A stretch of 64,000 nt of DNA, from the NCBI RefSeq assembly GCF_022012475.1, contig NZ_JAKLWS010000014.1:1-64000 (forward strand), given 5' to 3'. The DNA is from Rhodohalobacter sulfatireducens (GTDB taxonomy: Bacteria; Bacteroidota; Rhodothermia; Balneolales; Balneolaceae). This document shows, piece by piece, positions 1-64,000 of the stretch; position 1 is the first letter of the stretch, and every line of letters begins with the position of its first letter. The notes under the pieces were generated by a model. It saw only the letters and a program-made list of their open reading frames with translations, was not told where the DNA came from and searched no databases. The position numbers were made by a program, and so were the translations under genes.

Positions 1-142
1 CCACGGTACTTTTCCAAAACCCTTATGAGCTTCCATACTCGTAAGGGTTTTTTTATTTGATAGCAACCAGCCGGGCGAGAAGTCTATCCCGCCGATGGGG
101 AATGAGCGAAGCGAATCGGGAAGCCCGGCCCACGGTACTTTT
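1..142. repeat. Duplicated 13-mer and long hairpin at window edge
   Basis: The 13-mer CCACGGTACTTTT occurs at 1-13 and again at 130-142. Between them GCCGGGC (70-76) can pair with GCCCGGC (123-129), enclosing a GC-rich stretch. This looks like two truncated copies of a dispersed intergenic element, the first cut by the window edge. No tRNA or protein could be assigned to it. Confidence 0.5.
18..54 (+). terminator. Rho-independent terminator
   Basis: A 12-bp stem (AACCCTTATGAG at 18-29 with CTCGTAAGGGTT at 38-49, one G-T mismatch) is followed by a run of seven T on the plus strand. It would end a transcript that enters from outside the window. Confidence 0.75.
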
Positions 143-469
143 TTACATACAATAGTATTGCCTACAATGTGGACGAACTTATACAGATGCCTGGAAAGTT
201 ACACTTTATTGAAAATATCATTAGTGGTTAAGGCACCGATTGTTGTAATTATAGTGAAGTGACGCTTTAATAGCGTCTCACTTGATGAATAGTCAGGGTA
301 TCACATCTGAATGGTGTGATACCTGATTTAATTGAACTCCTTAATCCATCCCGTTTAATCTGTTAAAATTAAGTTCCCGGGTAGTAGAGAATATTGCATA
401 GAGGGTGTAAAATGGAATAATTTTACACCTAATTTCGTCTATTCAGTAACTATACAGGATTTCCTTGAA
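143..469. other. Gene-free stretch with three hairpins
   Basis: No convincing coding frame is visible. Three separate hairpins follow one another: about 255-283 (arms AAGTGACGC and GCGTCTCACTT), 297-323 (perfect 9-bp stem GGTATCACA/TGTGATACC) and 404-429 (perfect 10-bp stem GGTGTAAAAT/ATTTTACACC). None has a T-tract, so they are not obvious terminators. They could be remnants of mobile elements or parts of a structured RNA. Confidence 0.4.
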
Positions 470-505
470 ATAAAAAGAGAGGAGATTTTCACATCCCCTC
501 TCCTG
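470..505 (-). terminator. Terminator of the doxX operon
   Basis: Read on the minus strand, GAGAGGGGAT pairs with ATCTCCTCTC around a short loop and is followed by TTTTTATTT. It lies about 40 nt beyond the DoxX stop codon, so it is the natural end of the 3181-545 minus-strand operon. Confidence 0.8.
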
Positions 506-544
506 TACTATCTCTTTATGGGAGTTATGTAAGCCTAATTAAGA

Positions 545-955
545 TTAGGCACTTACAGCTTCTTTGAGTGAATTGCCTTTAAAGACATATAAAAGTGACG
601 TTGCAATAATCAGCACTTGAAACTCCATTCCACGGCCACCGTTATTGCCCATATTGATTGAGTTCCAACCATACTGGGCATGAACCATGGCAATAGCACC
701 AATCATGACAATTGTAAACAGGATTCCGGCAAGTCTTGTGGCCCATTCAGGCCCAATTCCACCCCAGAGCATTAATAATGATCCTCCAATTTCTACAACT
801 CCAAGAATAAATACCATTGCTGTTGGCATACCCATCATTGAAGCCACTTCACCAGCCATCGCAACTTTTGGAAATCCGTGATATATAAATATTGCTGCCA
901 GTGCAAATCTCGGCAGCCAATGCGCAATTCCAGAAAGTTTGTTTAATCGTTCCAT
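545..955 (-). CDS. DoxX family membrane protein
   Basis: A 136-residue protein with four hydrophobic segments and the N-terminal DoxX signature (residues 8-26, RFALAAIFIYHGFPK). DoxX proteins are inner-membrane proteins often linked to thiol or redox homeostasis; the substrate here is unknown. I chose the ATG at 955 because GGAG sits 6-9 nt upstream of it; an in-frame GTG at 988 would add 11 polar residues without such a site. It is the last gene of a three-gene minus-strand group after the histidine kinase and the small membrane protein, and is followed by a strong terminator. Family assignment is secure, role is not. Confidence 0.85.
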   Translation of the reverse strand: MERLNKLSGIAHWLPRFALAAIFIYHGFPKVAMAGEVASMMGMPTAMVFILGVVEIGGSLLMLWGGIGPEWATRLAGILFTIVMIGAIAMVHAQYGWNSINMGNNGGRGMEFQVLIIATSLLYVFKGNSLKEAVSA

Positions 956-1024
956 ATAAACTCCATCTTTTTCTAATTCCGATTTCACTTATATGATGCG
1001 ACAAGCCAATAACATCTTACCTTA

Positions 1025-1486
1025 TTAATTGCGCACGATTAATTTACGGCTGAGCATCCCTAAAACAGTTCCGTATGCCAGGTGAACCAAAAGCGTAATG
1101 AACAGGTACTCGATTGTGGAGCTCAGGTACAGTGGATGACCCGGAGAAAGCAGTTCTGCATTCCCAATTCCAAAGAATCCCCAACCGATAATGGGACTGT
1201 AAACCAACATCATAAAAAACCATAAAGCGACCGCTAATTGAAGCCCTCGTTTTACGGATACTTCGTATTCAAATGCATAGAGAAAGACGAAAGCCCAAAG
1301 AGTTCCATAACTGTAATGTACCAGTGAAGAAAATAGCGATTGTTCAATGCCCAGGTTATACAAAAAAGCAGCTGCTGGATGAATATTCGTCGGCGCTATA
1401 CTCAGCAAATACATTGCGGTTTTCATCACAACATCCATCGAGAACGTTGCCGCCATTCCAATTAAAATCACCTTAATCCATTTCAT
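1025..1486 (-). CDS. Small four-helix membrane protein
   Basis: A 153-residue, very hydrophobic protein with about four membrane segments (roughly residues 5-27, 55-74, 82-105 and 128-147). An aromatic, glycine-rich stretch (YSPIIGWGFFGIGN) lies between the third and fourth. It resembles the uncharacterised membrane proteins often annotated near YagU/DUF1440-like families, but I could not fix a family. Its start is 15 nt downstream of the histidine kinase stop, so the two are probably co-transcribed and it may be the kinase's membrane partner. The protein encoded at 28673 has a similar layout (short N-terminal Lys/Trp start, glycine-rich first helix) and may be a distant paralogue. Confidence 0.65.
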   Translation of the reverse strand: MKWIKVILIGMAATFSMDVVMKTAMYLLSIAPTNIHPAAAFLYNLGIEQSLFSSLVHYSYGTLWAFVFLYAFEYEVSVKRGLQLAVALWFFMMLVYSPIIGWGFFGIGNAELLSPGHPLYLSSTIEYLFITLLVHLAYGTVLGMLSRKLIVRN

Positions 1487-1501
1487 AGCGTTGGGAATAA
1501 T

Positions 1502-3181
1502 TTACAGGAGTGCACTATTCGATCCTTTTTTTATTGTGCTGTCAAAAACAATTTGAATCATAAATTGGTCTGATTCGGGATACTTTAGATGACCGTCAAT
1601 TTGCTTCAGCAGTTTTTGAATCAGGTTGAATCTCAAATTTGAGGTATTCTCCTTTAAGTGATCATCAGCACCTTTACTCACGGCACGAATCTGTAAACAA
1701 TATTGATCTTCCACCGTTTTCATTGCCAAACCAATATCAATATGGTTCTCAGTTTCAGACAACATATTTATCATATAGTATGCCAACTCGTTGCTTAGCA
1801 AACCGAGCGGAACAGCCAAGTTGATGTTAATGGTGGCATCATCGTCCATGAGAGTTTCTCTGTAGACCTCTCGAATATTCTGAAAATTGACCTGAAGATG
1901 AGTAGCCAGTTTGTCGATATACTGGGAAGCATCAATTTCTGAAAATGTATCTGATTGATACAATAACTCATGCACAATGGCCATCGACTGAATTCTGGAA
2001 CGGCTTTCGGCAAGGGCATCCTCCGTATTTTCACCCAACATCTCTTGCAACTCCAATAAGCCCGATATCACTGCCATATTATTTTTAACCCTGTGATGGA
2101 TTTCGGCCAACAGAACATTCTTTTCGTCCAGCGATTCTGAAAGCTTATTTTGCTCTTTCTTCAGTGGAGTGATATCTATGGAGTGAACGTGAATTCCCTT
2201 CTCTTTCGAAATAAAATTGATCACCTGCTGATAATATTTACCATCCGTTTTTATCTCTTTGATGGTTGTTGAATCCCATTTTTTAGAGAGGTCTCTGAAC
2301 TCCACCTTCAGTTCCTCAAGAAACGGATGGCCCAGGCCCTCCGCTTTTAATGAGGGGAACAGTTTTCTGGCTGATTGATTAATGAATCCAAGCTTACCAT
2401 CTCCAGATACATTGATAACGGGATATTGATTTAACTCCGGAAACAGGGCAAGATAGTCTCGCTCATGCAGCAGGCTCTCTGTTTGAGTGATCTGCTTACT
2501 CCCGCGCACTGTGTAGATCACCCCAATTAACACGATTAGAATACCCAGCAGAACCGTAAACCAAAGGGAGTAGCGTTTTAGCATCAAAAGTATTTGCGCA
2601 TTTCCCAAAATCATCTCTCTTGTTTGTGTATGGATCTTCTGATTGGTGCTTTGATACCTGTATAGTCCCTTCTGTGCAGATTCTGTATTCTCCCTTTCTT
2701 TCAGAAGAGAATCGAGAACCTCCTGCTTTTGCTGTTGCAAATTCTTGACATCACTCCAGGTTTGTTTGATATGTTTGATCTGATCTGTCTCCGAAAAAAG
2801 GGTAAAGATTCGTATCAACCCGTTTATTTCATTTGGATGAATCTCATCTGGGTCAAATGCCGGAAACACTATATTTGCCCTTGGCTGATCTTTCATTAAT
2901 TCATCAATGACCTTTTCCGGATGATTTTGTGATGATATTGAATTGTTGTAGGATATGAGAAAAGATTCTTGCCCCGACTCCAGGTAGGTTACAATGAGTG
3001 AATCTTGGGCACTGTTTTGCTGCGACCATCGGACTATCAATCGATTCAGATCACCGGTGGCAGTTAACATATTGATGGCAAATGTTGTAAGCACAACCAA
3101 CAAGCTTGCCGAAATAATAAACACTGAAACAACTGCAACGTATTTTTTTACAGACTGACCGCCTTCACCTACTTTATTCAT
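1502..3181 (-). CDS. HisKA_2-type sensor kinase with eroded ATPase
   Basis: A 559-residue membrane sensor. A first membrane helix spans about residues 13-37 and a second 205-226, enclosing a roughly 165-residue extracytoplasmic region with helical, Gln-rich stretches. A PAS-like domain lies at about 245-340. Then comes the HisKA_2 dimerisation box, with the motif EIHHRVKNN at 360-368 and the phospho-acceptor probably His363. The C-terminal ATP-binding domain keeps the VPLGLLSNEL block (457-466) but not the usual Asp-x-Gly lid: where kinases have a D-N-G-x-G stretch, this protein reads IRAVSKGADD (498-507), and no later G-x-G-L box is visible. It may be catalytically weak or dead and act as a scaffold or phosphatase. 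No response regulator lies beside it. Confidence 0.8.
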   Translation of the reverse strand: MNKVGEGGQSVKKYVAVVSVFIISASLLVVLTTFAINMLTATGDLNRLIVRWSQQNSAQDSLIVTYLESGQESFLISYNNSISSQNHPEKVIDELMKDQPRANIVFPAFDPDEIHPNEINGLIRIFTLFSETDQIKHIKQTWSDVKNLQQQKQEVLDSLLKERENTESAQKGLYRYQSTNQKIHTQTREMILGNAQILLMLKRYSLWFTVLLGILIVLIGVIYTVRGSKQITQTESLLHERDYLALFPELNQYPVINVSGDGKLGFINQSARKLFPSLKAEGLGHPFLEELKVEFRDLSKKWDSTTIKEIKTDGKYYQQVINFISKEKGIHVHSIDITPLKKEQNKLSESLDEKNVLLAEIHHRVKNNMAVISGLLELQEMLGENTEDALAESRSRIQSMAIVHELLYQSDTFSEIDASQYIDKLATHLQVNFQNIREVYRETLMDDDATININLAVPLGLLSNELAYYMINMLSETENHIDIGLAMKTVEDQYCLQIRAVSKGADDHLKENTSNLRFNLIQKLLKQIDGHLKYPESDQFMIQIVFDSTIKKGSNSALL

Positions 3182-3353
3182 TACACTTCATTTGATCAAA
3201 AGATTTTGCAGGCATATAACACAAAACAGACGATTATTGAGGTCTCAATCTTACTTTTTAAATTTTACTGAATGGCAAGCAGGTATCTTGAGTTTATTTT
3301 AGTAAGATATAACTGAACAGCAGCATCAAACAGGTGTTTAACAGTAAATTATA

Positions 3354-4667
3354 ATGGCTATGGAAAAAACACTCGAAAAAAGCAGAACGGAAGACCATCA
3401 TCTAAAGACATCATCATTTCCATTTACCCGTACGGAACTCATCAAAAAATTTGAAGAGGTTCGCGCTTTTACTGAACAGATCACAGATCCACTTGAGATC
3501 GAAGATTATGTAGTTCAGGTAGCCGAGCATGCAAGTCCGGCGAAATGGCACTTAGCACATACAACCTGGTTTTTTGAAACTTTTTTACTGGAAAAGGAAC
3601 TGGAAGATTACGACCCTATTCATCCACAGTACAGCTACCTATTTAATTCCTATTATCTTCAAACCGGAGTTCCACACTGCAGAGCACGCCGGGGGAATAT
3701 TTCGCGGCCAACCGTAAAACAGGTTTATGAATACCGGGAAAGCATTGATGAACATGTTCTCAATTTGATCAAAGATGCAACTGACAAGCAGTACGAAGAA
3801 TGGGCACCCATTATCGAAATCGGTATTCATCACGAACAGCAACACCAGGAACTCCTGATGACGGATCTGAAATATATGTTCTCACAAAATCCGTTGAATC
3901 CTGTTTATAAAGAGATTGAACGACCGAAGGCAAAATCTATTCCCGAGAACTCCTGGATTAAATTTGATGAAGGAGTGTACAAAATTGGGCACAAGGGAGA
4001 AGGTTTTGGGTATGACAATGAGTTTCCACGTCACAAAACCTACATTCACGATTTTGAGTTAGCAAACAGACTGGCTACAAATAGTGAGTATATGGAATTC
4101 ATGAATTCCGGGGCATACGAAGAACCCGAATGGTGGCTGGATGAGGGCTTCTCTACCATTCGGGATGAGGGTTGGAATTCACCGTTGCACTGGATAAAAG
4201 TGGATGGAAAATGGCATCAGTTTACTCTATCGGGACTTGAGAAAATTGACCCCAATGACCCGGTCACTCATGTAAGTTATTTTGAGGCAGATGCATATGC
4301 CCGGTGGAAAGGATACCGGCTCCCAACAGAACAGGAATGGGAAGTAGCATCGGAAACAGTTCCTGTTGAGGGACACTTTGCTGATGCCGGTTATCTCCAA
4401 CCAATTGCACTTAGATCGGAAAAAGGAGGTCTGCAACAGATGTTTGGTGATGTTTGGCAGTGGACCCAAAGTTCGTACTCCCCCTACCCCGGCTACAAGC
4501 CATTACCCGGTGCATTAGGTGAATATAATGGGAAATTTATGTGTAATCAGTATGTCTTGCGCGGCGGTTCTTGTGCCACATCTAAATCCCATTTTCGCAG
4601 ATCGTACCGAAACTTTTTTCATGCCGACGAACGCTGGCAATTTACCGGGATACGACTCGCACGCTAA
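3354..4667 (+). CDS. egtB: EgtB, ergothioneine sulfoxide synthase
   Basis: A 437-residue non-haem iron enzyme that joins a cysteine or gamma-glutamylcysteine sulfur to hercynine with oxygen, the central step of ergothioneine synthesis. The N-terminal DinB-like domain carries the iron ligands: the KWHLAH block (64-69) and the HxxxHxE motif (His160, His164, Glu166). The C-terminal formylglycine-enzyme-like domain (about 200-437) has RLPTEQEWE and ends with FRRSYRNFFHADERW, typical of EgtB. Length matches characterised EgtB (about 430). The ATG at 3354 has no clear ribosome binding site; a second ATG at 3360 is as likely. egtD follows after 24 nt. No egtA, egtC or egtE is nearby, so the sulfur donor cannot be inferred from context. 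Confidence 0.93.
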   Translation: MAMEKTLEKSRTEDHHLKTSSFPFTRTELIKKFEEVRAFTEQITDPLEIEDYVVQVAEHASPAKWHLAHTTWFFETFLLEKELEDYDPIHPQYSYLFNSYYLQTGVPHCRARRGNISRPTVKQVYEYRESIDEHVLNLIKDATDKQYEEWAPIIEIGIHHEQQHQELLMTDLKYMFSQNPLNPVYKEIERPKAKSIPENSWIKFDEGVYKIGHKGEGFGYDNEFPRHKTYIHDFELANRLATNSEYMEFMNSGAYEEPEWWLDEGFSTIRDEGWNSPLHWIKVDGKWHQFTLSGLEKIDPNDPVTHVSYFEADAYARWKGYRLPTEQEWEVASETVPVEGHFADAGYLQPIALRSEKGGLQQMFGDVWQWTQSSYSPYPGYKPLPGALGEYNGKFMCNQYVLRGGSCATSKSHFRRSYRNFFHADERWQFTGIRLAR

Positions 4668-4691
4668 TTCAATCATCTACAGTTTAAATTT

Positions 4692-5636
4692 ATGGAAGCA
4701 ACATTAGAAAAGAAGAACGTCTCAACTGAGATGTTACCCGACGTTTTGGAAGGATTACAAAAACCTCAAAAAACCCTGCCCAGCAAATATTTTTATGATC
4801 AAAAAGGGTCAGAACTGTTTGAGGAGATCACGGAGCTGGATGAATACTATTTGACCAGAACTGAACTGCAAATTATGCAGGAAAAGATTCAGCAAATTGC
4901 CAACAGATTAGGTGAGAAAATTCAACTTGTGGAACTGGGTAGTGGCAGTAGTTTTAAAACCCGGTTATTGCTCGACCACCTGCAGAATATTCACTCCTAC
5001 ATACCGGTAGATATTTCAAGATCTTTCCTTGATGATGTAGCTCAAAATCTACAAGAAGAATATCCCGAATTAAAGATTCAAGCTATAGCGACGGATTATA
5101 CAAAATCTCTTCATCTCCCCGAAATCCCCGATGCAGTCAAACGTATCATCTATTTCCCAGGATCTACCATCGGAAATTTTACAAAAGAAAATGCTGAAGA
5201 GTTTATTGGGCTAATCGCAAATTCCTTGCATCAAAATGATGGATTGTTGATTGGTTTTGATTTAGTCAAAGACAGGGAAACATTGCTTGCAGCCTACAAC
5301 GATTCTTTGGGAGTTACCGCTGAATTCAACAAGAATATTTTACAAAGGATCAATAATGAATTAGGTGCTGATTTTGATCTAAGCGGATTTGAGCATAAAG
5401 CTATATTCAATGAAGAAAAAAGCCGTATTGAGATGCACCTGGTCAGCCGTTCTAAACAGGTCGTGAATATTGGAGGAGAAAATATCACTTTTGAAAAAGG
5501 AGAAACAATCCACACTGAAAATTCTCATAAATATACTCTCTCCTCATTCAGAGAGATGACCAACCCACATTTTAAAGAAGTGATCACCTGGACGGATTCA
5601 AATGAATATTTTGCTATACAGTATTTGCATAATTGA
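4692..5636 (+). CDS. egtD: EgtD, histidine N-alpha-methyltransferase
   Basis: A 314-residue methyltransferase that converts histidine to hercynine (trimethylhistidine) with three S-adenosylmethionine molecules, feeding EgtB. The N-terminal block SKYFYDQKGSELFEEI (31-46) and the following EYYLTRTE are EgtD hallmarks. The SAM loop is ELGSGSSFKT (81-90), and the catalytic domain continues with FPGSTIGNF, also typical. It lies 24 nt after egtB on the same strand and almost certainly in one operon. Length matches the family (about 320). The egtB-egtD pair is a minimal two-gene ergothioneine module of the kind seen outside actinobacteria. Confidence 0.95.
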   Translation: MEATLEKKNVSTEMLPDVLEGLQKPQKTLPSKYFYDQKGSELFEEITELDEYYLTRTELQIMQEKIQQIANRLGEKIQLVELGSGSSFKTRLLLDHLQNIHSYIPVDISRSFLDDVAQNLQEEYPELKIQAIATDYTKSLHLPEIPDAVKRIIYFPGSTIGNFTKENAEEFIGLIANSLHQNDGLLIGFDLVKDRETLLAAYNDSLGVTAEFNKNILQRINNELGADFDLSGFEHKAIFNEEKSRIEMHLVSRSKQVVNIGGENITFEKGETIHTENSHKYTLSSFREMTNPHFKEVITWTDSNEYFAIQYLHN

Positions 5637-6265
5637 GATTCAAATGCACCATTTTCAGCGAATCAAATAAGCAAAAAATTACAGTTTTCACGATGCTGGT
5701 AACTAAATCTACAAAAGTAAATCAGCATGAGTAGCCCCGACTCACAAGTCGGAGACTTTGGAAATAACACGGAGAAGAACTCCGAAGGTATTCCCACATT
5801 TTATACAGATCTGAGCATAGGTAACAAGATCCAGAGCACTTGACCTTTTGAGGGTTCATCCAAATTCAAACCCATGCTTGAACGAACCGGGACTATTGCA
5901 GGCCTTCAGCCTGCCAATAGAAGGGCTGTAGGCTTCAACCCAGATCGATGCCCCGGGCTGATATAACTTAGGCTTTTCCCCAAGGGATACCTTTGGTGCA
6001 GCCTGTTGTATTTGCCATAAATCACAGGCTGAAAGCCTGTCAGATCGAAGCTTGGGGCATCGCCCCAAGTATGTACGTGAATCCCTTTGGGCAGGCTGAA
6101 AGCCTGCAATAGACGCCATATTTTAACCTCAAAATCGCTTAGGACAGTTTTGATCAACAACCATTCAATTTAGAAAAAATGGAAATATTTCAATCCAAGA
6201 AGTAAGATTAAACCAGCTTATACCATCTACCAAACATTAATCACGAATTAAATTTCAGCAGTTCA
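5637..6265. repeat. 629-nt gap filled with tight hairpins
   Basis: No real gene is seen. The stretch holds a series of small palindromes: CCGACT/AGTCGG (5737-5752), GCAGGC/GCCTGC (5894-5919), AGGCT-GAA-AGCCT (6024-6040), CTTGGGGC-ATC-GCCCCAAG (6051-6069) and GCAGGCT-GAA-AGCCTGC (6091-6107). The stems are 7-8 bp with 3-5-nt loops, and variants of AAGGGATACCTTT lie between them. Two minus-strand open frames here (5856-6160) are by-products of this repeat structure. The pattern is that of a REP-like hairpin cluster; no transposase is nearby. Confidence 0.75.
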
Positions 6266-6622
6266 ATGAATAAAGTAGCAATCGTCGTATTAAGCGAAGC
6301 AGGAAGTCACGAAGCTCTCGGCCGAGTAGTGAATGCGTTAGAGTTTGCGAAAGAGCTTCAAGATCATAATGATGACGTTAAAATTGTTTTTGATGGTGCA
6401 GGCACGACATGGATTCCAAAATTGGAAGACGAAGGTCATGATGCTCATCCGTTATACGCGGCTGTAAAAGAGAGTATTCACGGAACGTGCAAATTTTGCT
6501 CAAAAGCGTTTGGAGTGATCAATGAGGTTCGAAATACAGACATCGACCTTCTTGATGATTATGACGACCACCCAAGCATGCGCTCCTTCATTATTGAAGA
6601 CTACAAAGTAGTAACCTTTTAA
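6266..6622 (+). CDS. DsrE-like family protein
   Basis: A 118-residue cytosolic protein with the DsrE/DsrF-like alpha/beta fold: an N-terminal strand (NKVAIVVLS), a helix and the strand DDVKIVFDGAGTTW. It has a CKFC pair (Cys75, Cys78) placed where family members carry a sulfur-handling cysteine. DsrE-like proteins relay persulfide sulfur or bind small ligands, but the partner here is unknown. It is followed 46 nt later by a flavodoxin-fold protein. The nearby egtB/egtD genes make a role in sulfur or thiol metabolism plausible, though that is inference from position only. Confidence 0.8.
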   Translation: MNKVAIVVLSEAGSHEALGRVVNALEFAKELQDHNDDVKIVFDGAGTTWIPKLEDEGHDAHPLYAAVKESIHGTCKFCSKAFGVINEVRNTDIDLLDDYDDHPSMRSFIIEDYKVVTF

Positions 6623-6668
6623 AAAACTCATTTTATAATTGTAATTAACCTATTCAACTAACTAACCT

Positions 6669-7394
6669 ATGTCTGACTCAAAACCCAATTTCTCTGACCT
6701 CAAAGCACTTTTTGTAAACTGTACACTAAAAAAATCCCCCCGTAAAAGCCATACCCGCACGTTGATTGATGTATCTATGAACATCATGGGTAAAGAGGGA
6801 GTTGATGCCAAATGTATTCGATTAACCGATCACGATGTTGCATACGGAGTCTACCCGGATATGACTGAGCATGGTGCAGAAAAGGACGATTGGCCGGAGA
6901 TTTGGAATGATGTGGATGCAGCTGACATTTTAATTATTGGCACCCCAATTTGGCTGGGTGAAAAATCATCGGTAGCCACAAAATTAATTGAAAGACTCTA
7001 CTCCATGAGTGGACTTCAAAACGGTAAAGGACAGTATAAGTATTACGGAAAAGCCGGTGGGTGTTTGGTAACCGGTAATGAAGATGGTATTAAACATTGC
7101 GCGATGGGAATTCTTTACGCATTGCAGCATGTAGGGTACAGCATTCCTCCACAAGCTGATGCCGGCTGGATTGGAGAAGCCGGTCCCGGACTCAGTTACG
7201 GTGATGAAGGCGATGATGGGCCTGTTGGATTCGATAATGAATTTACCCAGCGTAATACTACATTTATGACCTACAACTTGTTGCACCTTGCTAAAATGTT
7301 GAAAGATAACGGTGGATATCCTAAATATGGAAATTCCCGACAAGACTGGGACGACGGTACCCGCTGGAACTTTGAGAATCCGGAATACCGATAA
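6669..7394 (+). CDS. Flavodoxin-fold NAD(P)H-dependent FMN reductase
   Basis: A 241-residue protein of the flavodoxin/FMN-reductase superfamily. The phosphate-binding loop lies early (NCTLKKSPRKSHTRTLID, 17-34), the GTPIWLGEKSS block (about 96-106) lines the flavin, and a GGCLVTGNEDG block follows at about 130-140. The C-terminus is long and acidic with a DDGTRWNF tail. It probably reduces FMN, a quinone or a metal with NAD(P)H in the cytoplasm. It starts 46 nt after the DsrE-like gene and ends 27 nt before the glycosidase gene, so the three may share a transcript. Confidence 0.82.
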   Translation: MSDSKPNFSDLKALFVNCTLKKSPRKSHTRTLIDVSMNIMGKEGVDAKCIRLTDHDVAYGVYPDMTEHGAEKDDWPEIWNDVDAADILIIGTPIWLGEKSSVATKLIERLYSMSGLQNGKGQYKYYGKAGGCLVTGNEDGIKHCAMGILYALQHVGYSIPPQADAGWIGEAGPGLSYGDEGDDGPVGFDNEFTQRNTTFMTYNLLHLAKMLKDNGGYPKYGNSRQDWDDGTRWNFENPEYR

Positions 7395-7421
7395 GATTGC
7401 AGATAAAGGTTTGATTTAATC

Positions 7422-8780
7422 ATGAGTAACCCGTCCCCCGATATCTCAGAGAGCGATTGTAAACATCTTGCCGATACTGCAAAAAAAATCTTAAACAACA
7501 ACTGGAAAGACTCATTTACCGTCCCATCCTCAAGCCAGTATCCTCATCAATGGTCTTGGGATTCTGTTTTTATTGCGATGGGTTATGCCCATTACAACCA
7601 GGACCGGGCCGAATCTGAACTTCGGCACCTATTTAATGGGCAATGGAAAAATGGAATGGTACCTCAAATTGTCTTCAACTCAACCGAATTAAATGGCGAC
7701 TATTTTCCCGGTTATGAATTTTGGGAAATCAACAAGTCTGATAATGCTCCCGACACTGTAAAAACATCCGGGATCTGCCAGCCACCGATCCACTCTACCG
7801 GTGTTCTTCATCTTATCAAATATGCACCCAACCGGGAACGGGCTCTCAAATTTGCATCTGATCTATTTCCAAAACTGGTTTCATGGCATAACTATTTATA
7901 CAGTGAACGCGACCCAAATAATGAAGGATTGGCCTATATCAGGCATCCGTGGGAGTCCGGTCAGGATAATTCTCCAATTTGGGACAGCATACTGGATGAG
8001 TTTGAAATTAACAAGGAAGAGCTCCCTGAATATGAACGGAAAGATGATATTCATGTGAATGCCGATGAACGACCATCAAGTGAGGAGTATGACAAATATG
8101 TCTATCTCGTTGATTTTTTCCGACATCGAAATTACCATGAAAAACAGATACTAGATGACAATTGCCCGTTCTTAGTTCAAGATGTACTCTTCAACACGCT
8201 CCTTTGCAAAGCAAACAGAGATCTTGCTGAAATAGCTTCACTTATTGGAAAAAACCCTAAGCCTTTCAAAGAATCAGCAGAACGCACAGCAGAGGCTATG
8301 AACCAGAAGCTTTGGAACGAGAAAGAACAGATGTATAACGATTTTGATTTACAGACATCCAAAAAAATTCAGGCAAGAGTACTTGCCGGATTCATGCCGT
8401 TGTATGCCAAAATTCCTGACGAATCTCAAAAGCAAAAAATGTTCGATTATTTGAATACACACTGCTTCTGTCAGTTGACAGACACCTGTTTCCCGGCTCC
8501 CAGTTATGATAAAAGCGGTGATGATTACTCTGCAAGGACATACTGGCGCGGTCCCGTTTGGATAAATATGAACTGGCTTTTAAGTGAAGGGCTTGACCAG
8601 TATGGATTTGATGATTATGTGAAACAGGTAAAAAATTCAATTATTCAACTCCCGTTTAAAAGTGGGTTCAGGGAATATTATGATACAGATACCGGGGAGG
8701 GTTACGGTATTGAAAACTTCTCTTGGACAGCCGCACTATTATTGGATACTCTTTATCGTGAAAATGCCTCTGCAATTTAG
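7422..8780 (+). CDS. MGH1-like glycosidase (GH63 clan)
   Basis: A 452-residue cytosolic (alpha/alpha)6-barrel glycosidase. Recognisable blocks are WSWDSVFIAMGYAH (44-57), the substrate-facing GQWKNGMVPQ, YWRGPVWINMNWLL near residue 375, and GYGIENFSWTAAL at the C-terminus. These match the MGH1-like/GH63 group that includes mannosylglycerate and glucosylglycerate hydrolases, enzymes that break down compatible solutes. The WSWDS aspartate and the late acidic residues are the usual catalytic candidates. The exact substrate (mannosylglycerate, glucosylglycerate, trehalose-like) is not settled by sequence. It lies 27 nt after the flavoprotein gene. A role in osmolyte recycling would suit a saline habitat. 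Confidence 0.8.
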   Translation: MSNPSPDISESDCKHLADTAKKILNNNWKDSFTVPSSSQYPHQWSWDSVFIAMGYAHYNQDRAESELRHLFNGQWKNGMVPQIVFNSTELNGDYFPGYEFWEINKSDNAPDTVKTSGICQPPIHSTGVLHLIKYAPNRERALKFASDLFPKLVSWHNYLYSERDPNNEGLAYIRHPWESGQDNSPIWDSILDEFEINKEELPEYERKDDIHVNADERPSSEEYDKYVYLVDFFRHRNYHEKQILDDNCPFLVQDVLFNTLLCKANRDLAEIASLIGKNPKPFKESAERTAEAMNQKLWNEKEQMYNDFDLQTSKKIQARVLAGFMPLYAKIPDESQKQKMFDYLNTHCFCQLTDTCFPAPSYDKSGDDYSARTYWRGPVWINMNWLLSEGLDQYGFDDYVKQVKNSIIQLPFKSGFREYYDTDTGEGYGIENFSWTAALLLDTLYRENASAI

Positions 8781-9057
8781 ATGGCAGTGCGGATCTATCA
8801 ATCTTAGCGACCTATTTAACATCAGTTCCATATATATTTCCTTGTAGATAATCAGAGCTCGGTTCGACCGTTTTTGGCCTGAGCAATGTCGCTGATCTAT
8901 TCTCCTCAAAGTGAAACACATAACTAATTCATTCCGATTGAAAGTCATAATCGGAATTTGACTCCGGATGGATCCCTACGGCACGATTAATATGACGTAT
9001 TTCATCATTAGGCCCATCTTTATCTCTCGAATTCATTTTTATTTTCACAAGAACTTT
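8781..9057. other. Gap with one tiny minus-strand ORF
   Basis: The only coding hint is a 35-residue minus-strand frame (9036 to 8929) beginning MNSRDKDGPNDEIRHINRAV just downstream of the DUF3179 gene. It has no strong ribosome binding site and no recognised family. It could be a micro-protein or chance. No terminator was recognised. Confidence 0.25.
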
Positions 9058-10173
9058 TCAACAAACTGTATTCGGATAGATGCATGAATTCGGGTAAAAG
9101 TCCGCAAAAGCAAACCAATAGCCATTATAAGATCGTGTTGACGTTAATCTCTCTCCCGTTCTTGGACCGCTCACAGCCTCACCAAAAATGTTCCAGCGGT
9201 TGCTTTCACTATCCTCCATGATGATGGGCAATTCGTCCTGAACAGGTTCGAAATCAAGTACATTTCCATCATCTGTTAAATTGACAAATGAAACGGCAAT
9301 TTGATCCGAAGAGTTACCGGCAAACACGATGTTCTTGCCTCTGAACGACTCCTGGATCACCTGAACTTCATCTGCCAAATCTTTGATCGGATAGATTCTC
9401 ATAACTGTCTCTTCTCCCCTGAATTGATTTTCCATCACTGCATGGACAATCGTTTTATTGTCCAGCCGATCATCATCTCTTCTGGGTTGAAAAACAAATT
9501 GATCGTCATTTTCTAAATATCCCCTGCCGTATGCATAGCCCGAATAATTGCGTGAAAATCCTGTGTCGGTTGTAAGTACTTTTGCTTCAGGATAGAGCTC
9601 TTTCCAAGTTTTCCAAGTACTTTCTACTACCTGGATAATTTCACCCTCTTCTCCAGACAGGTTGCCACTTACCGACCGCAATTGCATTTGGGACCAATTA
9701 CTGTCGGTATTCCGATCGTACATGATTAAGTTATTTCTAAAAAGCAATCCGGAAACACCAAATTCATTGACCTCTGAATTTATTTCTCTGTTGTAGGCAA
9801 TGCCGGTTCCGGTTAGAGGGCAATAGGTTAGTGAAAAATGCTGACCGTTAATCTCATCATTTACAATTTCATGCCAGTCCATTACCTGGTGTGGATACAA
9901 ACGCACTTCTTCGTCAATCTTAACACCGATTACAAGTCGCTCATCTTGCACAAAGTTGGCCTCATTTACTGATTGAAATGATGGATTCTCAATGGATGGA
10001 ATTCCATCTTTACCTGGCCCGCCGTCAACAACCTCCTGAACCGGTATTAGCCAATCTCCTCCTGACGAAGTACCCACATTATCATTTGACGTAGTATTGC
10101 ACGACATCCATAGAAGCATACTGGTTACAAGTACAATAAAAGGAATAGTTTTAGGAGTTTTTTCAGTCAACAT
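9058..10173 (-). CDS. DUF3179 lipoprotein, Cys-variant paralogue
   Basis: A 371-residue exported lipoprotein with a hydrophobic signal (11-24) ending LLWMSC (Cys25 lipidated). The mature part is a DUF3179 domain of unknown function, with the family marks GGPGKDGIP (51-59), the DWHEIVND block (His101, Glu102) and TYCPLTGTGIAYNR (116-129). Family members, including the second copy at 23679, normally have CPLC there; this copy has CPLT, so the CxxC pair is broken. The C-terminus carries two other cysteines (364 and 371, the last residue). It lies alone on the minus strand, with its promoter region facing the outer-membrane protein gene at 10391. Confidence 0.85.
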   Translation of the reverse strand: MLTEKTPKTIPFIVLVTSMLLWMSCNTTSNDNVGTSSGGDWLIPVQEVVDGGPGKDGIPSIENPSFQSVNEANFVQDERLVIGVKIDEEVRLYPHQVMDWHEIVNDEINGQHFSLTYCPLTGTGIAYNREINSEVNEFGVSGLLFRNNLIMYDRNTDSNWSQMQLRSVSGNLSGEEGEIIQVVESTWKTWKELYPEAKVLTTDTGFSRNYSGYAYGRGYLENDDQFVFQPRRDDDRLDNKTIVHAVMENQFRGEETVMRIYPIKDLADEVQVIQESFRGKNIVFAGNSSDQIAVSFVNLTDDGNVLDFEPVQDELPIIMEDSESNRWNIFGEAVSGPRTGERLTSTRSYNGYWFAFADFYPNSCIYPNTVC

Positions 10174-10390
10174 ATCTCACACCATTATCTAAAAATTATT
10201 AAGTGGTAGTTGCCAACTAGACGATTCACTCCACAAATGTCTTACTTTTTCTCCGGGAGTTTTCAAAAAGGTAAGATTTAATATGAGTAAGACATCAGTT
10301 AACTAAAGGAACCGAGTATTCATTTAACGGTTTTTTTTTAGTAGGATGGTTTTATACCACGTTTCATTTATAACTGTATCGAGTTGAATA

Positions 10391-11398
10391 ATGAGTGACA
10401 CAACTAAGATTTTACTAACAGCCATAATTGCTATTTTTTTATGGGTCGGTGATGGGATTTTGATGAGAACCTTATCTGCTCAAACATGCAGTTGTGCGGG
10501 TGCCCCTTTGGTAGGTGCTCAATCTCTTGGCTCAATTGAGCAGGGAAATCTAGTACTTGGGTTCACGACGCATTTCAACAATATCGATAAATTATATGCA
10601 GGCTCAGATGAGTTGAAGAACCGATCTGCGGACCGGAGTACCTTTACCAATTTATTGGAAGCAAACTACGGAATTACAAACAGGCTCTCGTTCACCGGCA
10701 CATTTTCTTATGTAACGAAGGAGAGAGTGACTGGATTACAAAACTCCACAACTTCGCAAACACTGCAAACAGCGGGAGTTGGTGACGCCCTGGTTATGCT
10801 TAAATACAATCTCATCAAACAAACTCTCTGGAAACCCTATCAATTCATTGTTGGAGCAGGATCTAAGATTCCCATTGGATCCTTTTCAGAAACATTAAAC
10901 GGTATTCAGTTAAACGCAGATATGCAACCGGGCACGGGTTCATGGGATTATACAGGCTGGACCTTTTTATCATATACGTTCAGAGCTCAAAACATTACTC
11001 TTTTCACCGTTAACGCTTTCAGTAAAACCACTTCAGCCCAACGTTTTAACAAAAACGATAATTTTGAATTTGGCAACGAACTTAACTCTCTCCTGGGAGC
11101 TACTGGCCCACTCTTTAACAGATTCTCTTTTAACCTGAGATTGAAATACAGGACGGCCGGCTCCGACTTGCGAAATGGAGTAAATTTACCCAGTACCGGT
11201 GGTGAGTGGCTAAATTTTGAACCCGGTATAGGAACTCAACTTACAGACCGATTGTCAATGCAGGTATCGGGTGAGATCCCCATTTATCGGAACGTTAATG
11301 GTACACAGCCTTCTACAACCTATATTTTATCAGCGTCACTGTTTTTCAGCTTAAACAAAAATGAAGGTGGCTTTAATCTCGGCCTGCCCGGCAGGTGA
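10391..11398 (+). CDS. Outer-membrane beta-barrel protein
   Basis: A 335-residue protein with a signal segment (about 8-31, ending LSAQ) and a mature part made of alternating, aromatic-capped strands (NLVLGFTTHF, ITNRLSFTGTFSYV, RFSFNLRLKYR and others). It ends in a long strand AD-rich region typical of a transporter-like or porin-like barrel. Just after the cleavage site is a CSCAGAPL motif (two cysteines), unusual for a porin. No family name can be fixed. It is the first gene of a plus-strand group with two exported thioredoxin-like proteins and CcdA, so the exposed cysteines may be redox partners of these. Confidence 0.6.
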   Translation: MSDTTKILLTAIIAIFLWVGDGILMRTLSAQTCSCAGAPLVGAQSLGSIEQGNLVLGFTTHFNNIDKLYAGSDELKNRSADRSTFTNLLEANYGITNRLSFTGTFSYVTKERVTGLQNSTTSQTLQTAGVGDALVMLKYNLIKQTLWKPYQFIVGAGSKIPIGSFSETLNGIQLNADMQPGTGSWDYTGWTFLSYTFRAQNITLFTVNAFSKTTSAQRFNKNDNFEFGNELNSLLGATGPLFNRFSFNLRLKYRTAGSDLRNGVNLPSTGGEWLNFEPGIGTQLTDRLSMQVSGEIPIYRNVNGTQPSTTYILSASLFFSLNKNEGGFNLGLPGR

Positions 11399-11424
11399 AC
11401 AGTTTTAACTAAAATTACTTCGTC

Positions 11425-11934
11425 ATGAAACAGATCAAACCAAGCATTTTCATAATAATCACATCCGTATTTTTATTGATCTATTCAATGAATGTTTATG
11501 GTCAGGAAACCGGTGATTCATCTCCCTGGATTTCGTTTGAAGAGATGGTTGAATCGAATCAGAATCAACCCAAAAAAATTATGCTTTTCATGGAAGCGGA
11601 TTGGTGCGGTATTTGCAAGCGCATGAAGCGGGAAGTATTTCCGGATACAACGATTGAAAGTATTCTAAACAATAAATTCTACCCGGTTCGAATTGATATC
11701 GAATCCAAAGAAGAGATTCAGTTTATTGATGAACGAGTCACAAAAGAGGAACTGAGTAAGCAATTTGGGATTCAGGGAACTCCCACGATTATCTTCCTGG
11801 ATCATGATTTTTCGGTGATCGGGAATAAAGTAGGTTTTTCAGACCGGGAAGAGCTTACTGCCCTTCTGAATTTTATAACCGATGAGCAGTACAATGAAAC
11901 TAATTTTGAAGAGTATATGCAAAACACTCAATGA
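11425..11934 (+). CDS. Exported thioredoxin-fold protein (WCGIC)
   Basis: A 169-residue periplasmic protein with a signal peptide (residues 7-27, cleavage after VYGQ) and a thioredoxin fold carrying the active-site motif WCGICKRM (Cys61, Cys64). GTPTIIFLD supplies the cis-proline loop. The domain resembles the thioredoxin_7/DsbD-gamma group that takes electrons from a CcdA-type membrane protein. It starts 26 nt after the barrel protein and precedes a second exported thioredoxin and ccdA, suggesting a periplasmic disulfide-reducing chain. The substrate is unknown. Confidence 0.85.
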   Translation: MKQIKPSIFIIITSVFLLIYSMNVYGQETGDSSPWISFEEMVESNQNQPKKIMLFMEADWCGICKRMKREVFPDTTIESILNNKFYPVRIDIESKEEIQFIDERVTKEELSKQFGIQGTPTIIFLDHDFSVIGNKVGFSDREELTALLNFITDEQYNETNFEEYMQNTQ

Positions 11935-12316
11935 TAACTTTGCTGTACAAATCGCATCCGACCGCTGCTTTATCGGTCAGACGGGTACAACAGGCCTTAA
12001 ACCAATCTCAGTGAAGGCGAACCATATTAAAAGACCCCTGTAAATCTTATTCAAAGAAGGCTTTCGAACCCCATCAGACGGCTGTATTTGCCGTTAGATG
12101 GATGCCTTATTAACTAACGTGTTAACACCGTCCACCCGTCTGACCGCAAAATCAGCGGTCTGACGGGATAGTAGTTCAAAGCTTTCTCAAAAAATATTGT
12201 AAAAAATGATTAACCCAGCGTAAGAACCATCTGCCTGATGCACTCTAATTATCAATGAAACAGATCCATTGTATTTCAACGGATTGTAAATGTGAACATA
12301 GTAACTTTTAAAACTT
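11935..12316. other. Gap with short mobile-like element
   Basis: No gene is seen in this 382-nt gap. It contains a half copy of the GTCAGACGGG hairpin (about 11948-11986) followed by the full element at 12056-12188 (separate entry). The last 120 nt are AT-rich and probably carry the promoter of the tlpA-ccdA-ytxJ group. Confidence 0.5.
12056..12188. repeat. Short two-hairpin element, copy 1
   Basis: Ends are inverted repeats: GAAGGCTTTCGAA at the left and TTCAAAGCTTTCTC at the right. Inside are two hairpins: CCATCAGACGGC/GCCGTTAGATGG (12071-12101) and CCCGTCTGACCGC/GCGGTCTGACGGG (12135-12167). A second copy of the same design lies at 28545-28651. This looks like a non-autonomous miniature element; no target duplication is obvious. 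Confidence 0.65.
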
Positions 12317-12841
12317 ATGCTGAAAGCAAAATACCTTGTATCCATTCTACTCTTTATTACTCTTTCTGCAGGCCTTTATTCTCTTAGCCTGGCACAAAGC
12401 TCTTCAAACGAAGACTTAGAAAAAGCTCCCGATTTTGAGGTTACAACCCTGGAAGGAAATTCTGTGAGCCTCGAAAAGTCGGTAGAAGAAAATAAACCCA
12501 TGGTGGTCTATTTTACAGCCTCATGGTGCCCTACTTGTGCAAAGAACTGGCCGGTATTTTCAGAGCTCTATCCTGAGTACAGAGATGATCTGAACTTTAT
12601 ATCCATCAGCATCGACCCAACGGATACGAAAGAAGTAATATCGAACCTGGTTGAAGAGGAAGATATTACCTATCCATCTACCTGGGGCCATCCCAATATT
12701 ATGGTTGATTTTGGTGTACAAGCACAGGCTACTACGGTGGGTATTAACCGCGACGGATATATTGAATTTGTAAAAAGTAATACCGCTCTCAGCAAAGAAG
12801 AATACCAGGCTTTGTTTGATCAGTTAGTAAGCGCCTCGTAA
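12317..12841 (+). CDS. TlpA/ResA-like thiol-disulfide protein
   Basis: A 174-residue exported redoxin. A signal segment (about 4-26, ending LSLAQ) precedes a TlpA-like domain (APDFEVTTLEGNSVSLEK) with the active site WCPTC (Cys71, Cys74). The later AQATTVGINRDG loop takes the place of the usual cis-proline TxP loop, since Thr-Thr stands there; this could alter substrate binding. The stop codon directly abuts the ATG of the CcdA-like gene (TAAATG), so translation is coupled. It most likely passes electrons received from CcdA to periplasmic disulfides. Confidence 0.87.
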   Translation: MLKAKYLVSILLFITLSAGLYSLSLAQSSSNEDLEKAPDFEVTTLEGNSVSLEKSVEENKPMVVYFTASWCPTCAKNWPVFSELYPEYRDDLNFISISIDPTDTKEVISNLVEEEDITYPSTWGHPNIMVDFGVQAQATTVGINRDGYIEFVKSNTALSKEEYQALFDQLVSAS

Positions 12842-13510
12842 ATGGAGTTTGTCTCATTTTCTTTCGTACAGGGGGTTCTGGCTTTCCTGGCCCCTTGTGC
12901 GGTTGCTTTATTGCCTGGCTATATCGTAGCTTTCGTCTCCCGGAATTCTGTGGGGAATCCGTCGTTAGGGAAACGTCTTGGCCGCGGTTTAAAACTGGCC
13001 ATGCTCAGCATTCTAGGTATCTTGATTATCTACACCATTGCCGGTGTTTTTATTATTGTGGCTGCCCAGGTTCTCAAAGAGTACATGAAGTGGATTACCG
13101 TGGGTATGGGAGGGCTTCTGACTATACTGGGAATTTTGATGATTATGGGTAAGAACATCTCCTTGTCGGTGAATCTTAGAAACCCAACCGACAGATCCGA
13201 AGCTGTTGAAGCCGTTGTATTTGGCCTTGCATATGCCATCGGTGCACTGGGGTGCTTATTCCCTCTTTTCCTGGTCGTTGCCACACAGGCGATGTCTGCC
13301 GAAACAGCTCTGGAAGGAGCCTCTTATATCGGAGCCTATTTTGCCGGTATCAACAGTATGATGATTGGGGCGATTCTTCTATCAACATTTGCTAAAGATA
13401 TGCTTATGAAATATCTCCGAAAGATTCTACCCCACATGGAGCGAATAACCGGAATTCTGCTCATTTTGGCAGGAATTTATGTGATTTATTATCAAATGGT
13501 CCTTTTTTAA
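12842..13510 (+). CDS. ccdA: CcdA/DsbD-type electron transporter
   Basis: A 222-residue inner-membrane protein with six predicted helices. The paired membrane cysteines of the family are Cys19 in FLAPCAVALLPGY and Cys138 in GALGCLFPLFL. Such proteins carry electrons from cytosolic thioredoxin across the membrane to periplasmic thioredoxin-like proteins. It begins at the base after the TlpA-like stop codon and is followed 11 nt later by the YtxJ gene, making a tight redox operon. The first loop reads APC where many relatives have SPC. Confidence 0.9.
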   Translation: MEFVSFSFVQGVLAFLAPCAVALLPGYIVAFVSRNSVGNPSLGKRLGRGLKLAMLSILGILIIYTIAGVFIIVAAQVLKEYMKWITVGMGGLLTILGILMIMGKNISLSVNLRNPTDRSEAVEAVVFGLAYAIGALGCLFPLFLVVATQAMSAETALEGASYIGAYFAGINSMMIGAILLSTFAKDMLMKYLRKILPHMERITGILLILAGIYVIYYQMVLF

Positions 13511-13521
13511 ACTACTATTCA

Positions 13522-13929
13522 ATGAAATTATTTAATCTATTCAAGAAGAAAAGAACAGGTAAAATGGAGTCTTCAACCTGGAACACCTTATCCGAGTTTA
13601 AAGATGTTCAAGCGATACTTGATAAATCAAATGAACGCCCTCAATTGATCTATAAACACAGTACCCGGTGCAGTGTAAGTTTTGTTTTAAAAGATGATTT
13701 GGAAAAATATGCTGAACAGATTTCTCAAAAAGCCGATTTAAATATCGTTTATGTTATTCAGCAGAGGAATATATCCAATGCTATTGCAACTGAGTTTAAA
13801 ATCCGTCACGAATCTCCACAAGCCATCCTTCTAAAAGATGGAGAGGTCATATGGAAAGGGTCTCACTGGGATGTTAATGCAGAAGAAATTCTAAACAGAC
13901 TTAAGTCGGTTACTATTGAACAAACATAA
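13522..13929 (+). CDS. ytxJ: YtxJ, bacillithiol-system redox protein
   Basis: A 135-residue cytosolic monothiol thioredoxin-fold protein. The diagnostic blocks are YKHSTRCSVS (active-site Cys50) and RHESPQAILLKDGEVIWKGSHWD near residues 94-112. YtxJ proteins occur with bacillithiol, the low-molecular-weight thiol of Firmicutes and many Bacteroidota, and probably resolve mixed disulfides. Its presence predicts that the host makes bacillithiol, although no bshA, bshB or bshC gene lies in the window. It ends the plus-strand redox operon. Confidence 0.9.
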   Translation: MKLFNLFKKKRTGKMESSTWNTLSEFKDVQAILDKSNERPQLIYKHSTRCSVSFVLKDDLEKYAEQISQKADLNIVYVIQQRNISNAIATEFKIRHESPQAILLKDGEVIWKGSHWDVNAEEILNRLKSVTIEQT

Positions 13930-14191
13930 CCAATTTACTGTCACCTGCCACAAAAGCTTGCCATAAACACTTCAGGATTGATGTAAATAATACACTGCAA
14001 GTTCTTTCTTTTGTAGTTACCTTCATTTAATAAGTGTACAAGAAATTGTTCAGTGCTTGAATACGCCGCCATCTCCCAACAAAAAAAGTGCAACTTGCCT
14101 TACTCCCGGTAATCAGGCATTACATATCGGTAAGAAAAACAGGTCTCACTTCGTCTATTAATTTCTAGAATAATAAAAATTATTGAAGAAT
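13930..14191. other. Promoter-region gap
   Basis: A 262-nt gap between ytxJ and the next gene pair. I see no gene and no clear terminator; the last 60 nt are AT-rich. A promoter for the membrane protein and MerA-like gene is presumably here. Confidence 0.3.
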
Positions 14192-14524
14192 ATGGAACTC
14201 GAATTAATACACGATTGGCTCATGAGTCTTTCTGAAAATTATAATGTGAATCCCTACATCTTTGCGGGTATTTATGTTGGTGCAATACCATTTTTCACAC
14301 TATCAGTTGCCTGGATTGTACGCAACAAAAGAAAAAATAAACAAATTACCCTGCCGGTACTATCAACGGGTTTCTTTCTATCCTCAGCATATATTTATTT
14401 GATGATTGCGGGTGAAAACGTACCAACCTGGGTGTATCTGCTAATTATCGGTTTATTGGGATACGGCATTTATACAACGTTTAATAAAATTAAGAACACA
14501 AAAAAAGAGAAGGCAACTGCATGA
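14192..14524 (+). CDS. Small three-helix membrane protein
   Basis: A 110-residue protein with three hydrophobic stretches (around residues 23-42, 56-75 and 81-97) and a lysine-rich C-terminus. I chose the ATG at 14192; the frame also has a TTG at 14183, which would add three residues. Its stop overlaps the start of the MerA-like reductase (ATGA, 14521-14524), so the two are translationally coupled and probably work together, perhaps as membrane anchor and flavoenzyme. No family was recognised. Confidence 0.7.
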   Translation: MELELIHDWLMSLSENYNVNPYIFAGIYVGAIPFFTLSVAWIVRNKRKNKQITLPVLSTGFFLSSAYIYLMIAGENVPTWVYLLIIGLLGYGIYTTFNKIKNTKKEKATA

Positions 14525-16002
14525 GTTATCAATATGATTTTATAGTTATCGGTGGTGGAGCGGCAGGGCTGACTGCCGCCGGAATGGGAGCTAATTTTGG
14601 AGCTAAAACACTCATGATTGAAGCCGACAAACTCGGCGGCGATTGCACCTGGACCGGTTGCGTGCCCAGCAAAACACTTTTACATGCTTCCAAACTTGCA
14701 GCCGGAATTAAAGAAGCAGAAGCATTTGGACACCAGTCTGCAAAGCCGTTGAATTTTTCTGCCATTCTTAAACATGTTCGAAAAGTGAGAGAAGAAGTAT
14801 ATGAAGAGGCAGATGACCCGGATATTTACCGTGATATGGGGGTTGAAATTGAATTTGGTACAGCCCGTTTTGTAGATGATCATACCCTTGCTATCTATAA
14901 TGAAGAGAAAACAACGATTAAAGAAGTAAAGGGCAGATATATTCTGATTGCAACCGGAAGTAAAGCGATGGTCCCTCCTATCAAAGGATTAGATGAGGTA
15001 TCCTATTTAACCAACGAATCCATTTTTGAGTTGGAAGAACAACCCGATCGATTAACCATCATCGGTGGGGGCCCTATTGGCATTGAAATGGCCCAGGCTT
15101 TCCAGCGGCTGGGTACGCAGGTAACTGTTTTTGATATGCAAGACCGGATTTTGTCGAATGACGATGAAGAACTGGCAGGAATGCTTTTGAAGAGGCTGAA
15201 AAGCGAAGGTGTTGAATTTCAGCTTTCGGCCGGGGTGAATGAGATTTCACAAAATGAAGATGGTTCGGTTCTGGTACATGTAGAAATCGATGGGGAGGAA
15301 ATCACTCAGGATGGTGATGCCTTGTTGGTAGCAGTAGGCCGGGCAGCAAATTATAAAAGCCTAAATTTGGATGAAGCAGGAGTTCATTATTCCAAGCGGG
15401 GAATAACCGTGAGTGATCGTTGCAAAACCAACATTTCTCACATATATGCAGCAGGCGATGTTACCGGAAGGTATCAATTTACACACATGAGTGAGCATAT
15501 GGCCAAAGTGGCGGCAAGCAATGCCATACTTAAAGTGCCCATGAAGATAGATACCGAACATGTACCCTGGAGTACGTATACCGATCCTGAATTGGCAAGT
15601 GTGGGAGCAACCCAGAGACAGCTTGTTGAAAACAGCACTTCATTTGAAACCTATCGTTTTCCGTACAGCAAAGTAGACCGCGCCATTACGGATGGAGATA
15701 CAGACGGGTTGATTAAGATATTTGCAAAAAAGTGGAACGGTAAAATTCTCGGGGCCACTATTTATGGCAAACAAGGCGGTGACTTAATTGGTGAATATGC
15801 CCTGGCTATGAAAAACGGAGTTACTCTCCGTAATATAGCTGATACCATTCATCCCTATCCAACCTATGGACTTGGAGTTCGCCGGGCGGCCGATCAATGG
15901 TATGTGAAGAACCAGTCGGAATGGATGAGTAAATTGGTAAAGAAGGTATTCCGGTATCAAGGTGAAATTCCGGATTTGTCGGATAAAAACCGAATTGTTT
16001 AA
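14521..16002 (+). CDS. MerA-like FAD disulfide reductase (first copy)
   Basis: A 493-residue class I pyridine-nucleotide disulfide oxidoreductase. It has the FAD motif VIGGGAAGLTAA (9-20), the redox pair in GGDCTWTGCVPSK (Cys42, Cys47), an NAD(P) motif IIGGGPIGIEMA, the second FAD motif YAAGDVTG and a dimerisation domain ending IHPYPTYG, which supplies the base histidine. It lacks the N-terminal metal-binding domain and C-terminal cysteine pair of true mercuric reductase, so mercury reduction is unlikely to be its main job. The upstream membrane protein overlaps by 4 nt and a PAP2-like gene follows 17 nt later. A second, differently diverged relative is encoded at 21998. Confidence 0.87.
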   Translation: MSYQYDFIVIGGGAAGLTAAGMGANFGAKTLMIEADKLGGDCTWTGCVPSKTLLHASKLAAGIKEAEAFGHQSAKPLNFSAILKHVRKVREEVYEEADDPDIYRDMGVEIEFGTARFVDDHTLAIYNEEKTTIKEVKGRYILIATGSKAMVPPIKGLDEVSYLTNESIFELEEQPDRLTIIGGGPIGIEMAQAFQRLGTQVTVFDMQDRILSNDDEELAGMLLKRLKSEGVEFQLSAGVNEISQNEDGSVLVHVEIDGEEITQDGDALLVAVGRAANYKSLNLDEAGVHYSKRGITVSDRCKTNISHIYAAGDVTGRYQFTHMSEHMAKVAASNAILKVPMKIDTEHVPWSTYTDPELASVGATQRQLVENSTSFETYRFPYSKVDRAITDGDTDGLIKIFAKKWNGKILGATIYGKQGGDLIGEYALAMKNGVTLRNIADTIHPYPTYGLGVRRAADQWYVKNQSEWMSKLVKKVFRYQGEIPDLSDKNRIV

Positions 16003-16019
16003 TACGGTTTTATAGGATA

Positions 16020-16670
16020 TTGGAAGTAACTGTGATTCAATCAAAAACTTTTGTTGAAAAATCAACCAGAGATCTCTTTGCCCGGATTATTTCCGATTTT
16101 CTTAACCCGTTGACCTTACCTCTGCTGGTTTTTGGTATGGCGAGTTTGGTGATGAATGCTTCAAACCGGCGGGTTATAGAAGTGATGGGAAGTACCGCCT
16201 TTTTGTTTTTGTTTATTCCGCTTCTGTCGGCAATCTTTATAAAGGAATTGAAGAATGGCCGGACGCTCGACTTTCACGAACGAGCGTTAAGAACAAATTT
16301 ATATCTGGTATCCCTTCTAAGCGTTGGTGTAGGCGGGCTGATTTTTTTTGATGAGATATTTACCAGTACGTATAGCATTCTTCTCATTACCTATTTACTG
16401 AACTTATCAGTGGCTTTCCTGGTGAATTTTCTATGGAAAGCAAGCGTACATGTGGGATCTGCTGTTACTGCTGCGGTAATGCTAAGCTGGTTAGCAAGTA
16501 CAGGCACACAAACATTTTGGCCTGCAGTAGCTGCAACTTTACTCACTAGCTTGATCCCATTCCTGGCCTGGTCCCGGCTTCACCCGGAGGTACACAATGG
16601 GTTTGAAATCGTTTTGGGGGCAGTATCAGGATTAATATCCACAATTCTTGCTCTTTCAATCTTGACGTAA
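16020..16670 (+). CDS. PAP2-like integral membrane protein
   Basis: A 216-residue protein with about six membrane helices. The WKASVHVGSA block (about 138-147) and WSRLHPEVHNGFEIVLG near the C-terminus correspond to the KxS.H and SR..H motifs of PAP2-superfamily phosphatases. Function on a lipid phosphate is possible but unproven. The start is uncertain: the frame opens with TTG at 16020, and a GTG at 16032 is an alternative; no ATG lies near. It follows the MerA-like gene by 17 nt, so it is probably the last gene of that group. It converges on the glycosyltransferase gene. Confidence 0.65.
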   Translation: MEVTVIQSKTFVEKSTRDLFARIISDFLNPLTLPLLVFGMASLVMNASNRRVIEVMGSTAFLFLFIPLLSAIFIKELKNGRTLDFHERALRTNLYLVSLLSVGVGGLIFFDEIFTSTYSILLITYLLNLSVAFLVNFLWKASVHVGSAVTAAVMLSWLASTGTQTFWPAVAATLLTSLIPFLAWSRLHPEVHNGFEIVLGAVSGLISTILALSILT

Positions 16671-16708
16671 TGCAACATTCGAACTCCAGCATCAAGAAAA
16701 CAATGCTG

Positions 16709-17419
16709 TCAACCAAACCTGGTTTCTGCTATAAGGTTTTTGTAGGCATGAATCATTGTTTTTTGCGAAGCCCCGAAAAAGAACATCAAAAATGTTACAA
16801 GGTTGATAAAATTAACTTTTAAATAACCATTGTGAATATATTTTCGATGTGAAACAGTGACCTCACCAGGAAAGATTCGAAAAGTATTTCGTTTTCTTAA
16901 GCGGCTAATCAGCTCAAAATCTTCCATGATTTGATAATTTTTAAATCCATTTAATGATTCAAAAACATCTTTTTTTATAAATAATGTTTGGTCGCCACCC
17001 CTGCAAAACAAGAAATCGAATCGGGTAAACCATGAATTCACTTTTAATGGCCAGGCCTCAGAATCAAACCGAAAACGATAACAACCAGATTCTGCCCCAT
17101 CTCGCACGGCTTTAATAATATCATCTGCATATGTTTCAGGAGGTACTGAGTCTGCATGTACAAAGTACAGGATATCCCCGGTAGAATTCCGGGCGCCAAG
17201 ATTCATTTGAGCAGCCCGTCCCTTTTGTGGAGAAAGCAAACACTCAAATCCTGCCTCTTTTACCTTTTGGAGCGTATCATCAGAACTTTGTCCATCTACT
17301 ACTAAAATATCTGCAACAGAATCATCTGCATATTTTTTGAGATACCGCAACAAATTTAAAATGCTATCTGCTTCGTTGTAAGCAGGAATTATAATGCTGA
17401 TTTTCATGTACTGAACCAT
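16709..17419 (-). CDS. GT2 glycosyltransferase, TIGR04283 type
   Basis: A 236-residue family 2 glycosyltransferase with the donor-binding start MKISIIIPAYNEADSI, VDGQSSDDT, KGRAAQMNLGA and the metal site HADS (near residue 98). An RGGDQTLFIKKDVF block follows, and the acceptor-site acid is MEDFEL. RAAQMNLGA and HADSVPP are characteristic of the TIGR04283 group, now commonly named arsenosugar biosynthesis glycosyltransferase. Two starts are possible: 17419, three nt after the DUF3047 stop, or the ATG at 17407. arsM lies 1.8 kb away, supporting a metalloid-sugar role, though the radical-SAM partner ArsS was not found in the window. Confidence 0.82.
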   Translation of the reverse strand: MVQYMKISIIIPAYNEADSILNLLRYLKKYADDSVADILVVDGQSSDDTLQKVKEAGFECLLSPQKGRAAQMNLGARNSTGDILYFVHADSVPPETYADDIIKAVRDGAESGCYRFRFDSEAWPLKVNSWFTRFDFLFCRGGDQTLFIKKDVFESLNGFKNYQIMEDFELISRLRKRNTFRIFPGEVTVSHRKYIHNGYLKVNFINLVTFLMFFFGASQKTMIHAYKNLIAETRFG

Positions 17420-17422
17420 CTT

Positions 17423-18196
17423 TTATTCTTTTAAAAGTGTGATTGGGCCGAACCATGCCAACGTTGACTCTTCAGTATTATCTGAGTCGGTCATAATGGT
17501 TATGCCGGTAATTTCTCTTGGCTCTTCTCCAAATGCTTCTTGGTAGTCTTCAAGAATATTCCTTTTTAAGGAGACCCATTCTCCGGCCTTCTCATTGCCG
17601 GAGTTAACAACAATATATTTTACCCAGCTTGTGTAGGGGTTCTCTTCGATGGTACCCACTGCTGCTTCATTTGCCCATACATAATTCAGTGAACGCAAAG
17701 GAATATCAAAAGAGGTAAAAGTTTTAAAAAAACGATATTTAATTCGCTGGCCTAGAGGCAATTCACCAACCGGATAATCGAACGTAACATAAATTCGAAC
17801 TACGAAATCATCCCCGTCTTTTTCTCCAAGTTCTCCCGACTGAATAACCTCATCAATCTTCCATTCCCATTCCAGGTAGCTGAATTTATAAGGATCAGCC
17901 CTAAGAGAAGTGGTTACACTCGAAATAGCTTGCTCACTGCTTGCTTTGATAATCGGCGTTCCGTCTTCCTTTTGATCCCGTTCGTAAACGGCCTCTTTCT
18001 TATTTCCAAAAGGTTCATGTCGAAGAATTTGGGCATTGTCATCCTCTGGGTCAAAATCGGCGGGGTTCAGCACAAACCGGTCGATACTGTCTGCATTTAG
18101 ACGAATCGGTTCCTGCGAAAACGATGTAATAGGAATAAGTTGAAAGATAAGCAGGAGCAGAGGAATTACTAATAATTGCGAGTTTGAAAATTTCAT
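17423..18196 (-). CDS. DUF3047 exported protein
   Basis: A 257-residue protein with a signal peptide (about 6-27, ending TSFSQ). The mature domain matches DUF3047 in its conserved blocks: a KFSYLEWEWKI strand, the FVVRIYVTFD core, LNYVWAN, and the end GITIMTDSDNTEESTLAWFGPI. The fold is thought to be a secreted beta-sandwich; the function is unknown. It is transcribed with the glycosyltransferase, whose start is only a few bases after this stop. It is divergent from the DUF547 gene, with which it often co-occurs in genomes. That the whole group serves one pathway is inference. Confidence 0.82.
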   Translation of the reverse strand: MKFSNSQLLVIPLLLLIFQLIPITSFSQEPIRLNADSIDRFVLNPADFDPEDDNAQILRHEPFGNKKEAVYERDQKEDGTPIIKASSEQAISSVTTSLRADPYKFSYLEWEWKIDEVIQSGELGEKDGDDFVVRIYVTFDYPVGELPLGQRIKYRFFKTFTSFDIPLRSLNYVWANEAAVGTIEENPYTSWVKYIVVNSGNEKAGEWVSLKRNILEDYQEAFGEEPREITGITIMTDSDNTEESTLAWFGPITLLKE

Positions 18197-18333
18197 AAAA
18201 ATACATCCGGTTTAATGTTCAATACGTAAGTAACTGCTGATTGGATGGTATGTAACGGAAAAAACTTACGGTTCCGGATGTAAGATATCTTGGTGTTAGT
18301 CCGTCCAATCTAAAAGACAAAACCAAAACGAGC

Positions 18334-19131
18334 ATGATTTTAATAATTTTAGTTGGCTTGGCCATGATTTCAGGAATTTCAAGTCCTGATATAGAGATGA
18401 AACAGTATTCTCTTGATAAATTAAGTTACACGGAACTTTCAATGGAATTGGTCAAAGAGGTGCGTGATGGAGATAAAACTGAGCCGATCACTCAAAGATT
18501 AGCAAATGTTTCGGAAGATGAGCTGTATAATGACCTGGAAACCGAGGCTCAGAAAAAAGCTTTTTGGCTGAATATTTATAACGCTTACATACAAATTCTG
18601 CTGCTCGAAGATCCCGGTCTTTTTGAAGACCGCAACAGTTGGTTTGGATACAATTTCTTCTCCTCCCCTCAAGTTGTGATTGCAGGCAAAGAATTGAGCT
18701 TTGATGATATCGAGCATGGAATTATGCGACGCTCAAAGATTAAACTGTCCATGGGTTATTTAGATCAATGGTTTGTAGATGATTTTGTTGAAAGGTTTTG
18801 GTGGGATGAAGTTGACCCCCGCATTCACTTTGCCCTTAATTGCGGAGCCGCCAGCTGTCCGTACATCGCCGTATATGATCCCGATCGGGTCGAGGAACAG
18901 CTTGATATCACTACTGAAAATTACCTCGAACAGACCACAGATTATTATCCCAATGAAAATAAAGTGGAAGTTAACAAGCTTATGAGCTGGTTCCGTGCTG
19001 ATTTTGGGGGTCCTTCCGGGGCTATTCAAATGCTAAAGGAGTATGAGGTGATTCCTGAAAATGCAGATCCATCCATTTCTTATAAAGAATACGACTGGAC
19101 ACTGGAACTCGGAAATTACCAGGATATCTGA
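18334..19131 (+). CDS. DUF547 protein
   Basis: A 265-residue protein with an N-terminal hydrophobic segment (1-17), probably a signal or anchor. It then has the DUF547 blocks KKAFWLNIYNAY (about 72-83), SFDDIEHGIMRR and DPRIHFALNCGAASCPYI (about 163-180). The LNCGAASCP stretch has two cysteines and a histidine upstream, and the fold is related to papain-like peptidases, although activity is unproven. It starts 137 nt from the divergent DUF3047 gene and is followed 41 nt later by arsM, so probably in one transcript with it. Confidence 0.87.
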   Translation: MILIILVGLAMISGISSPDIEMKQYSLDKLSYTELSMELVKEVRDGDKTEPITQRLANVSEDELYNDLETEAQKKAFWLNIYNAYIQILLLEDPGLFEDRNSWFGYNFFSSPQVVIAGKELSFDDIEHGIMRRSKIKLSMGYLDQWFVDDFVERFWWDEVDPRIHFALNCGAASCPYIAVYDPDRVEEQLDITTENYLEQTTDYYPNENKVEVNKLMSWFRADFGGPSGAIQMLKEYEVIPENADPSISYKEYDWTLELGNYQDI

Positions 19132-19172
19132 ATACAAATATTTAAACCAACATATAAAACCTGATTAGCGAT

Positions 19173-20225
19173 ATGCAAACAATTACCAAGTTCAATGAAG
19201 TAAAAGAGTATTATGGTAAAGTGCTTAAGAAAAGTAAAGATTTGAAAAGCAGTGCATGTTGCACAACGGAGTCGTTGCCGGACTGGCAAAAAGAGATCTT
19301 AAAGGATATTGAGGATGAAGTGGTTACCCGTTTTTACGGATGCGGCTCACCCATCCCGTTAGATTTGGAAGGTATAACGGTGCTCGATCTTGGTTGTGGA
19401 ACAGGTAGAGATCTATTTATGGTTTCAAAATTAGTGGGAGAAAACGGCCATGTGATCGGTATTGATATGACGGAAGAACAGCTGGAAGTCGGGCGCCGAC
19501 TCACAGATAAACAAACGAAGAGATTTGGCTTTGAAAAACCCAATGTGTCTTTTTTGAATGGATATATCGAAGATTTGGATTCAGTTGGCCTCGAAGATAA
19601 TTCAGTGGATGTAGTGATTTCAAATTGTGTCATCAATCTCTCTCCGGATAAAAAGCGCGTGTTTTCGGAAATCTTCAGAGTCCTTAAACCGGGTGGCGAG
19701 CTATATTTTTCAGATGTATTTACAGACCGAAGAGTTCCCAGAGAGCTTCAGGAAGATCCTGTTTTGTACGGAGAATGTCTTTCGGGAGCGATGTATATGG
19801 AAGATTTCAGGCGCTTACTCAGGGAAACTGGCTGCTTAGATTACAGAGTACTTTCTGAATCTCCAATCTCGCTCGATAATCCTGAAATTGAAAAAAAAGT
19901 AGGGATGATCAATTTTTATTCCATGACCATCCGCGCATTTAAACTAAACAGCCTGGAAGACATTTGCGAGGATTATGGACAAGTGGCTGTCTATAAGGGA
20001 TCTATCCCACATGCTCCTCACCGCTTTGAGTTAGATGACCATCATATTTTTGAAACAGGAAAACCGATGCTTGTCTGCGGAAATACAGCTGCGATGCTCG
20101 AAGAAACACGGTTCAAGAATCATTTTACAGTTGCCGGAGATCGTTCAGTACACTACGGAGCTTTTGATTGTGGAGATTCTGTTGGCCTTTCAGAAGAGAA
20201 AACTACATCCGGTGGTTGCTGTTGA
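19173..20225 (+). CDS. arsM: ArsM arsenite methyltransferase
   Basis: A 350-residue S-adenosylmethionine-dependent methyltransferase. The SAM loop is VLDLGCGTGRD (70-80), followed by IGIDMTEEQL and the post-motif LKPGGELYFSDVF. The cysteines that bind arsenic in this family are present: CC at 29-30, Cys57 in YGCGSP, Cys152 in SNCVIN and Cys202 in GECLSG. A final Gly-Gly-Cys-Cys tail could add metalloid affinity. ArsM methylates trivalent arsenic for volatilisation or as the first step to arsenosugars. The TIGR04283-type glycosyltransferase nearby favours the latter, but no radical-SAM ArsS gene lies in the window. Confidence 0.9.
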   Translation: MQTITKFNEVKEYYGKVLKKSKDLKSSACCTTESLPDWQKEILKDIEDEVVTRFYGCGSPIPLDLEGITVLDLGCGTGRDLFMVSKLVGENGHVIGIDMTEEQLEVGRRLTDKQTKRFGFEKPNVSFLNGYIEDLDSVGLEDNSVDVVISNCVINLSPDKKRVFSEIFRVLKPGGELYFSDVFTDRRVPRELQEDPVLYGECLSGAMYMEDFRRLLRETGCLDYRVLSESPISLDNPEIEKKVGMINFYSMTIRAFKLNSLEDICEDYGQVAVYKGSIPHAPHRFELDDHHIFETGKPMLVCGNTAAMLEETRFKNHFTVAGDRSVHYGAFDCGDSVGLSEEKTTSGGCC

Positions 20226-20529
20226 TTTTTTAAGAAGAAATTTAAAAATCCTCCAGGCGATCAGTATAGAAAAGTTTTAAGCAGGCGTGGTTGCTTTTTC
20301 CTGGCTCAATTTTTTTCAAAGAAAGTGTCTATCCCTGCATTTTGTAATTGGGCGGTCATTCCGTCCCGGGGTGAGTTTGTCAGCACTGCCATTCGATATC
20401 CTCTTTCTTGCAGGCCTGTAGAGCTTGTGGAGCATCTGGATGAGGCAGGGCGGTATGAATTGGAGTGAGAACTTTTTTGCTTCACATTCTTAATTATTTC
20501 TTCGATTCGATTTGATGAATTTGATTTAC
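20226..20529. other. Gap carrying a decayed gene
   Basis: This 304-nt gap between arsM and the DUF302 gene has no intact gene. Its minus strand carries the remnant of a HAD hydrolase described in the next entry. Confidence 0.6.
20306..20475 (-). pseudogene. Remnant of type II haloacid dehalogenase (HAD)
   Basis: Read on the minus strand, one frame gives TALPHPDAPQALQAC. The next frame takes over with GLQERGYRMAVLTNSPRDGM, then TAQLQNAGIDTFFEKN and a TGA at 20306. Together these match the middle of type II haloacid-dehalogenase-like hydrolases: the HPD-x-x-x-AL cap-core junction and the LTNS motif II with the AGL..FF helix after it. At least one frameshift, and loss of both the N-terminal nucleophile region and the C-terminal third, mark it as a dead fragment. 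It lies between the metalloid group and the DUF302 operon. Confidence 0.7.
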
Positions 20530-20988
20530 TTATCCATCAGCGGCTGATGAGACAAAATTATGGAGTGCACCTCCAATTTTTTTAAGAACATCGTTACATC
20601 CAGTGATTGAATGTCGATTTTTTAAATAATCCGGATTGTTGTAACCGATTTGAACAATACCCTCTGAATTTTTCCAAATCAATATCTTTTGCGGAAGGTC
20701 TATGGCAGCTGTTTGGCTGCACTGCATGATTGGGGTTCCAAGATTCGGGTTTCCTACAATAATAAGCCTCGTTGGTAACAACTCCATATCTACACCCGAC
20801 GCACCCTGTTGATGATCTATTTCACTAAAAATAGTAATGCCATTTTCTTTCAGGATATTTTCAAGGCGGTTGGCGGTTTCTTCAACAGTGTAATTGCTTT
20901 GTACTGTTGTTATTCCCTCCTGAGCATAAGCAGTTGAGAATGAGATTATTGAAATTATCAAGAGAGTTGTTTTTAGTAGTAAACGCAT
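20530..20988 (-). CDS. DUF302 exported protein
   Basis: A 152-residue protein with a signal peptide (about 1-22, MRLLLKTTLLIISIISFSTA) and a mature DUF302 domain. The domain marks are YTVEETANRLENILKENGITIF, the DHQQGA turn, and LIIVGNPNLGTPIMQCSQTAAIDLPQKILIW. DUF302 proteins are small secreted alpha/beta proteins of unknown function, seen near thiol and metal genes. I chose the ATG at 20988; the longer frame from TTG 21012 adds eight lysine-rich residues. It is the last gene of the minus-strand DUF3179-to-DUF302 run. Confidence 0.85.
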   Translation of the reverse strand: MRLLLKTTLLIISIISFSTAYAQEGITTVQSNYTVEETANRLENILKENGITIFSEIDHQQGASGVDMELLPTRLIIVGNPNLGTPIMQCSQTAAIDLPQKILIWKNSEGIVQIGYNNPDYLKNRHSITGCNDVLKKIGGALHNFVSSAADG

Positions 20989-21021
20989 ATTTTTCTTTTT
21001 TTTAGTGAACAATACTACGAG

Positions 21022-21582
21022 TTAATACTTATATCCCTGGACTTCTTGATCATCAGTTTCTATACCAAGTCCTAAAACAATTCGGTTCACAAAATTAAAG
21101 TAGCTGATGACCAGTGTGGCATCCAAAATAGCACGATCAGACAACCCCAAATCTTTTAAGGGTTGCAGGTCTTTTTGCTCCTCTAACCCATTGGGTTCCC
21201 TCGTGAGTTTTTTCGCCAGTTTACAAAGCTTTAAATCGATTTCAGATAACTCAACTTTTGAATAATCTTTACGAAGCTGTTCTACTTTTTCCTCGTCTTT
21301 CCAATAGTGGTTGAGGGCTTCAGCGTGATGCAACTGACAATATTCACACTGGTTTACCGCCGAAACAACCACGGCTATCATTTCTCTCTGAGCTCTTTTT
21401 AGCGGGGACTTTCCAAACATCACATGCATATACAAATCCATATGAGCTGTAATCGATTCAGTGTTCAGACTTTGAATCTTATGAATTTGAGCCAATTTTC
21501 CACGGCTTTCTTTTAGTCCATGATAAATCTCTTTGAGATCTCCTTTTGCATTTTCGGGTTCAATAATTTCGATATATGGCAT
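21022..21582 (-). CDS. AhpD-like peroxidase-related enzyme
   Basis: A 186-residue all-helical protein of the carboxymuconolactone decarboxylase/AhpD superfamily. The redox motif is NQCEYCQLHHAEAL (Cys79, Cys82, His86), as in peroxidase-related alkylhydroperoxidases. The length and the C-terminal LVISYFNFVNRIVLGLGIE fit that subgroup. It probably reduces peroxides using a thiol donor, and a neighbouring flavoprotein disulfide reductase (21998) could supply electrons. It lies 35 nt downstream of the DUF2721 gene and 33 nt upstream of the DUF302 gene. Confidence 0.87.
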   Translation of the reverse strand: MPYIEIIEPENAKGDLKEIYHGLKESRGKLAQIHKIQSLNTESITAHMDLYMHVMFGKSPLKRAQREMIAVVVSAVNQCEYCQLHHAEALNHYWKDEEKVEQLRKDYSKVELSEIDLKLCKLAKKLTREPNGLEEQKDLQPLKDLGLSDRAILDATLVISYFNFVNRIVLGLGIETDDQEVQGYKY

Positions 21583-21617
21583 TTTCCAATTATTAAATTT
21601 TAAAAGCTTTACCCGGG

Positions 21618-22001
21618 CTAATCAATCTTCTTCAGGCATTCATCAAAATGAAGATGCCGAATTTTTACGGCCCGAACAGAATAGACAACTAAAATGATCA
21701 GTGATAAAAAAATAAAGAAAACGCCGGAGATAAGGATTGCAGAACCGATACCCAAAGAGACTGTTGAAAAAGAGACAAGTCCACTGAGCACCATAAGGGC
21801 TGTACTGATGTAGAACCCCGTCATGCTGTACGTTAACAGTTTCATCTGTGATAACTTTTGATGGATCAATCTCTCATTTATTTTTGCTTCAGTAAGTAAG
21901 CGCTCTAACTCTTCGTTTAGAGAAACGATTAAAGTAGAAGTACTTATAATCAATAACCCAATGCCGGGAAGAATGGTAATTGGCAGGTACCAGGTATTCA
22001 T
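21618..22001 (-). CDS. DUF2721 membrane protein
   Basis: A 127-residue protein with an N-terminal helix (about 5-25), a charged helix (EELERLLTEAKINERLIHQKL) and two further membrane segments (about 53-75 and 84-108). This is the DUF2721 layout. Function is unknown. Its ATG overlaps the stop of the MerA-like gene by 4 nt, so translation is coupled. The same arrangement of a small membrane protein overlapping a MerA-like flavoprotein is seen, in reverse order, at 14192-16002. Confidence 0.82.
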   Translation of the reverse strand: MNTWYLPITILPGIGLLIISTSTLIVSLNEELERLLTEAKINERLIHQKLSQMKLLTYSMTGFYISTALMVLSGLVSFSTVSLGIGSAILISGVFFIFLSLIILVVYSVRAVKIRHLHFDECLKKID

Positions 22002-23368
22002 TCTAATGGCTCCAAATTTTGCAAGATAGTAGGAATCAGCTCAGAAATAGTTGGATGAATGTGAACCGCCCGGCTAATAACCGTATAAGGTTTATCTGCA
22101 TACATCACATCCAAAAGAGAATGAATGATCTCATCGCCGTCTACTCCTAAAATGGTGGCGCCAAGAATGCGTTCGGTATCGGCATCAACTAAGATTTTGA
22201 TAAACCCTTTTGTCTCTCCGCGTTCTTTTGCGCGAGCTATGCGGGTCATCTCCCTGTACCCAATCAATATGTTTTTGTCAGATCCCCTTGCTTCATGTTC
22301 GTACATACCGATATGGCTCAAAGACGGGTCGGTATATAGCGCATAATTTAAAATTCTGTCAGAGACTTTCCGTGGATCATTATCAAATAGGTTGGCTGCC
22401 ACAATTTCAAAATCGTTGTAGGCCGTATGTGTGAAAGCTCCCTTGCCATTAACATCACCCAAAGCCCAGAAACCATCTACCGTGGTTTGCAAATAATCAT
22501 TCGTTTGAATGTACCCGCGATCACTGGCTTCAATTTCTGTATGCTCAAGTCCCAGATTATCTGAGTTTGGCCTGCGGCCGGTGGCTACTAAAAGATGTGT
22601 GCCCGAAATTTGAGGTGAACCACTTTCACAATCTACACTTACAGTCATTTGATCTTCTGTTTGAACAGCACTGATGCACTTTGCCTTCAATCGAAAATTA
22701 ATTCCCTCCTCTTCCAGAATGTTTTGCAATATTTTGGATGTTTCAGGCGTCTCGCGACTGATAACTCTGTCGCCCTGTTCAACGATGGTCACTTCACTTC
22801 CAAACCGCCGAAACATTTGTCCGAATTCGAGACCAATATAGCTTCCCCCGATTATTACAAGATGCTCGGGAACCTCTTCCAGGTCCAGGATCTCTTTATT
22901 GGTCATATAATCAACATGGTTGAGTGCTGGCGGAACAAATGGCCGTGCGCCGGTATTTATAAAGATCTTTTCTGCGGTTAGTTTCCGGCCTCCAACTTCA
23001 ACAATATGGTTATCAATAAATTTTGCATGCCCCTCCATAACTGTCAGGTTCTCAGTTTCTCTAAGCCAATTTTCAACCCCGTTTGTTGAATTCTCAACCA
23101 GCTTATCTTTACGGGCTTTTACTTTTTTCATGTCAACCTGTATATCACCAGAGATTTCAACACCGAAGTCATCTCCCCGACGGGCCATATGAGCGGCTTT
23201 AGCGCTGGCAACCATCGCCTTTGTGGGCGTACAACCGGTGTTTACACAAGTTCCGCCAAACTTATCTTTCTCGATGACCGCCGTTTTCAACCCCTCACTT
23301 GCACATCTGGCAGCTAATGAAGGTCCGGCTTGTCCAGTTCCAATGATGATTGCGTCAAATGTTTCCAT
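21998..23368 (-). CDS. MerA-like FAD disulfide reductase (second copy)
   Basis: A 456-residue class I flavoprotein disulfide reductase. It has the FAD motif IIGTGQAGPSLAA (8-20), the redox pair in GGTCVNTGCTPTK (Cys41, Cys46), the NAD(P) motif VIIGGSYIGLEFG, a WALGDVNG FAD block and the C-terminal base motif AVHIHPTISELIP. The CVNTGCTPTK variant is usual in the unnamed mercuric-reductase-like group, without the metal-binding N- and C-termini of MerA. Substrate is unknown; a low-molecular-weight disulfide or an AhpD-type partner is plausible. Upstream on the same strand lie the GDCCVxC and DUF3179 genes. Confidence 0.87.
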   Translation of the reverse strand: METFDAIIIGTGQAGPSLAARCASEGLKTAVIEKDKFGGTCVNTGCTPTKAMVASAKAAHMARRGDDFGVEISGDIQVDMKKVKARKDKLVENSTNGVENWLRETENLTVMEGHAKFIDNHIVEVGGRKLTAEKIFINTGARPFVPPALNHVDYMTNKEILDLEEVPEHLVIIGGSYIGLEFGQMFRRFGSEVTIVEQGDRVISRETPETSKILQNILEEEGINFRLKAKCISAVQTEDQMTVSVDCESGSPQISGTHLLVATGRRPNSDNLGLEHTEIEASDRGYIQTNDYLQTTVDGFWALGDVNGKGAFTHTAYNDFEIVAANLFDNDPRKVSDRILNYALYTDPSLSHIGMYEHEARGSDKNILIGYREMTRIARAKERGETKGFIKILVDADTERILGATILGVDGDEIIHSLLDVMYADKPYTVISRAVHIHPTISELIPTILQNLEPLE

Positions 23369-23452
23369 ATCTGAAAATCTCTTAATTATGAATGATCATT
23401 AAATCGTTTGTCTAATTGACGAGGTGAATCCAACTGTTCTTACAACCTTTTT

Positions 23453-23662
23453 TTAACAACATCTTCCATTTTGCTGAATCGGAGGACATGGTACACTGCC
23501 GTATGAACAAAACACACAACAGTCTCCCGGTTTAGGTTTTATAACGCTTTTACAATACTCACACTCCCAAAAATATTGGCAGGAATCCGTTGGCATTGGT
23601 TATTCAGATGATCTGTTGCAGTTCGGACAGGTTAAAATTGATCTTAATATCACTTTTGCCAT
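23453..23662 (-). pseudogene. GDCCVxC small protein split by in-frame ochre
   Basis: From the ATG at 23662 the frame reads MAKVILRSILTCPNCNRSSE, then TAA (23602-23600), then P and an ATG (23596) continuing MPTDSCQYFWECEYC and KPGDCCVFCSYGSVPCPP to a stop at 23453. Both halves match one small cysteine-rich family (GDCCVxC domain, sometimes a selenoprotein) in the same frame, so the TAA interrupts a conserved protein rather than separating two genes. The downstream ATG could give a 47-residue protein keeping all GDCCVFC cysteines but losing the first CPNC pair. It lies 16 nt after the DUF3179 stop. It may be a pseudogene, a restarted gene or a sequencing error. Confidence 0.75.
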
Positions 23663-23678
23663 TTTCTTTAATTTAATA

Positions 23679-24791
23679 TCAGTCCTCAAAAATTTCTGTT
23701 TCCGGCCAAAACACAAGCCATGCAAAGGCAAAATAGTCTCCAAAAATCAGCGGTTCCAATTTTTCACCTGCCATGGGGCCGGACACCGCTTCACCGGTAA
23801 TAATCCAGGTTGAATCGGTTTCCCTGTCTTTGATTTCTGAGCCATCGTCATAGAAAGTGAGTGTTTCCCCGTTTACACTCCTGGAATAAGCGCCGGTTGA
23901 ACCGTCCTTCCGGGAATCTGAAATCTCGGGTGCATCCAGAGCAGAACGGGCACCCTCAACATGAAAAATTACAATCGGTTCATCAGCAAGTTCATCGTTA
24001 ATCACCTCTTTACTTTGGCTGATTGGATAGGGATAGGCTTTTTGTTGATCTCCTATCCTCACACCAATTACCTTTTGTAGCGGTTTTAATCGGTCATCCT
24101 CTATGTCTCCTGCTAAAAATGGTGTGTTATTAACATCATCGTACCCGGAATAGGGATTTCTTCCATACGGACGATCAACACCCGTGTTTTTCGACAGAAC
24201 CTCTCCATCAGGATGGGCCTCTTTGAATTGTTGATAGGAGATAATCTGGCTCGGAAGAATCTTTAACTGTTTCCCTGTGTAATCGCCCACAATAGCCTCT
24301 CCCGTAAACTGCTGCCAGAGGGATTCGGTTTTTCTGTCGAACATAATCATATCGGAATGTCGCAAAAATCCGGATACACCAAATTGATGAGTTTCCCCGT
24401 CAATGCGTCGATCAAAAACAATTGCGGAATAACATAGAGGACAGAATGTGACCAATACCGGAATATCCCCAAAGTTATCATTTACGATTTCGTGCCATAT
24501 CAAAATTTGAAGCGGGTAGGCTCTTGCGCTGCCGTTTAATTCAAACGAAATGACAGGCTCATCGGGATCTATCCAGGAATCAGCCTCTTTACTGGAAATA
24601 AAATTTGGGTTATTAATGGCCGGTATTCCGTCTTTCGGAGGTCCGCCGGATTTGAGTTCTGAAAGTTCTATACTCCTCTTACTCGTATCCGTTTTCCAGC
24701 CAGAAAAACTCTGACTAAAAATATTCGAAGGAAAGAAGATTATTTGTGATATTAGGATGATGATTATGGTTTGTATATTCTTCATTTTCAT
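23679..24791 (-). CDS. DUF3179 exported protein, canonical CPLC form
   Basis: A 370-residue exported protein with a signal segment (about 4-27, ending NIFSQ), without a lipobox cysteine. The DUF3179 marks are GGPPKDGIPAI (49-59), LIWHEIVND (His100, Glu101), TFCPLCYSAIVFDR (Cys117, Cys120) and GVSGFLRHSDMIMFDR. The CxxC pair suggests metal or thiol chemistry; the family function is unknown. It is the first gene of a minus-strand run (DUF3179, GDCCVxC, MerA-like, DUF2721, AhpD-like, DUF302) and is divergent from the sigma factor gene 45 nt away. Compared with the paralogue at 9058 it keeps both motif cysteines but lacks the C-terminal pair. Confidence 0.87.
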   Translation of the reverse strand: MKMKNIQTIIIILISQIIFFPSNIFSQSFSGWKTDTSKRSIELSELKSGGPPKDGIPAINNPNFISSKEADSWIDPDEPVISFELNGSARAYPLQILIWHEIVNDNFGDIPVLVTFCPLCYSAIVFDRRIDGETHQFGVSGFLRHSDMIMFDRKTESLWQQFTGEAIVGDYTGKQLKILPSQIISYQQFKEAHPDGEVLSKNTGVDRPYGRNPYSGYDDVNNTPFLAGDIEDDRLKPLQKVIGVRIGDQQKAYPYPISQSKEVINDELADEPIVIFHVEGARSALDAPEISDSRKDGSTGAYSRSVNGETLTFYDDGSEIKDRETDSTWIITGEAVSGPMAGEKLEPLIFGDYFAFAWLVFWPETEIFED

Positions 24792-24836
24792 CCCGATTGA
24801 GGTTTATTTTTTTAAATTTCTAATGCAGTTACATCT

Positions 24837-25487
24837 ATGCTGGACTGGTTTAAAAGACGCGATAAGAAAAAAAAATCTTACTCTACAAACGAGGACTGGA
24901 TTAAAGCTCTCACTCCGCCCCCCGAAGAACAGGCGATTGAACAACTTAGGGGTTACCTGTTGAAGGGGTTAAAATCAGTACTCTATAAAAACGTTGATCG
25001 CGGCCTTAATGATTTTTGCGAAGATATTACGCAGGATTCACTGCTTAAAATCCTGGATAACGTTGATACCTTCCGCGGTGAAAGTAAGTTTACAACCTGG
25101 GCGATGAAAATTGCTGTCCGTGAAGGCTATTCCGAACTACGAAGAAAAAAATATGATGATATCTCGCTGGAGCAATACAGCTCGTACGATCCCGATGAAA
25201 AAGATGCCGTTGAAATAGAGCATGAACAGGCGGGTCCGGATCAAATCACGCATGAATCTATCCTCGTTCAAAAAGTGATGAAGATTATGGAGGAGCAATT
25301 AACCGACAAACAGAAGAAAGTATTGCAGCACCTGATGATCGATCAAATACCGATGACGGTTGTGGCCGATATGATGGACAGCAATCGAAATGCTATCTAT
25401 AAATTGGTATATGATGCAAGGTTAAAACTCAGAAAGAGCCTGGAAGCAGAAGGGATCAACCCGGAAGAAATATTAGATGAGATGTAA
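24837..25487 (+). CDS. ECF-like RNA polymerase sigma factor
   Basis: A 216-residue sigma-70 family protein. Region 2 runs about 45-110 (DFCEDITQDSLLKILDNVDTFRGESKFTTWAMKIAVREGYSELRRK, here split for length: core motif FTTWAMKIA). An acidic linker follows at 115-140, and region 4 (about 150-205) has a helix-turn-helix with DMMDSNRNAIYKLVYDARLKL. The ATG at 24837 is divergent from the DUF3179 gene with only 45 nt between, so both promoters overlap and the factor may control the DUF3179-DUF302 operon. A small zinc-binding protein gene follows 45 nt later and is probably its anti-sigma partner. Confidence 0.88.
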   Translation: MLDWFKRRDKKKKSYSTNEDWIKALTPPPEEQAIEQLRGYLLKGLKSVLYKNVDRGLNDFCEDITQDSLLKILDNVDTFRGESKFTTWAMKIAVREGYSELRRKKYDDISLEQYSSYDPDEKDAVEIEHEQAGPDQITHESILVQKVMKIMEEQLTDKQKKVLQHLMIDQIPMTVVADMMDSNRNAIYKLVYDARLKLRKSLEAEGINPEEILDEM

Positions 25488-25532
25488 GAATTGTGAAAGA
25501 CACTGCATCTATAATCTGAAAACAATGATAAA

Positions 25533-25769
25533 ATGAAATTGAATAAAGATATTATTAAAAAACTGGTCGGTATGGCACAGAATGTGCACCCTGATGAAAT
25601 CGGGTGTGATGAGTGCTTCGATCAGATTCACGAATTTGCAGAGATAAAACTCCAGGGAAAAGAAGCCAAAAAAGCGATGCCGCTTGTACAAGATCACCTG
25701 GATAAATGCGGCGAATGCAGGGAGGAGTTTCATGCCCTTCTTGAGGCAATGAAAATTCTGAATGAATAG
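25533..25769 (+). CDS. Small zinc-finger protein, putative anti-sigma
   Basis: A 78-residue protein with Cys25-x2-Cys28 and a later His55-x3-Cys59-x2-Cys62, the pattern of the zf-HC2 domain of anti-sigma factors. No membrane segment is present, so it would be a soluble, zinc-binding anti-sigma factor. It starts 45 nt after the sigma factor, which fits a sigma/anti-sigma pair that could sense thiol oxidation through its zinc cysteines. Confidence 0.72.
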   Translation: MKLNKDIIKKLVGMAQNVHPDEIGCDECFDQIHEFAEIKLQGKEAKKAMPLVQDHLDKCGECREEFHALLEAMKILNE

Positions 25770-26008
25770 AAATTTTGAGAACGCTTCAAAAAATCCCCCT
25801 TCGAAGGGGGAAAGCCCTGCTTCCGATCACGTTTTAAAATTTTAAAGAAGCAGAGCTTCTATCTGCCATTCCTAAGCAGGAGCTTAGGAATGAGTTAATT
25901 ATTTGAACAAAATTTTGATGCTTGAAGGACTTTCGCTCCGCTACAGACTCTCAAGGTCTCCTCTTAGCCATCGATAAACTCACGTGACTTAAAAACCGTC
26001 TAAAATTA
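25770..26008. repeat. Gap with palindrome and tight hairpins
   Basis: Contains the 16-bp palindrome CCCCCTTCGAAGGGGG (25795-25810), the hairpin AGAAGC-AGA-GCTTCT (25846-25860) and a perfect 11-bp stem CATTCCTAAGC-AGGA-GCTTAGGAATG (25867-25892). No gene is seen. These belong to the dispersed hairpin families described under findings. Confidence 0.7.
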
Positions 26009-26767
26009 ATGAAAAGCACTAAACTAACATTTCCGGGAAGCCGGAATGCTGAACTCTCGGCAAAAATGGATGAACCGGAACAAGGAATTTCGAGAGGAAC
26101 CGTTCTATTTGCACACTGTTTTACATGCAGTAAGAATCTTCGGGCCGTTAACAATATCAGTAAAGCTTTGACAGATCAAGGCTTTGGGGTTTTCAGATTT
26201 GATTTCACCGGACTCGGAGAGAGTGAAGGCGATTTTGCCGACACTAATTTCTCATCCAATGTAGATGACCTTGTAGCCGCTGCTAATTTTATGAAAATGG
26301 AGTGGGAATCACCCAAAATGTTGATGGGGCACTCCCTGGGTGGTGCGGCAGTTTTGCAGGCAGCACATCAAATTGAATCCGGTGAGGCGGTCGTAACAAT
26401 CGGTGCACCTTGTAATCCCGAGCATGTAACTCACCATCTGCTTGATAAAAGAGAGGAGATTGAAGAAAAGGGAGAAGCGAGAGTAAACCTTGCCGGGAGG
26501 ACTTTTACCATCAAGAAGCAGTTTTTAGATGATCTTGAAGAGCAAGTGATGGATAAGATCATCCGTAATTTAGACCGATCACTGCTCATCTTTCACTCTC
26601 CGATTGACCAAACCGTCGGGATTGACAACGCCGCTCACATCTACAAACTCGCCAAACATCCCAAGAGTTTTATCTCGCTGGATGACGCCGATCACCTGCT
26701 ATCAAACCAAGAGGATGCAAAATATATTGGGCTCGTGACGGCTGCCTGGGGAAGTCGGTATTTATAG
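26009..26767 (+). CDS. Alpha/beta hydrolase (OsmC-partner type)
   Basis: A 252-residue cytosolic serine hydrolase. The nucleophile elbow is GHSLGG (Ser109). The N-terminal blocks FAHCFTCSKNLRAV (34-47) and FDFTGLGESEGDF are those of hydrolases usually fused to, or next to, an OsmC domain that handles organic peroxides. An aspartate in SPIDQTVGI and the histidine in DDADHLL complete the likely triad. Here the protein stops after the hydrolase domain and no OsmC gene follows in the window, so any OsmC partner is elsewhere. Substrate unknown. Confidence 0.85.
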   Translation: MKSTKLTFPGSRNAELSAKMDEPEQGISRGTVLFAHCFTCSKNLRAVNNISKALTDQGFGVFRFDFTGLGESEGDFADTNFSSNVDDLVAAANFMKMEWESPKMLMGHSLGGAAVLQAAHQIESGEAVVTIGAPCNPEHVTHHLLDKREEIEEKGEARVNLAGRTFTIKKQFLDDLEEQVMDKIIRNLDRSLLIFHSPIDQTVGIDNAAHIYKLAKHPKSFISLDDADHLLSNQEDAKYIGLVTAAWGSRYL

Positions 26768-27123
26768 TAATGTGGCTTGCCAAAGGCAATGTGGCTAAAA
26801 CCACTTGTTGATATCACTATTAGGAATCGTCAGCTGAAGAAGACTGCAATAGATCCTCCGGCTTGTTGACCAATTTTTGCCGATATATTCTTGTGGGAAG
26901 ATTAAATCTTTCACTATCTCAACGAACTTCATCCCTGAAAAAAAATTTTTATCTATTACCGTTGACTTCAGTGAATGGAATAAAAGTGCGAAAAACTATA
27001 GGGCTTTAGCCCCATTTGTATGCGGTCAAATCAATTGCTGATTGCACTTTCGGGAACCTTCAGAATGTAAGCAAAAGGATTTAGATACTCCTGCAATCTT
27101 TCAGATCAATCGATATTGAGATA
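26768..27123. other. 356-nt gap with two small hairpins
   Basis: No gene is seen. The stretch holds TTGCC-AAA-GGCAA (26777-26789) flanked by a repeated AATGTGGCT, and GGGC-TTTA-GCCC (27001-27012). These look like further members of the tight-hairpin repeats. Confidence 0.5.
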
Positions 27124-27453
27124 TCACGCACACTTCACACACCTCGTGGTCCAGGGCATAAACTTTAGCCGACCGACAGGAATCGGATCTCCACATTTTA
27201 TGCAATCTCCATATTTTCCATCTTCCAGGTTATCCAAAGCCCGCTCAAGTTTTTGCAATCGGTTCTTTTGCTCTCTCAATGCAGCATCGTTAATGGTTTT
27301 ATTATTGATGGCATCCATGCGCGACAGGCGACCGTAGGCATTATCCGGTTCAACCGGTTTTGTCAACTCTTTTAACTGTTCAATTTCTTGTTTTGTCTCC
27401 TCCAGTTTATCGAGGATCACCTGTTTCATCTCTTCCCGTTCGGTTGCTTCCAT
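27124..27453 (-). CDS. TraR/DksA family zinc-finger regulator
   Basis: A 109-residue protein with a long N-terminal helical hairpin (about 1-75) and a C-terminal zinc finger CIKCGDPIPVGRLKF ... RCVKC (Cys-x2-Cys, 17 residues, Cys-x2-Cys). This is the DksA/TraR layout: the coiled coil enters the RNA polymerase secondary channel. The coiled-coil tip aspartates (LSRMDAINNK, a variant of the DxxDxA motif) are only partly conserved. It is shorter than DksA (about 150) and nearer the short DksA-like proteins. It stands alone on the minus strand. Confidence 0.82.
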   Translation of the reverse strand: MEATEREEMKQVILDKLEETKQEIEQLKELTKPVEPDNAYGRLSRMDAINNKTINDAALREQKNRLQKLERALDNLEDGKYGDCIKCGDPIPVGRLKFMPWTTRCVKCA

Positions 27454-27588
27454 AGTTTTATTAGAATGGTTGATTGCTGAACGCCTAAAATAGTATGAAC
27501 CTAAGGATATTAAAATATTTTGAACCCCAATTTGCTAAACGCAGATCAGAATAGAACCGGTAAGAAATTCCTATTCTAAATCATCTAT

Positions 27589-28449
27589 ATGACTCACTTT
27601 GAATATCCAAAGAATCATTCAGTGATCTACAGATACAGAAACCCCGAGCTCGGAGGACAGATTCTGCTGGCTAATCAGCAAGCAGATCTTCATCCCTACA
27701 AAAATGACGATTTTTTTAAAGTGATCTGGAATAAGGGATCAGACTTTTCATTTGAAATTGACGGACAACGCATTTCTCTTAAAAAAAATCAGCTGATCTG
27801 TCTCACTCCCCTACAAAATCCTGATTATTCAACATTTGACAGCGAATACTATATTCTGCTATTTAATCGCGAATTTTACTGTATTCACGAAAATGATGAT
27901 GAAGTATCTTGTGAGGGATTACTCTTTTGGGGATCTTCTGAACGGCCGGTGGTTCAACTAAATGAGGAGGAAAAACCCAAATTTGAAACTCTTTTCCAGG
28001 TTTTTGAAGATGAATTAAATACACGTGATAACATCCAGGGAGAGATGCTTCGCATGCTTTTGAAACGGCTTATCATAAAAAGTACCCGGCTTGCACGTAA
28101 ACAATTTTTCCCTCAGAATCTTGGCAAGAAGAATACTGAACTGATCCGGCAGTTCAACATTTTGGTAGAACAGCATTACAGGGATTGTCATCAAGTGAGT
28201 GATTATGCAGAATTGCTGCACAAGTCGCCCAAAACCTTGTCGAATCTGTTTGCCGAAGCCGGCCAGAAAACTCCTTTACAGTTGATTCATCATCGTCTTG
28301 TATTGGAGGCAAAGCGTCAGTTACTGAATACAGAGAAGCTTGCAAAAGAGATCGCCTTTGAACTGGGGTTTGACGAACCGGCTCATTTCAGTCGTTTCTT
28401 CAAAAAAGAGACGGGGAAGTCACCCTCTCAATACCGTAACATCTCCTGA
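27589..28449 (+). CDS. AraC family transcriptional regulator
   Basis: A 286-residue regulator with an N-terminal cupin-like sensing part (residues about 15-110, with ILLANQQADLH and the ISLKKNQLICLTP strand) and a C-terminal double helix-turn-helix (about 190-285). Recognition blocks are SDYAELLHKSPKTLSNLFAEA and KEIAFELGFDEPAHFSRFFKKETGKSPSQYR, given here as two separate motifs around residues 205 and 255. It probably controls the membrane protein and AhpD-like genes 220 nt downstream on the same strand. The ligand cannot be told from the sequence. Confidence 0.88.
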   Translation: MTHFEYPKNHSVIYRYRNPELGGQILLANQQADLHPYKNDDFFKVIWNKGSDFSFEIDGQRISLKKNQLICLTPLQNPDYSTFDSEYYILLFNREFYCIHENDDEVSCEGLLFWGSSERPVVQLNEEEKPKFETLFQVFEDELNTRDNIQGEMLRMLLKRLIIKSTRLARKQFFPQNLGKKNTELIRQFNILVEQHYRDCHQVSDYAELLHKSPKTLSNLFAEAGQKTPLQLIHHRLVLEAKRQLLNTEKLAKEIAFELGFDEPAHFSRFFKKETGKSPSQYRNIS

Positions 28450-28544
28450 AATATCAATGAAGGGAAAAATTGGTAAGGATCAGGGAAGGTCTGCCATTCG
28501 CATTACTACTCCATTCACCTATCATCATACTGAACTAATAGAAA

Positions 28545-28651
28545 GAGGGTTTTGAAATACCCGTCAGAACGCTGTTTTTGCGGTCAGACGGGTAACCCAA
28601 GATAACCATCTGACGGCAAAATCAGCCGTCTGATGGGGCTTCAAAGCTCTC
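28545..28651. repeat. Short two-hairpin element, copy 2
   Basis: Ends are inverted: GAGGGTTTTGAA at the left and TTCAAAGCTCTC at the right. Inside are two hairpins: CCCGTCAGAACGC/GCGGTCAGACGGG (28560-28592) and CCATCTGACGGC/GCCGTCTGATGG (28606-28637). The design matches the element at 12056-12188 with the two hairpins in swapped order. It lies 21 nt before the next gene, so its transcript would carry these structures in its leader. Confidence 0.65.
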
Positions 28652-28672
28652 GTAAACAAATCAAACATCGCT

Positions 28673-29107
28673 ATGAAAAAACTAAACTGGACAAAAGCAA
28701 TCATTGCCGGAGTTTTAGGCACTATACTATTTGATATCGTTGGACTCATCTTTACAGGCCAATGGTGGGATATTCCCGGGCTGCTCGGTCAAAAAACCGG
28801 GCTCGGTTTTGTTTATGGAATCTTTGGTCATTACGGGAACGGTGTACTGCTTGCTATTCTCTACAGTGCCATTGCACCTCATCTCTGGGGACCTCACTGG
28901 GTACGTCCGTTCATCTTTGTAACCGCTGAGACGATCGCCCTTGTATGGCTGTTTATGCTTCCGTTGCTCGGCGCCGGAGTGGCCGGGTTGAATCAATCCG
29001 CTATGACGCCTGTAGTAACACTGCTTCGCCACTTTGCCTTTGCGATTCCTCTGATCTTCCTGGTCAACCAGGATTTGAAACAACCGGAAAAAACAATTTC
29101 CAGCTAA
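28673..29107 (+). CDS. Four-helix membrane protein
   Basis: A 144-residue protein with four hydrophobic segments (about 9-28, 45-65, 78-100 and 112-132) and a short basic tail. The second and third segments are linked by a tryptophan/proline-rich loop (HLWGPHWVRP). It has the look of the small uncharacterised membrane proteins often found with AraC regulators and DoxX-like or AhpD-like genes; the family could not be fixed. It may be distantly related to the protein at 1025. It lies between the AraC gene and an AhpD-like gene on the same strand. Confidence 0.68.
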   Translation: MKKLNWTKAIIAGVLGTILFDIVGLIFTGQWWDIPGLLGQKTGLGFVYGIFGHYGNGVLLAILYSAIAPHLWGPHWVRPFIFVTAETIALVWLFMLPLLGAGVAGLNQSAMTPVVTLLRHFAFAIPLIFLVNQDLKQPEKTISS

Positions 29108-29141
29108 CTTACGCCCATGTTAATAATCCATTCAGGAGTGT

Positions 29142-29157
29142 CCCCCTTCGAAGGGGG
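29142..29157. repeat. 16-bp palindrome CCCCCTTCGAAGGGGG
   Basis: A perfect 16-bp palindrome. The same core is found at 25795, 30334 and, shortened to 14 bases, at 39674. All four copies are intergenic. Confidence 0.8.
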
Positions 29158-29254
29158 CAATGGGGGATGATCCCACAAGGCTCAGCTTTGATTTTTAAAT
29201 ATAATCTCAACAAAAAACTACAAATAACAATCAATCATAAATCCATAAATCATT

Positions 29255-29812
29255 ATGAACTTTACAATCTATAATACAGACAACGCACCTGAAAAATCGA
29301 AACCATTATTAAATGCAGCCAAAGAGAGTTTTGGTTTTGTCCCCAATCTCCTGGGCGAGTTTGCAGAAGCTCCGGCCGTTTTGGAAGGCTATCTGAAGCT
29401 CAACGAAATCGTTGGGAAAACCAGTTTCACTGCTCAAGAACAGCAACTGGCCATCTTAACTGTAAGCATCGAAAATGAGTGCCATTACTGCTCAGCCATT
29501 CATTCAACAATTCTGAAAAATCAACTGAATGTTGATGAGCAGATTGTGAATGCCGTTCGAAACGGTGAACCAGTTCAGCATGAAAAGTACAGTGCACTAG
29601 TGAATTATGTACGGAGCGTAGTACGTAAACGCGGTTTCGTAGATGATTCCGAAATTAAATCATTCACCGATGCCGGTTATACCAAACAAAATGTGCTGGA
29701 AGTAAACCTGATTACAGCACTGAAAACAATCAGTAATTACACCAATCACATTGCTGACACACCTCTTGATGAAGCATTCGAAGCTGAAAAAGTGGAGTTT
29801 GCCACGGTGTAA
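29255..29812 (+). CDS. AhpD-like carboxymuconolactone decarboxylase family
   Basis: A 185-residue helical protein. The redox motif NECHYCSAIHS (Cys76, Cys79, His83) is that of AhpD-like alkylhydroperoxidases; QQLAILTVSIENEC before it and NVLEVNLITALKTISNYTNHIA after it are typical of the family. It probably reduces peroxides with a thiol donor. It follows the membrane protein gene by 147 nt and ends in a rho-independent terminator. The AraC regulator upstream is its likely controller. Confidence 0.87.
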   Translation: MNFTIYNTDNAPEKSKPLLNAAKESFGFVPNLLGEFAEAPAVLEGYLKLNEIVGKTSFTAQEQQLAILTVSIENECHYCSAIHSTILKNQLNVDEQIVNAVRNGEPVQHEKYSALVNYVRSVVRKRGFVDDSEIKSFTDAGYTKQNVLEVNLITALKTISNYTNHIADTPLDEAFEAEKVEFATV

Positions 29813-29835
29813 TAAATAATCACAATAATCCATTT

Positions 29836-29870
29836 AAGCCCGGTTCAGATCGAATCGGGCTTTTTTTTTA
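29836..29870 (+). terminator. Terminator after the AhpD-like gene
   Basis: AAGCCCG pairs with CGGGCTT (29836-29862) and is followed by eight T. It ends the plus-strand AraC-region transcript just before the convergent ridA gene. Confidence 0.85.
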
Positions 29871-30314
29871 TTTAACAGCCACCAACTTGATCTCTACTTT
29901 TGCATCTCTGGGAATTCTTGAAACCTCCACCACCCCTCTTGCCGGTTTGCTTTCTGAAAAGTATTCGGCGTAGATTTCGTTAAAAGATGAACAATCATCC
30001 AGATCGCTGAGATATACATCCACGGAAACAACATCTTGCATTGTAAAACCGGCTTCTTCCAAAACAGCTTTTAGATTATTAAGTGCCTGCCGGGCCTGGA
30101 TTTCAAGATCTTCACCGGCCATTTCCCCGGTTCCGGGAACCAATCCAATCTGACCAGCTGCATAGAGCGTATTACCGACCATAATCGCCTGGCTGTAGGG
30201 ACCGATGGCAGCGGGGGCACTCTCGGATTGAATGATCGTGCGCTGGGAGGGTTCTTCTGAACACGAGTATATGAGGAAAAGTAGAACTGGGTAGATTAAA
30301 ATGTGCTTTTTCAT
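29868..30314 (-). CDS. RidA family protein with lipoprotein signal
   Basis: A 148-residue protein of the RidA/YjgF family, which hydrolyses reactive enamine and imine products of PLP enzymes. Family marks are APAAIGPYSQAI, LYAAGQIGLVPGTGEM, and the C-terminal catalytic arginine in SKPARGVVEV. Unlike usual cytosolic RidA, it opens with a lipoprotein signal (residues 2-17, IYSC; Cys18), which would place it on the outer face of a membrane. It is downstream of an exported class V PLP enzyme (43 nt), so the two probably act together outside the cytoplasm. Confidence 0.85.
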   Translation of the reverse strand: MKKHILIYPVLLFLIYSCSEEPSQRTIIQSESAPAAIGPYSQAIMVGNTLYAAGQIGLVPGTGEMAGEDLEIQARQALNNLKAVLEEAGFTMQDVVSVDVYLSDLDDCSSFNEIYAEYFSESKPARGVVEVSRIPRDAKVEIKLVAVK

Positions 30315-30333
30315 GAGTTTTGTTTTTTGATTT

Positions 30334-30349
30334 CCCCCTTCGAAGGGGG
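30334..30349. repeat. 16-bp palindrome CCCCCTTCGAAGGGGG
   Basis: Copy of the dispersed palindrome, placed between the ridA start (30314) and the class V aminotransferase stop (30357), so it would lie in the intercistronic RNA of that pair. Confidence 0.8.
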
Positions 30350-30356
30350 GATTTCA

Positions 30357-31649
30357 TTACAATCCATTCTTTATGACCTTCTGCATAGCCATGGTAAACC
30401 GGTCCAGCTCTTCCATGGTGGTGTATACATTTGGTGTGACACGAATTCCCTCGAACTCGGTATGCATAATGGGTGTGACCAGGATATGATGTTCATCCCA
30501 TAAATAATTCGAAAGATCCCTGCTGTCTATACCTTTGATCTGGGCTGTGGCAATACCGCAGGCATATTTAGGATCACGGCTGGTGTGCAATACAAATTTT
30601 TCATGATCTATTACCCGATCAACCCACACATCGGTCAGGTATTTCATCCGGGCACCTTTCCGCTCCGGACCTATGGTTTGATGAAATGTCAACGCCTCGG
30701 CAATGGCCAGGAAATTAGCAATTGGGTGCGTGCCAATCTCCTCAAATTTTCGAATATCATCGCTTTTCTGTTCGGGAGCTGCCATCAGCGGCCACAAATC
30801 TTCTATTTTATCTTTCTTTACATAAAGCATCCCCGAACCGATGGGGGCAAACAACCACTTGTGCAAACTTGTAGCGTAATAGTCGCAGTCGAGATCGGAA
30901 TGGTCAAAATCCCAGTGAGCATAGCTATGTGCACCGTCTACGATCACAGGGATTCCTTTTTCACGAGCCATGTTCACAACTTTATTTACAGGGAGAATTT
31001 GGCCTGTAATATTGATGATATGACACATCAGGATAAGTTTAGTATTCGGGGTGATATTCTCCTCAAACAATCGAACGATCTCGTCATCATCTTCTGTCGG
31101 AATTGGCAATGAAAATTGTTTGAGTTTGATTCCCTCCCGCCGTTCACGTTGTTTAAAGGTATTGATCATTCGCGGGTAGTCGTGAGTGGTTGTCAGCACT
31201 TCATCTCCCTCTTCCAGGTCGAAACCGAACTGACAAATTTGCAACCCCTCGGAAGCATTTCGGGTAATGGCAATCTCTTCAGGGTCCACTCCAAAATTAC
31301 CGGCAATTCGCTGCCTCACTGCCTCTTTTTGTGGTTCCAGTACTCTCCACATCGTATAAACCGGTGCCTCATTCATATAATCCAGGTGACGCTTCATGGC
31401 CGACTGAACCATTTCCGGTGCCGGGCTCACTCCACCATTATTCAGGTTGATTAGGCTGCGGTCAACCGTAAACGCATGTTGAACTGTGTGCCAGAAATCC
31501 TCATTACGGGCAATTTCATCAGGGCTGCCGGAATATTGTTTCAAATCCTTCGCAACTGCCTCTGAGTTTTCCGGGTTGAGAAATGGCGCTACGGTCATAG
31601 CCGCAGCCGTTCCGCCCATTTTTTGCAAAAATTGTTTCCTGTTGATCAT
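30357..31649 (-). CDS. Exported class V PLP enzyme (IPN-epimerase-like)
   Basis: A 430-residue fold-type I PLP enzyme of the aminotransferase class V family. It shows ARNASEGL-type cofactor contacts (ITRNASEGLQI), the aspartate-histidine stretch PVIVDGAHSYAH and the Schiff-base lysine in YYATSLHKWLFAP. The closest look is to isopenicillin-N epimerase-like proteins, but the reaction is unknown. I start it at 31649 (MINRKQFLQKMGGTAAAM) because this gives a Tat-like signal with an Arg-Lys variant; the longer frame to 31745 adds 32 residues of non-signal sequence. Tat export would suit a cofactor-bound enzyme. RidA follows it. Confidence 0.8.
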   Translation of the reverse strand: MINRKQFLQKMGGTAAAMTVAPFLNPENSEAVAKDLKQYSGSPDEIARNEDFWHTVQHAFTVDRSLINLNNGGVSPAPEMVQSAMKRHLDYMNEAPVYTMWRVLEPQKEAVRQRIAGNFGVDPEEIAITRNASEGLQICQFGFDLEEGDEVLTTTHDYPRMINTFKQRERREGIKLKQFSLPIPTEDDDEIVRLFEENITPNTKLILMCHIINITGQILPVNKVVNMAREKGIPVIVDGAHSYAHWDFDHSDLDCDYYATSLHKWLFAPIGSGMLYVKKDKIEDLWPLMAAPEQKSDDIRKFEEIGTHPIANFLAIAEALTFHQTIGPERKGARMKYLTDVWVDRVIDHEKFVLHTSRDPKYACGIATAQIKGIDSRDLSNYLWDEHHILVTPIMHTEFEGIRVTPNVYTTMEELDRFTMAMQKVIKNGL

Positions 31650-31762
31650 ATCCAATCGTTTTGATTTGATTTCATCCAAATAACAAAATGATGGGCAGAT
31701 CTGAAAGATTTTTAAACGAAATGGTTTTAGATTATTCCAATTCATCTAAGAAAGAAATAATC

Positions 31763-33160
31763 TCAGCGACCCGCATACCTCGACTCGGGACTTCTGAATT
31801 GAAAGTCTTCCAGGTCTTTTTCTGATGTGAATGAGATTTCAAGGGGAACCGTCTCGGGATCAGTTGGCTGATTTGTATCAAGTGCCGATACAGAGCCGGT
31901 GGATTCGCCTGATATGGATGCACCTTCAGAACTTGTTATCATCACATTGCCGGAATCAAACCCGGATATAACAGTCGGAAATTGATCTCCTGAAACCAGC
32001 CCATAGATTTGAAAATGATTAGAATGCTGTGACAACTCCTCACCACTCATTGCTCTCAACATTTTACCGTCAGGTCTGTTTTTAACATCAAAAGATCCTT
32101 CACAGGGTCTGCCATTCAAAGGCCTGACAAGGAATAATGTAGTGTTTTCCTCTTTAGCCGTCACAACAATAACAAGATCACCTGCTTCATTCACTTTCCA
32201 CGCACTGCTGGCCGGTACCTCCCTGCCATCAAACGTGATGTTTCCGCTTCCCATTTCAGCCAGGTCGCTATCACGGAGTAACGAAATAATGAATAACGGA
32301 CCTGCAAAATGATCTACCTGTGAGGCTGATACAACCGGGAGTGTTTCGAACTTTTGCATGGGCAGAGCCGGTGTTTCACGCACATTTTCTATTTCTACGG
32401 TGTACTCTTCACCCTCAAATATCAGTTGACTTCGTACCAGTCCACCTTTCCCTTCAATTTGTTTAAGCATTCGTTTGACTATCAGATCATCGATCAGAGC
32501 AAAATTATAGGGCGGAATTCGATTTTCCTTAAATGGTTCATACTGGAAAGGGAGCGGAGAAAACGGTAACTCTTCTGATAGCCATAGATGCAATTCGTAA
32601 GAAACATCTGTATTCGAAATTTCAGATCCACCACTGTCGTAGTTCGTCTGAGTGTATTCCACATCTCCTATAAAATGATTGGAGTTGAATCCCCGGACGG
32701 TTACTTGCTGTCCTGTATTTTCAACTGATACACTCAGGTTACTGATGCTCCAGCTTGAACTCCCCGGTTCCTCTGAGGCTTTGGTTAACTCCTCATCAAC
32801 ATACCTCACTCCCTCTTCGGGTATAATATTATCCCGGATTTCTATAAAGTTTGTACCGATCTCATCATCCCAATTTTGTATAACTCCTACCTCACCATTC
32901 GTCAACGGACCAGAGATCCGTTCGCCGGGTTGATATTCACTGTCATCATACTCAGGATCGAGAACCGGAGTGGTAGAGATTTCATGGGATTCAAGAATAG
33001 ATGTTCCATCTTCAGCTACCCTGAGACTCAAAACCATGTCTTCATTACAACTCGGACAGAGGTATGGAAATTCATACATCATAGGTGGCTGAACTGGTTG
33101 AGCGAGTAATGATCCAAAGCTAATGAAAAGAAAAATGAGGAGAGATTGAACAACACGCAT
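31763..33160 (-). CDS. Secreted protein of unknown family
   Basis: A 465-residue protein starting at the ATG at 33160, with a signal peptide (about 1-21, ending LLAQ); an upstream in-frame ATG at 33199 adds 13 polar residues. Early in the mature part is a CPSC pair (YLCPSCNEDM), possibly metal-binding. The rest is acidic, rich in beta-strand patterns and ends DFQFRSPESRYAGR. No domain was recognised and no catalytic motif stands out. It precedes the class V PLP enzyme by about 110 nt on the same strand. Confidence 0.65.
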   Translation of the reverse strand: MRVVQSLLIFLFISFGSLLAQPVQPPMMYEFPYLCPSCNEDMVLSLRVAEDGTSILESHEISTTPVLDPEYDDSEYQPGERISGPLTNGEVGVIQNWDDEIGTNFIEIRDNIIPEEGVRYVDEELTKASEEPGSSSWSISNLSVSVENTGQQVTVRGFNSNHFIGDVEYTQTNYDSGGSEISNTDVSYELHLWLSEELPFSPLPFQYEPFKENRIPPYNFALIDDLIVKRMLKQIEGKGGLVRSQLIFEGEEYTVEIENVRETPALPMQKFETLPVVSASQVDHFAGPLFIISLLRDSDLAEMGSGNITFDGREVPASSAWKVNEAGDLVIVVTAKEENTTLFLVRPLNGRPCEGSFDVKNRPDGKMLRAMSGEELSQHSNHFQIYGLVSGDQFPTVISGFDSGNVMITSSEGASISGESTGSVSALDTNQPTDPETVPLEISFTSEKDLEDFQFRSPESRYAGR

Positions 33161-33382
33161 AGTATTTAGTTTTTTTGAGTCATTTGATTGAGGCAACAAA
33201 TTGTACCAAATGAACTTCTAATGAATGAATTTTGGATTGGCAGGTTTTTATCTACCGTCAATATTCACTTTTAGATACGATAGGCTAAACCCAAACAGTT
33301 CACATTAGAATCGAAACTGCTTGATATACAATTAAATAACCATTTTTATCGCTTTTCAAACTTTCACCGCAATAAAATGAGT
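33161..33382. other. Short gap without recognised features
   Basis: I see no gene, hairpin or clear terminator in this AT-rich stretch between the secreted protein gene and the sulfatase gene. Confidence 0.3.
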
Positions 33383-34771
33383 TTAATCTTCTAAGATATT
33401 TTCTTCTTCCCATTCACGGATCAAACCTAATAGCTGATCCCTTTTTTCCGGGTATTTATGACCGATTTCATGGTGTTCTAAAGGATCCTCTTTAATATTA
33501 AATAACTCTGCATCTGTTAGTGAATCACTTTGAGCTATAAGTTTCCAGTCACCTTCACGAATTGCCCGGGTGTTTGATTGCCTCCAGTAAAAAAATCGAT
33601 CATTTAATTCATGCTGTAATTTATCACCCATAATAAATGGCCATAAATTTTTTCCTTTTAGCCGATCATCTGAGATCAGATCGGAATTTGCCAAAGAGAG
33701 GAGTGTCGGAACCAGATCTAAAACATGAACGGGCTCATCAACTTGTCCGCCCCCGGGAATTTTCCCAACCCAATTAATGAAAGCAGGGACCCGAATTCCA
33801 CCTTCATACAGATCTGTTTTCCATCCCCTGAAAGGACTGTTGTCTCCTAAAGTTGTATGTGGTGCATATCTACCGTTGTACTCATCAGCGGGTGCTCCCC
33901 AGCTCTCCTGTCCGCCGTTATCAGACATAAAGACGATGAGAGTATTTTGGCGTTCCCCTGTCGCTTCAAGCGCATCCAGAATTCGGCCAATTTCATAATC
34001 CATCTGTGTGATGGTTGCAGCTGTGTGTTGTCGCCAAGGGTCCTCAAAAACCTGTTCGTAAGGCTCAATCCACTTTGGGGAACTGTTGTGTGGAAAATGA
34101 GGAGCATGATGAGCAACATGAAGGAAAAAAGGTTTAGCATTATCTTTTCCGGCATGTTCTTGAATGACTCGAATCGCTTCATCCGTGATGAGCTTTGTAA
34201 CATGCCCATCTTCCTCAATAAACTGATCATTTCGATGCCATGTTACATAATTGCCATACTTGTAACGGTGAGTGTAGGGATCAATCTGGCCGCGCAAGTA
34301 CCCGTAGGTACTATCATATCCGTATTGCAACGGTCGATGCTCTGGTTCGTCTCCGATATGCCATTTCCCACTCAGGTGAGTGTTGTAACCTGCTTTTTTT
34401 AACCCAAAAGTGAGAAGCATATCTTTAGGTTCTACTTCTGTGGTTGATCCCAAAGGGCCAAATACATTAAACCTTGCCGGATTTTGCCCTGTTTGTAGTG
34501 CTACCCTGCTGGGAGAACATGTTGAATACACATAAAACTGGTTAAACCGAATTCCCTCATTAGCTAATTTGTCTAAGTTTGGGGTTTGAATTTTTTCATT
34601 ATTGTACCCGATGTCATTCCACCCCAAATCGTCTGCGATGATTACAACTATATTCGGTTGATCATCTTCTACCTGAAGGTTTGTATCAACTTTCACATTA
34701 AATCCAAAAGCAATAAGAAAAGCTATGATAAAGCGAAGCCTGTTAAAAAGCAGATTCAGTAGTGTATTCAT
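33383..34771 (-). CDS. S1 family sulfatase
   Basis: A 462-residue exported sulfatase. An N-terminal hydrophobic segment (about 13-27) acts as signal or anchor. The active-site motif is YSTCSPSRVALQTG, with Cys85 to be converted to formylglycine and Arg89. Metal ligands sit in IIADDLGWND (44-53) and FMSDNGGQE. The FLHVAHHAPHFPH block is typical of arylsulfatase A-like enzymes. The maturase (anSME or FGE) is not in the window. It probably removes sulfate from algal or host polysaccharide. It is the last gene of a minus-strand carbohydrate group. Confidence 0.92.
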   Translation of the reverse strand: MNTLLNLLFNRLRFIIAFLIAFGFNVKVDTNLQVEDDQPNIVVIIADDLGWNDIGYNNEKIQTPNLDKLANEGIRFNQFYVYSTCSPSRVALQTGQNPARFNVFGPLGSTTEVEPKDMLLTFGLKKAGYNTHLSGKWHIGDEPEHRPLQYGYDSTYGYLRGQIDPYTHRYKYGNYVTWHRNDQFIEEDGHVTKLITDEAIRVIQEHAGKDNAKPFFLHVAHHAPHFPHNSSPKWIEPYEQVFEDPWRQHTAATITQMDYEIGRILDALEATGERQNTLIVFMSDNGGQESWGAPADEYNGRYAPHTTLGDNSPFRGWKTDLYEGGIRVPAFINWVGKIPGGGQVDEPVHVLDLVPTLLSLANSDLISDDRLKGKNLWPFIMGDKLQHELNDRFFYWRQSNTRAIREGDWKLIAQSDSLTDAELFNIKEDPLEHHEIGHKYPEKRDQLLGLIREWEEENILED

Positions 34772-34869
34772 TTCTATATGATAAGATAAATCAGGAATAT
34801 AACGGATTGAGCGATATCCATTCGCAAGTTGGCTGAAAGCAAAGTTTCTTCACCAGCTAAAAATCAAAT

Positions 34870-36174
34870 TTACTTCGGTAAGTACTCTTCAAACCGAATT
34901 AAAGGATCACCATTTTGAATATATGTAATCGGTTTGGGATCGAGCCAATCAACAATCTCATCTTTAATAGAATAGGCAAAAAAATGATTACCCATCGGTT
35001 TATAGTGACCGATGAAATACCTGTCCATATACTCATCCAGTGATATACTAAACTTTTTAAAATCCTCAAGGTGTACTTCATTCATATCAAAAAAGCGAAA
35101 GTTATTTTGCTTGATAAAATCTATCATTTCCCGGTCGTAACGGCTTTCACCCCGGGTCATTGGCATAAAAACATTACTCGGGTCAAAATGGACGAGCATC
35201 AACTCTTTGCCATGGTTCTCACAAAAAGTTTGCGCCTTCTTTAAAATATATTTCGTTGCCTCAAAGGAATATTTGTTCTTTAAATTATTTGCCGTCGCTT
35301 GCATCGCCTCCACATTTGAAAAATCTACTCGGCGTTGTTTCAGAATGTCGGCTAATTTATTCAGGCCTCCTGTGTCTAAATCAGTATTAACCATGTTATA
35401 ACTCAGAAGATGAAGTTGTACCATCAAATCATCCTTTAAGTTTTCATACATGAATTCAGGATCCGCCATTTTATAGATCTCCTCTTTTGAGGAAATCCGA
35501 TTTTCCATCTCAACCAATTGACCACTATCTGTATTCATCTCGATATTTGACCAAAAATTGCCGTGAAACATGTAACCGCCATAGTCATTCCAGCGGGTGT
35601 AATAGGTTGCATATCGGCACCTGAAGACACTTCTCACATAATCATCTCCCCACATGTAAAGAATTACATACTTAGAGTCTTCATCCTCTTTCTCTCTTCT
35701 CAAAAGTCGTCTGTACGCCTGGTAGACTCCAAATCCGCCCATCCCGAAATTCTGAACCGGTTCTCCTAAATGCCCGGCCAGATATTCCTGCCAGGTCTCA
35801 GCATCACTTGCCTGGTGACAGTGAGTAAAACTGTTTCCATAGGTATTTATCCTGCAGGGTTTTTCGGCATAGATTTGATTGGTTCGTTTACCGTCTTTCA
35901 TGACCGTTGAGATCGTATAACTGTTGCCAATCCCATCATGCGGCATATAATTCCCCAGGATATACCCAACTTCCGGATCGAACTGCGCCCACGAATTTTC
36001 ATTCAAGAAAATATCCAACTCCTCTTTTGGAACTGCACTTTTTCGGAGATATTCAGCATACGATTTCTCCTGATCCTGCCCGCCCATACTATTCAGAAAG
36101 TCAGGCATCCAAGTTGATCCTGCAATTCCGGTCGCTATTAAAGCCCCGGCTTTTAAAAAGTTTCTTCTGTCCAT
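34870..36174 (-). CDS. SGNH-type hydrolase with Tat signal
   Basis: A 434-residue exported protein with a clear twin-arginine signal (MDRRNFLKAGALIATG). The mature part has an SGNH-like series: GNSFTHCH (113-120, with the usual GDS replaced by GNS), GMGGFGVYQAYRR (oxyanion glycine), GDDYVRS and a late GNHFFAYSI that could supply the base histidine. These suggest a carbohydrate esterase or acyl hydrolase, but the family is poorly known. It lies upstream of the sulfatase on the same strand, with about 98 nt between them. Confidence 0.72.
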   Translation of the reverse strand: MDRRNFLKAGALIATGIAGSTWMPDFLNSMGGQDQEKSYAEYLRKSAVPKEELDIFLNENSWAQFDPEVGYILGNYMPHDGIGNSYTISTVMKDGKRTNQIYAEKPCRINTYGNSFTHCHQASDAETWQEYLAGHLGEPVQNFGMGGFGVYQAYRRLLRREKEDEDSKYVILYMWGDDYVRSVFRCRYATYYTRWNDYGGYMFHGNFWSNIEMNTDSGQLVEMENRISSKEEIYKMADPEFMYENLKDDLMVQLHLLSYNMVNTDLDTGGLNKLADILKQRRVDFSNVEAMQATANNLKNKYSFEATKYILKKAQTFCENHGKELMLVHFDPSNVFMPMTRGESRYDREMIDFIKQNNFRFFDMNEVHLEDFKKFSISLDEYMDRYFIGHYKPMGNHFFAYSIKDEIVDWLDPKPITYIQNGDPLIRFEEYLPK

Positions 36175-36647
36175 AATTATTTGAGTTTATCATTATCAAT
36201 AAATTACTCCAAAGCAACGGTCTGATACCCTGAATGACAGTTCCAAGTTGCCTAAAATTTGCACCGGATTACGGTATATTTCGAATCTACTTGAAATCTG
36301 CTAAGTAACTTAAGTTCGACATAAGAATTCTGAATATAACGCTCTCCTCCTGCCTGCCCTCGATACGTCAGGGTGTAAGGAGGTGTTGGGGGAGGTAGCC
36401 ATATGATTTCAGGTCTCTGAACCCGATCCGATTTTGGTTTTAACCACCCCTTCCCAAAGGGATCCCTGCGGGGAATAAGGAGGGGACTTTTTCAATTCCT
36501 TTACATTCATTTTTGTCGAATTCACGTTAAGTTTTACCCCTCAGGTTATAAATCCGGGATTCTAATCTTCCTTTTTTTTAAACAGGATGCCCCATCCGGG
36601 GCATGAGATGAATCCCAAATATTCAATATCTTTTTCGTGAATTCATA
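36175..36647. repeat. 473-nt gap with repeat remnants
   Basis: No gene is seen. It holds a GC-rich stretch (about 36343-36480) containing CCTCCTGCCTGCCCTCGATA, similar to the gap at 39531-39560, plus palindromic AAAGGGATCCCTGCGGGG. A hairpin ATGCCCC-ATCC-GGGGCAT lies at 36587-36604. It looks like a graveyard of small repeated elements. Confidence 0.55.
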
Positions 36648-37820
36648 CTACTCAAAAAGCTCCGGTTCAACAATAGAAGCCGCGATATATCGGGTAGGAT
36701 CATCATTGAGGGCATGGTTCCAATAATACACGATGACAAGTTTTCCATCTTCCCTCTGAACTATTTGCGGATAACCCACATCGCCATTGGCACCATCTCC
36801 ACTTCTCACGGGAATTTCCTGCCCCCAGGTTTTTCCATTATCAGAACTAAACCGAAGGCAAAGCCGGGAGCCATATTCACTTCGATAGGCGTAGGCAAGT
36901 GCTAGCCTGCCATCATTCATTTTTACCAAACTCGGTGGTGCACCATAGTGACCTGTATCATAGACCGGTTCGTTTTCTTCGACCCAGGTTTCACCGCCAT
37001 CCACTGAGCGATAAGCCTGCAAATAATCCCTGTCGGGATTCAAATCTCTGGCCCGAATCACCGTAAACAATTCTGATTCGCCGAACTTAACTGTAGATGG
37101 CATAATTTCAAATCCCTCGGGTTCGTCGCCCAACCAGGAAACAAGTTCCCAGTTTAAACCACCATCTACCGTTTTGGTGTGGATCACTCTCCCCTCTCTC
37201 CCGTTCTCTTTCGCAACATTCATAAATGCATGCAACACTTGCGGACCTTCAACAATATAATCCGTTCGGGTAGCAACACCTGGAGTTCCCAAATTTGGAA
37301 AGTTGTATGGACCTCGCCACTGTTTGCCCCTGTTCATCGAATAGTAAAAAGTAGATGGCCCGTCGTGATAATCATCTCTCATAAATGTGATCACAAAACC
37401 CGGATCTGTAAAATCGATGATGGGTTCTTCAAGATCTTTTGGTGCTTCGGCTTCTTCCTCCGTTAAATTATGATCGTATGCACGACCGGTTTGTCCACGC
37501 TCATAGCCATCTTCAATGGTCCAGGTTTGTCCACCATCCCGACTACGTGCATATTTATTTCGAGCGGTCTCCCTGTTGTATGTATGGAATCCTGCTGACG
37601 CCTGGAACTCGCCCTCTACAAATCCTACAAGAATTTCATCACTCCATTTCCATATTCCATTGTTGGCAGGCCATCCTGCAAAGCGACCTTCCTGGTAATA
37701 GACTTTGACGTGTAGAATTCCATTATTTTCGTGATCGTGGTCATCCTTATTCGTAATCGAATTGAAAAAGAAGAATAATGCTACGAAAAAAAGAGAGACG
37801 TATTTGAGTGATAAATTCAT
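36648..37820 (-). CDS. BNR-repeat exo-sialidase-like protein
   Basis: A 390-residue exported protein starting at the ATG at 37820 with a signal segment (about 6-24, FFVALFFFF). It folds as a six-bladed propeller with several Asp boxes: SRDGGQTW, VDGGLNWE, SVDGGETW and SSDNGKTW. This pattern is shared by sialidases and related glycan-binding or glycan-cleaving proteins; no decisive sialidase arginine triad could be assigned, so activity is open. The upstream part of the longer frame (to 37922) lies inside a mobile element and is not coding. The start is only 14 bases from the target duplication of that element. Confidence 0.82.
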   Translation of the reverse strand: MNLSLKYVSLFFVALFFFFNSITNKDDHDHENNGILHVKVYYQEGRFAGWPANNGIWKWSDEILVGFVEGEFQASAGFHTYNRETARNKYARSRDGGQTWTIEDGYERGQTGRAYDHNLTEEEAEAPKDLEEPIIDFTDPGFVITFMRDDYHDGPSTFYYSMNRGKQWRGPYNFPNLGTPGVATRTDYIVEGPQVLHAFMNVAKENGREGRVIHTKTVDGGLNWELVSWLGDEPEGFEIMPSTVKFGESELFTVIRARDLNPDRDYLQAYRSVDGGETWVEENEPVYDTGHYGAPPSLVKMNDGRLALAYAYRSEYGSRLCLRFSSDNGKTWGQEIPVRSGDGANGDVGYPQIVQREDGKLVIVYYWNHALNDDPTRYIAASIVEPELFE

Positions 37821-37833
37821 CAAATTTTTTTCT

Positions 37834-38080
37834 TTTGAGTCCCACATCTGTCCAAAACGTTTCACTCGAATCCGCGAATGCGGATCAAAAGGCACTTTCA
37901 TTGCACAACCTGACAGCACCAACCGGATCTGTCAGCGTTGTGAGCAAAGATCGTTCGACGCTGACAGGAGGTCGGAAAAAGCACCGACCACGCTGTCAGG
38001 TCGCTAAACATGCCTCACAGATTAAAAAAGCCAGATTTCTTATCATTCTGAAAACGTTTTGGACAGCTAAGTTTGAGTCC
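37834..38080. mobile_element. MITE-like insertion with 9-bp target duplication
   Basis: The direct repeat TTTGAGTCC occurs at 37834-37842 and 38072-38080. Immediately inside lie inverted ends: left CACATCTGTCCAAAACGTTT (37843-37862), and right, read in complement, CTTAGCTGTCCAAAACGTTT (38071-38052), identical at 17 of 20 positions. The 229-bp element has no coding capacity but contains internal hairpins (ATCCGC-GAAT-GCGGAT at 37870-37885, and a large one at 37956-38013). It is inserted just upstream of the BNR gene. This is the signature of a non-autonomous transposable element moved by a transposase encoded elsewhere. Confidence 0.88.
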
Positions 38081-38128
38081 TGAATTAGTTCTGTTTCTAA
38101 AGTTTACAGTTTCACGCCAACCTTCTCA

Positions 38129-39499
38129 TCAGAGTTCTTCTTTATCCACAACCTCCTCCAATACCTCACGGCTGATGCCCAGTTTCACTTCCATCTCTTC
38201 GAGGGTAATATTTTTTGTTTCGGGCATCAGTTTCCAGACAAACAGCAGTTGCAGGAACATCATAAAAGCGAAGAATGAAAATATTTGAGCTCCAGAAAAG
38301 GTACTTAAAACGGTGGGAGTTAGTAGAGTAATGAGTGCAGCAAAAATCCAGTGAGTACTTGAGCCGAGAGACATCCCGTAATCCCGAACGGCATTTGGAA
38401 AAATTTCGGAGATAAAGACCCATATAACAGCACCCTGTCCTATAGCGTGAGAAGCCACAAATGCGGTGACAAAAGCAACCACAATCACACCCTCTGCACC
38501 TGTTGAAAATGCCCAGGCAACACCCAGCAAAGACGCGATATAACCGAATGATCCTACATACATCAGCAATTTTCGGCCCGCCCGGTCAATCAGGTACATT
38601 CCCAGCAGAGTAAAGATCAAATTAACAATCCCGATCGGTACTGAGGCCCCCAAAACCTCGGTTGCTGCAATTCCGGCTTGCTCAAAAATTCGTGGAGCAT
38701 AATAGAGCACAAAATTGATTCCCGATAACTGGTTAAAAAATGCGAGTAAAAATGCCAGCATAATCGGGAATTTGAACCGGCCTGAGAAAAATTTTGAAGC
38801 CTCCGGATCAGAAGAGACGGAACTTTTTATCTCCCTCATCAACTTCTCAATATTCTCTTTAGGATTGAGTTGTTGTAAGATTTTCTTAGCCAGTGATTCA
38901 TTATTCTGTTTGATGGCCAACCAACGCGGACTTTCGGGAATTCCCAAAACAAAGAAACAGTAGATAGCCGCCGGAATTCCTTCAACTCCGAGCATCCAGC
39001 GCCAGGCGTTTTCACCAAAGCTTGCTCCTATCCAGTAATTGGACAGGTAGGCTATCAAAATTCCAAACACGATATTGAACTGGTACAGGGCAACTAATTT
39101 TCCACGGTTATTAGCAGGTGTAATTTCTGAGATATAGATCGGCGCTGCTACGGATGAAGCACCAACTCCCAAACCCCCAATGAACCTGGCAATTGAAAAG
39201 ATATAGGGATTTGGAGCAAGTCCGGAACCAACAGCAGATACAAAGTATAAAATCCCAATCCAAAACAGGGTTTTTCTCCGGCCATACTTGTCACAAGGAA
39301 TTCCCCCGAAGAGAGCTCCGATCACGGTCCCCCAAAGAGCCATCGACATAATGAAGGTTCCATGAAAAAGGTCACTCATCTGCCAAAGTTCCTGGATAGG
39401 CTGGTCGGCACCGGAAATTACGATGGTATCAAACCCAAATAAAAAACCGGCCAGTGAGGCCGCAATGGCAGACAGTGCAATAGATTTTGTTTTAATCAT
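38129..39499 (-). CDS. MFS sugar porter
   Basis: A 456-residue inner-membrane transporter of the sugar porter family with twelve predicted helices. The signatures are DKYGRRKTLFWIG (loop 2-3), GRKLLMYVG after helix 8, PESPRWL after helix 6 and PETKNITLEEME after helix 12. These are the marks of proton-coupled xylose, arabinose or glucose/fructose transporters. The N-terminal FLFGFDTIVISGA is the usual first helix. It stands between the GH32 gene and the BNR gene on the minus strand and could import the fructose or glucose released by GH32. Confidence 0.92.
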   Translation of the reverse strand: MIKTKSIALSAIAASLAGFLFGFDTIVISGADQPIQELWQMSDLFHGTFIMSMALWGTVIGALFGGIPCDKYGRRKTLFWIGILYFVSAVGSGLAPNPYIFSIARFIGGLGVGASSVAAPIYISEITPANNRGKLVALYQFNIVFGILIAYLSNYWIGASFGENAWRWMLGVEGIPAAIYCFFVLGIPESPRWLAIKQNNESLAKKILQQLNPKENIEKLMREIKSSVSSDPEASKFFSGRFKFPIMLAFLLAFFNQLSGINFVLYYAPRIFEQAGIAATEVLGASVPIGIVNLIFTLLGMYLIDRAGRKLLMYVGSFGYIASLLGVAWAFSTGAEGVIVVAFVTAFVASHAIGQGAVIWVFISEIFPNAVRDYGMSLGSSTHWIFAALITLLTPTVLSTFSGAQIFSFFAFMMFLQLLFVWKLMPETKNITLEEMEVKLGISREVLEEVVDKEEL

Positions 39500-39691
39500 G
39501 TGGTAGATCTTTTGTTAGCTTGAAAATTTTATTTCCCTCCTGCCTCTCCTCAATATCTCGGCCTGAAAGAGAGTCAGGTAAAATCTCCGCTTAGGGTCCC
39601 GAACCGTCGGGACGCCTTTAGGCGGTTGGGTGTACATCCCCCGAGTTTACACGACATTCGTCGCGCTCACATTCCCCCTTCGAAGGGAGAA
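39500..39691. repeat. Gap with tandem tight hairpins
   Basis: Contains GTCCCGA-ACCG-TCGGGAC (39596-39613) directly joined to CGCC-TTTA-GGCG (39613-39624). It also holds CCCCCTTCGAAGGG (39674-39687), the shortened fourth copy of the dispersed palindrome. No gene is seen. Confidence 0.7.
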
Positions 39692-41323
39692 TTATTGCAG
39701 CGCCGTTTCTGTCCAAATTGACTCCAAAGGCCAAAATTCAATATTCGTAATGGTGGCCGAGCCTCCATCCGCAAAAGCAGAAACACCTATACTTTCAGGA
39801 TCGGGAAATATCCGGTTGGTTATAACTCTCGATCCATCGTTCACAAAAACTTCAACAGATGACCAATCTACAAAAAATCGAATCTTAACCGTACCATCGG
39901 AAAGGTGTACAGGAACATCATTCCGTTGTTCAAACCCCTCGAAAAAGTCAGATTCCCCGGAGTTTGTCCGATCTGCAAATACATTTTGGTTCACAGAATT
40001 GTATCCGATAACCGTTCTTTGGTTTTCGGCTTCCCGCACATTTATCCCAACACTTTCTGCATCTCCGGGTTCGATCTCAACAATCATCTCAAATGCTTTA
40101 CCGGATATCCCCTCTTGAGAGAGATCGATCGTTTCATCACTGAGATCCAGGTTTTCCAAACGAACAGGATCTTCCCTCAACTGCCTCAGGCTTTCAACCG
40201 GTTTTTGAACCAGACTGTATGATTCATTATTGGATTCCAGGTGAATGGAACGCGGAATTGACATCGCACTTCTCCACGGATGGGTTGGAATCTCATTTGC
40301 ATAATCCCAGTTATTCATCCAGCCAACCCAAAGTTGACGAGCATCTTCCTCAGGAATATTGTTCCAACTGATAGCCGCATAAAAATCCGTTCCGTAATCG
40401 GTCCAGTGAGGTGCCGTTTCCATAAATGTCTCATCGGGAATAAACGAAGTGCCATCCCACTCACCCACAAAGTATTGAGAACCGGAGCCACCGGCTACCG
40501 ATCCCGGGTTCATATCCACATGAAGAACCCATTTTTGATTTTCAGGATTATCATCCACCGGTAGTCGGAAAAAATCCGGGCATTCCCAGATTCCGCCTGT
40601 TGCACCGGCTGGCCCAAAATCACTCAGATATTCCCAATCTTTCAAATTATCAGAAGCATAAAACTGAACTTTATGCTGCGTGGGTAGTGCAACAACCATC
40701 AACCACCTGCCCATCTCTTCATTCCAGGAAACATTTGGATCCCGAAAATCCGGATCATCAAATTCCAACACAGGATTGCCTTCGAACTTCGTGAATGTCT
40801 GCCCACCATCGATGCTGTAAGCCAGTGATTGAGCCTGGTCTGTAGATCCGTCTTCTCGTGTGTAGTGACTTGTATAGATCGCTACAATGGGTGGGTCTCC
40901 CCCATCTCCAAATCCACTCGTATTCTGATGGTCTACCACAGCACTACCGCTGAATATTCCCTCTTCCTCTTCTTTACCATAGGGAATAGCAACGGCTTTA
41001 TGATCCCAATGAACAAGATCGGTACTCGTGGCGTGTCCCCAACTCATATATCCCCAGCGGTTCCCAAATGGATTGTATTGATGAAAAAGATGATAAACCC
41101 CGTCGTTGTAGACTAAACCATTCGGATCGTTCATCCAGTTAATTTTTGGTGAGTAATGAAATTGAGGCCGATAAGGCTCAGAGAAGTTTACCTGTGCCGC
41201 CAGATGCTGATCAATTCGATCCGGATCGTATTCAGTTTCCTCAGGTACCTGTTCCTCACAGCCTACAAATATTAACGCAAGAAGAATTAGCAGAAATTGC
41301 AAAAAGATGTTTTCTCTAATCAT
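39692..41323 (-). CDS. GH32 fructan or sucrose hydrolase, lipoprotein
   Basis: A 543-residue glycoside hydrolase family 32 protein. A lipoprotein signal ends FVGC (Cys22). The five-bladed propeller carries the catalytic motifs WMNDPNG (nucleophile Asp66), FRDP (transition-state stabiliser Asp195) and WECPD (acid/base Glu247), and a C-terminal beta-sandwich follows from about residue 375. Such enzymes cut terminal fructose from levan, inulin or sucrose at the cell surface. It lies upstream of the sugar porter on the same strand, so cleavage and uptake are probably coupled. Confidence 0.94.
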   Translation of the reverse strand: MIRENIFLQFLLILLALIFVGCEEQVPEETEYDPDRIDQHLAAQVNFSEPYRPQFHYSPKINWMNDPNGLVYNDGVYHLFHQYNPFGNRWGYMSWGHATSTDLVHWDHKAVAIPYGKEEEEGIFSGSAVVDHQNTSGFGDGGDPPIVAIYTSHYTREDGSTDQAQSLAYSIDGGQTFTKFEGNPVLEFDDPDFRDPNVSWNEEMGRWLMVVALPTQHKVQFYASDNLKDWEYLSDFGPAGATGGIWECPDFFRLPVDDNPENQKWVLHVDMNPGSVAGGSGSQYFVGEWDGTSFIPDETFMETAPHWTDYGTDFYAAISWNNIPEEDARQLWVGWMNNWDYANEIPTHPWRSAMSIPRSIHLESNNESYSLVQKPVESLRQLREDPVRLENLDLSDETIDLSQEGISGKAFEMIVEIEPGDAESVGINVREAENQRTVIGYNSVNQNVFADRTNSGESDFFEGFEQRNDVPVHLSDGTVKIRFFVDWSSVEVFVNDGSRVITNRIFPDPESIGVSAFADGGSATITNIEFWPLESIWTETALQ

Positions 41324-41382
41324 AGGATTGAACTAACATATCTTCTGATTTGACATCATAGTATAAACATTCATTGAAATAA

Positions 41383-41417
41383 AAAAAGCCTTTCCAAAAT
41401 TCTGAAAAGGCTTTTTA
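41383..41417 (-). terminator. Terminator between DUF4870-like gene and GH32
   Basis: AAAAAGCCTTTTC pairs with GAAAAGGCTTTTT to give a symmetric stem with A and T tracts on both sides. It lies downstream of the 41435-41815 gene on the minus strand and separates it from the GH32 gene. Confidence 0.8.
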
Positions 41418-41434
41418 AGATTTCCTTTGTCCAA

Positions 41435-41815
41435 TTATTTGATGAGTGTAGTAATGCTGCCAATCAGAGGAAGCGGTTTCTCTCGATCGTTTACTACGTT
41501 CAAAATTCCCAGAACCATGCATACAAGGCCAAATATCCAAACGACTGGATAGATTAGCAGACCGATCAAAATGACTGTCAGAATGCTTGCCGCCGTATTT
41601 CCGATAATGAGGAAAAGTAGGAGTAGCAATTGTTGATTCGCGTGGAATTTTGCAAAAGAATTATCTTTCGCTTCTGTTACTAATGGCAGAAAAAATAGAA
41701 TTGGAAAAATATATCCTATAATTCCAAATAGCCTTACCTGGCTTACATCGGCTTCACCTGAAGCAGTACTTTGTTTTTCTTCGGGAAACTCATTGGGTTG
41801 ATTTTTGTCTTCCAT
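41435..41815 (-). CDS. DUF4870-like membrane protein
   Basis: A 126-residue protein with a polar, acidic N-terminus (1-26) and three hydrophobic segments (about 28-46, 62-80 and 85-107). The FAKFHANQQLLLLLF block and GILNVVNDREKPLPLIG near the end are those of DUF4870-type small membrane proteins. Function unknown. It is flanked by a terminator and a long upstream gap, so it is likely a single-gene unit. Confidence 0.75.
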   Translation of the reverse strand: MEDKNQPNEFPEEKQSTASGEADVSQVRLFGIIGYIFPILFFLPLVTEAKDNSFAKFHANQQLLLLLFLIIGNTAASILTVILIGLLIYPVVWIFGLVCMVLGILNVVNDREKPLPLIGSITTLIK

Positions 41816-42297
41816 GTCGGTGTTCTTTATGTGTGGTTTATGATGTTTCGTTGCTAACTAAATTCCTTTGGGATTTGCTATTAAAAGATTACGAGATAGC
41901 TCCTAAAAAAAATCTAAATACTTATTCAGAGCTTCCATATGCCATTTTTTAATCTCTTCAATATCCATGCAGTCCCCAATATTTTAATTTATTGATTTTT
42001 ATTTCGTAAACCTGAAACGATAATGGTCAATTCGTGTTAAAATATCAACTTCTCACTGATTGAAATTTAAACGAACTGTATAATGTTATGCGTGATTTGA
42101 GGTAAATTTGATTCAGTAAAAATTTTAATTGTGTACATATACAGTTTTTTACACTCTTTAAGAATTCAATACGTTTTTTGCTATGAGAAATCACGGTCAA
42201 CGGTTAAATTCACTCCATACTAAAATTCCAGGCCTTTTAAATCAATCAATGTAAACCCGATATTTACGCGAACACTTACTCAAGCAGTCCTCTTCAA
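41816..42297. promoter_or_regulatory. Divergent promoter region
   Basis: A 482-nt AT-rich gap between divergent genes (41815 minus, 42298 plus). No gene or hairpin stands out. It presumably holds the promoters of both genes; I could not place a consensus with confidence. Confidence 0.35.
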
Positions 42298-44331
42298 ATG
42301 AAAGTATTTTCCAAAACATTTTCCTGCCTTCTAATTCTTACTTTACTTACAATAACTTCCTGTTCTACCAGTGAACAGGTGTCCGAACCTCAAAAAGATC
42401 TCGCCCCACTCGTAGACCGAATTGAGCGGCCCCTGCCCTATCCCCTACAACCCCCGGCATCTTACCAAATGGCGGTGAATAACGGCACACGTACAGAAAG
42501 CGGTGAACCCGGTGAAAACTACTGGCAGAATTACAGTTACTATACATTACATGCCGAAATTGACCCGGAATCAAACATGCTCTATGGTAATTCGCAGGTT
42601 ACTTTTGATAATAACTCACCTCATTCCCAGCGTGTAATTGTTGTTGAGCTGGCACAAAACTTACATAAAGCCGGTACTCCAAAAAATGAATACGTTGAGA
42701 TAACCGGCGGGATGGATCTTTCCCGAATCTCAGTAGATGGAACTGAAATTGAGGAAACAAACATCTACAGGCGATGGACTCAAGAAGAGGCCGGGTACAT
42801 TTTAGACGGCACACACCTGTACATTTACCCGGATGAGCCGTTAGAATCAGGAGATTCTATCGATTTTGGGTTTGAGTGGTCCTTTGAAATTCCTGAGCAC
42901 GGTGCTGCAGGCGACGGTTCAGGACGAATGGGACGAAGTCGCGAAAACCTGTTTTACATTGCCTATTGGTATCCACAGATTGCCGTTTATGATGATGTAA
43001 TTGGTTGGTATAATGATCCGTTTTTAGGCAAAGCTGAATTCTACCATGGTTTTGCTGATTATGATGTGACCATAACAGCACCTGAAGATTGGCTGGTAAT
43101 GTCTACCGGAGAGTTCGTGAACCCGGAGAATACACTTTCTGAAGAAACTCTTGAGAGATATCGAAAGGCGGGAGAAAGTGATGAAGTCATCACCATTGCG
43201 GATTTTGATGAGCTGGATGAGGCCACTCTGGACAGCGAGGATGATAAACTTACCTGGAGGTTCCAGGCCTACAACATAATTGATGTAGCATTCAGTGCTA
43301 CACTTGAATCAAAGTGGGAAAGTGCCCGCACGAAAGCCGGTGATGTAGACGGAGACGGGGAGATGGATTACACAAGGATAAACACTTTTTACCGGGAGCC
43401 TGCTAAGTTTTGGACCGATCAAACCAAGTATGCCCAACACTCTATCGAATTTTTGGCGGAGTACACCGGCAAACCCTACCCCTGGCCTCATATGACATCG
43501 GTTGAAGGTGCCGGTATCATCGGAGGAGGCATGGAACACCCAATGATGACTGTAATTGGAGATTATAACAGCGCCGGTGCAGTGCGGCTTTACGGGGTAA
43601 CCGCTCATGAACTGGCACATATGTGGATACCAATGATGCTAAGTACCAATGAGCGTCGCTATACATGGATTGATGAGGGATACACTCAGTTCCATGATAA
43701 TCTCGCTTCCGCTGATTACTATGGCCCTGACCGTTTTGATCAGCTCGATGTGTTTGCCAGTTATATGCAGATTGCGGGAACGGAGCTGGAAGGAGAGCTG
43801 ATGCGTTGGTCTGATTATCACTATTTTTCAAACACGTACAGTATTGCCTCTTACGACAAGCCCGCTTCCATTCTTTATGCATTAAAAGGCCTGCTTGGTG
43901 AAGACCTGTTCATGGAAGCTCACCGTGAGTTTATCGATCGATGGGCTTTTAAACACCCATACCCTTGGGATATGTTTAGTACGTTTGAGGATGTAACCGG
44001 ACGAGACCTTTCATGGTTCTGGAGATCCTGGTACTATGAAACCTGGGTACTTGACCACGGTATAGCAGATGTATCTCAGAACGGCGATGAAGTCCTCATA
44101 AATGTTGAAGATCACGGCAATGTTCCTATGCCTGTAGTCGTTGAAGTTGAGTTTGAAGATAACACCACGCAAACGGAAATGGTGGATGTTGATCACTGGC
44201 TAAACGGTTATAGAACGAAGCAGATTGAAATTAGATCTGAAATTCCCGTTGTAAATGTTAGGATTGACCCGGATTTCGAGTTCCCGGACGTCGATCGATC
44301 CAACAATCAGTGGTCGTCTGAGAATGAGTAA
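42298..44331 (+). CDS. M1 family metallopeptidase, lipoprotein
   Basis: A 677-residue exported aminopeptidase. A lipoprotein signal ends TITSC (Cys22). The catalytic zinc site is HELAHMW (His437, Glu438, His441) with the downstream ligand Glu460 in WIDEGYTQF. The exopeptidase loop appears as GGGMEHPMM, a variant of GAMEN. An N-terminal beta-saddle (about 60-280) precedes the thermolysin-like domain. It would trim peptides outside the cytoplasm. It has its own promoter region and no obvious partner. Confidence 0.92.
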   Translation: MKVFSKTFSCLLILTLLTITSCSTSEQVSEPQKDLAPLVDRIERPLPYPLQPPASYQMAVNNGTRTESGEPGENYWQNYSYYTLHAEIDPESNMLYGNSQVTFDNNSPHSQRVIVVELAQNLHKAGTPKNEYVEITGGMDLSRISVDGTEIEETNIYRRWTQEEAGYILDGTHLYIYPDEPLESGDSIDFGFEWSFEIPEHGAAGDGSGRMGRSRENLFYIAYWYPQIAVYDDVIGWYNDPFLGKAEFYHGFADYDVTITAPEDWLVMSTGEFVNPENTLSEETLERYRKAGESDEVITIADFDELDEATLDSEDDKLTWRFQAYNIIDVAFSATLESKWESARTKAGDVDGDGEMDYTRINTFYREPAKFWTDQTKYAQHSIEFLAEYTGKPYPWPHMTSVEGAGIIGGGMEHPMMTVIGDYNSAGAVRLYGVTAHELAHMWIPMMLSTNERRYTWIDEGYTQFHDNLASADYYGPDRFDQLDVFASYMQIAGTELEGELMRWSDYHYFSNTYSIASYDKPASILYALKGLLGEDLFMEAHREFIDRWAFKHPYPWDMFSTFEDVTGRDLSWFWRSWYYETWVLDHGIADVSQNGDEVLINVEDHGNVPMPVVVEVEFEDNTTQTEMVDVDHWLNGYRTKQIEIRSEIPVVNVRIDPDFEFPDVDRSNNQWSSENE

Positions 44332-44533
44332 ATTGAACTTTGGGAGTTGGCGCAAGCAACTCGCTTGTGGTCATTTTTTCAGAGCACGACCGGGACACTA
44401 GCGCTATCTTTTGTACAGTGTAGCCTGGTTAAGCGCAATTTGTCTTTCACTCAAAATTTTTAGCACCTGAAAATCTTCTTTTTTTCAGTTAAGTTTCATA
44501 ATTAGTTACGTAACTACCAAGAATAGGCTTTCT
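44332..44533. other. Short gap with one tight hairpin
   Basis: CAAGC-AACTC-GCTTG (44353-44367) lies just after the peptidase gene, within GGCGCAAGC...CGCTTGT, the same wording as at 61982-61998. No T-tract follows directly. Confidence 0.5.
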
Positions 44534-46258
44534 ATGAAGTCAATCTTCAATAAATATAAACAGAGCAACACTCTCCGCTGGTTCTTTCTTGGGGTTGGGA
44601 TTTTAGCGGTAATTGCACTTACAGGACTCAATGTATACTCGTTATACGCACTTCGTGAATCTACTATTGATTCGGCAAAAGAGAATCGAAAAGTTCAATT
44701 AGAAGAGTTTACCGAAGCGATACGTCACCGCTTTTATTCACCATTCCGTGGCATCAGCAAGTTAGATATGAGTGATCTCCAGGAATCCTGGAATGAAAAC
44801 GGAGACTTCCCCCCCTATTTCCGTGAAGTTTTAGCAAATACGATTAGTGACTCTCTATTCACGGATGTCTATTACACACCAGACGATAGGATTGGATGCT
44901 GGCATCCGGATCGTGACGTTTATCGGTTCGATCAGCTAACCTCGTCATTTGTGGTTGATAATAATTTTCCTAAAGAAGCGTGTGACGGAATTGGAATCTC
45001 AAAAACCCGGATGAATACCGTTTCTCTTGATGATTACCGGTGGAATCTTCGTACGGAGTTTGACGCACACCGGTCTATGACACTTGCTTTGATCAACAAC
45101 AGCGAAAAAGAAATTATCGGCCATCTCAACTTCCTAATCGATAAAGAGTACCTGCTCAACAACATCATGAAGCCTAAACTGGAAGCAAAAATCGGTTCCC
45201 CTGAAGAATCCGGTATTGTGGTTTGGCTGCGTGATTGGATGCAGAATGATATCTTACTTTGCAGTGGCGGAGACATCACGTACGACAGGGCGAAAGTTGA
45301 TCTGCGGCAACGGTTTCCTGATTTATTAGACAATTGGGTCTTGTATGCTTCATTCACTGAATCTCCCTCCGTTGCAGCCACAAAAGCTTCCGTAAATCGA
45401 AACTTTGTGTTGTTGGGAATTGCGGTATTTATACTGTTTGGCGCCTTCATTTTTATGTTCATTAATGCACAACGTGAGCGTGAATTTGCAAGACGACAGG
45501 CCGGTTTTCTCGCCAATGTTACGCATGAGCTGAAAACTCCGTTAGCTGTAATGCAGGCTGCAGGTGAAAATATATCAGATGGCAGGGTTACGGATGGTAA
45601 GCGATTGAAAGATTATGGGGCTCATATCTATAATGAGGCGATACGGCTCAGAAAAATGATCGATAAGCTTCTTGATGTAGCCAAAGTAGACTCCGGCCAA
45701 ACAGTCGTTGAACAAGCTCCTTATCAACTGAAAAACCTGGTTCTGGAGTATTATCAAACCAATAAATCTTACATAGAACAGAAAGGGTTTACTTTTGAGT
45801 TTCAATCAGATGAAAAGGTCCCGCTGGTTATGATCGATCCGGATCACCTTGAAACCATTATGAATAACCTTGTTGAAAACAGCCTCAAATACAGTCACGA
45901 TAAGAAAAATATTCAGATTGAACTTCGTTCAGAATCTGATTCGGTTAAACTATCAGTGGCCGACTATGGAGAAGGAATTCCCAAAAAAGTCCAAAAAAAC
46001 ATTTTTGATAAATTTTACCGTGTTGAAAATTCGCTTACCGCTAAAACCAAGGGACACGGATTAGGCCTTTCAATTGTTAAAAATCTGGTCTCTTTAAATG
46101 GAGGCTCGATAAGCGTTAAAAGTGAGCATGGTAAGGGAGCCACATTCACCTTAACCTTCAAGGCACTTGTTGAAGCCCCCAAAGACTATGACAGACAAGA
46201 AAGTGATGATGCTATTAATATTCCAAAGAGCGTTGAATTAGATAATTATGTCGGATAA
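44534..46258 (+). CDS. Two-component sensor histidine kinase
   Basis: A 574-residue membrane kinase. Helix one (about 16-38) and helix two (about 289-309) enclose a roughly 250-residue extracytoplasmic sensor. The HisKA box is THELKTP (phospho-acceptor His331). The ATPase has N box NNLVENSLKYS, G1 VADYGEGIP, F box FDKFYRVEN and G2 KGHGLGLSIVKN, so it is fully intact. Its end overlaps the response regulator start by 11 nt, making a coupled pair. The signal is unknown. Confidence 0.93.
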   Translation: MKSIFNKYKQSNTLRWFFLGVGILAVIALTGLNVYSLYALRESTIDSAKENRKVQLEEFTEAIRHRFYSPFRGISKLDMSDLQESWNENGDFPPYFREVLANTISDSLFTDVYYTPDDRIGCWHPDRDVYRFDQLTSSFVVDNNFPKEACDGIGISKTRMNTVSLDDYRWNLRTEFDAHRSMTLALINNSEKEIIGHLNFLIDKEYLLNNIMKPKLEAKIGSPEESGIVVWLRDWMQNDILLCSGGDITYDRAKVDLRQRFPDLLDNWVLYASFTESPSVAATKASVNRNFVLLGIAVFILFGAFIFMFINAQREREFARRQAGFLANVTHELKTPLAVMQAAGENISDGRVTDGKRLKDYGAHIYNEAIRLRKMIDKLLDVAKVDSGQTVVEQAPYQLKNLVLEYYQTNKSYIEQKGFTFEFQSDEKVPLVMIDPDHLETIMNNLVENSLKYSHDKKNIQIELRSESDSVKLSVADYGEGIPKKVQKNIFDKFYRVENSLTAKTKGHGLGLSIVKNLVSLNGGSISVKSEHGKGATFTLTFKALVEAPKDYDRQESDDAINIPKSVELDNYVG

Positions 46259-46952
46259 ATCAAAAAAAATCTTAATTGTAGAGGACGAACCTAGTCTTGT
46301 TTTTACCCTAAAAGACACTCTCGAAGCTGAAAACTACGATGTAAATGTAGTTGAAGACGGGGCTGAAGCCGTCGAAACCGTTCAACAGTTTGAACCGGAT
46401 TTAATGATTCTCGATTTGATGCTGCCAAATGTCAGCGGTTACGAAATCTGTAAAGAGATCCGGGATTTGAAGTATACATTCCCAATCATCATGCTGACTG
46501 CAAAAGACCAGGAAATCGATAAGGTAACCGGGCTGAATCTTGGAGCTGATGATTATATCACGAAACCATTTGGTGTAAAGGAGTTGCTGGCCCGGATCCG
46601 TGCAAGACTTCGCAGGGCAAACGCATATTCTAAATCAGGTCCTGCTGGACTGCTGAAACTCGGCGATATAAAAATTGACCTGAATGACGGTAAAGTCTTT
46701 AAGCCGAATCAAAAAGAAGAAGAGCTATCAACCCGCGAAGTGGAGATCATTGAGTTCTTTCTCTCAAATGCTAACCGCCCCATTTCCAGGGACGATCTAC
46801 TTGAAAAAGTATGGCGTTATGAGTACAGCACAAACACCCGTACCGTTGATGTGCACATCTCGAAATTGAGAGCCAAAATTGAGAAGAACCCTGATGACCC
46901 CAAATACCTGGTAACCCTTCACGGTGTGGGCTATATGCTACGCCTTAACTAA
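46248..46952 (+). CDS. OmpR-family response regulator
   Basis: A 234-residue regulator. The receiver domain (8-120) has the acidic pair EDE (12-14), phospho-acceptor Asp56 in LDLMLPNVSG, a conserved Thr in MLTAKD and Lys in TKPFG. The C-terminal winged helix (about 140-234) has SRDDLLEKVW, TVDVHISKLRAKIE and HGVGYMLRL. Translation starts inside the kinase gene end. The last 15 nt overlap, tail to tail, the FMN reductase gene on the other strand. Confidence 0.94.
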   Translation: MSDKSKKILIVEDEPSLVFTLKDTLEAENYDVNVVEDGAEAVETVQQFEPDLMILDLMLPNVSGYEICKEIRDLKYTFPIIMLTAKDQEIDKVTGLNLGADDYITKPFGVKELLARIRARLRRANAYSKSGPAGLLKLGDIKIDLNDGKVFKPNQKEEELSTREVEIIEFFLSNANRPISRDDLLEKVWRYEYSTNTRTVDVHISKLRAKIEKNPDDPKYLVTLHGVGYMLRLN

Positions 46953-47495
46953 TTCGGTGCTTACCTTCTCTACAAAGTCCGGGAAACCTTTCAACTGTTT
47001 TTCCCATAGCTTCTGCATTTTCTCTGACAGGAGTCCATTCTCTTCATCAAACGTATCATTGACCCGCTGGATAAACATCCTCTCCGGGAAAATATGGGCC
47101 TGGCGATAAATTAAAAGTTGTGAAAATTGTTCAACGGGTCGCAAAGCTCCAAACGCTCCTGCCGCTTCACCAATCAGGCAAATAGGAGCTTTGTTAAATG
47201 CTTTTGGAAAGGGAAGATAGTCGTAAAATAGTTTCAAAATTCCCGGAAACCCTCCATTGTATTCGGGAATCACGAATACGAAACCATCCGCATCCAGGAA
47301 TTTGTCATTAAACTGCTCAACTGATTCTGGTTTGTTATTATACTTCCCTCCCACAATATCTTCAATCGGGAAATCTCTGAGAGAAAAGATTTCAGTTGTT
47401 GCTTTTTCTGATAAAAACCGTTCGGAATATCTCGACACTTTCAATGCATTCGAGTTAGGCCGGTCGGTTGCTGATAATATGTGTATACGTGCCAT
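46938..47495 (-). CDS. NAD(P)H-dependent FMN reductase
   Basis: A 185-residue flavodoxin-fold reductase of the SsuE/chromate-reductase type. The flavin phosphate loop is ATDRPNSNALKVS (9-21) and the PEYNGGFPGILKLFYDYL block (about 76-93) is diagnostic. It probably reduces quinones, azo compounds or metal ions with NAD(P)H in the cytosol. It converges on the response regulator gene with a 15-nt overlap, so RNA antisense effects are possible. Confidence 0.9.
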   Translation of the reverse strand: MARIHILSATDRPNSNALKVSRYSERFLSEKATTEIFSLRDFPIEDIVGGKYNNKPESVEQFNDKFLDADGFVFVIPEYNGGFPGILKLFYDYLPFPKAFNKAPICLIGEAAGAFGALRPVEQFSQLLIYRQAHIFPERMFIQRVNDTFDEENGLLSEKMQKLWEKQLKGFPDFVEKVSTELVKA

Positions 47496-47653
47496 AAAAT
47501 TTTCTTTCTGAGAAAAACAGGGCTTAAAATTTTTTCATTCCATCTTTTCGGAACTCATTCTATTGGTACTATTACAGTTATTGATCGTAAAGTTTAACCA
47601 AATATCATTTTTTTTTGAAATTTTTTAATTCTCATAACCCCATATAAACCTAA

Positions 47654-47667
47654 AAAAAGCGCTTTCA
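47654..47667. promoter_or_regulatory. LacI-type operator-like palindrome (orphan)
   Basis: The perfect 10-bp palindrome AAAGCGCTTT (47656-47665) lies within AAAAGCGCTTTCA, which recurs exactly upstream of susC at 58760-58772. The TGAAAGCGCTTTCA-like form with a central CG is typical of LacI/CcpA-family operators. No protein gene starts within 300 nt on the plus strand. Confidence 0.5.
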
Positions 47668-47689
47668 AATACAGTTTATCTTTAATTAT

Positions 47690-47870
47690 CAATGCTAATT
47701 AAACATTTTGCCTAATTTTATTTGTATTTCTGATAAAACCACCCTATCATTATCCCAGTGATTGGCAATAAAGAACTTCCTAATACGAAGAACTCATGTT
47801 ATGGTAGACATCGAGCAATAGCTCCAATACTTCGCAAGCCCGGAATGGAAAATTCCGGGCTTGCTTTTTT
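47690..47870 (+). ncRNA. Candidate small RNA ending in orphan terminator
   Basis: The plus strand ends at a strong terminator with no coding gene before it. Within the stretch are GAGC-AATA-GCTC (47811-47824 region) and arms ATTGG/CCAAT and CGAAG/CTTCG that could form a folded body. A tiny frame MVDIEQ is also present. The 5' end is a guess placed after the operator-like site. It may equally be an imperfect rarA 3' structure. Confidence 0.3.
47834..47870 (+). terminator. Strong terminator on the plus strand
   Basis: GCAAGCCCGGAAT pairs perfectly with ATTCCGGGCTTGC (47834-47864) and is followed by six T on the plus strand. On the minus strand, the rarA side, no T-tract follows, so its orientation favours a plus-strand transcript. 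Confidence 0.85.
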
Positions 47871-47884
47871 ATATGAACTGGATA

Positions 47885-49237
47885 TTACTTCTCTTTACTT
47901 TTTTTAATTTCTTCAAGCCTTTTTCGAAGGATGGGTTCTCTTCCCTCCGTTCCGAACTCGAACCAGGAACAGTCATCGTAACTGTCGGGAAGATATTTTT
48001 GCCGGACCCAGTGGCGGGGATAGCTATGCGGGTATTTGTAGTCGTCCGACGCATTTTTATGATCTAAATACATAGACGCCAGTTTATTTGCCGTCTTATC
48101 TCTGAGGTGCGATGGGACATCCCCCACTCCTTTCTTTTTGATCTCGCTGTTAATCTCAAAGACAGCCTTAGTACTGTTGCTTTTTGGACTGATAGAAAGG
48201 AATATGCAAGCATGAGATAAAAAATAAAATCCTTCCGGCATACCGGTTTTCAGAAAAGCTTCCTGGGCTGAGTGAACCACCGTAATTGCATAAGGGTCAG
48301 CCATGCCAACATCTTCGGAAGCAAATATCAACATTCGTCGAAATATAAACTGCGGGTCCTCTCCCCCTTCTAGCATCGCGTTCATCCAGTAAAGAGCTGC
48401 ATCCGGATCTGAGCCTCGCATAGATTTGATAAACGCTGATGCATAGTGATAGTGCTCATCCCCGGTTCGATCATAACGAACACTTCTTTTTTGAATAGAC
48501 TGCCTGGCTATTTCAAGTGTAATTTCAACTCTTCCGTCTTCACTTTTCGGGGTAGACAATGCCGCTACTTCAAGAGCGTTCAGGGCATTTCGAATATCTC
48601 CCCCGGCATAATCAGCTAAATGATCCAAAGCTTTATCAGAAACAGTGATATCAATGTAACCTAAGCCTCGTTCTTCATCCTTAAGTGCACGATGAAGCAT
48701 TACGACTACATCTTCCTTTGTCAGCGGATAGAGCTCAAAAAGCTGGCAGCGCGAAAGAAGTGGGCTCACCAACGAATAAAACGGATTTTCAGTTGTGGCC
48801 CCAACCAACGTTAACACACCCGATTCCAGATGCGGTAAAAGTGCGTCTTGCTGAGCTTTATTCCATCTGTGAATCTCATCTACAAACAGGATAGTTTTTT
48901 TACCGGTCGCTTTTTTCTGGTGCTCTGCTTTTGTTACTACTTTGCGCAACTCCTTGATTCCATCAAGAACCGCATTGATTACTTCAAACCGGGCATCAAT
49001 CTCTCTTGAAATAACATGAGCCAATGTGGTTTTACCGGAGCTTGGAGGACCATAAAATACAAGTGATCCAATCACCCCGCTTTTAATCATCCGATTAAGC
49101 ATTTTTCCTTCACCAACCAGGTGCTCCTGCCCAACAAATTCATCCAGGGATTGCGGGCGCATGCGAGTGGCTAAAGGCTGATCTTCATAACCCTCATTTA
49201 GTGAATTACCTGAGTTTTCTTTTTCAAATAAATCCAT
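47885..49237 (-). CDS. rarA: RarA (MgsA) replication-associated AAA+ ATPase
   Basis: A 450-residue cytosolic ATPase acting at stalled replication forks. It starts with the usual short DNA-polymerase-interaction-like leader (MDLFEKE) and LATRMRPQSLDEFVGQEHL. The Walker A motif is GPPSSGKTT (63-71), Walker B is ILFVDEIHRW and sensor GATTENPFYSLVSPLLSRC follows. The C-terminal tetramerisation part has the ASAFIKSMRGSDPDAALYW block. Length matches the family (about 440). It is a single-gene unit on the minus strand. Confidence 0.95.
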   Translation of the reverse strand: MDLFEKENSGNSLNEGYEDQPLATRMRPQSLDEFVGQEHLVGEGKMLNRMIKSGVIGSLVFYGPPSSGKTTLAHVISREIDARFEVINAVLDGIKELRKVVTKAEHQKKATGKKTILFVDEIHRWNKAQQDALLPHLESGVLTLVGATTENPFYSLVSPLLSRCQLFELYPLTKEDVVVMLHRALKDEERGLGYIDITVSDKALDHLADYAGGDIRNALNALEVAALSTPKSEDGRVEITLEIARQSIQKRSVRYDRTGDEHYHYASAFIKSMRGSDPDAALYWMNAMLEGGEDPQFIFRRMLIFASEDVGMADPYAITVVHSAQEAFLKTGMPEGFYFLSHACIFLSISPKSNSTKAVFEINSEIKKKGVGDVPSHLRDKTANKLASMYLDHKNASDDYKYPHSYPRHWVRQKYLPDSYDDCSWFEFGTEGREPILRKRLEEIKKSKEK

Positions 49238-49347
49238 ATCGAAAGGTAGAAGTAGTATGTCTCGAGAGCAAGTGGATTGAAAATCAAATATTCCATGATT
49301 TTACTATGGCAGACAAGCACTAAATTTTAAATGTTTCATTGGAGGAC

Positions 49348-52300
49348 TCACAATTTTTGAATTCGATAATCGCTTTTTCCCTCCACAATCTTAACTCTCT
49401 GAACAGTGCCATCAGCCCAGTTCACCTCAATCACTGATGGAGATTCATTCACTGATATTCCAAGGACTTGGGTATAGCTGTTTTGAGAAGCGTAGCTGCC
49501 CCCTGCCTGAATGAATCTCGCCGGTCCTTTTTCACCACCATCATATTCTAAACGAATGGAGGATCCGACCGCACTTCTATTCGATCTTGAACCAACTAGC
49601 TCTATTCGAATTCCTTCTCTGTTTACCTTGCTCTCGAACAGTTTAGTTTGACCGTTATTTTGTGAAATTACAAGATCCGTCTTTCCATCCTGATTAAAGT
49701 CTCCCAATGCCGCCCCACGCTGTTCTCCATAAACCTTAATTCCCGAGATATTACCGGGTACGGATTCAAAGTTTGCATCCCCATCACCGAGCAAGAGGAT
49801 TCCTCTCCCTGCATCCAATCGTGCAGTATTTTTTGGAAAGCCAAAATAATTCTGACCAATAAAAAGATCTTCGTTTCCATCATTGTTAAAATCTGCTACA
49901 CCCGAGTAAAATCCATTTGAAAACTGAGTTTCAGCCGGTAGAGTTTTTGGTTCAAATGCAGTTCCTGTATTAACAAAGATCATATGTTTAAGAGTATTAA
50001 TTTCTTTGTAGGGTACATCATTAAAAGGTTGATCAAAGATTTCATCAATGGAGGCTTCCGCAAACTCCTTATGCGTACTTACATTTGATAATATTGTGGG
50101 TACGGATTCAAAATCATGTAGTTTTCTTCTTGGAACATAACTGCCAATTTCATTACTGTAATAGGTTTCAAGTATATCGAGACGTCCATCCCAGTTAAAA
50201 TCATCATAGTACATTCGAATGGGTTTGTTATCATGAATTTGATAAGCACTGTTTAATCCAATATTTAATGCAACAATATCAGGTAGCCCGTTCCCTGTAA
50301 AATCACCGACTGTTATACCATTCCACCAGCCATTATACTCGTTTAGACCCACCTCTTCTGTAATATCAACAAATCTAGCACCTCGATTTTCAAACAACCT
50401 AAGCGTGCCCCATTCTGTAGCGATGAGCAGATCCTGTTCACCATTACCGGTCACGTCAGAAAATAGAGCATCTGTTACAAGGCCTGCATTACTCAAGACT
50501 CTCGAGTTTCTTTCATCCAGTTCAAAGCGCCCATTATTATTACGAAAAAGTCTGGAATCGGCATTAACAGGATATTGACCGGGCTTAAACCTTCCCCCGA
50601 TAAATAAGTCTATAGCACCATCTCCGGTATAATCAGCGGCAGCTATTGGGCCTGTAGTTGATAATATTCCGGGAATTGCTTGCACATTGGAAACTGCATT
50701 GCTGCTCAAAGAAACTGAAGACTCACCGGTTTCAATCGAGTAAACAAATGCTGAGGGTACGCCGGGATTTCCCTGTTCATAGTTGGCACTACCTATTACA
50801 AGGATTGATCTGTTCTCTTCAGACCACCCTAAAATTGACGTTTGATCGCCCGGGGCCACTCCGGTAATAGGATCCATCTCTACTCTGCTAAAATTTCCGT
50901 TTTCCAACTTGGAAAAAACAGCGGCCCGCCCCTCTCTACTCGCAGTAACCAACAGTTCCTCTACCTGATCACCATTCAGATCCATCCATGCTGCTCCCGG
51001 ACCAAAGCTACTTAATTTTTGAGGAAGCAAAGGACTAAAACGGAAGTCATCATAAGAATTCTCTTGATGAATATGATCAATTTTCCCTGATTGATCACTA
51101 AATGCCGGTTGATTTTCATTGACCGAATAACTCCTCGCTTCAGTTGTACGAAGTTCTATCGATTCCTGATCAATTTCGTAGATTCTATTGGCTCTGATAT
51201 CCTCAATAAGGCTATAGTTACCGTCCGGCCAAATTACTTTAATTGAATAATCATTTTTGCCTTCTTCAGCGGAGAATACAACTTGTTTCTGTGAGCTCGA
51301 CAGATAGTTTCCTCCTGCAGTAATCTCTTTACTTTGAATCAGGGATCCGCCTATCAGTTCTATCTTCGCTCCTATACTTTGGGTGTTTGGTGAAGTACCT
51401 TTTAATCGAACAGCGATTCGTGAGTGATTGGACCTGTTTTCATAGAGAGAGGCTACATTGTCGAGCCTGTTGAAAATGATATCCTGATCTCCGTCATTGT
51501 CGAGGTCTGCAAGGGCCATTCCCATAGAAATATCTTCGGTATCGAATCCCCAGTTTACACTCTGATCGGAAAATGTTAAATCTCCATTATTTTTAAAGAT
51601 TTGATTTCTTAACTCGAGTCGCGGATATCTTAAAATATCACCCCCTCTTTCATTATTCGACATATCCGCTGTATACATAGCAATTTGGGTATCCATATCC
51701 TGGTAATCATTCGTAAAACCAGTGGCGACGATTAGATCTTCAAATCCATCTAAGTCAACATCCAAAAATGAGGTCCCCCAAGACCATTCAGTAGCTTCAA
51801 GTCCACTGTAATAAGCTATTTGGGCAAAATTGGGAATAGAATCTCCCCTGTTCAGATACACCGAATTGCGATTATGTAATGTACGTCCTTCATATTCGGG
51901 CAAAAACTCCGAAGATTGTTGCAACCGGCTTGAATGTTCACGACTCAGCATTTCAGTCACCACAAAATCCAAATGACCATCCCGGTTTATATCCGAAAAA
52001 TCAACCCCCATAGATGAAAAACTCATGTTTCTAATTCCATTTCGATTGATTCTTTCAAACGTTCCATCCCCCTGATTGATCCAAAACCTGTCAGGCGTCC
52101 AGAAATCATTAGCTACGTACAGGTCCGGATAATTATCACCGTTTACATCACGAAAAGTGGACGTCAGGCCCCAATCAGGTGTTAACCCGATGGAATTCCC
52201 GTTCTCATCATAGAAATATTCAAGTGGATCTGCCGGTTCAAATCGTCCCTCACCCTTGTTAAGATATAATTCATCAGGTTCGCCTACTTCATTTCTGAAG

Positions 52301-53046
52301 GACCCCTCTGCTGTCTCAACAATTGTAAACTGATCTGCGAATTCCGGAAGTACCTGAAGATGACCATCGATCACCTCTACGGTATTGTCCATAGAGAGCT
52401 CTTTGGCTGAATATATATCTCGAGCAGTTTGGATTTTGTAGTTTGTGATATACAGATCCAGAAGTCCATCACCGTTGATGTCTGCCAGAGCCATTGTATG
52501 TGCACCCCGACTTTCTCCTAAACCACTGTCAGTTTTCAGTTGAAAGTTTCCATTCCCGTCATTTATATAGAGTGAGTTCCCGTCACTTAATGAGCTAATG
52601 AACAGGTCAGGGTTTCTATCTGCATTCACATCGGCAAAAACGACACCAGTGGAGTTATAACCCTCATGAGTCAAACCGGCCCGGTCAGTGACATCTTCAA
52701 AGTGAAAATTTCCCAAATTTTTATAGAGTTTATTAGCTCCGTCTATAGATGCGAAGTAGATGTCTTGCAGTCCGTCTCCGTCCACATCGGCCACGGCTAC
52801 ACCTGAGCCATTCAGATAATGTCTGTTTTGAAATTTTAACTCATCTCTTACATCGTTTCGAAATGAAATATTTGTTTCTGTTGAAGCGAGAGATGAGAAG
52901 CCTGTTTCTCCAAAAAAACCGGGAGATATTTCACTCCAGCGAAAACCATCATCCTGATTCCATTCCAGCTCATCAGACGAGTTGCAGCTAAAAAGGCAAA
53001 AGCAGAGTATTGTAAAAGTAACGGCTTTTTTCCACTGGTAGAGCAT
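49348..53046 (-). CDS. VCBS/FG-GAP repeat protein with two ASPIC-UnbV ends
   Basis: A 1232-residue exported lipoprotein (signal ends LFSC). Many FG-GAP/VCBS calcium-loop repeats are visible, such as DVDGDGLQDIYF, DINGDGLLDLYI, DVNGDNYPDLYV, DLDNDGDQDIIF and DFNQDGKTDLVI. An ASPIC-UnbV domain closes the first half (around 545-620, RIAVRLKGTSPNTQSIGA ... WPDG), and a second closes the protein (RIELVGSRSNRSAVGSSI ... NWADG). The protein therefore looks like two CRTAC1-type units fused. It lies after susC-susD on the same strand but behind their terminator. Such proteins often accompany SusC/SusD systems; function unknown. Confidence 0.88.
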   Translation of the reverse strand: MLYQWKKAVTFTILCFCLFSCNSSDELEWNQDDGFRWSEISPGFFGETGFSSLASTETNISFRNDVRDELKFQNRHYLNGSGVAVADVDGDGLQDIYFASIDGANKLYKNLGNFHFEDVTDRAGLTHEGYNSTGVVFADVNADRNPDLFISSLSDGNSLYINDGNGNFQLKTDSGLGESRGAHTMALADINGDGLLDLYITNYKIQTARDIYSAKELSMDNTVEVIDGHLQVLPEFADQFTIVETAEGSFRNEVGEPDELYLNKGEGRFEPADPLEYFYDENGNSIGLTPDWGLTSTFRDVNGDNYPDLYVANDFWTPDRFWINQGDGTFERINRNGIRNMSFSSMGVDFSDINRDGHLDFVVTEMLSREHSSRLQQSSEFLPEYEGRTLHNRNSVYLNRGDSIPNFAQIAYYSGLEATEWSWGTSFLDVDLDGFEDLIVATGFTNDYQDMDTQIAMYTADMSNNERGGDILRYPRLELRNQIFKNNGDLTFSDQSVNWGFDTEDISMGMALADLDNDGDQDIIFNRLDNVASLYENRSNHSRIAVRLKGTSPNTQSIGAKIELIGGSLIQSKEITAGGNYLSSSQKQVVFSAEEGKNDYSIKVIWPDGNYSLIEDIRANRIYEIDQESIELRTTEARSYSVNENQPAFSDQSGKIDHIHQENSYDDFRFSPLLPQKLSSFGPGAAWMDLNGDQVEELLVTASREGRAAVFSKLENGNFSRVEMDPITGVAPGDQTSILGWSEENRSILVIGSANYEQGNPGVPSAFVYSIETGESSVSLSSNAVSNVQAIPGILSTTGPIAAADYTGDGAIDLFIGGRFKPGQYPVNADSRLFRNNNGRFELDERNSRVLSNAGLVTDALFSDVTGNGEQDLLIATEWGTLRLFENRGARFVDITEEVGLNEYNGWWNGITVGDFTGNGLPDIVALNIGLNSAYQIHDNKPIRMYYDDFNWDGRLDILETYYSNEIGSYVPRRKLHDFESVPTILSNVSTHKEFAEASIDEIFDQPFNDVPYKEINTLKHMIFVNTGTAFEPKTLPAETQFSNGFYSGVADFNNDGNEDLFIGQNYFGFPKNTARLDAGRGILLLGDGDANFESVPGNISGIKVYGEQRGAALGDFNQDGKTDLVISQNNGQTKLFESKVNREGIRIELVGSRSNRSAVGSSIRLEYDGGEKGPARFIQAGGSYASQNSYTQVLGISVNESPSVIEVNWADGTVQRVKIVEGKSDYRIQKL

Positions 53047-53202
53047 ATTGGAAGATGAAAATAATGGACACGAAAAATGATGATCGACTCAATATCCACT
53101 TATGGATATCAAAATTTTGAGTGACTAAAATCTCTGATAAAATTGTAAAAATCCACAAAGGAATGTTAGAAATTTACTAGCCTGTAATTGTTTATTAAGA
53201 AA
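53047..53202. other. Short gap after VCBS gene
   Basis: AT-rich stretch upstream of the VCBS gene on the minus strand. It presumably contains that gene's promoter, since the susD terminator lies just before it. Confidence 0.35.
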
Positions 53203-53268
53203 ATAAAAAACCTGACAGGTTACACCCGGTTGCATTTCACATGAATGCAACCAGATAACCTGGCAGGC
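53203..53268 (-). terminator. Long terminator of the susC-susD operon
   Basis: On the minus strand an outer stem (GCCTGCCAGGTT with AACCTGTCAGG) encloses a perfect inner stem GGTTGCATT/AATGCAACC, and the structure ends in TTTTTTATTTTC. It lies 30 nt past the susD stop. Confidence 0.9.
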
Positions 53269-53297
53269 TTTAAAGTAATTCACAAAAGAGTTATAAA

Positions 53298-55076
53298 TTA
53301 ATAGCCGGGATTTTGAACCAATGCACTATTTCTATTTATCTCCTCTAATGAAATCGGAGCAAAATAATGGCTATCGCTCCAGGACCTCGACTGGATAAAT
53401 CGCATCGGGTCGTATGAGTAGTTTGAGTATGTACTGCGATCTGTAACGTCGGTTGCTTCCGCAGTAATGGTAATTCCAAACGCATCTGTATAAATATCAG
53501 GTGCAATCATCCATCTGCGTACATCGAAGAACCGATGTTCTTCACCAAACAGTTCAACACGTCGTTCATTCTGATACCGTTCGACCAAAGCCTGCCCACT
53601 GTCTGAGATTGGAGGCATACCGGCACGGTCACGAACCATATTGATCACTCGACGTGCTTCTACTTCCTCTCCCAAGCCTATACACGCCTCAGCATAGTTT
53701 AAGAGAACTTCAGCATATCGGAAGAATGTATAAGGCGTTTCCTGTCGTTCTTGAGGCGGCATGCTTGGATCGATGAATTTTCTCAGGTAGTATCGTGTCC
53801 AACTTCCATTCCAATCCTCGATCGGGCCATTTCTTGTGTCTACGCCAACCGCTTCACTTCCATCTGGCAACGTTACTGTTTCAAACGTTTGAATATTTCC
53901 AAATTGATCGTAAGGTTGTCTGAATGAGGGCGGCTCTACCCAAGGTGCGCCGTCATAAAGAATGGATGCATAGAATCTGGGATCTCGGTTTTCGTATGGA
54001 GCAGCTGCATGATCCGGATTGCTCCAATCGAACTCGGAACCATCTGCCATTTCATAGGCATCTACTAATGATTGTAACGGAGTGTTCCCTGCCCATCCGC
54101 GATAACCATTGGGTCCGTTCATTTGGTGAGTCAAATAACGATCCGTCCAGTCTCTGCTTGCTTGAAAATATCGATTCATAATTGTTTCTTCATGCCGGCC
54201 ATTCACCAGGAACAACTGTTCATAATTTACAGCCGGATCATCATGTTGGTTATATAAACTATACTTGTTCATATTCATGATCTCTTCAGCTGCAGCTTTA
54301 GCTGCCTGGTATCGGGATTCTTGGCTACCTGATGTATATCCAGTCAAATCACTTGCGGGGTTCGCATACAGGTCACTTGCTGCGTGAGTGAGAATTCTCG
54401 ATTTAAGTGCTAAAGCTGCTCCTTTAGACGCTCGCCCTAAATCTCGTGGTTCCTCAGGTAAAAGAGCAGCTGCGCGATCGGCCTCCTCTACGATAAAGTT
54501 AACTGTCTCTTCAAATGTATTTCTGGGTACTGCCAAATCCTCCCCTCCAAAGAGGTCAACAGGATTTAAGATGAGTGGTACACCACCATACATTCTGAGA
54601 AGGTTGCCGTAGAAATAAGCTCGCAAGAAATGAGTTTCACCTTTTATATCATTCTTGAATGATTCACTGGCCGTAGCTTCGTCAATATTTGCTAAGATAA
54701 TATTCGCTTGCCGTATGGCCGAGTAAAGATGATCCCATCGATAGTGTCGAAGGTCACCACGTCCGAGTGCACCCAGGTTACTTGGGCTCCAGTTTCCTTG
54801 TACAAGGTCTTCTGTGCCATATCCGTGAGTGAAGTAGGAGTCATCGGTTAATGAGGCTATTTTCACTTCATCTTGGCCGTGATGCATCTGACGATAGACA
54901 TCCGATAAATATAGGTCCATCAGTGCGGGATCCTGCCAAACGTTATCATCTGATATCTGATCTGTCGGGCTCACATTCAATGCATCCTGACCGCATGAGT
55001 TGAATACAAGCACCGAAAGCATGACCGCCAGCAGTACTTTTATGGGTAACTTTTTTAATGCTTTTGTGTTATTCAT
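53298..55076 (-). CDS. SusD/RagB outer-membrane nutrient-binding lipoprotein
   Basis: A 592-residue surface lipoprotein starting at the ATG at 55076; the longer frame to 55121 has no signal logic. The signal ends VFNSC. SusD marks are DNVWQDPALMDLYLSDVYRQM, the TPR-like helices with THFLRAYFYGNLLRMYGGVPLIL, PYTFFRYAEVLLNYAEAC and the C-terminal ERRVELFGEEHRFFDVRRW. It captures glycan or peptide nutrients and closes the SusC barrel. It follows susC after a 90-nt spacer with two hairpins. The substrate cannot be told from sequence. Confidence 0.95.
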   Translation of the reverse strand: MNNTKALKKLPIKVLLAVMLSVLVFNSCGQDALNVSPTDQISDDNVWQDPALMDLYLSDVYRQMHHGQDEVKIASLTDDSYFTHGYGTEDLVQGNWSPSNLGALGRGDLRHYRWDHLYSAIRQANIILANIDEATASESFKNDIKGETHFLRAYFYGNLLRMYGGVPLILNPVDLFGGEDLAVPRNTFEETVNFIVEEADRAAALLPEEPRDLGRASKGAALALKSRILTHAASDLYANPASDLTGYTSGSQESRYQAAKAAAEEIMNMNKYSLYNQHDDPAVNYEQLFLVNGRHEETIMNRYFQASRDWTDRYLTHQMNGPNGYRGWAGNTPLQSLVDAYEMADGSEFDWSNPDHAAAPYENRDPRFYASILYDGAPWVEPPSFRQPYDQFGNIQTFETVTLPDGSEAVGVDTRNGPIEDWNGSWTRYYLRKFIDPSMPPQERQETPYTFFRYAEVLLNYAEACIGLGEEVEARRVINMVRDRAGMPPISDSGQALVERYQNERRVELFGEEHRFFDVRRWMIAPDIYTDAFGITITAEATDVTDRSTYSNYSYDPMRFIQSRSWSDSHYFAPISLEEINRNSALVQNPGY

Positions 55077-55109
55077 TTTGTTGTGATTTAATTTGAAAAT
55101 GTTCGCAAT

Positions 55110-55160
55110 CACTAAACTCAAATGGTTTAGTAATCAGAGTCCCGGTTGTACCCGAGACCC
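55110..55160 (-). promoter_or_regulatory. Two hairpins between susC and susD
   Basis: Between the susC stop (55167) and the susD start (55076) lie ACTAAAC/GTTTAGT (55111-55131) and GTCCCGG/CCGAGAC (around 55138-55158). Neither is followed by a T-tract. Such intercistronic hairpins can stabilise or attenuate downstream message and could set the SusC to SusD ratio. Confidence 0.5.
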
Positions 55161-55166
55161 TGGTGA

Positions 55167-58100
55167 TTAAAATGCCAGTGACAGACCTAAGTTCATGACC
55201 CTCTTTTGCGGGTAGTAAGAACCTGACGCATTTCTGGCTTCCGGATCCAATGGAAAATCGCTAAATGTTAACAGGTTAAATCCATTTGCATACACTCGCA
55301 TCCTGTTTATTCCTAAACTGGATGTCAGATTCTGCGGTAAATTATACCCGATTTCGAGGTTTTTAAGCCTGATATAATCTGTATCCATATAGAAGTAGGT
55401 GTTCTGATTACGGATCCAATATTCATCTGCACGGTTAAACGCTCTCGGTCCAGACGCATTAGGGTTATCCGGAGTCCATCTCTTCTTCGCGAAGTCATTC
55501 AGATAGTTTCCAAAATCACCAGACTGTGTCTGAATCCATTGAGAAGCCCCCGCGGCCCCCTGGAACAGCATAACAAAGTCGAAGTTTCTGAACTGTCCAC
55601 TTATATTTAATCCGCCATTCCATTTTGGAACGCCGTTGCGTTCAACTCGAATTCTATCATCAGCATTAATCTGACCATCACCATTCACATCCTCAAAGAT
55701 TAGGTCACCGGGTCGTGCTCCGCTCCAATGCGGATAGCTATCGACTTCGGCCTGATCACTAAAGACACCAATTACATTATACAACAGAGGAGATTGCATT
55801 CTTCTTCCTGTACTCTGCTGCCATTCTGGTGCGCCTGGGGGTTCATCCCAAAACTTGATCTCGTTCTCGGCATATCCACCGTTCAGTGAGATATCAAGAA
55901 CAAAGTCCGTACTAAATTGCTGTCTCCAGCCAATACGACCATCAAAACCTTTGGCTCTCACTTCTCCGATATTTTCTCTGGGCAAGTTAATACCTGCAGT
56001 TTGAGGTACAGAAGCATTTCTAAACCAAAGAATATCTTCTCTCAATTCGTTGAAGTAATCGACTTCAAGAGTAAACCTATTGTCAAACATTGATGATTCA
56101 ATACCTACGTTAAACTGGTTGGAAACCTCCCAGCTTACATCCGGATTGGGTGTACGTGCAGGAAAGATCGACTGAACTGAACTTCCTCCAAACACATGTC
56201 CGGCACCAAATTGGTACGTCGATAAAAACTGCCACTCTTCAATTCGGTCATTCCCTGTCTGACCATAGGAAGCACGAACTTTTAATTCATCAAACAGGCT
56301 GACTGCATCTTGGAACCAATCTTCCTGTGTTAGCCTCCATCCAACAGAAACAGACGGAAAGAAACCATACCGATTGCCCTCAGGGAAGATGTAAGACCCG
56401 TCATACCTGGCAATGACTTCAACCAAGTATTTACTCTGATAATTGTAATTGAGTCGAGTAAAGAAATTTTGACGGACAGCCTTGTTAGGACGTTCGATAT
56501 CATCACCTAATGATGAACTTCCTCCTTCAATGTTTTGCTGATCTTCGCCCCCAAATGAAAGCTGGTCAATCTGCGTAGTTGGGAAAAATCTTCTGAAAGC
56601 ATAAAATCCGGAGTTTTGAATATTTTGTCTTTCAGTTCCAAGCAATGCAGTAAATGAGTGGTTTTCAAAATCTACATCATAATTCACCAGCAAGTTCATC
56701 AACGTATTTTGCCCTTCATCTGACCACTGTTGCAGTCGGGCATCCTGGTTCGGCACTAAACTTTCATTGAATATGGGTGTACCACCGGTATCCATACCAT
56801 CCGGTTGACCATCGCCATTTGTATCAAAGCCTGCTAAATCATAAAGCGTCCAGGGAGTTTGCCAAAATTTACGATTACGGAAATCCTTGTCATAAACAAC
56901 GGTACCTGTAACAGAAAGACCCTCTACATTCGGCACTTCAACACGTAGTTTTGCATTACTTTGGAAGTAATAGCGATCATCTCGGTCATATCCGGTTGCA
57001 TCTGTCCCTGTTACGACCGGGTTCGTACCGTTTTCAATATCCGGAGCCGGCAGACCATTTGGCCAGAAACCATGTTCATTCGGCTTGCCCCTCATCAGCA
57101 TTCTGAATGTTGCACCGGCACTCTCTGTTGGGAAATTTCTATCTTCAAATCGTCCCAACAGATCTACAGATAAGGATATATTTTCTGAGAGCTGGCCATC
57201 CAGGTTACTGCGGAAACTGTATTCATTATAACCAACGGCACTGTTATCGTAAAATCCATCCTCTGTAAGCCCGCTGAAAGAAAGATAGTACCGGAAATTT
57301 TCACTTCCGCCCGCAACAGACATATCTGTTCGAGTTTGGTAAGACACATCTTTCAAAGCTTCACCAAACCAATCTGTGTCGGGACATAGCCATTCATCCT
57401 GAACCTGTGCATGACAGTTGATCTGATCCTGAGTGTAGCGGGGTTGGAGACCTCGATATGAATCAATTTCATTCAACATTGTCATATATGTCTCGGCATC
57501 TGCCATATCGGGAACCCTACTTGGCTGGTTAAAGCCCTGGTTAAAATCCAGTGTAAACTGCGGAGCACCACTTCGTCCTCGTTTAGTTGTAATCAGAATT
57601 ACACCATTTGCAGCCCGTGAACCATAAATTGCTGCTGATGCGTCTTTCAACACACTGATATTTTCAACATCCCGTGGATTAATCCTGTCCAATCCACCAG
57701 AGCGATCCGGAACACCATCAATTACGATCAATGGCCGATTATCATTCAATGTACTTTCACCGCGGATACGAATTAATGCACCGTCATCTCCCGGCAAACC
57801 ACTTTGGTTAACGGTCACAATTCCCGGCAGCTGACCTGTTAATGAGTTCGCCATGTTTGTAACCGGAATTTGCTGAATTCTTTCACCTGAAACCGAACTT
57901 ACGGAACCCGAAAGAGTTTCTCGTGATTGAGTTCCATATCCAACCACGACAATATCTTCTGCCTGGTAAATGTCCATTTCAAGTTCAATATCAATTGTTG
58001 TACGTCCATTAATTGGAACTGTCTGACTCTGATATCCTACGTATGAAAATATTAGAGTATCACTTAGTGATGAAACTGCAATCTCATAGGTTCCTTCAAT

Positions 58101-58367
58101 AGATGAAGCAACGCCACGGTCAGTATTAGGAACCGTAATGTTTACACCCGGCAAAGTTTCACCCGTCATCGCATCCCTAACGGTACCTGTGATTGTTTCT
58201 TGTAGTGATTGTATCGCTGATTCAGATTGGAACTCAACCTTTCCTTCTGTACCATCGTAAACAGTTGCAAGTGTACTGTTGTCCTGAGCCTGCAGATCTA
58301 CTGATGCAGCAAGCTGGAATAGCAATAGTATCACGATGAGTCGTATCATTGTCGCCATTCGCTCCAT
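55167..58367 (-). CDS. SusC/RagA TonB-linked outer-membrane protein
   Basis: A 1066-residue TonB-dependent transporter. I start it at the ATG at 58367, which is preceded by AAGGAAAAC, a good ribosome binding site, and begins a signal peptide (about 1-27, ending LQAQ); the frame to 58436 is not a signal. A carboxypeptidase-regulatory-like domain (about 58-135, TITGTVRDAMTGETLPGVNI) is followed by the plug (VVGYGTQSRETLSGSVSSV) and a 22-strand barrel that ends RVMNLGLSLAF. It imports oligosaccharides with the SusD lid. It is the first gene of the operon. The substrate is unknown. Confidence 0.95.
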   Translation of the reverse strand: MERMATMIRLIVILLLFQLAASVDLQAQDNSTLATVYDGTEGKVEFQSESAIQSLQETITGTVRDAMTGETLPGVNITVPNTDRGVASSIEGTYEIAVSSLSDTLIFSYVGYQSQTVPINGRTTIDIELEMDIYQAEDIVVVGYGTQSRETLSGSVSSVSGERIQQIPVTNMANSLTGQLPGIVTVNQSGLPGDDGALIRIRGESTLNDNRPLIVIDGVPDRSGGLDRINPRDVENISVLKDASAAIYGSRAANGVILITTKRGRSGAPQFTLDFNQGFNQPSRVPDMADAETYMTMLNEIDSYRGLQPRYTQDQINCHAQVQDEWLCPDTDWFGEALKDVSYQTRTDMSVAGGSENFRYYLSFSGLTEDGFYDNSAVGYNEYSFRSNLDGQLSENISLSVDLLGRFEDRNFPTESAGATFRMLMRGKPNEHGFWPNGLPAPDIENGTNPVVTGTDATGYDRDDRYYFQSNAKLRVEVPNVEGLSVTGTVVYDKDFRNRKFWQTPWTLYDLAGFDTNGDGQPDGMDTGGTPIFNESLVPNQDARLQQWSDEGQNTLMNLLVNYDVDFENHSFTALLGTERQNIQNSGFYAFRRFFPTTQIDQLSFGGEDQQNIEGGSSSLGDDIERPNKAVRQNFFTRLNYNYQSKYLVEVIARYDGSYIFPEGNRYGFFPSVSVGWRLTQEDWFQDAVSLFDELKVRASYGQTGNDRIEEWQFLSTYQFGAGHVFGGSSVQSIFPARTPNPDVSWEVSNQFNVGIESSMFDNRFTLEVDYFNELREDILWFRNASVPQTAGINLPRENIGEVRAKGFDGRIGWRQQFSTDFVLDISLNGGYAENEIKFWDEPPGAPEWQQSTGRRMQSPLLYNVIGVFSDQAEVDSYPHWSGARPGDLIFEDVNGDGQINADDRIRVERNGVPKWNGGLNISGQFRNFDFVMLFQGAAGASQWIQTQSGDFGNYLNDFAKKRWTPDNPNASGPRAFNRADEYWIRNQNTYFYMDTDYIRLKNLEIGYNLPQNLTSSLGINRMRVYANGFNLLTFSDFPLDPEARNASGSYYPQKRVMNLGLSLAF

Positions 58368-58436
58368 GTTTTCCTTTTTTTTGTTGTTATTGTTTTTGGT
58401 AGATGTTGTGGTTCGGTTCACAAGGCCTTCATACAA

Positions 58437-59009
58437 ATTTATTTAATCAATTATGCATGCATTGTAGTTTTATATACTCCAAATGCTCATTTAATTCAGT
58501 AGACGGTACACATTACACAACAAGCGGAAAAATCCAATACAAACTTTTAAAAAATTTAAAATCCAAATCCCATTTCTTCTTCATTCAGGCAAATAAATGA
58601 ACAAATTTTAACAACCTGATATTATCCACCTATGATCTTCAGCGAGTACTTTTCCCACTAATGCCATGATATTTTTACAGAAAAAATATTTTACCAATTG
58701 TCCACGTACAAAATTTAGTTGACTTACGCACTTTTTATGAATGGAAAATGCGAATATGCAAAAGCGCTTTCATAAAAAAATAAATTCCTAGGAACTTTCA
58801 AATAAAATTTCCAAACTTTTTGAAAAAGGTATCTTTATTAAACCTTTTATTTATCCGCACAAATTTATTTTATCCAATTATTGAGCATTTATTCAGAATA
58901 AAAAAATTTGTTTATCGCAAGATATTGAACGATTAGCCATCAATAATGCATCTTTGAAGCGATAAATGCTGAAAAAATACCCTAAGTCTAAAAGTTGCGG
59001 ATATATTAT
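58437..59009. promoter_or_regulatory. Long AT-rich region upstream of susC
   Basis: A 573-nt gap without genes, strongly AT-rich. It holds a LacI-type palindrome (separate entry) about 394 nt before the susC start, and likely promoters for susC on the minus strand. Confidence 0.5.
58758..58773. promoter_or_regulatory. LacI-type operator-like palindrome upstream of susC
   Basis: The palindrome AAAGCGCTTT (58761-58770) in the context AAAAGCGCTTTCA is identical over 13 bases to the orphan site at 47655-47667. It lies upstream of the SusC gene, where a sugar-responsive regulator could act. No LacI-family gene is in the window. Confidence 0.5.
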
Positions 59010-59328
59010 TTAGAGTATCTGAAATTCTCTCTCCAGCAGAAAACCAAAATCATGATCGCTGGCCCTTGATCTATCATTGATGTAAAACAATTCTGCTAAC
59101 GGCCTGAAATCCTTTAATACGCTTGGTTTTACATGGTAAAAGGTCAGGGCTGGAACTCTATGACAGCTTCCACAATATATTGTTGATAATTGTTTCCCCT
59201 CTAGAATATGGGAATAATTGATTGACTGGCCTTTGCCATTACCTGTTTTTTTATTTAATTGGAAAAAGATTATAAGTACTAGCAGAATGCCTGTAAGACC
59301 GAACAATACTTTTTTTTAAAGCACTCAT
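59010..59328 (-). pseudogene. Decayed cytochrome-c-like lipidless protein gene
   Basis: The minus-strand frame has a membrane segment (LFGLTGILLVLIIFF) and GKQLSTIYCGSCHRVP, a CxxCH haem-binding motif in the usual sequence context. Two defects are visible. The natural ATG (59328, MSAL) is out of frame because the following run of eight A is one base too long or two short. After CHRVP the expected sequence continues in another frame (SSPDLLPCKTK). The current frame then ends after 68 residues in unrelated sequence. It probably once served as an exported cytochrome c beside the CRTAC1 gene. Confidence 0.6.
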
Positions 59329-59418
59329 ACTGATGAATTATTATCCTATAGATAGATGAGTTCTAGCATAAGGATATGCAATTTTCTATTATGTATTTTT
59401 TTCTAATCAATTCATAAC

Positions 59419-61161
59419 ATGCACGCCAAGAAGTTCCTATCAAAACGGTTTTCTCTGCCTTTAACCACTTTAATCATCATTTTAGGATGTGTACTGTGTT
59501 TGATAATTCTCCAGATTTCTGGAGCTTATCAAATATCTTTCCTTCAAAAATTATTTTCTTCAGGGCCAACATTTCAATTGGCAGATGTATCCAGTCAAGC
59601 CGGTATCAACTCGTATTCCAGACCTCCGATCAATCAAGCCAACACCAGTTACCTGGAAGTAATGGAGGGGGGTGTAGCTGTTGGTGATATTGACAGTGAT
59701 GGCTGGGAAGATTTTTTCCTGCCAAATTTAGGTTTATCAGACTCCTCATCTGCCGTACGAACTTTATCATCTGCACTTTTTAGAAATCTTGGAAACGGTA
59801 AATTTGAAGATATTACTGTAAAAAGTGGTCTTGACGATATTCCCGGGTACCCGGTAGGTGCACTTTTTTTTGATTACAATAACGATGGACACCAGGATCT
59901 ATATGTATCTGCTTATGGTGGAGGGCAACTTTTCAGAAATGATAGCGGTTCATTTACAAATGTAACAGAATTTGCCGGGCTCAGCCTTCAGGGATATTGT
60001 GGCGAATTAGACTGCTTTACTGCTGCAGCTTCCACTGCTGATTATGACCGCGACGGACATCTTGATCTCTTGGTTGTGAATAACGTAAACTGGAATATTG
60101 ATGATCCCAGATATTATGGACAGGGAACACTGATCCCTATACATTATTCCGGCCAGCCAACTATACTATTTCGAAATAATGGAGATGGTACATTTTCAAA
60201 TGTTTCGGAACAGAGTAGTGTAACGAACCAAGATCAACAGGGGCACCGGGAAGATGGAAAAGGACTTTCCGCCGTATGGTCGGACTTAAATAATGATGGT
60301 TGGCCTGATATATATATTGCGAATGATATGACTCCCAACAGGTTGTACATCAATAAAAAGGATGGGACATTTTCTGAGATTGGAATCGCCGCACATGTAA
60401 ATGAATCAAAAAGCAGCATGGGAGTAGATGATGGAGACTTCAATCATAATGGAAACTACGATCTGCTAACAACAAATTTAATTGGACAGATGACCAGCCT
60501 TTTTCAAAATTATGGGAATCTCCGTTTCGATTATGTTACATACCATACCGGTATAATGCCCTCTGAACGGGTATCAGGATGGGGAATTGTTTTTGTGGAC
60601 TTGAATTTGGATGGACTCCAGGATATTGCCATGGGTAGCGGGGCGCTTTGGGATCCCGAGGATGAACTCGAAAATAAAAACCTCATATTTTTAAACAGTA
60701 TGAATAATGGTTTTAAGAATGTCACAGACGATGTTATTAATTTTTCTAATTCTGCACTAACCCGCGGGTTGGCTGTTATTGATTTTGACCGTTCCGGAAC
60801 TCCGGATCTTATCTATTCAAATATTGACGGGACACCTTCACAACTCATACAAAATCTCTCATCCGGACATAACTGGCTTCGGGTTGATTTGGAAGGTGTT
60901 CAATCCAACCGGGATGCGATTGGAACTAAAGTCATTCTAAACAGGAAAGATGGTTTTCAGCAAATTCAAACTGTGAAAGCAGGAAATTCTTATACAAGTA
61001 CGAGTAGTAAATCTCTTTTTTTGGGGTTAAAAAACTCGGAAGTAGAAAATATGATTATCCAGTGGCCATCAGAACTAACTGACACTTTAACTAATATCGA
61101 GAGTAACACGATTCTTCTAATAAAAGAGAATGAAGGAATCGTTCAACAAGATGCAGGTTAA
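59419..61161 (+). CDS. CRTAC1 family protein (FG-GAP and ASPIC-UnbV)
   Basis: A 580-residue protein with an N-terminal membrane anchor (about 15-36). It carries several FG-GAP/VCBS repeats with Asp-rich calcium loops (DIDSDGWEDFFLP, DYNNDGHQDLYVS, DYDRDGHLDLLVV, DLNNDGWPDIYIA, DLNLDGLQDIAMG). The C-terminal ASPIC-UnbV domain (about 480-570) contains LEGVQSNRDAIGTKVIL and IQWPSE. It is probably exposed on the cell surface or in the periplasm; its function is unknown. It resembles half of the 1232-residue protein at 49348. A decayed cytochrome c gene lies on its upstream side. Confidence 0.87.
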   Translation: MHAKKFLSKRFSLPLTTLIIILGCVLCLIILQISGAYQISFLQKLFSSGPTFQLADVSSQAGINSYSRPPINQANTSYLEVMEGGVAVGDIDSDGWEDFFLPNLGLSDSSSAVRTLSSALFRNLGNGKFEDITVKSGLDDIPGYPVGALFFDYNNDGHQDLYVSAYGGGQLFRNDSGSFTNVTEFAGLSLQGYCGELDCFTAAASTADYDRDGHLDLLVVNNVNWNIDDPRYYGQGTLIPIHYSGQPTILFRNNGDGTFSNVSEQSSVTNQDQQGHREDGKGLSAVWSDLNNDGWPDIYIANDMTPNRLYINKKDGTFSEIGIAAHVNESKSSMGVDDGDFNHNGNYDLLTTNLIGQMTSLFQNYGNLRFDYVTYHTGIMPSERVSGWGIVFVDLNLDGLQDIAMGSGALWDPEDELENKNLIFLNSMNNGFKNVTDDVINFSNSALTRGLAVIDFDRSGTPDLIYSNIDGTPSQLIQNLSSGHNWLRVDLEGVQSNRDAIGTKVILNRKDGFQQIQTVKAGNSYTSTSSKSLFLGLKNSEVENMIIQWPSELTDTLTNIESNTILLIKENEGIVQQDAG

Positions 61162-61264
61162 AATAGCTGCTACCAATATTTTTAAGAATTGAAAAAGTTC
61201 TTGCAAGTGACAGAAAAATCCGTTTATTAAAACAGATGTCTACTAATTTAAACGGGAGGAAAAT

Positions 61265-61705
61265 ATGAAAGTAATCGATTTGCTCAATAAGAAGGGAAAT
61301 GAGATATACTCTATTGGTTCAGATGATACAGTTTACGATGCCATCAAAAAAATGTCGGAGCTTGGCATTGGTGTACTTTTAGTGATTGATGATGAAAAAC
61401 TAAACGGAATAATTTCTGAACGAGATTACAGGGATAAAGTGATATTGAAAGGCCGTCATTCTAAAAATACACCTGTAAAAGATATCATGACCTCCAGCGT
61501 GTTCTGTGTAAACTCCAACGATGATGTGAAATTATGCATGAAACTGATGACCGAACATAAAATTCGTCATCTGCCGGTTTTAGATGACAATGAGTTGAGC
61601 GGAATTATCTCAATTGGTGATGTTGTAAAATCGGTAATCGATCAGCAAAAGGTAGAGATCAATTCACTCCGCAATTATATTGCAGGCGGCAGTTACCCGG
61701 GATGA
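61265..61705 (+). CDS. CBS-domain pair protein
   Basis: A 146-residue cytosolic protein made of two CBS domains (about 8-62 and 73-130), shown by GVLLVIDDEKLNGIISERDYRDKV and RHLPVLDDNELSGIISIGDVV, with VKDIMTSSV between. Such pairs bind AMP, ATP or other adenosyl ligands and act as energy sensors. The start has a strong ribosome binding site (GGGAGGAAAAT before ATG). It stands alone; the partner is unknown. Confidence 0.93.
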   Translation: MKVIDLLNKKGNEIYSIGSDDTVYDAIKKMSELGIGVLLVIDDEKLNGIISERDYRDKVILKGRHSKNTPVKDIMTSSVFCVNSNDDVKLCMKLMTEHKIRHLPVLDDNELSGIISIGDVVKSVIDQQKVEINSLRNYIAGGSYPG

Positions 61706-62088
61706 ATAACTTTGTAAATCGGCTCGTCGAGCCGATAAATAACCTATCTAGATCACATAAATGGCATCAACGACCCCGCTTGTGCCCTTTTTCAATCGGC
61801 CAGGAGTAAGAAACCTGTCAGAGTCCTATGGATCTTGATTGAATTACAAATGTTTAAGTAGCATATAAACGACAAAGAGAATCCCGGCAGAATTTTGATT
61901 CTTTCAAACTCCGCCTGGTTCTTTATATACTTTTTTTAATCCACGGCTCAGCGAGCCGTGCTACATTCAAATTATTGCTGGCGCAAGCGTTCCGCTTGTA
62001 CCCTTTCGACTCTGCCAGGTTCTTTATCTACTTTTAAAAATAACGGCTCAGACCCAAAGGGAGGCCTTTGGCCCGAGCCGTGCTGCGT
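61706..62088. repeat. 383-nt gap with a run of tight hairpins
   Basis: No gene is seen. Hairpins in order: ATCGGCTC-GTC-GAGCCGAT (61718-61736), CACGGCTC-AGC-GAGCCGTG (61944-61962), CAAGCG-TTC-CGCTTG (61984-61998), and a composite GGCTC...CCAAAGG-GAGG-CCTTTGG...GAGCC (62045-62078). All have stems of 6-8 bp and 3-4-nt loops. The same design fills other gaps in the window. Confidence 0.75.
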
Positions 62089-63639
62089 TTAAATCGGTAA
62101 GTTATCGTGCTTTTTCTTCGGAATGGTATCAACCTTATTTTGGCAAACTTCAAAAGCCTTAATCAGTTTTTCTCTTGTTTCCGAGGGTAAAATCACATCG
62201 TCAATAAATCCGCGAGCGGCGGCCCTATATGGATGTGCAAACTCTTCGTTGTATTCATCCTCCAGTTCCTTTTGCTTCTCCTCGGGATTATCTGCATTTG
62301 AAATTTCTTTCCTGAATATGATTTCAACGGCACCTTTTGTACCCATTACAGCAATTTCTGAAGTTGGCCACGCAACGTTATAATCTGCACGGATATGTTT
62401 GGAGTTCATTACATCGTATGCTCCTCCATATGCCTTCCGTGTAATAACGGTCATTTTAGGTACAGTAGCCTCACAAAATGCATAGAGAAGTTTTGCACCA
62501 TGTTTGATAATGCCACCCCATTCCTGGTCTGTACCCGGCAAGAAGCCCGGAACATCCTCAAAAACAACCAATGGAATATTGAATGCATCACAGAAACGAA
62601 CAAAACGGGCACCTTTCAAAGATGCATCGATATCGAGTACTCCGGCCAGTGATAAAGGTTGATTTGCAACAATACCTACTGTACGTCCATCAAGCCTGGC
62701 AAAGCCAACTACAAGATTATCCGCGTAATTTTCATGGATCTCATAAAACGAGCCTTTGTCCATTACCCCTTCAATTGCATCCTTAATATCGTATGGCTTA
62801 TTGGGGTTCAATGGAACCAATTCATCCAGGTTTGCTGCTTTTTTTGAATCCGGTTCAACCGAATTTTGCTCAGGTACTTTTTCCTCACAATTTTGAGGTA
62901 TATAGGTCATCATCTGGCGAATTTGTCGCAGGCACTCGGCGTCATTTTCGGTAGTGACATGAGCTACACCCGATTTCGTACCGTGCGCACTTGCACCGCC
63001 TAAATCTTCAGACGTTACCTCTTCGTGCGTCACTGTTTTTACCACGTTGGGACCCGTTACAAACATGTAACTTGTGTTTTTCACCATAAATACAAAATCA
63101 GTCAGTGCCGGGCTGTACACAGCTCCTCCTGCACAGGGACCCATTACAGCTGATATTTGCGGCACAACACCGGATGCCATTGAATTTCTCCAGAACACCT
63201 CTGCATATCCACCAAGAGAGCTTACACCTTCCTGGATTCTCGCTCCTCCCGAGTCGTTCAACCCGATGATAGGAACCCCGTTTTTCATGGCAAGATCCAT
63301 AATCTTGCAAATTTTCTCAGCATGTGTTTCTGAGAGGGATCCACCGAATACTGTAAAATCCTGACTAAATATATAGACAGGCCGCCCTTCAATTTTTGCA
63401 AAACCGGTTACAACACCATCTCCCAGTACCTGTTGTCCGTCCAGGCCAAATGCCTGGCTTCTGTGAGTGACAAAGGCATCTATCTCTTCGAAACTGCCTT
63501 TATCCACGAGAATATCAATCCGTTCCCTGGCCGTAAGTTTCCCCTTTTTATGTTGTTTTTCGATTCGGACTTTACCACCGCCCTTTTTCGCTTCCTCTCT
63601 TAGTTTTTGTAGTCGCTCTACTTTTCCGTTTGTTGCCAT
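62089..63639 (-). CDS. pccB: Acyl-CoA carboxylase beta subunit (propionyl-CoA type)
   Basis: A 516-residue carboxyltransferase. The N-terminal half has [39 protein letters not shown] and [14 protein letters not shown]. The C-terminal half has [26 protein letters not shown] and [19 protein letters not shown]. These match the beta subunits of propionyl-CoA or methylmalonyl-CoA decarboxylase/carboxylase complexes, using biotin-carboxyl carrier as donor. The alpha, biotin-carrying subunit is not in the window. It lies 21 nt after the acidic protein gene. Confidence 0.93.
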
Positions 63640-63660
63640 TTTTTATTCTCTGTTTTTTTG

Positions 63661-64000
63661 TTATGAATTATTTTCTAAGAAAAAACTGTGCAATCGATCT
63701 GTGAAATCAACTGCTGCTTCATCATATACATCTATATTATTTCTTGAAAAAACTTCTTTTTCCAGGTACATGGACGCCGATTTCCAATTGTCGTAATCCA
63801 TAATATCCAATAATGCCTGCTCGTATGCCATCTCTGACCCTTTAAAAATTTCGTCCACAAACCGATCTTTCTCATCATCAAGCCAACCTGAAATATTCTC
63901 AATTTTTTCATCAGGATCTTGCTGCTCAGCTGTTAAATCATAAATCGGTTCTTCGATATATCCTTCATCTTCCTCCTCTGCAAAATCATCTCCAAAATCC
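63661..64000 (-). CDS. Acidic protein, N-terminus beyond window
   Basis: An open frame of 112 codons that enters from the right edge without a stop. The visible part is very acidic (DFGDDFAEEEDEGYIEEP, then IENISGWLDDEKDRFVDEIF) and ends DRLHSFFLENNS. No family is recognised. It is on the same strand as, and directly before, the carboxylase gene (21 nt), so they may share a transcript. The start shown by internal ATG or GTG codons is probably not the true one because the frame stays open to the edge. Confidence 0.6.
   Translation of the reverse strand, partial: DFGDDFAEEEDEGYIEEPIYDLTAEQQDPDEKIENISGWLDDEKDRFVDEIFKGSEMAYEQALLDIMDYDNWKSASMYLEKEVFSRNNIDVYDEAAVDFTDRLHSFFLENNS

Follow-up and report, generated by a model that had tools for sequence, protein, structure and literature searches.

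A probable IS4-family miniature element, with the remnant of a second mini-element nested inside it, between a sugar porter gene and a BNR-repeat gene of Rhodohalobacter sulfatireducens

In the IS4 family, the published spacings of the transposase are D(60-110)D(100-150)E for the catalytic residues and Y(2)R(3)E(6)K for the signature motif, and the subgroup IS4Sa is tabulated with ends of the CA------T type, a target duplication of 8-10 bp and a size of 1150-1750 bp (De Palmenaer et al. 2008, PMC2266710). Non-autonomous relatives have been described, including MIC231 of Bacillus cereus, an IS231-derived element in which IS4-family ends enclose DNA other than a transposase gene, with a target duplication outside, and which is mobilised in trans (PMC3913671). 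The BrickBuilt and MITE464/PgRS elements of Porphyromonas gingivalis are intergenic MITEs that combine the ends of a full-length insertion sequence (IS) with a repeat middle of separate origin (PMC4596501). Palindromes also serve as landing sites, several ISs having been reported to target the centres of REPs (Tobes and Pareja 2006, PMC1525189).

The element described here, from a 5.1-Mb draft genome of 138 contigs, resembles each of these systems in part. In common with IS4Sa, the ends of the MITE and its candidate parent start with CA and carry T at position 9, the duplication is 9 bp, and the parent has the expected size, YREK motif and DDE residues, but the MITE itself has no transposase gene. 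The arrangement is that of MIC231, and mobilisation in trans would presumably apply as well; the passengers of MIC231 are protein-coding, however, whereas the interior here is a non-coding hairpin repeat and the whole is far shorter. BrickBuilt joins IS5-type ends to a tandem minisatellite; in our case the ends are IS4-type, the duplication is regularly 9 bp, and the interior is a palindromic mobile element that is dispersed on its own. That inner element seems to target palindrome centres like the REP-directed ISs, but it is a non-autonomous element of about 150 bp that generates 8-bp duplications and enters unrelated palindromes.

Structure and setting of the element

The window, meaning the whole stretch of 64,000 bp that was analysed (C44:1-64000), contains the following features around the insertion.

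36648-37820, minus strand: BNR-repeat protein gene, 390 aa (Pfam BNR_2, 2.5e-15)
37834-37842: left 9-bp target-site duplication, TTTGAGTCC, an exact match to 38072-38080
37843-37862, plus strand: left terminal inverted repeat (TIR), CACATCTGTCCAAAACGTTT, identical to the left end of the full-length ISs L170 and L171
37863-37904: left arm of the MITE shell (62 bp including the TIR), from the match of MITE positions 1-40 to copies in genome G027
37905-38010: remnant of a nested mobile element with CTGACAG/CTGTCAG hairpins, copies of which occur elsewhere without IS4-type ends
38011-38051: right arm of the MITE shell (61 bp including the TIR), from the match of MITE positions 172-227 to G027 copies
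38052-38071, minus strand: right TIR, read on the minus strand as CTTAGCTGTCCAAAACGTTT, from the TIR comparison
38072-38080: right 9-bp target-site duplication, TTTGAGTCC, an exact match to the left copy
38129-39499, minus strand: sugar porter gene, 456 aa (Pfam Sugar_tr, 7.9e-107), transcriptionally upstream of the insertion

The MITE is 229 bp long (37843-38071) and is crossed only by small, chance-like open reading frames. Its TIRs agree at 17 of 20 positions, the inner 15 matching perfectly when CACATCTGTCCAAAACGTTT is set against the reverse complement of CTTAGCTGTCCAAAACGTTT, and the two copies of the duplication differ at no position. A perfect 15-bp inverted repeat with a spacing of 60-700 bp, accompanied by a direct repeat of 9 bp equally offset on either side, occurs once in the whole window and in none of 20 first-order Markov shuffles of it. 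The first-pass annotation had described the exact duplication, the 20-bp inverted ends with 17 identities, the 229-bp non-coding body and the position between the BNR and porter genes, all of which were reproduced by recomputation; the distance to the BNR start, put there at 14 bp, is 13 bp from the start codon at 37820 (minus strand) to the duplication. The strong internal hairpins that it reported are borne out by the fold of the single-stranded DNA (z = -8 against dinucleotide shuffles), but they belong to the unrelated nested remnant and not to the MITE itself.

Without the insertion, porter and BNR genes would be spaced by about 70 bp. The best named relatives of the porter are about 78% identical and come mainly from Balneolaceae (Fodinibius roseus and MAGs). 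On the transcribed strand the MITE folds well as RNA (z -6.1), and it probably sits in a porter-BNR transcript as a strong hairpin adjoining the BNR start. The A-rich stretch immediately 5' of that start is intact after the insertion. A scan of the MITE detected no sigma-70 promoter, the Bacteroidota-type TAnnTTTG motif is absent from its minus strand, and an Rfam search of it returned nothing. That the MITE might alter BNR expression is a guess.

Dispersed copies and the parent insertion sequence

The end sequence is found as facing pairs throughout the same genome, and a search for further copies, whose absence would have counted against a mobile element according to the first-pass annotation, recovered six that are complete (C43, C55, C57, C60, C90 and C94; 164-338 bp). 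Each is flanked by an exact 9-bp duplication, every one different, so that with the window copy counted 7/8 complete copies in this genome carry one; the exception, a pair on C11, is degraded. Several contigs terminate within truncated copies of the family. The pattern CANNNCTGTCCAAAACGTTT, at up to two mismatches, has 28 matches in this genome against 3 for a reversed control pattern, and it is matched in 20 of the 28 genomes of the genus, in several of which the count is not above the control. The window variant is single-copy in its own genome, the interiors of the six siblings being unlike its own, and the nearest relatives of its shell are in G027, several MITE copies of which are 82-90% identical to positions 1-40 and 172-227. 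A decayed relative of the IS4-type family was also observed elsewhere in the window (approximately 5859-6152), with a body 71-97% similar piecewise, a mutated right end (GCTTAGGACAG) and the left end lost. Comparison of the 164-bp C55 copy (L015) with its 338-bp C43 sibling (L011) showed that the former lacks the interior palindrome of the latter, and the junction points either to loss of the palindrome between short CAG repeats or to a form that precedes its gain. In other species, IS4-type-ended MITEs were seen with a different interior palindromic repeat in each (L180, L181, L182, L183, L184 and L185).

Two sister species harbour full-length ISs that share the ends of the MITE and its duplication length of 9 bp (L170, L171; 1369-1376 bp), and a parent that was formerly considered not obvious can thus be named as an IS4-family member of the IS4Sa kind. 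The copy at G004:C210 is 1376 bp long with the duplication ATCCTATAT and a frameshifted transposase gene, and that at G023:C23 is 1369 bp long with the duplication AAGTTTTTT and an intact transposase of 394 aa; the inner TIR of both is identical to that of the window MITE. The G023 transposase contains the domains DUF4372 and DDE_Tnp_1 (1.2e-28), scores 260 bits against the NCBIfam IS4 family model (cut-off 115), has the catalytic residues D127-(65)-D193-(104)-E298 and includes the Y(2)R(3)E(6)K motif as YKARWDIEIFFKEIK. With ends CACATCTGT / CATAGCTGT of the CA------T type and a 9-bp duplication, the parent appears to fit IS4Sa, a placement made by the published table and not by a tree with reference transposases. 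The sequence common to parent and MITE is limited to about 20 bp at either end, and an 879-bp copy at G019:C187, which has kept both ends and lost transposase residues 1-145, is by its structure a natural intermediate between the two. Among the genomes drawn for a family-wide search, a near-identical transposase was found in G023 only, other matches being 32-38% identical. The own assembly contains no intact IS4-type transposase, merely a remnant of 48 C-terminal residues beside one end on C81, and current mobility in this genome is accordingly best described as putative.

Since copies within the same genome carry duplications of their own and full-length ISs in sister species have the same ends, we regard the window element with high confidence as a non-autonomous IS4-family element, that is, a MITE: it is short and non-coding, has TIRs and a target-site duplication, and is accompanied by dispersed copies and by full-length ISs with its ends. 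An IS4-type transposase acting in trans would bind both ends and excise the element, which would then be pasted between the porter and BNR genes, a staggered cut of 9 bp in the target leading to the copying of those bases. An otherwise anonymous MITE is tied to a named IS family, for which a sister species supplies a candidate active transposase, and with a named parent its mobilisation in trans becomes directly testable.

Two other readings of the hairpin were weighed. A regulatory RNA or terminator of a porter-BNR operon that looks like an insertion by accident would account for the intergenic position, for the strong transcribed-strand fold (z -6.1) and for a single minus-strand site that resembles a terminator, but one such site is within chance (0.5 expected), Rfam has no match, and IS-identical ends with exact 9-bp duplications reappear at loci unrelated to one another, the duplications themselves being unrelated as well. 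Those dispersed copies with locus-specific duplications already largely rule this reading out, and we consider it extremely improbable. Rather less remote, yet still unlikely, is a mobile insertion cassette, in which the IS4-type ends are the vehicle and the hairpin repeat is a selected functional cargo such as a terminator, an RNA-stability site or a protein-binding site. The same ends do enclose several different palindromic repeats (in the own genome, G027, G023, G011, G016 and G018), two or more of the interior repeats also occur where such ends are absent, and the core folds better than shuffles in most copies. Against selected cargo, the C55 copy (164 bp) is unstructured in its core (z -0.1) and yet has a perfect duplication, from which it follows that the palindrome is dispensable for movement, and the decay of the nested copy in the window speaks against selection on it. 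The plain IS4-type MITE is the preferred reading.

Age of the insertion

The insertion into the porter-BNR site was probably a fairly recent one. The claim of a young element stands as far as the perfect outer duplication is concerned, and is tempered by the decay of the nested copy and by the search for an empty site: among orthologues in genus and GTDB genomes the two genes are adjacent in no relative, and the genomes compared yielded no base-exact empty site, either for the window copy or for a sibling. For the C60 sibling, situated between two phosphate-transport-like genes, the element is absent from the corresponding locus of G025, G023 and G017, where the spacer measures 104-176 bp as opposed to 627 bp in the own genome; because these spacers are too diverged for a base-exact comparison, only presence versus absence can be stated.

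An old and immobile MITE, with a clean duplication kept by chance or gene conversion, would agree with the lack of an intact transposase in the own assembly, with the single-copy state of the window variant and with the erosion of the nested element. It is nevertheless improbable, as the inner 15 bp of the TIRs and both 9-bp duplications are perfect, and the relative at about 5859-6152 of this window, which is clearly old, displays just the lost left end and mutated right end of an aged copy. Returning to the fairly recent insertion, the nested element would have been inside the MITE before the jump to the porter-BNR site, given that wear is seen in the nested copy but not in the outer ends or the duplication, and the composite probably moved as one unit.

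The nested element and an IS110-family layer

The window MITE is ordinary in kind, and the palindrome-seeking element nested within it is the more interesting by-product. As read from its sequence, the window element is a nested composite, an IS4-type MITE around a truncated second and unrelated mini-element. The segment 37905-38010 matches repeats of its own genome at 81% (C127) and 77% (C56) and, across own and sister genomes, is 72-87% identical to copies at sites without IS4-type ends, such repeats being present in many genomes of the genus. In the window the nested copy is truncated, has lost its own duplication and lies mid-MITE, with 62 bp on one side and 61 bp on the other; at G027:C14, a complete copy likewise lies within the palindrome of an IS4-type MITE.

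Copies that are complete measure about 150 bp, with ends GTAYnTGTTTAGCG and 8-bp duplications. Among 31 of them, parsed by script and with two loci counted twice, the duplication is exact in 12 and has at most one mismatch in 17, and 12/31 occupy the centre of a palindrome (dyad score of at least 8), compared with 1.6% of random pairings of left and right flanks. Whether this is a genus-specific miniature transposon that seeks the centres of unrelated palindromes, including other MITEs, and that itself offers a fixed landing site to an RNA-guided IS110-family IS, so that insertions stack hairpins which IS4-type MITEs carry elsewhere, is a proposal for which we judge the case evenly balanced. 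Other mobile palindromes can be stacked inside bacterial MITEs, and a mini-element with a marked preference for palindrome centres bears on the spread of REP-like repeats and on the target choice of ISs.

Three units in G027 of 1606-1607 bp (L360 136-1741, L361 129-1734 and L362 166-1772) share the ends of the nested element, are flanked by exact 8-bp duplications and code for an IS110-family transposase. They were considered as the autonomous parent of the nested element and rejected, since each is a 152-bp nested element whose CTGACAG hairpin has taken up an IS110-family IS. When the units are aligned to the 152-bp element, their matches on the left and right add up to 154, which equals the complete element and a 2-bp CT overlap. 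Descent of the nested element from an IS110 DEDD transposase element is likewise not borne out, the full 152-bp element flanking the IS. The simplest reading of the alignment would be an IS of about 1454 bp at a fixed site in that hairpin, and the finding that two different variants of the nested element in G027 have been hit suggests repeated site-specific insertion. IS110 elements are not known to insert with 8-bp duplications; judging by its 8-bp duplication and GTA ends, the parent of the nested element may be IS66-like, which we take as a lead. Insertion into the CTGACAG hairpin agrees with the CT core and REP targeting of IS621 (PMC11208160).

Mosaic units of 330-993 bp were also observed in G027 (L364, L365 and L366), with chained GTAYnTGTTTAGCG ends, irregular duplications and no transposase. 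At six loci (L294, L301, L303, L291, L299 and L282), the flanks place the element of about 150 bp at the centres of unrelated palindromes, with 8-bp duplications.
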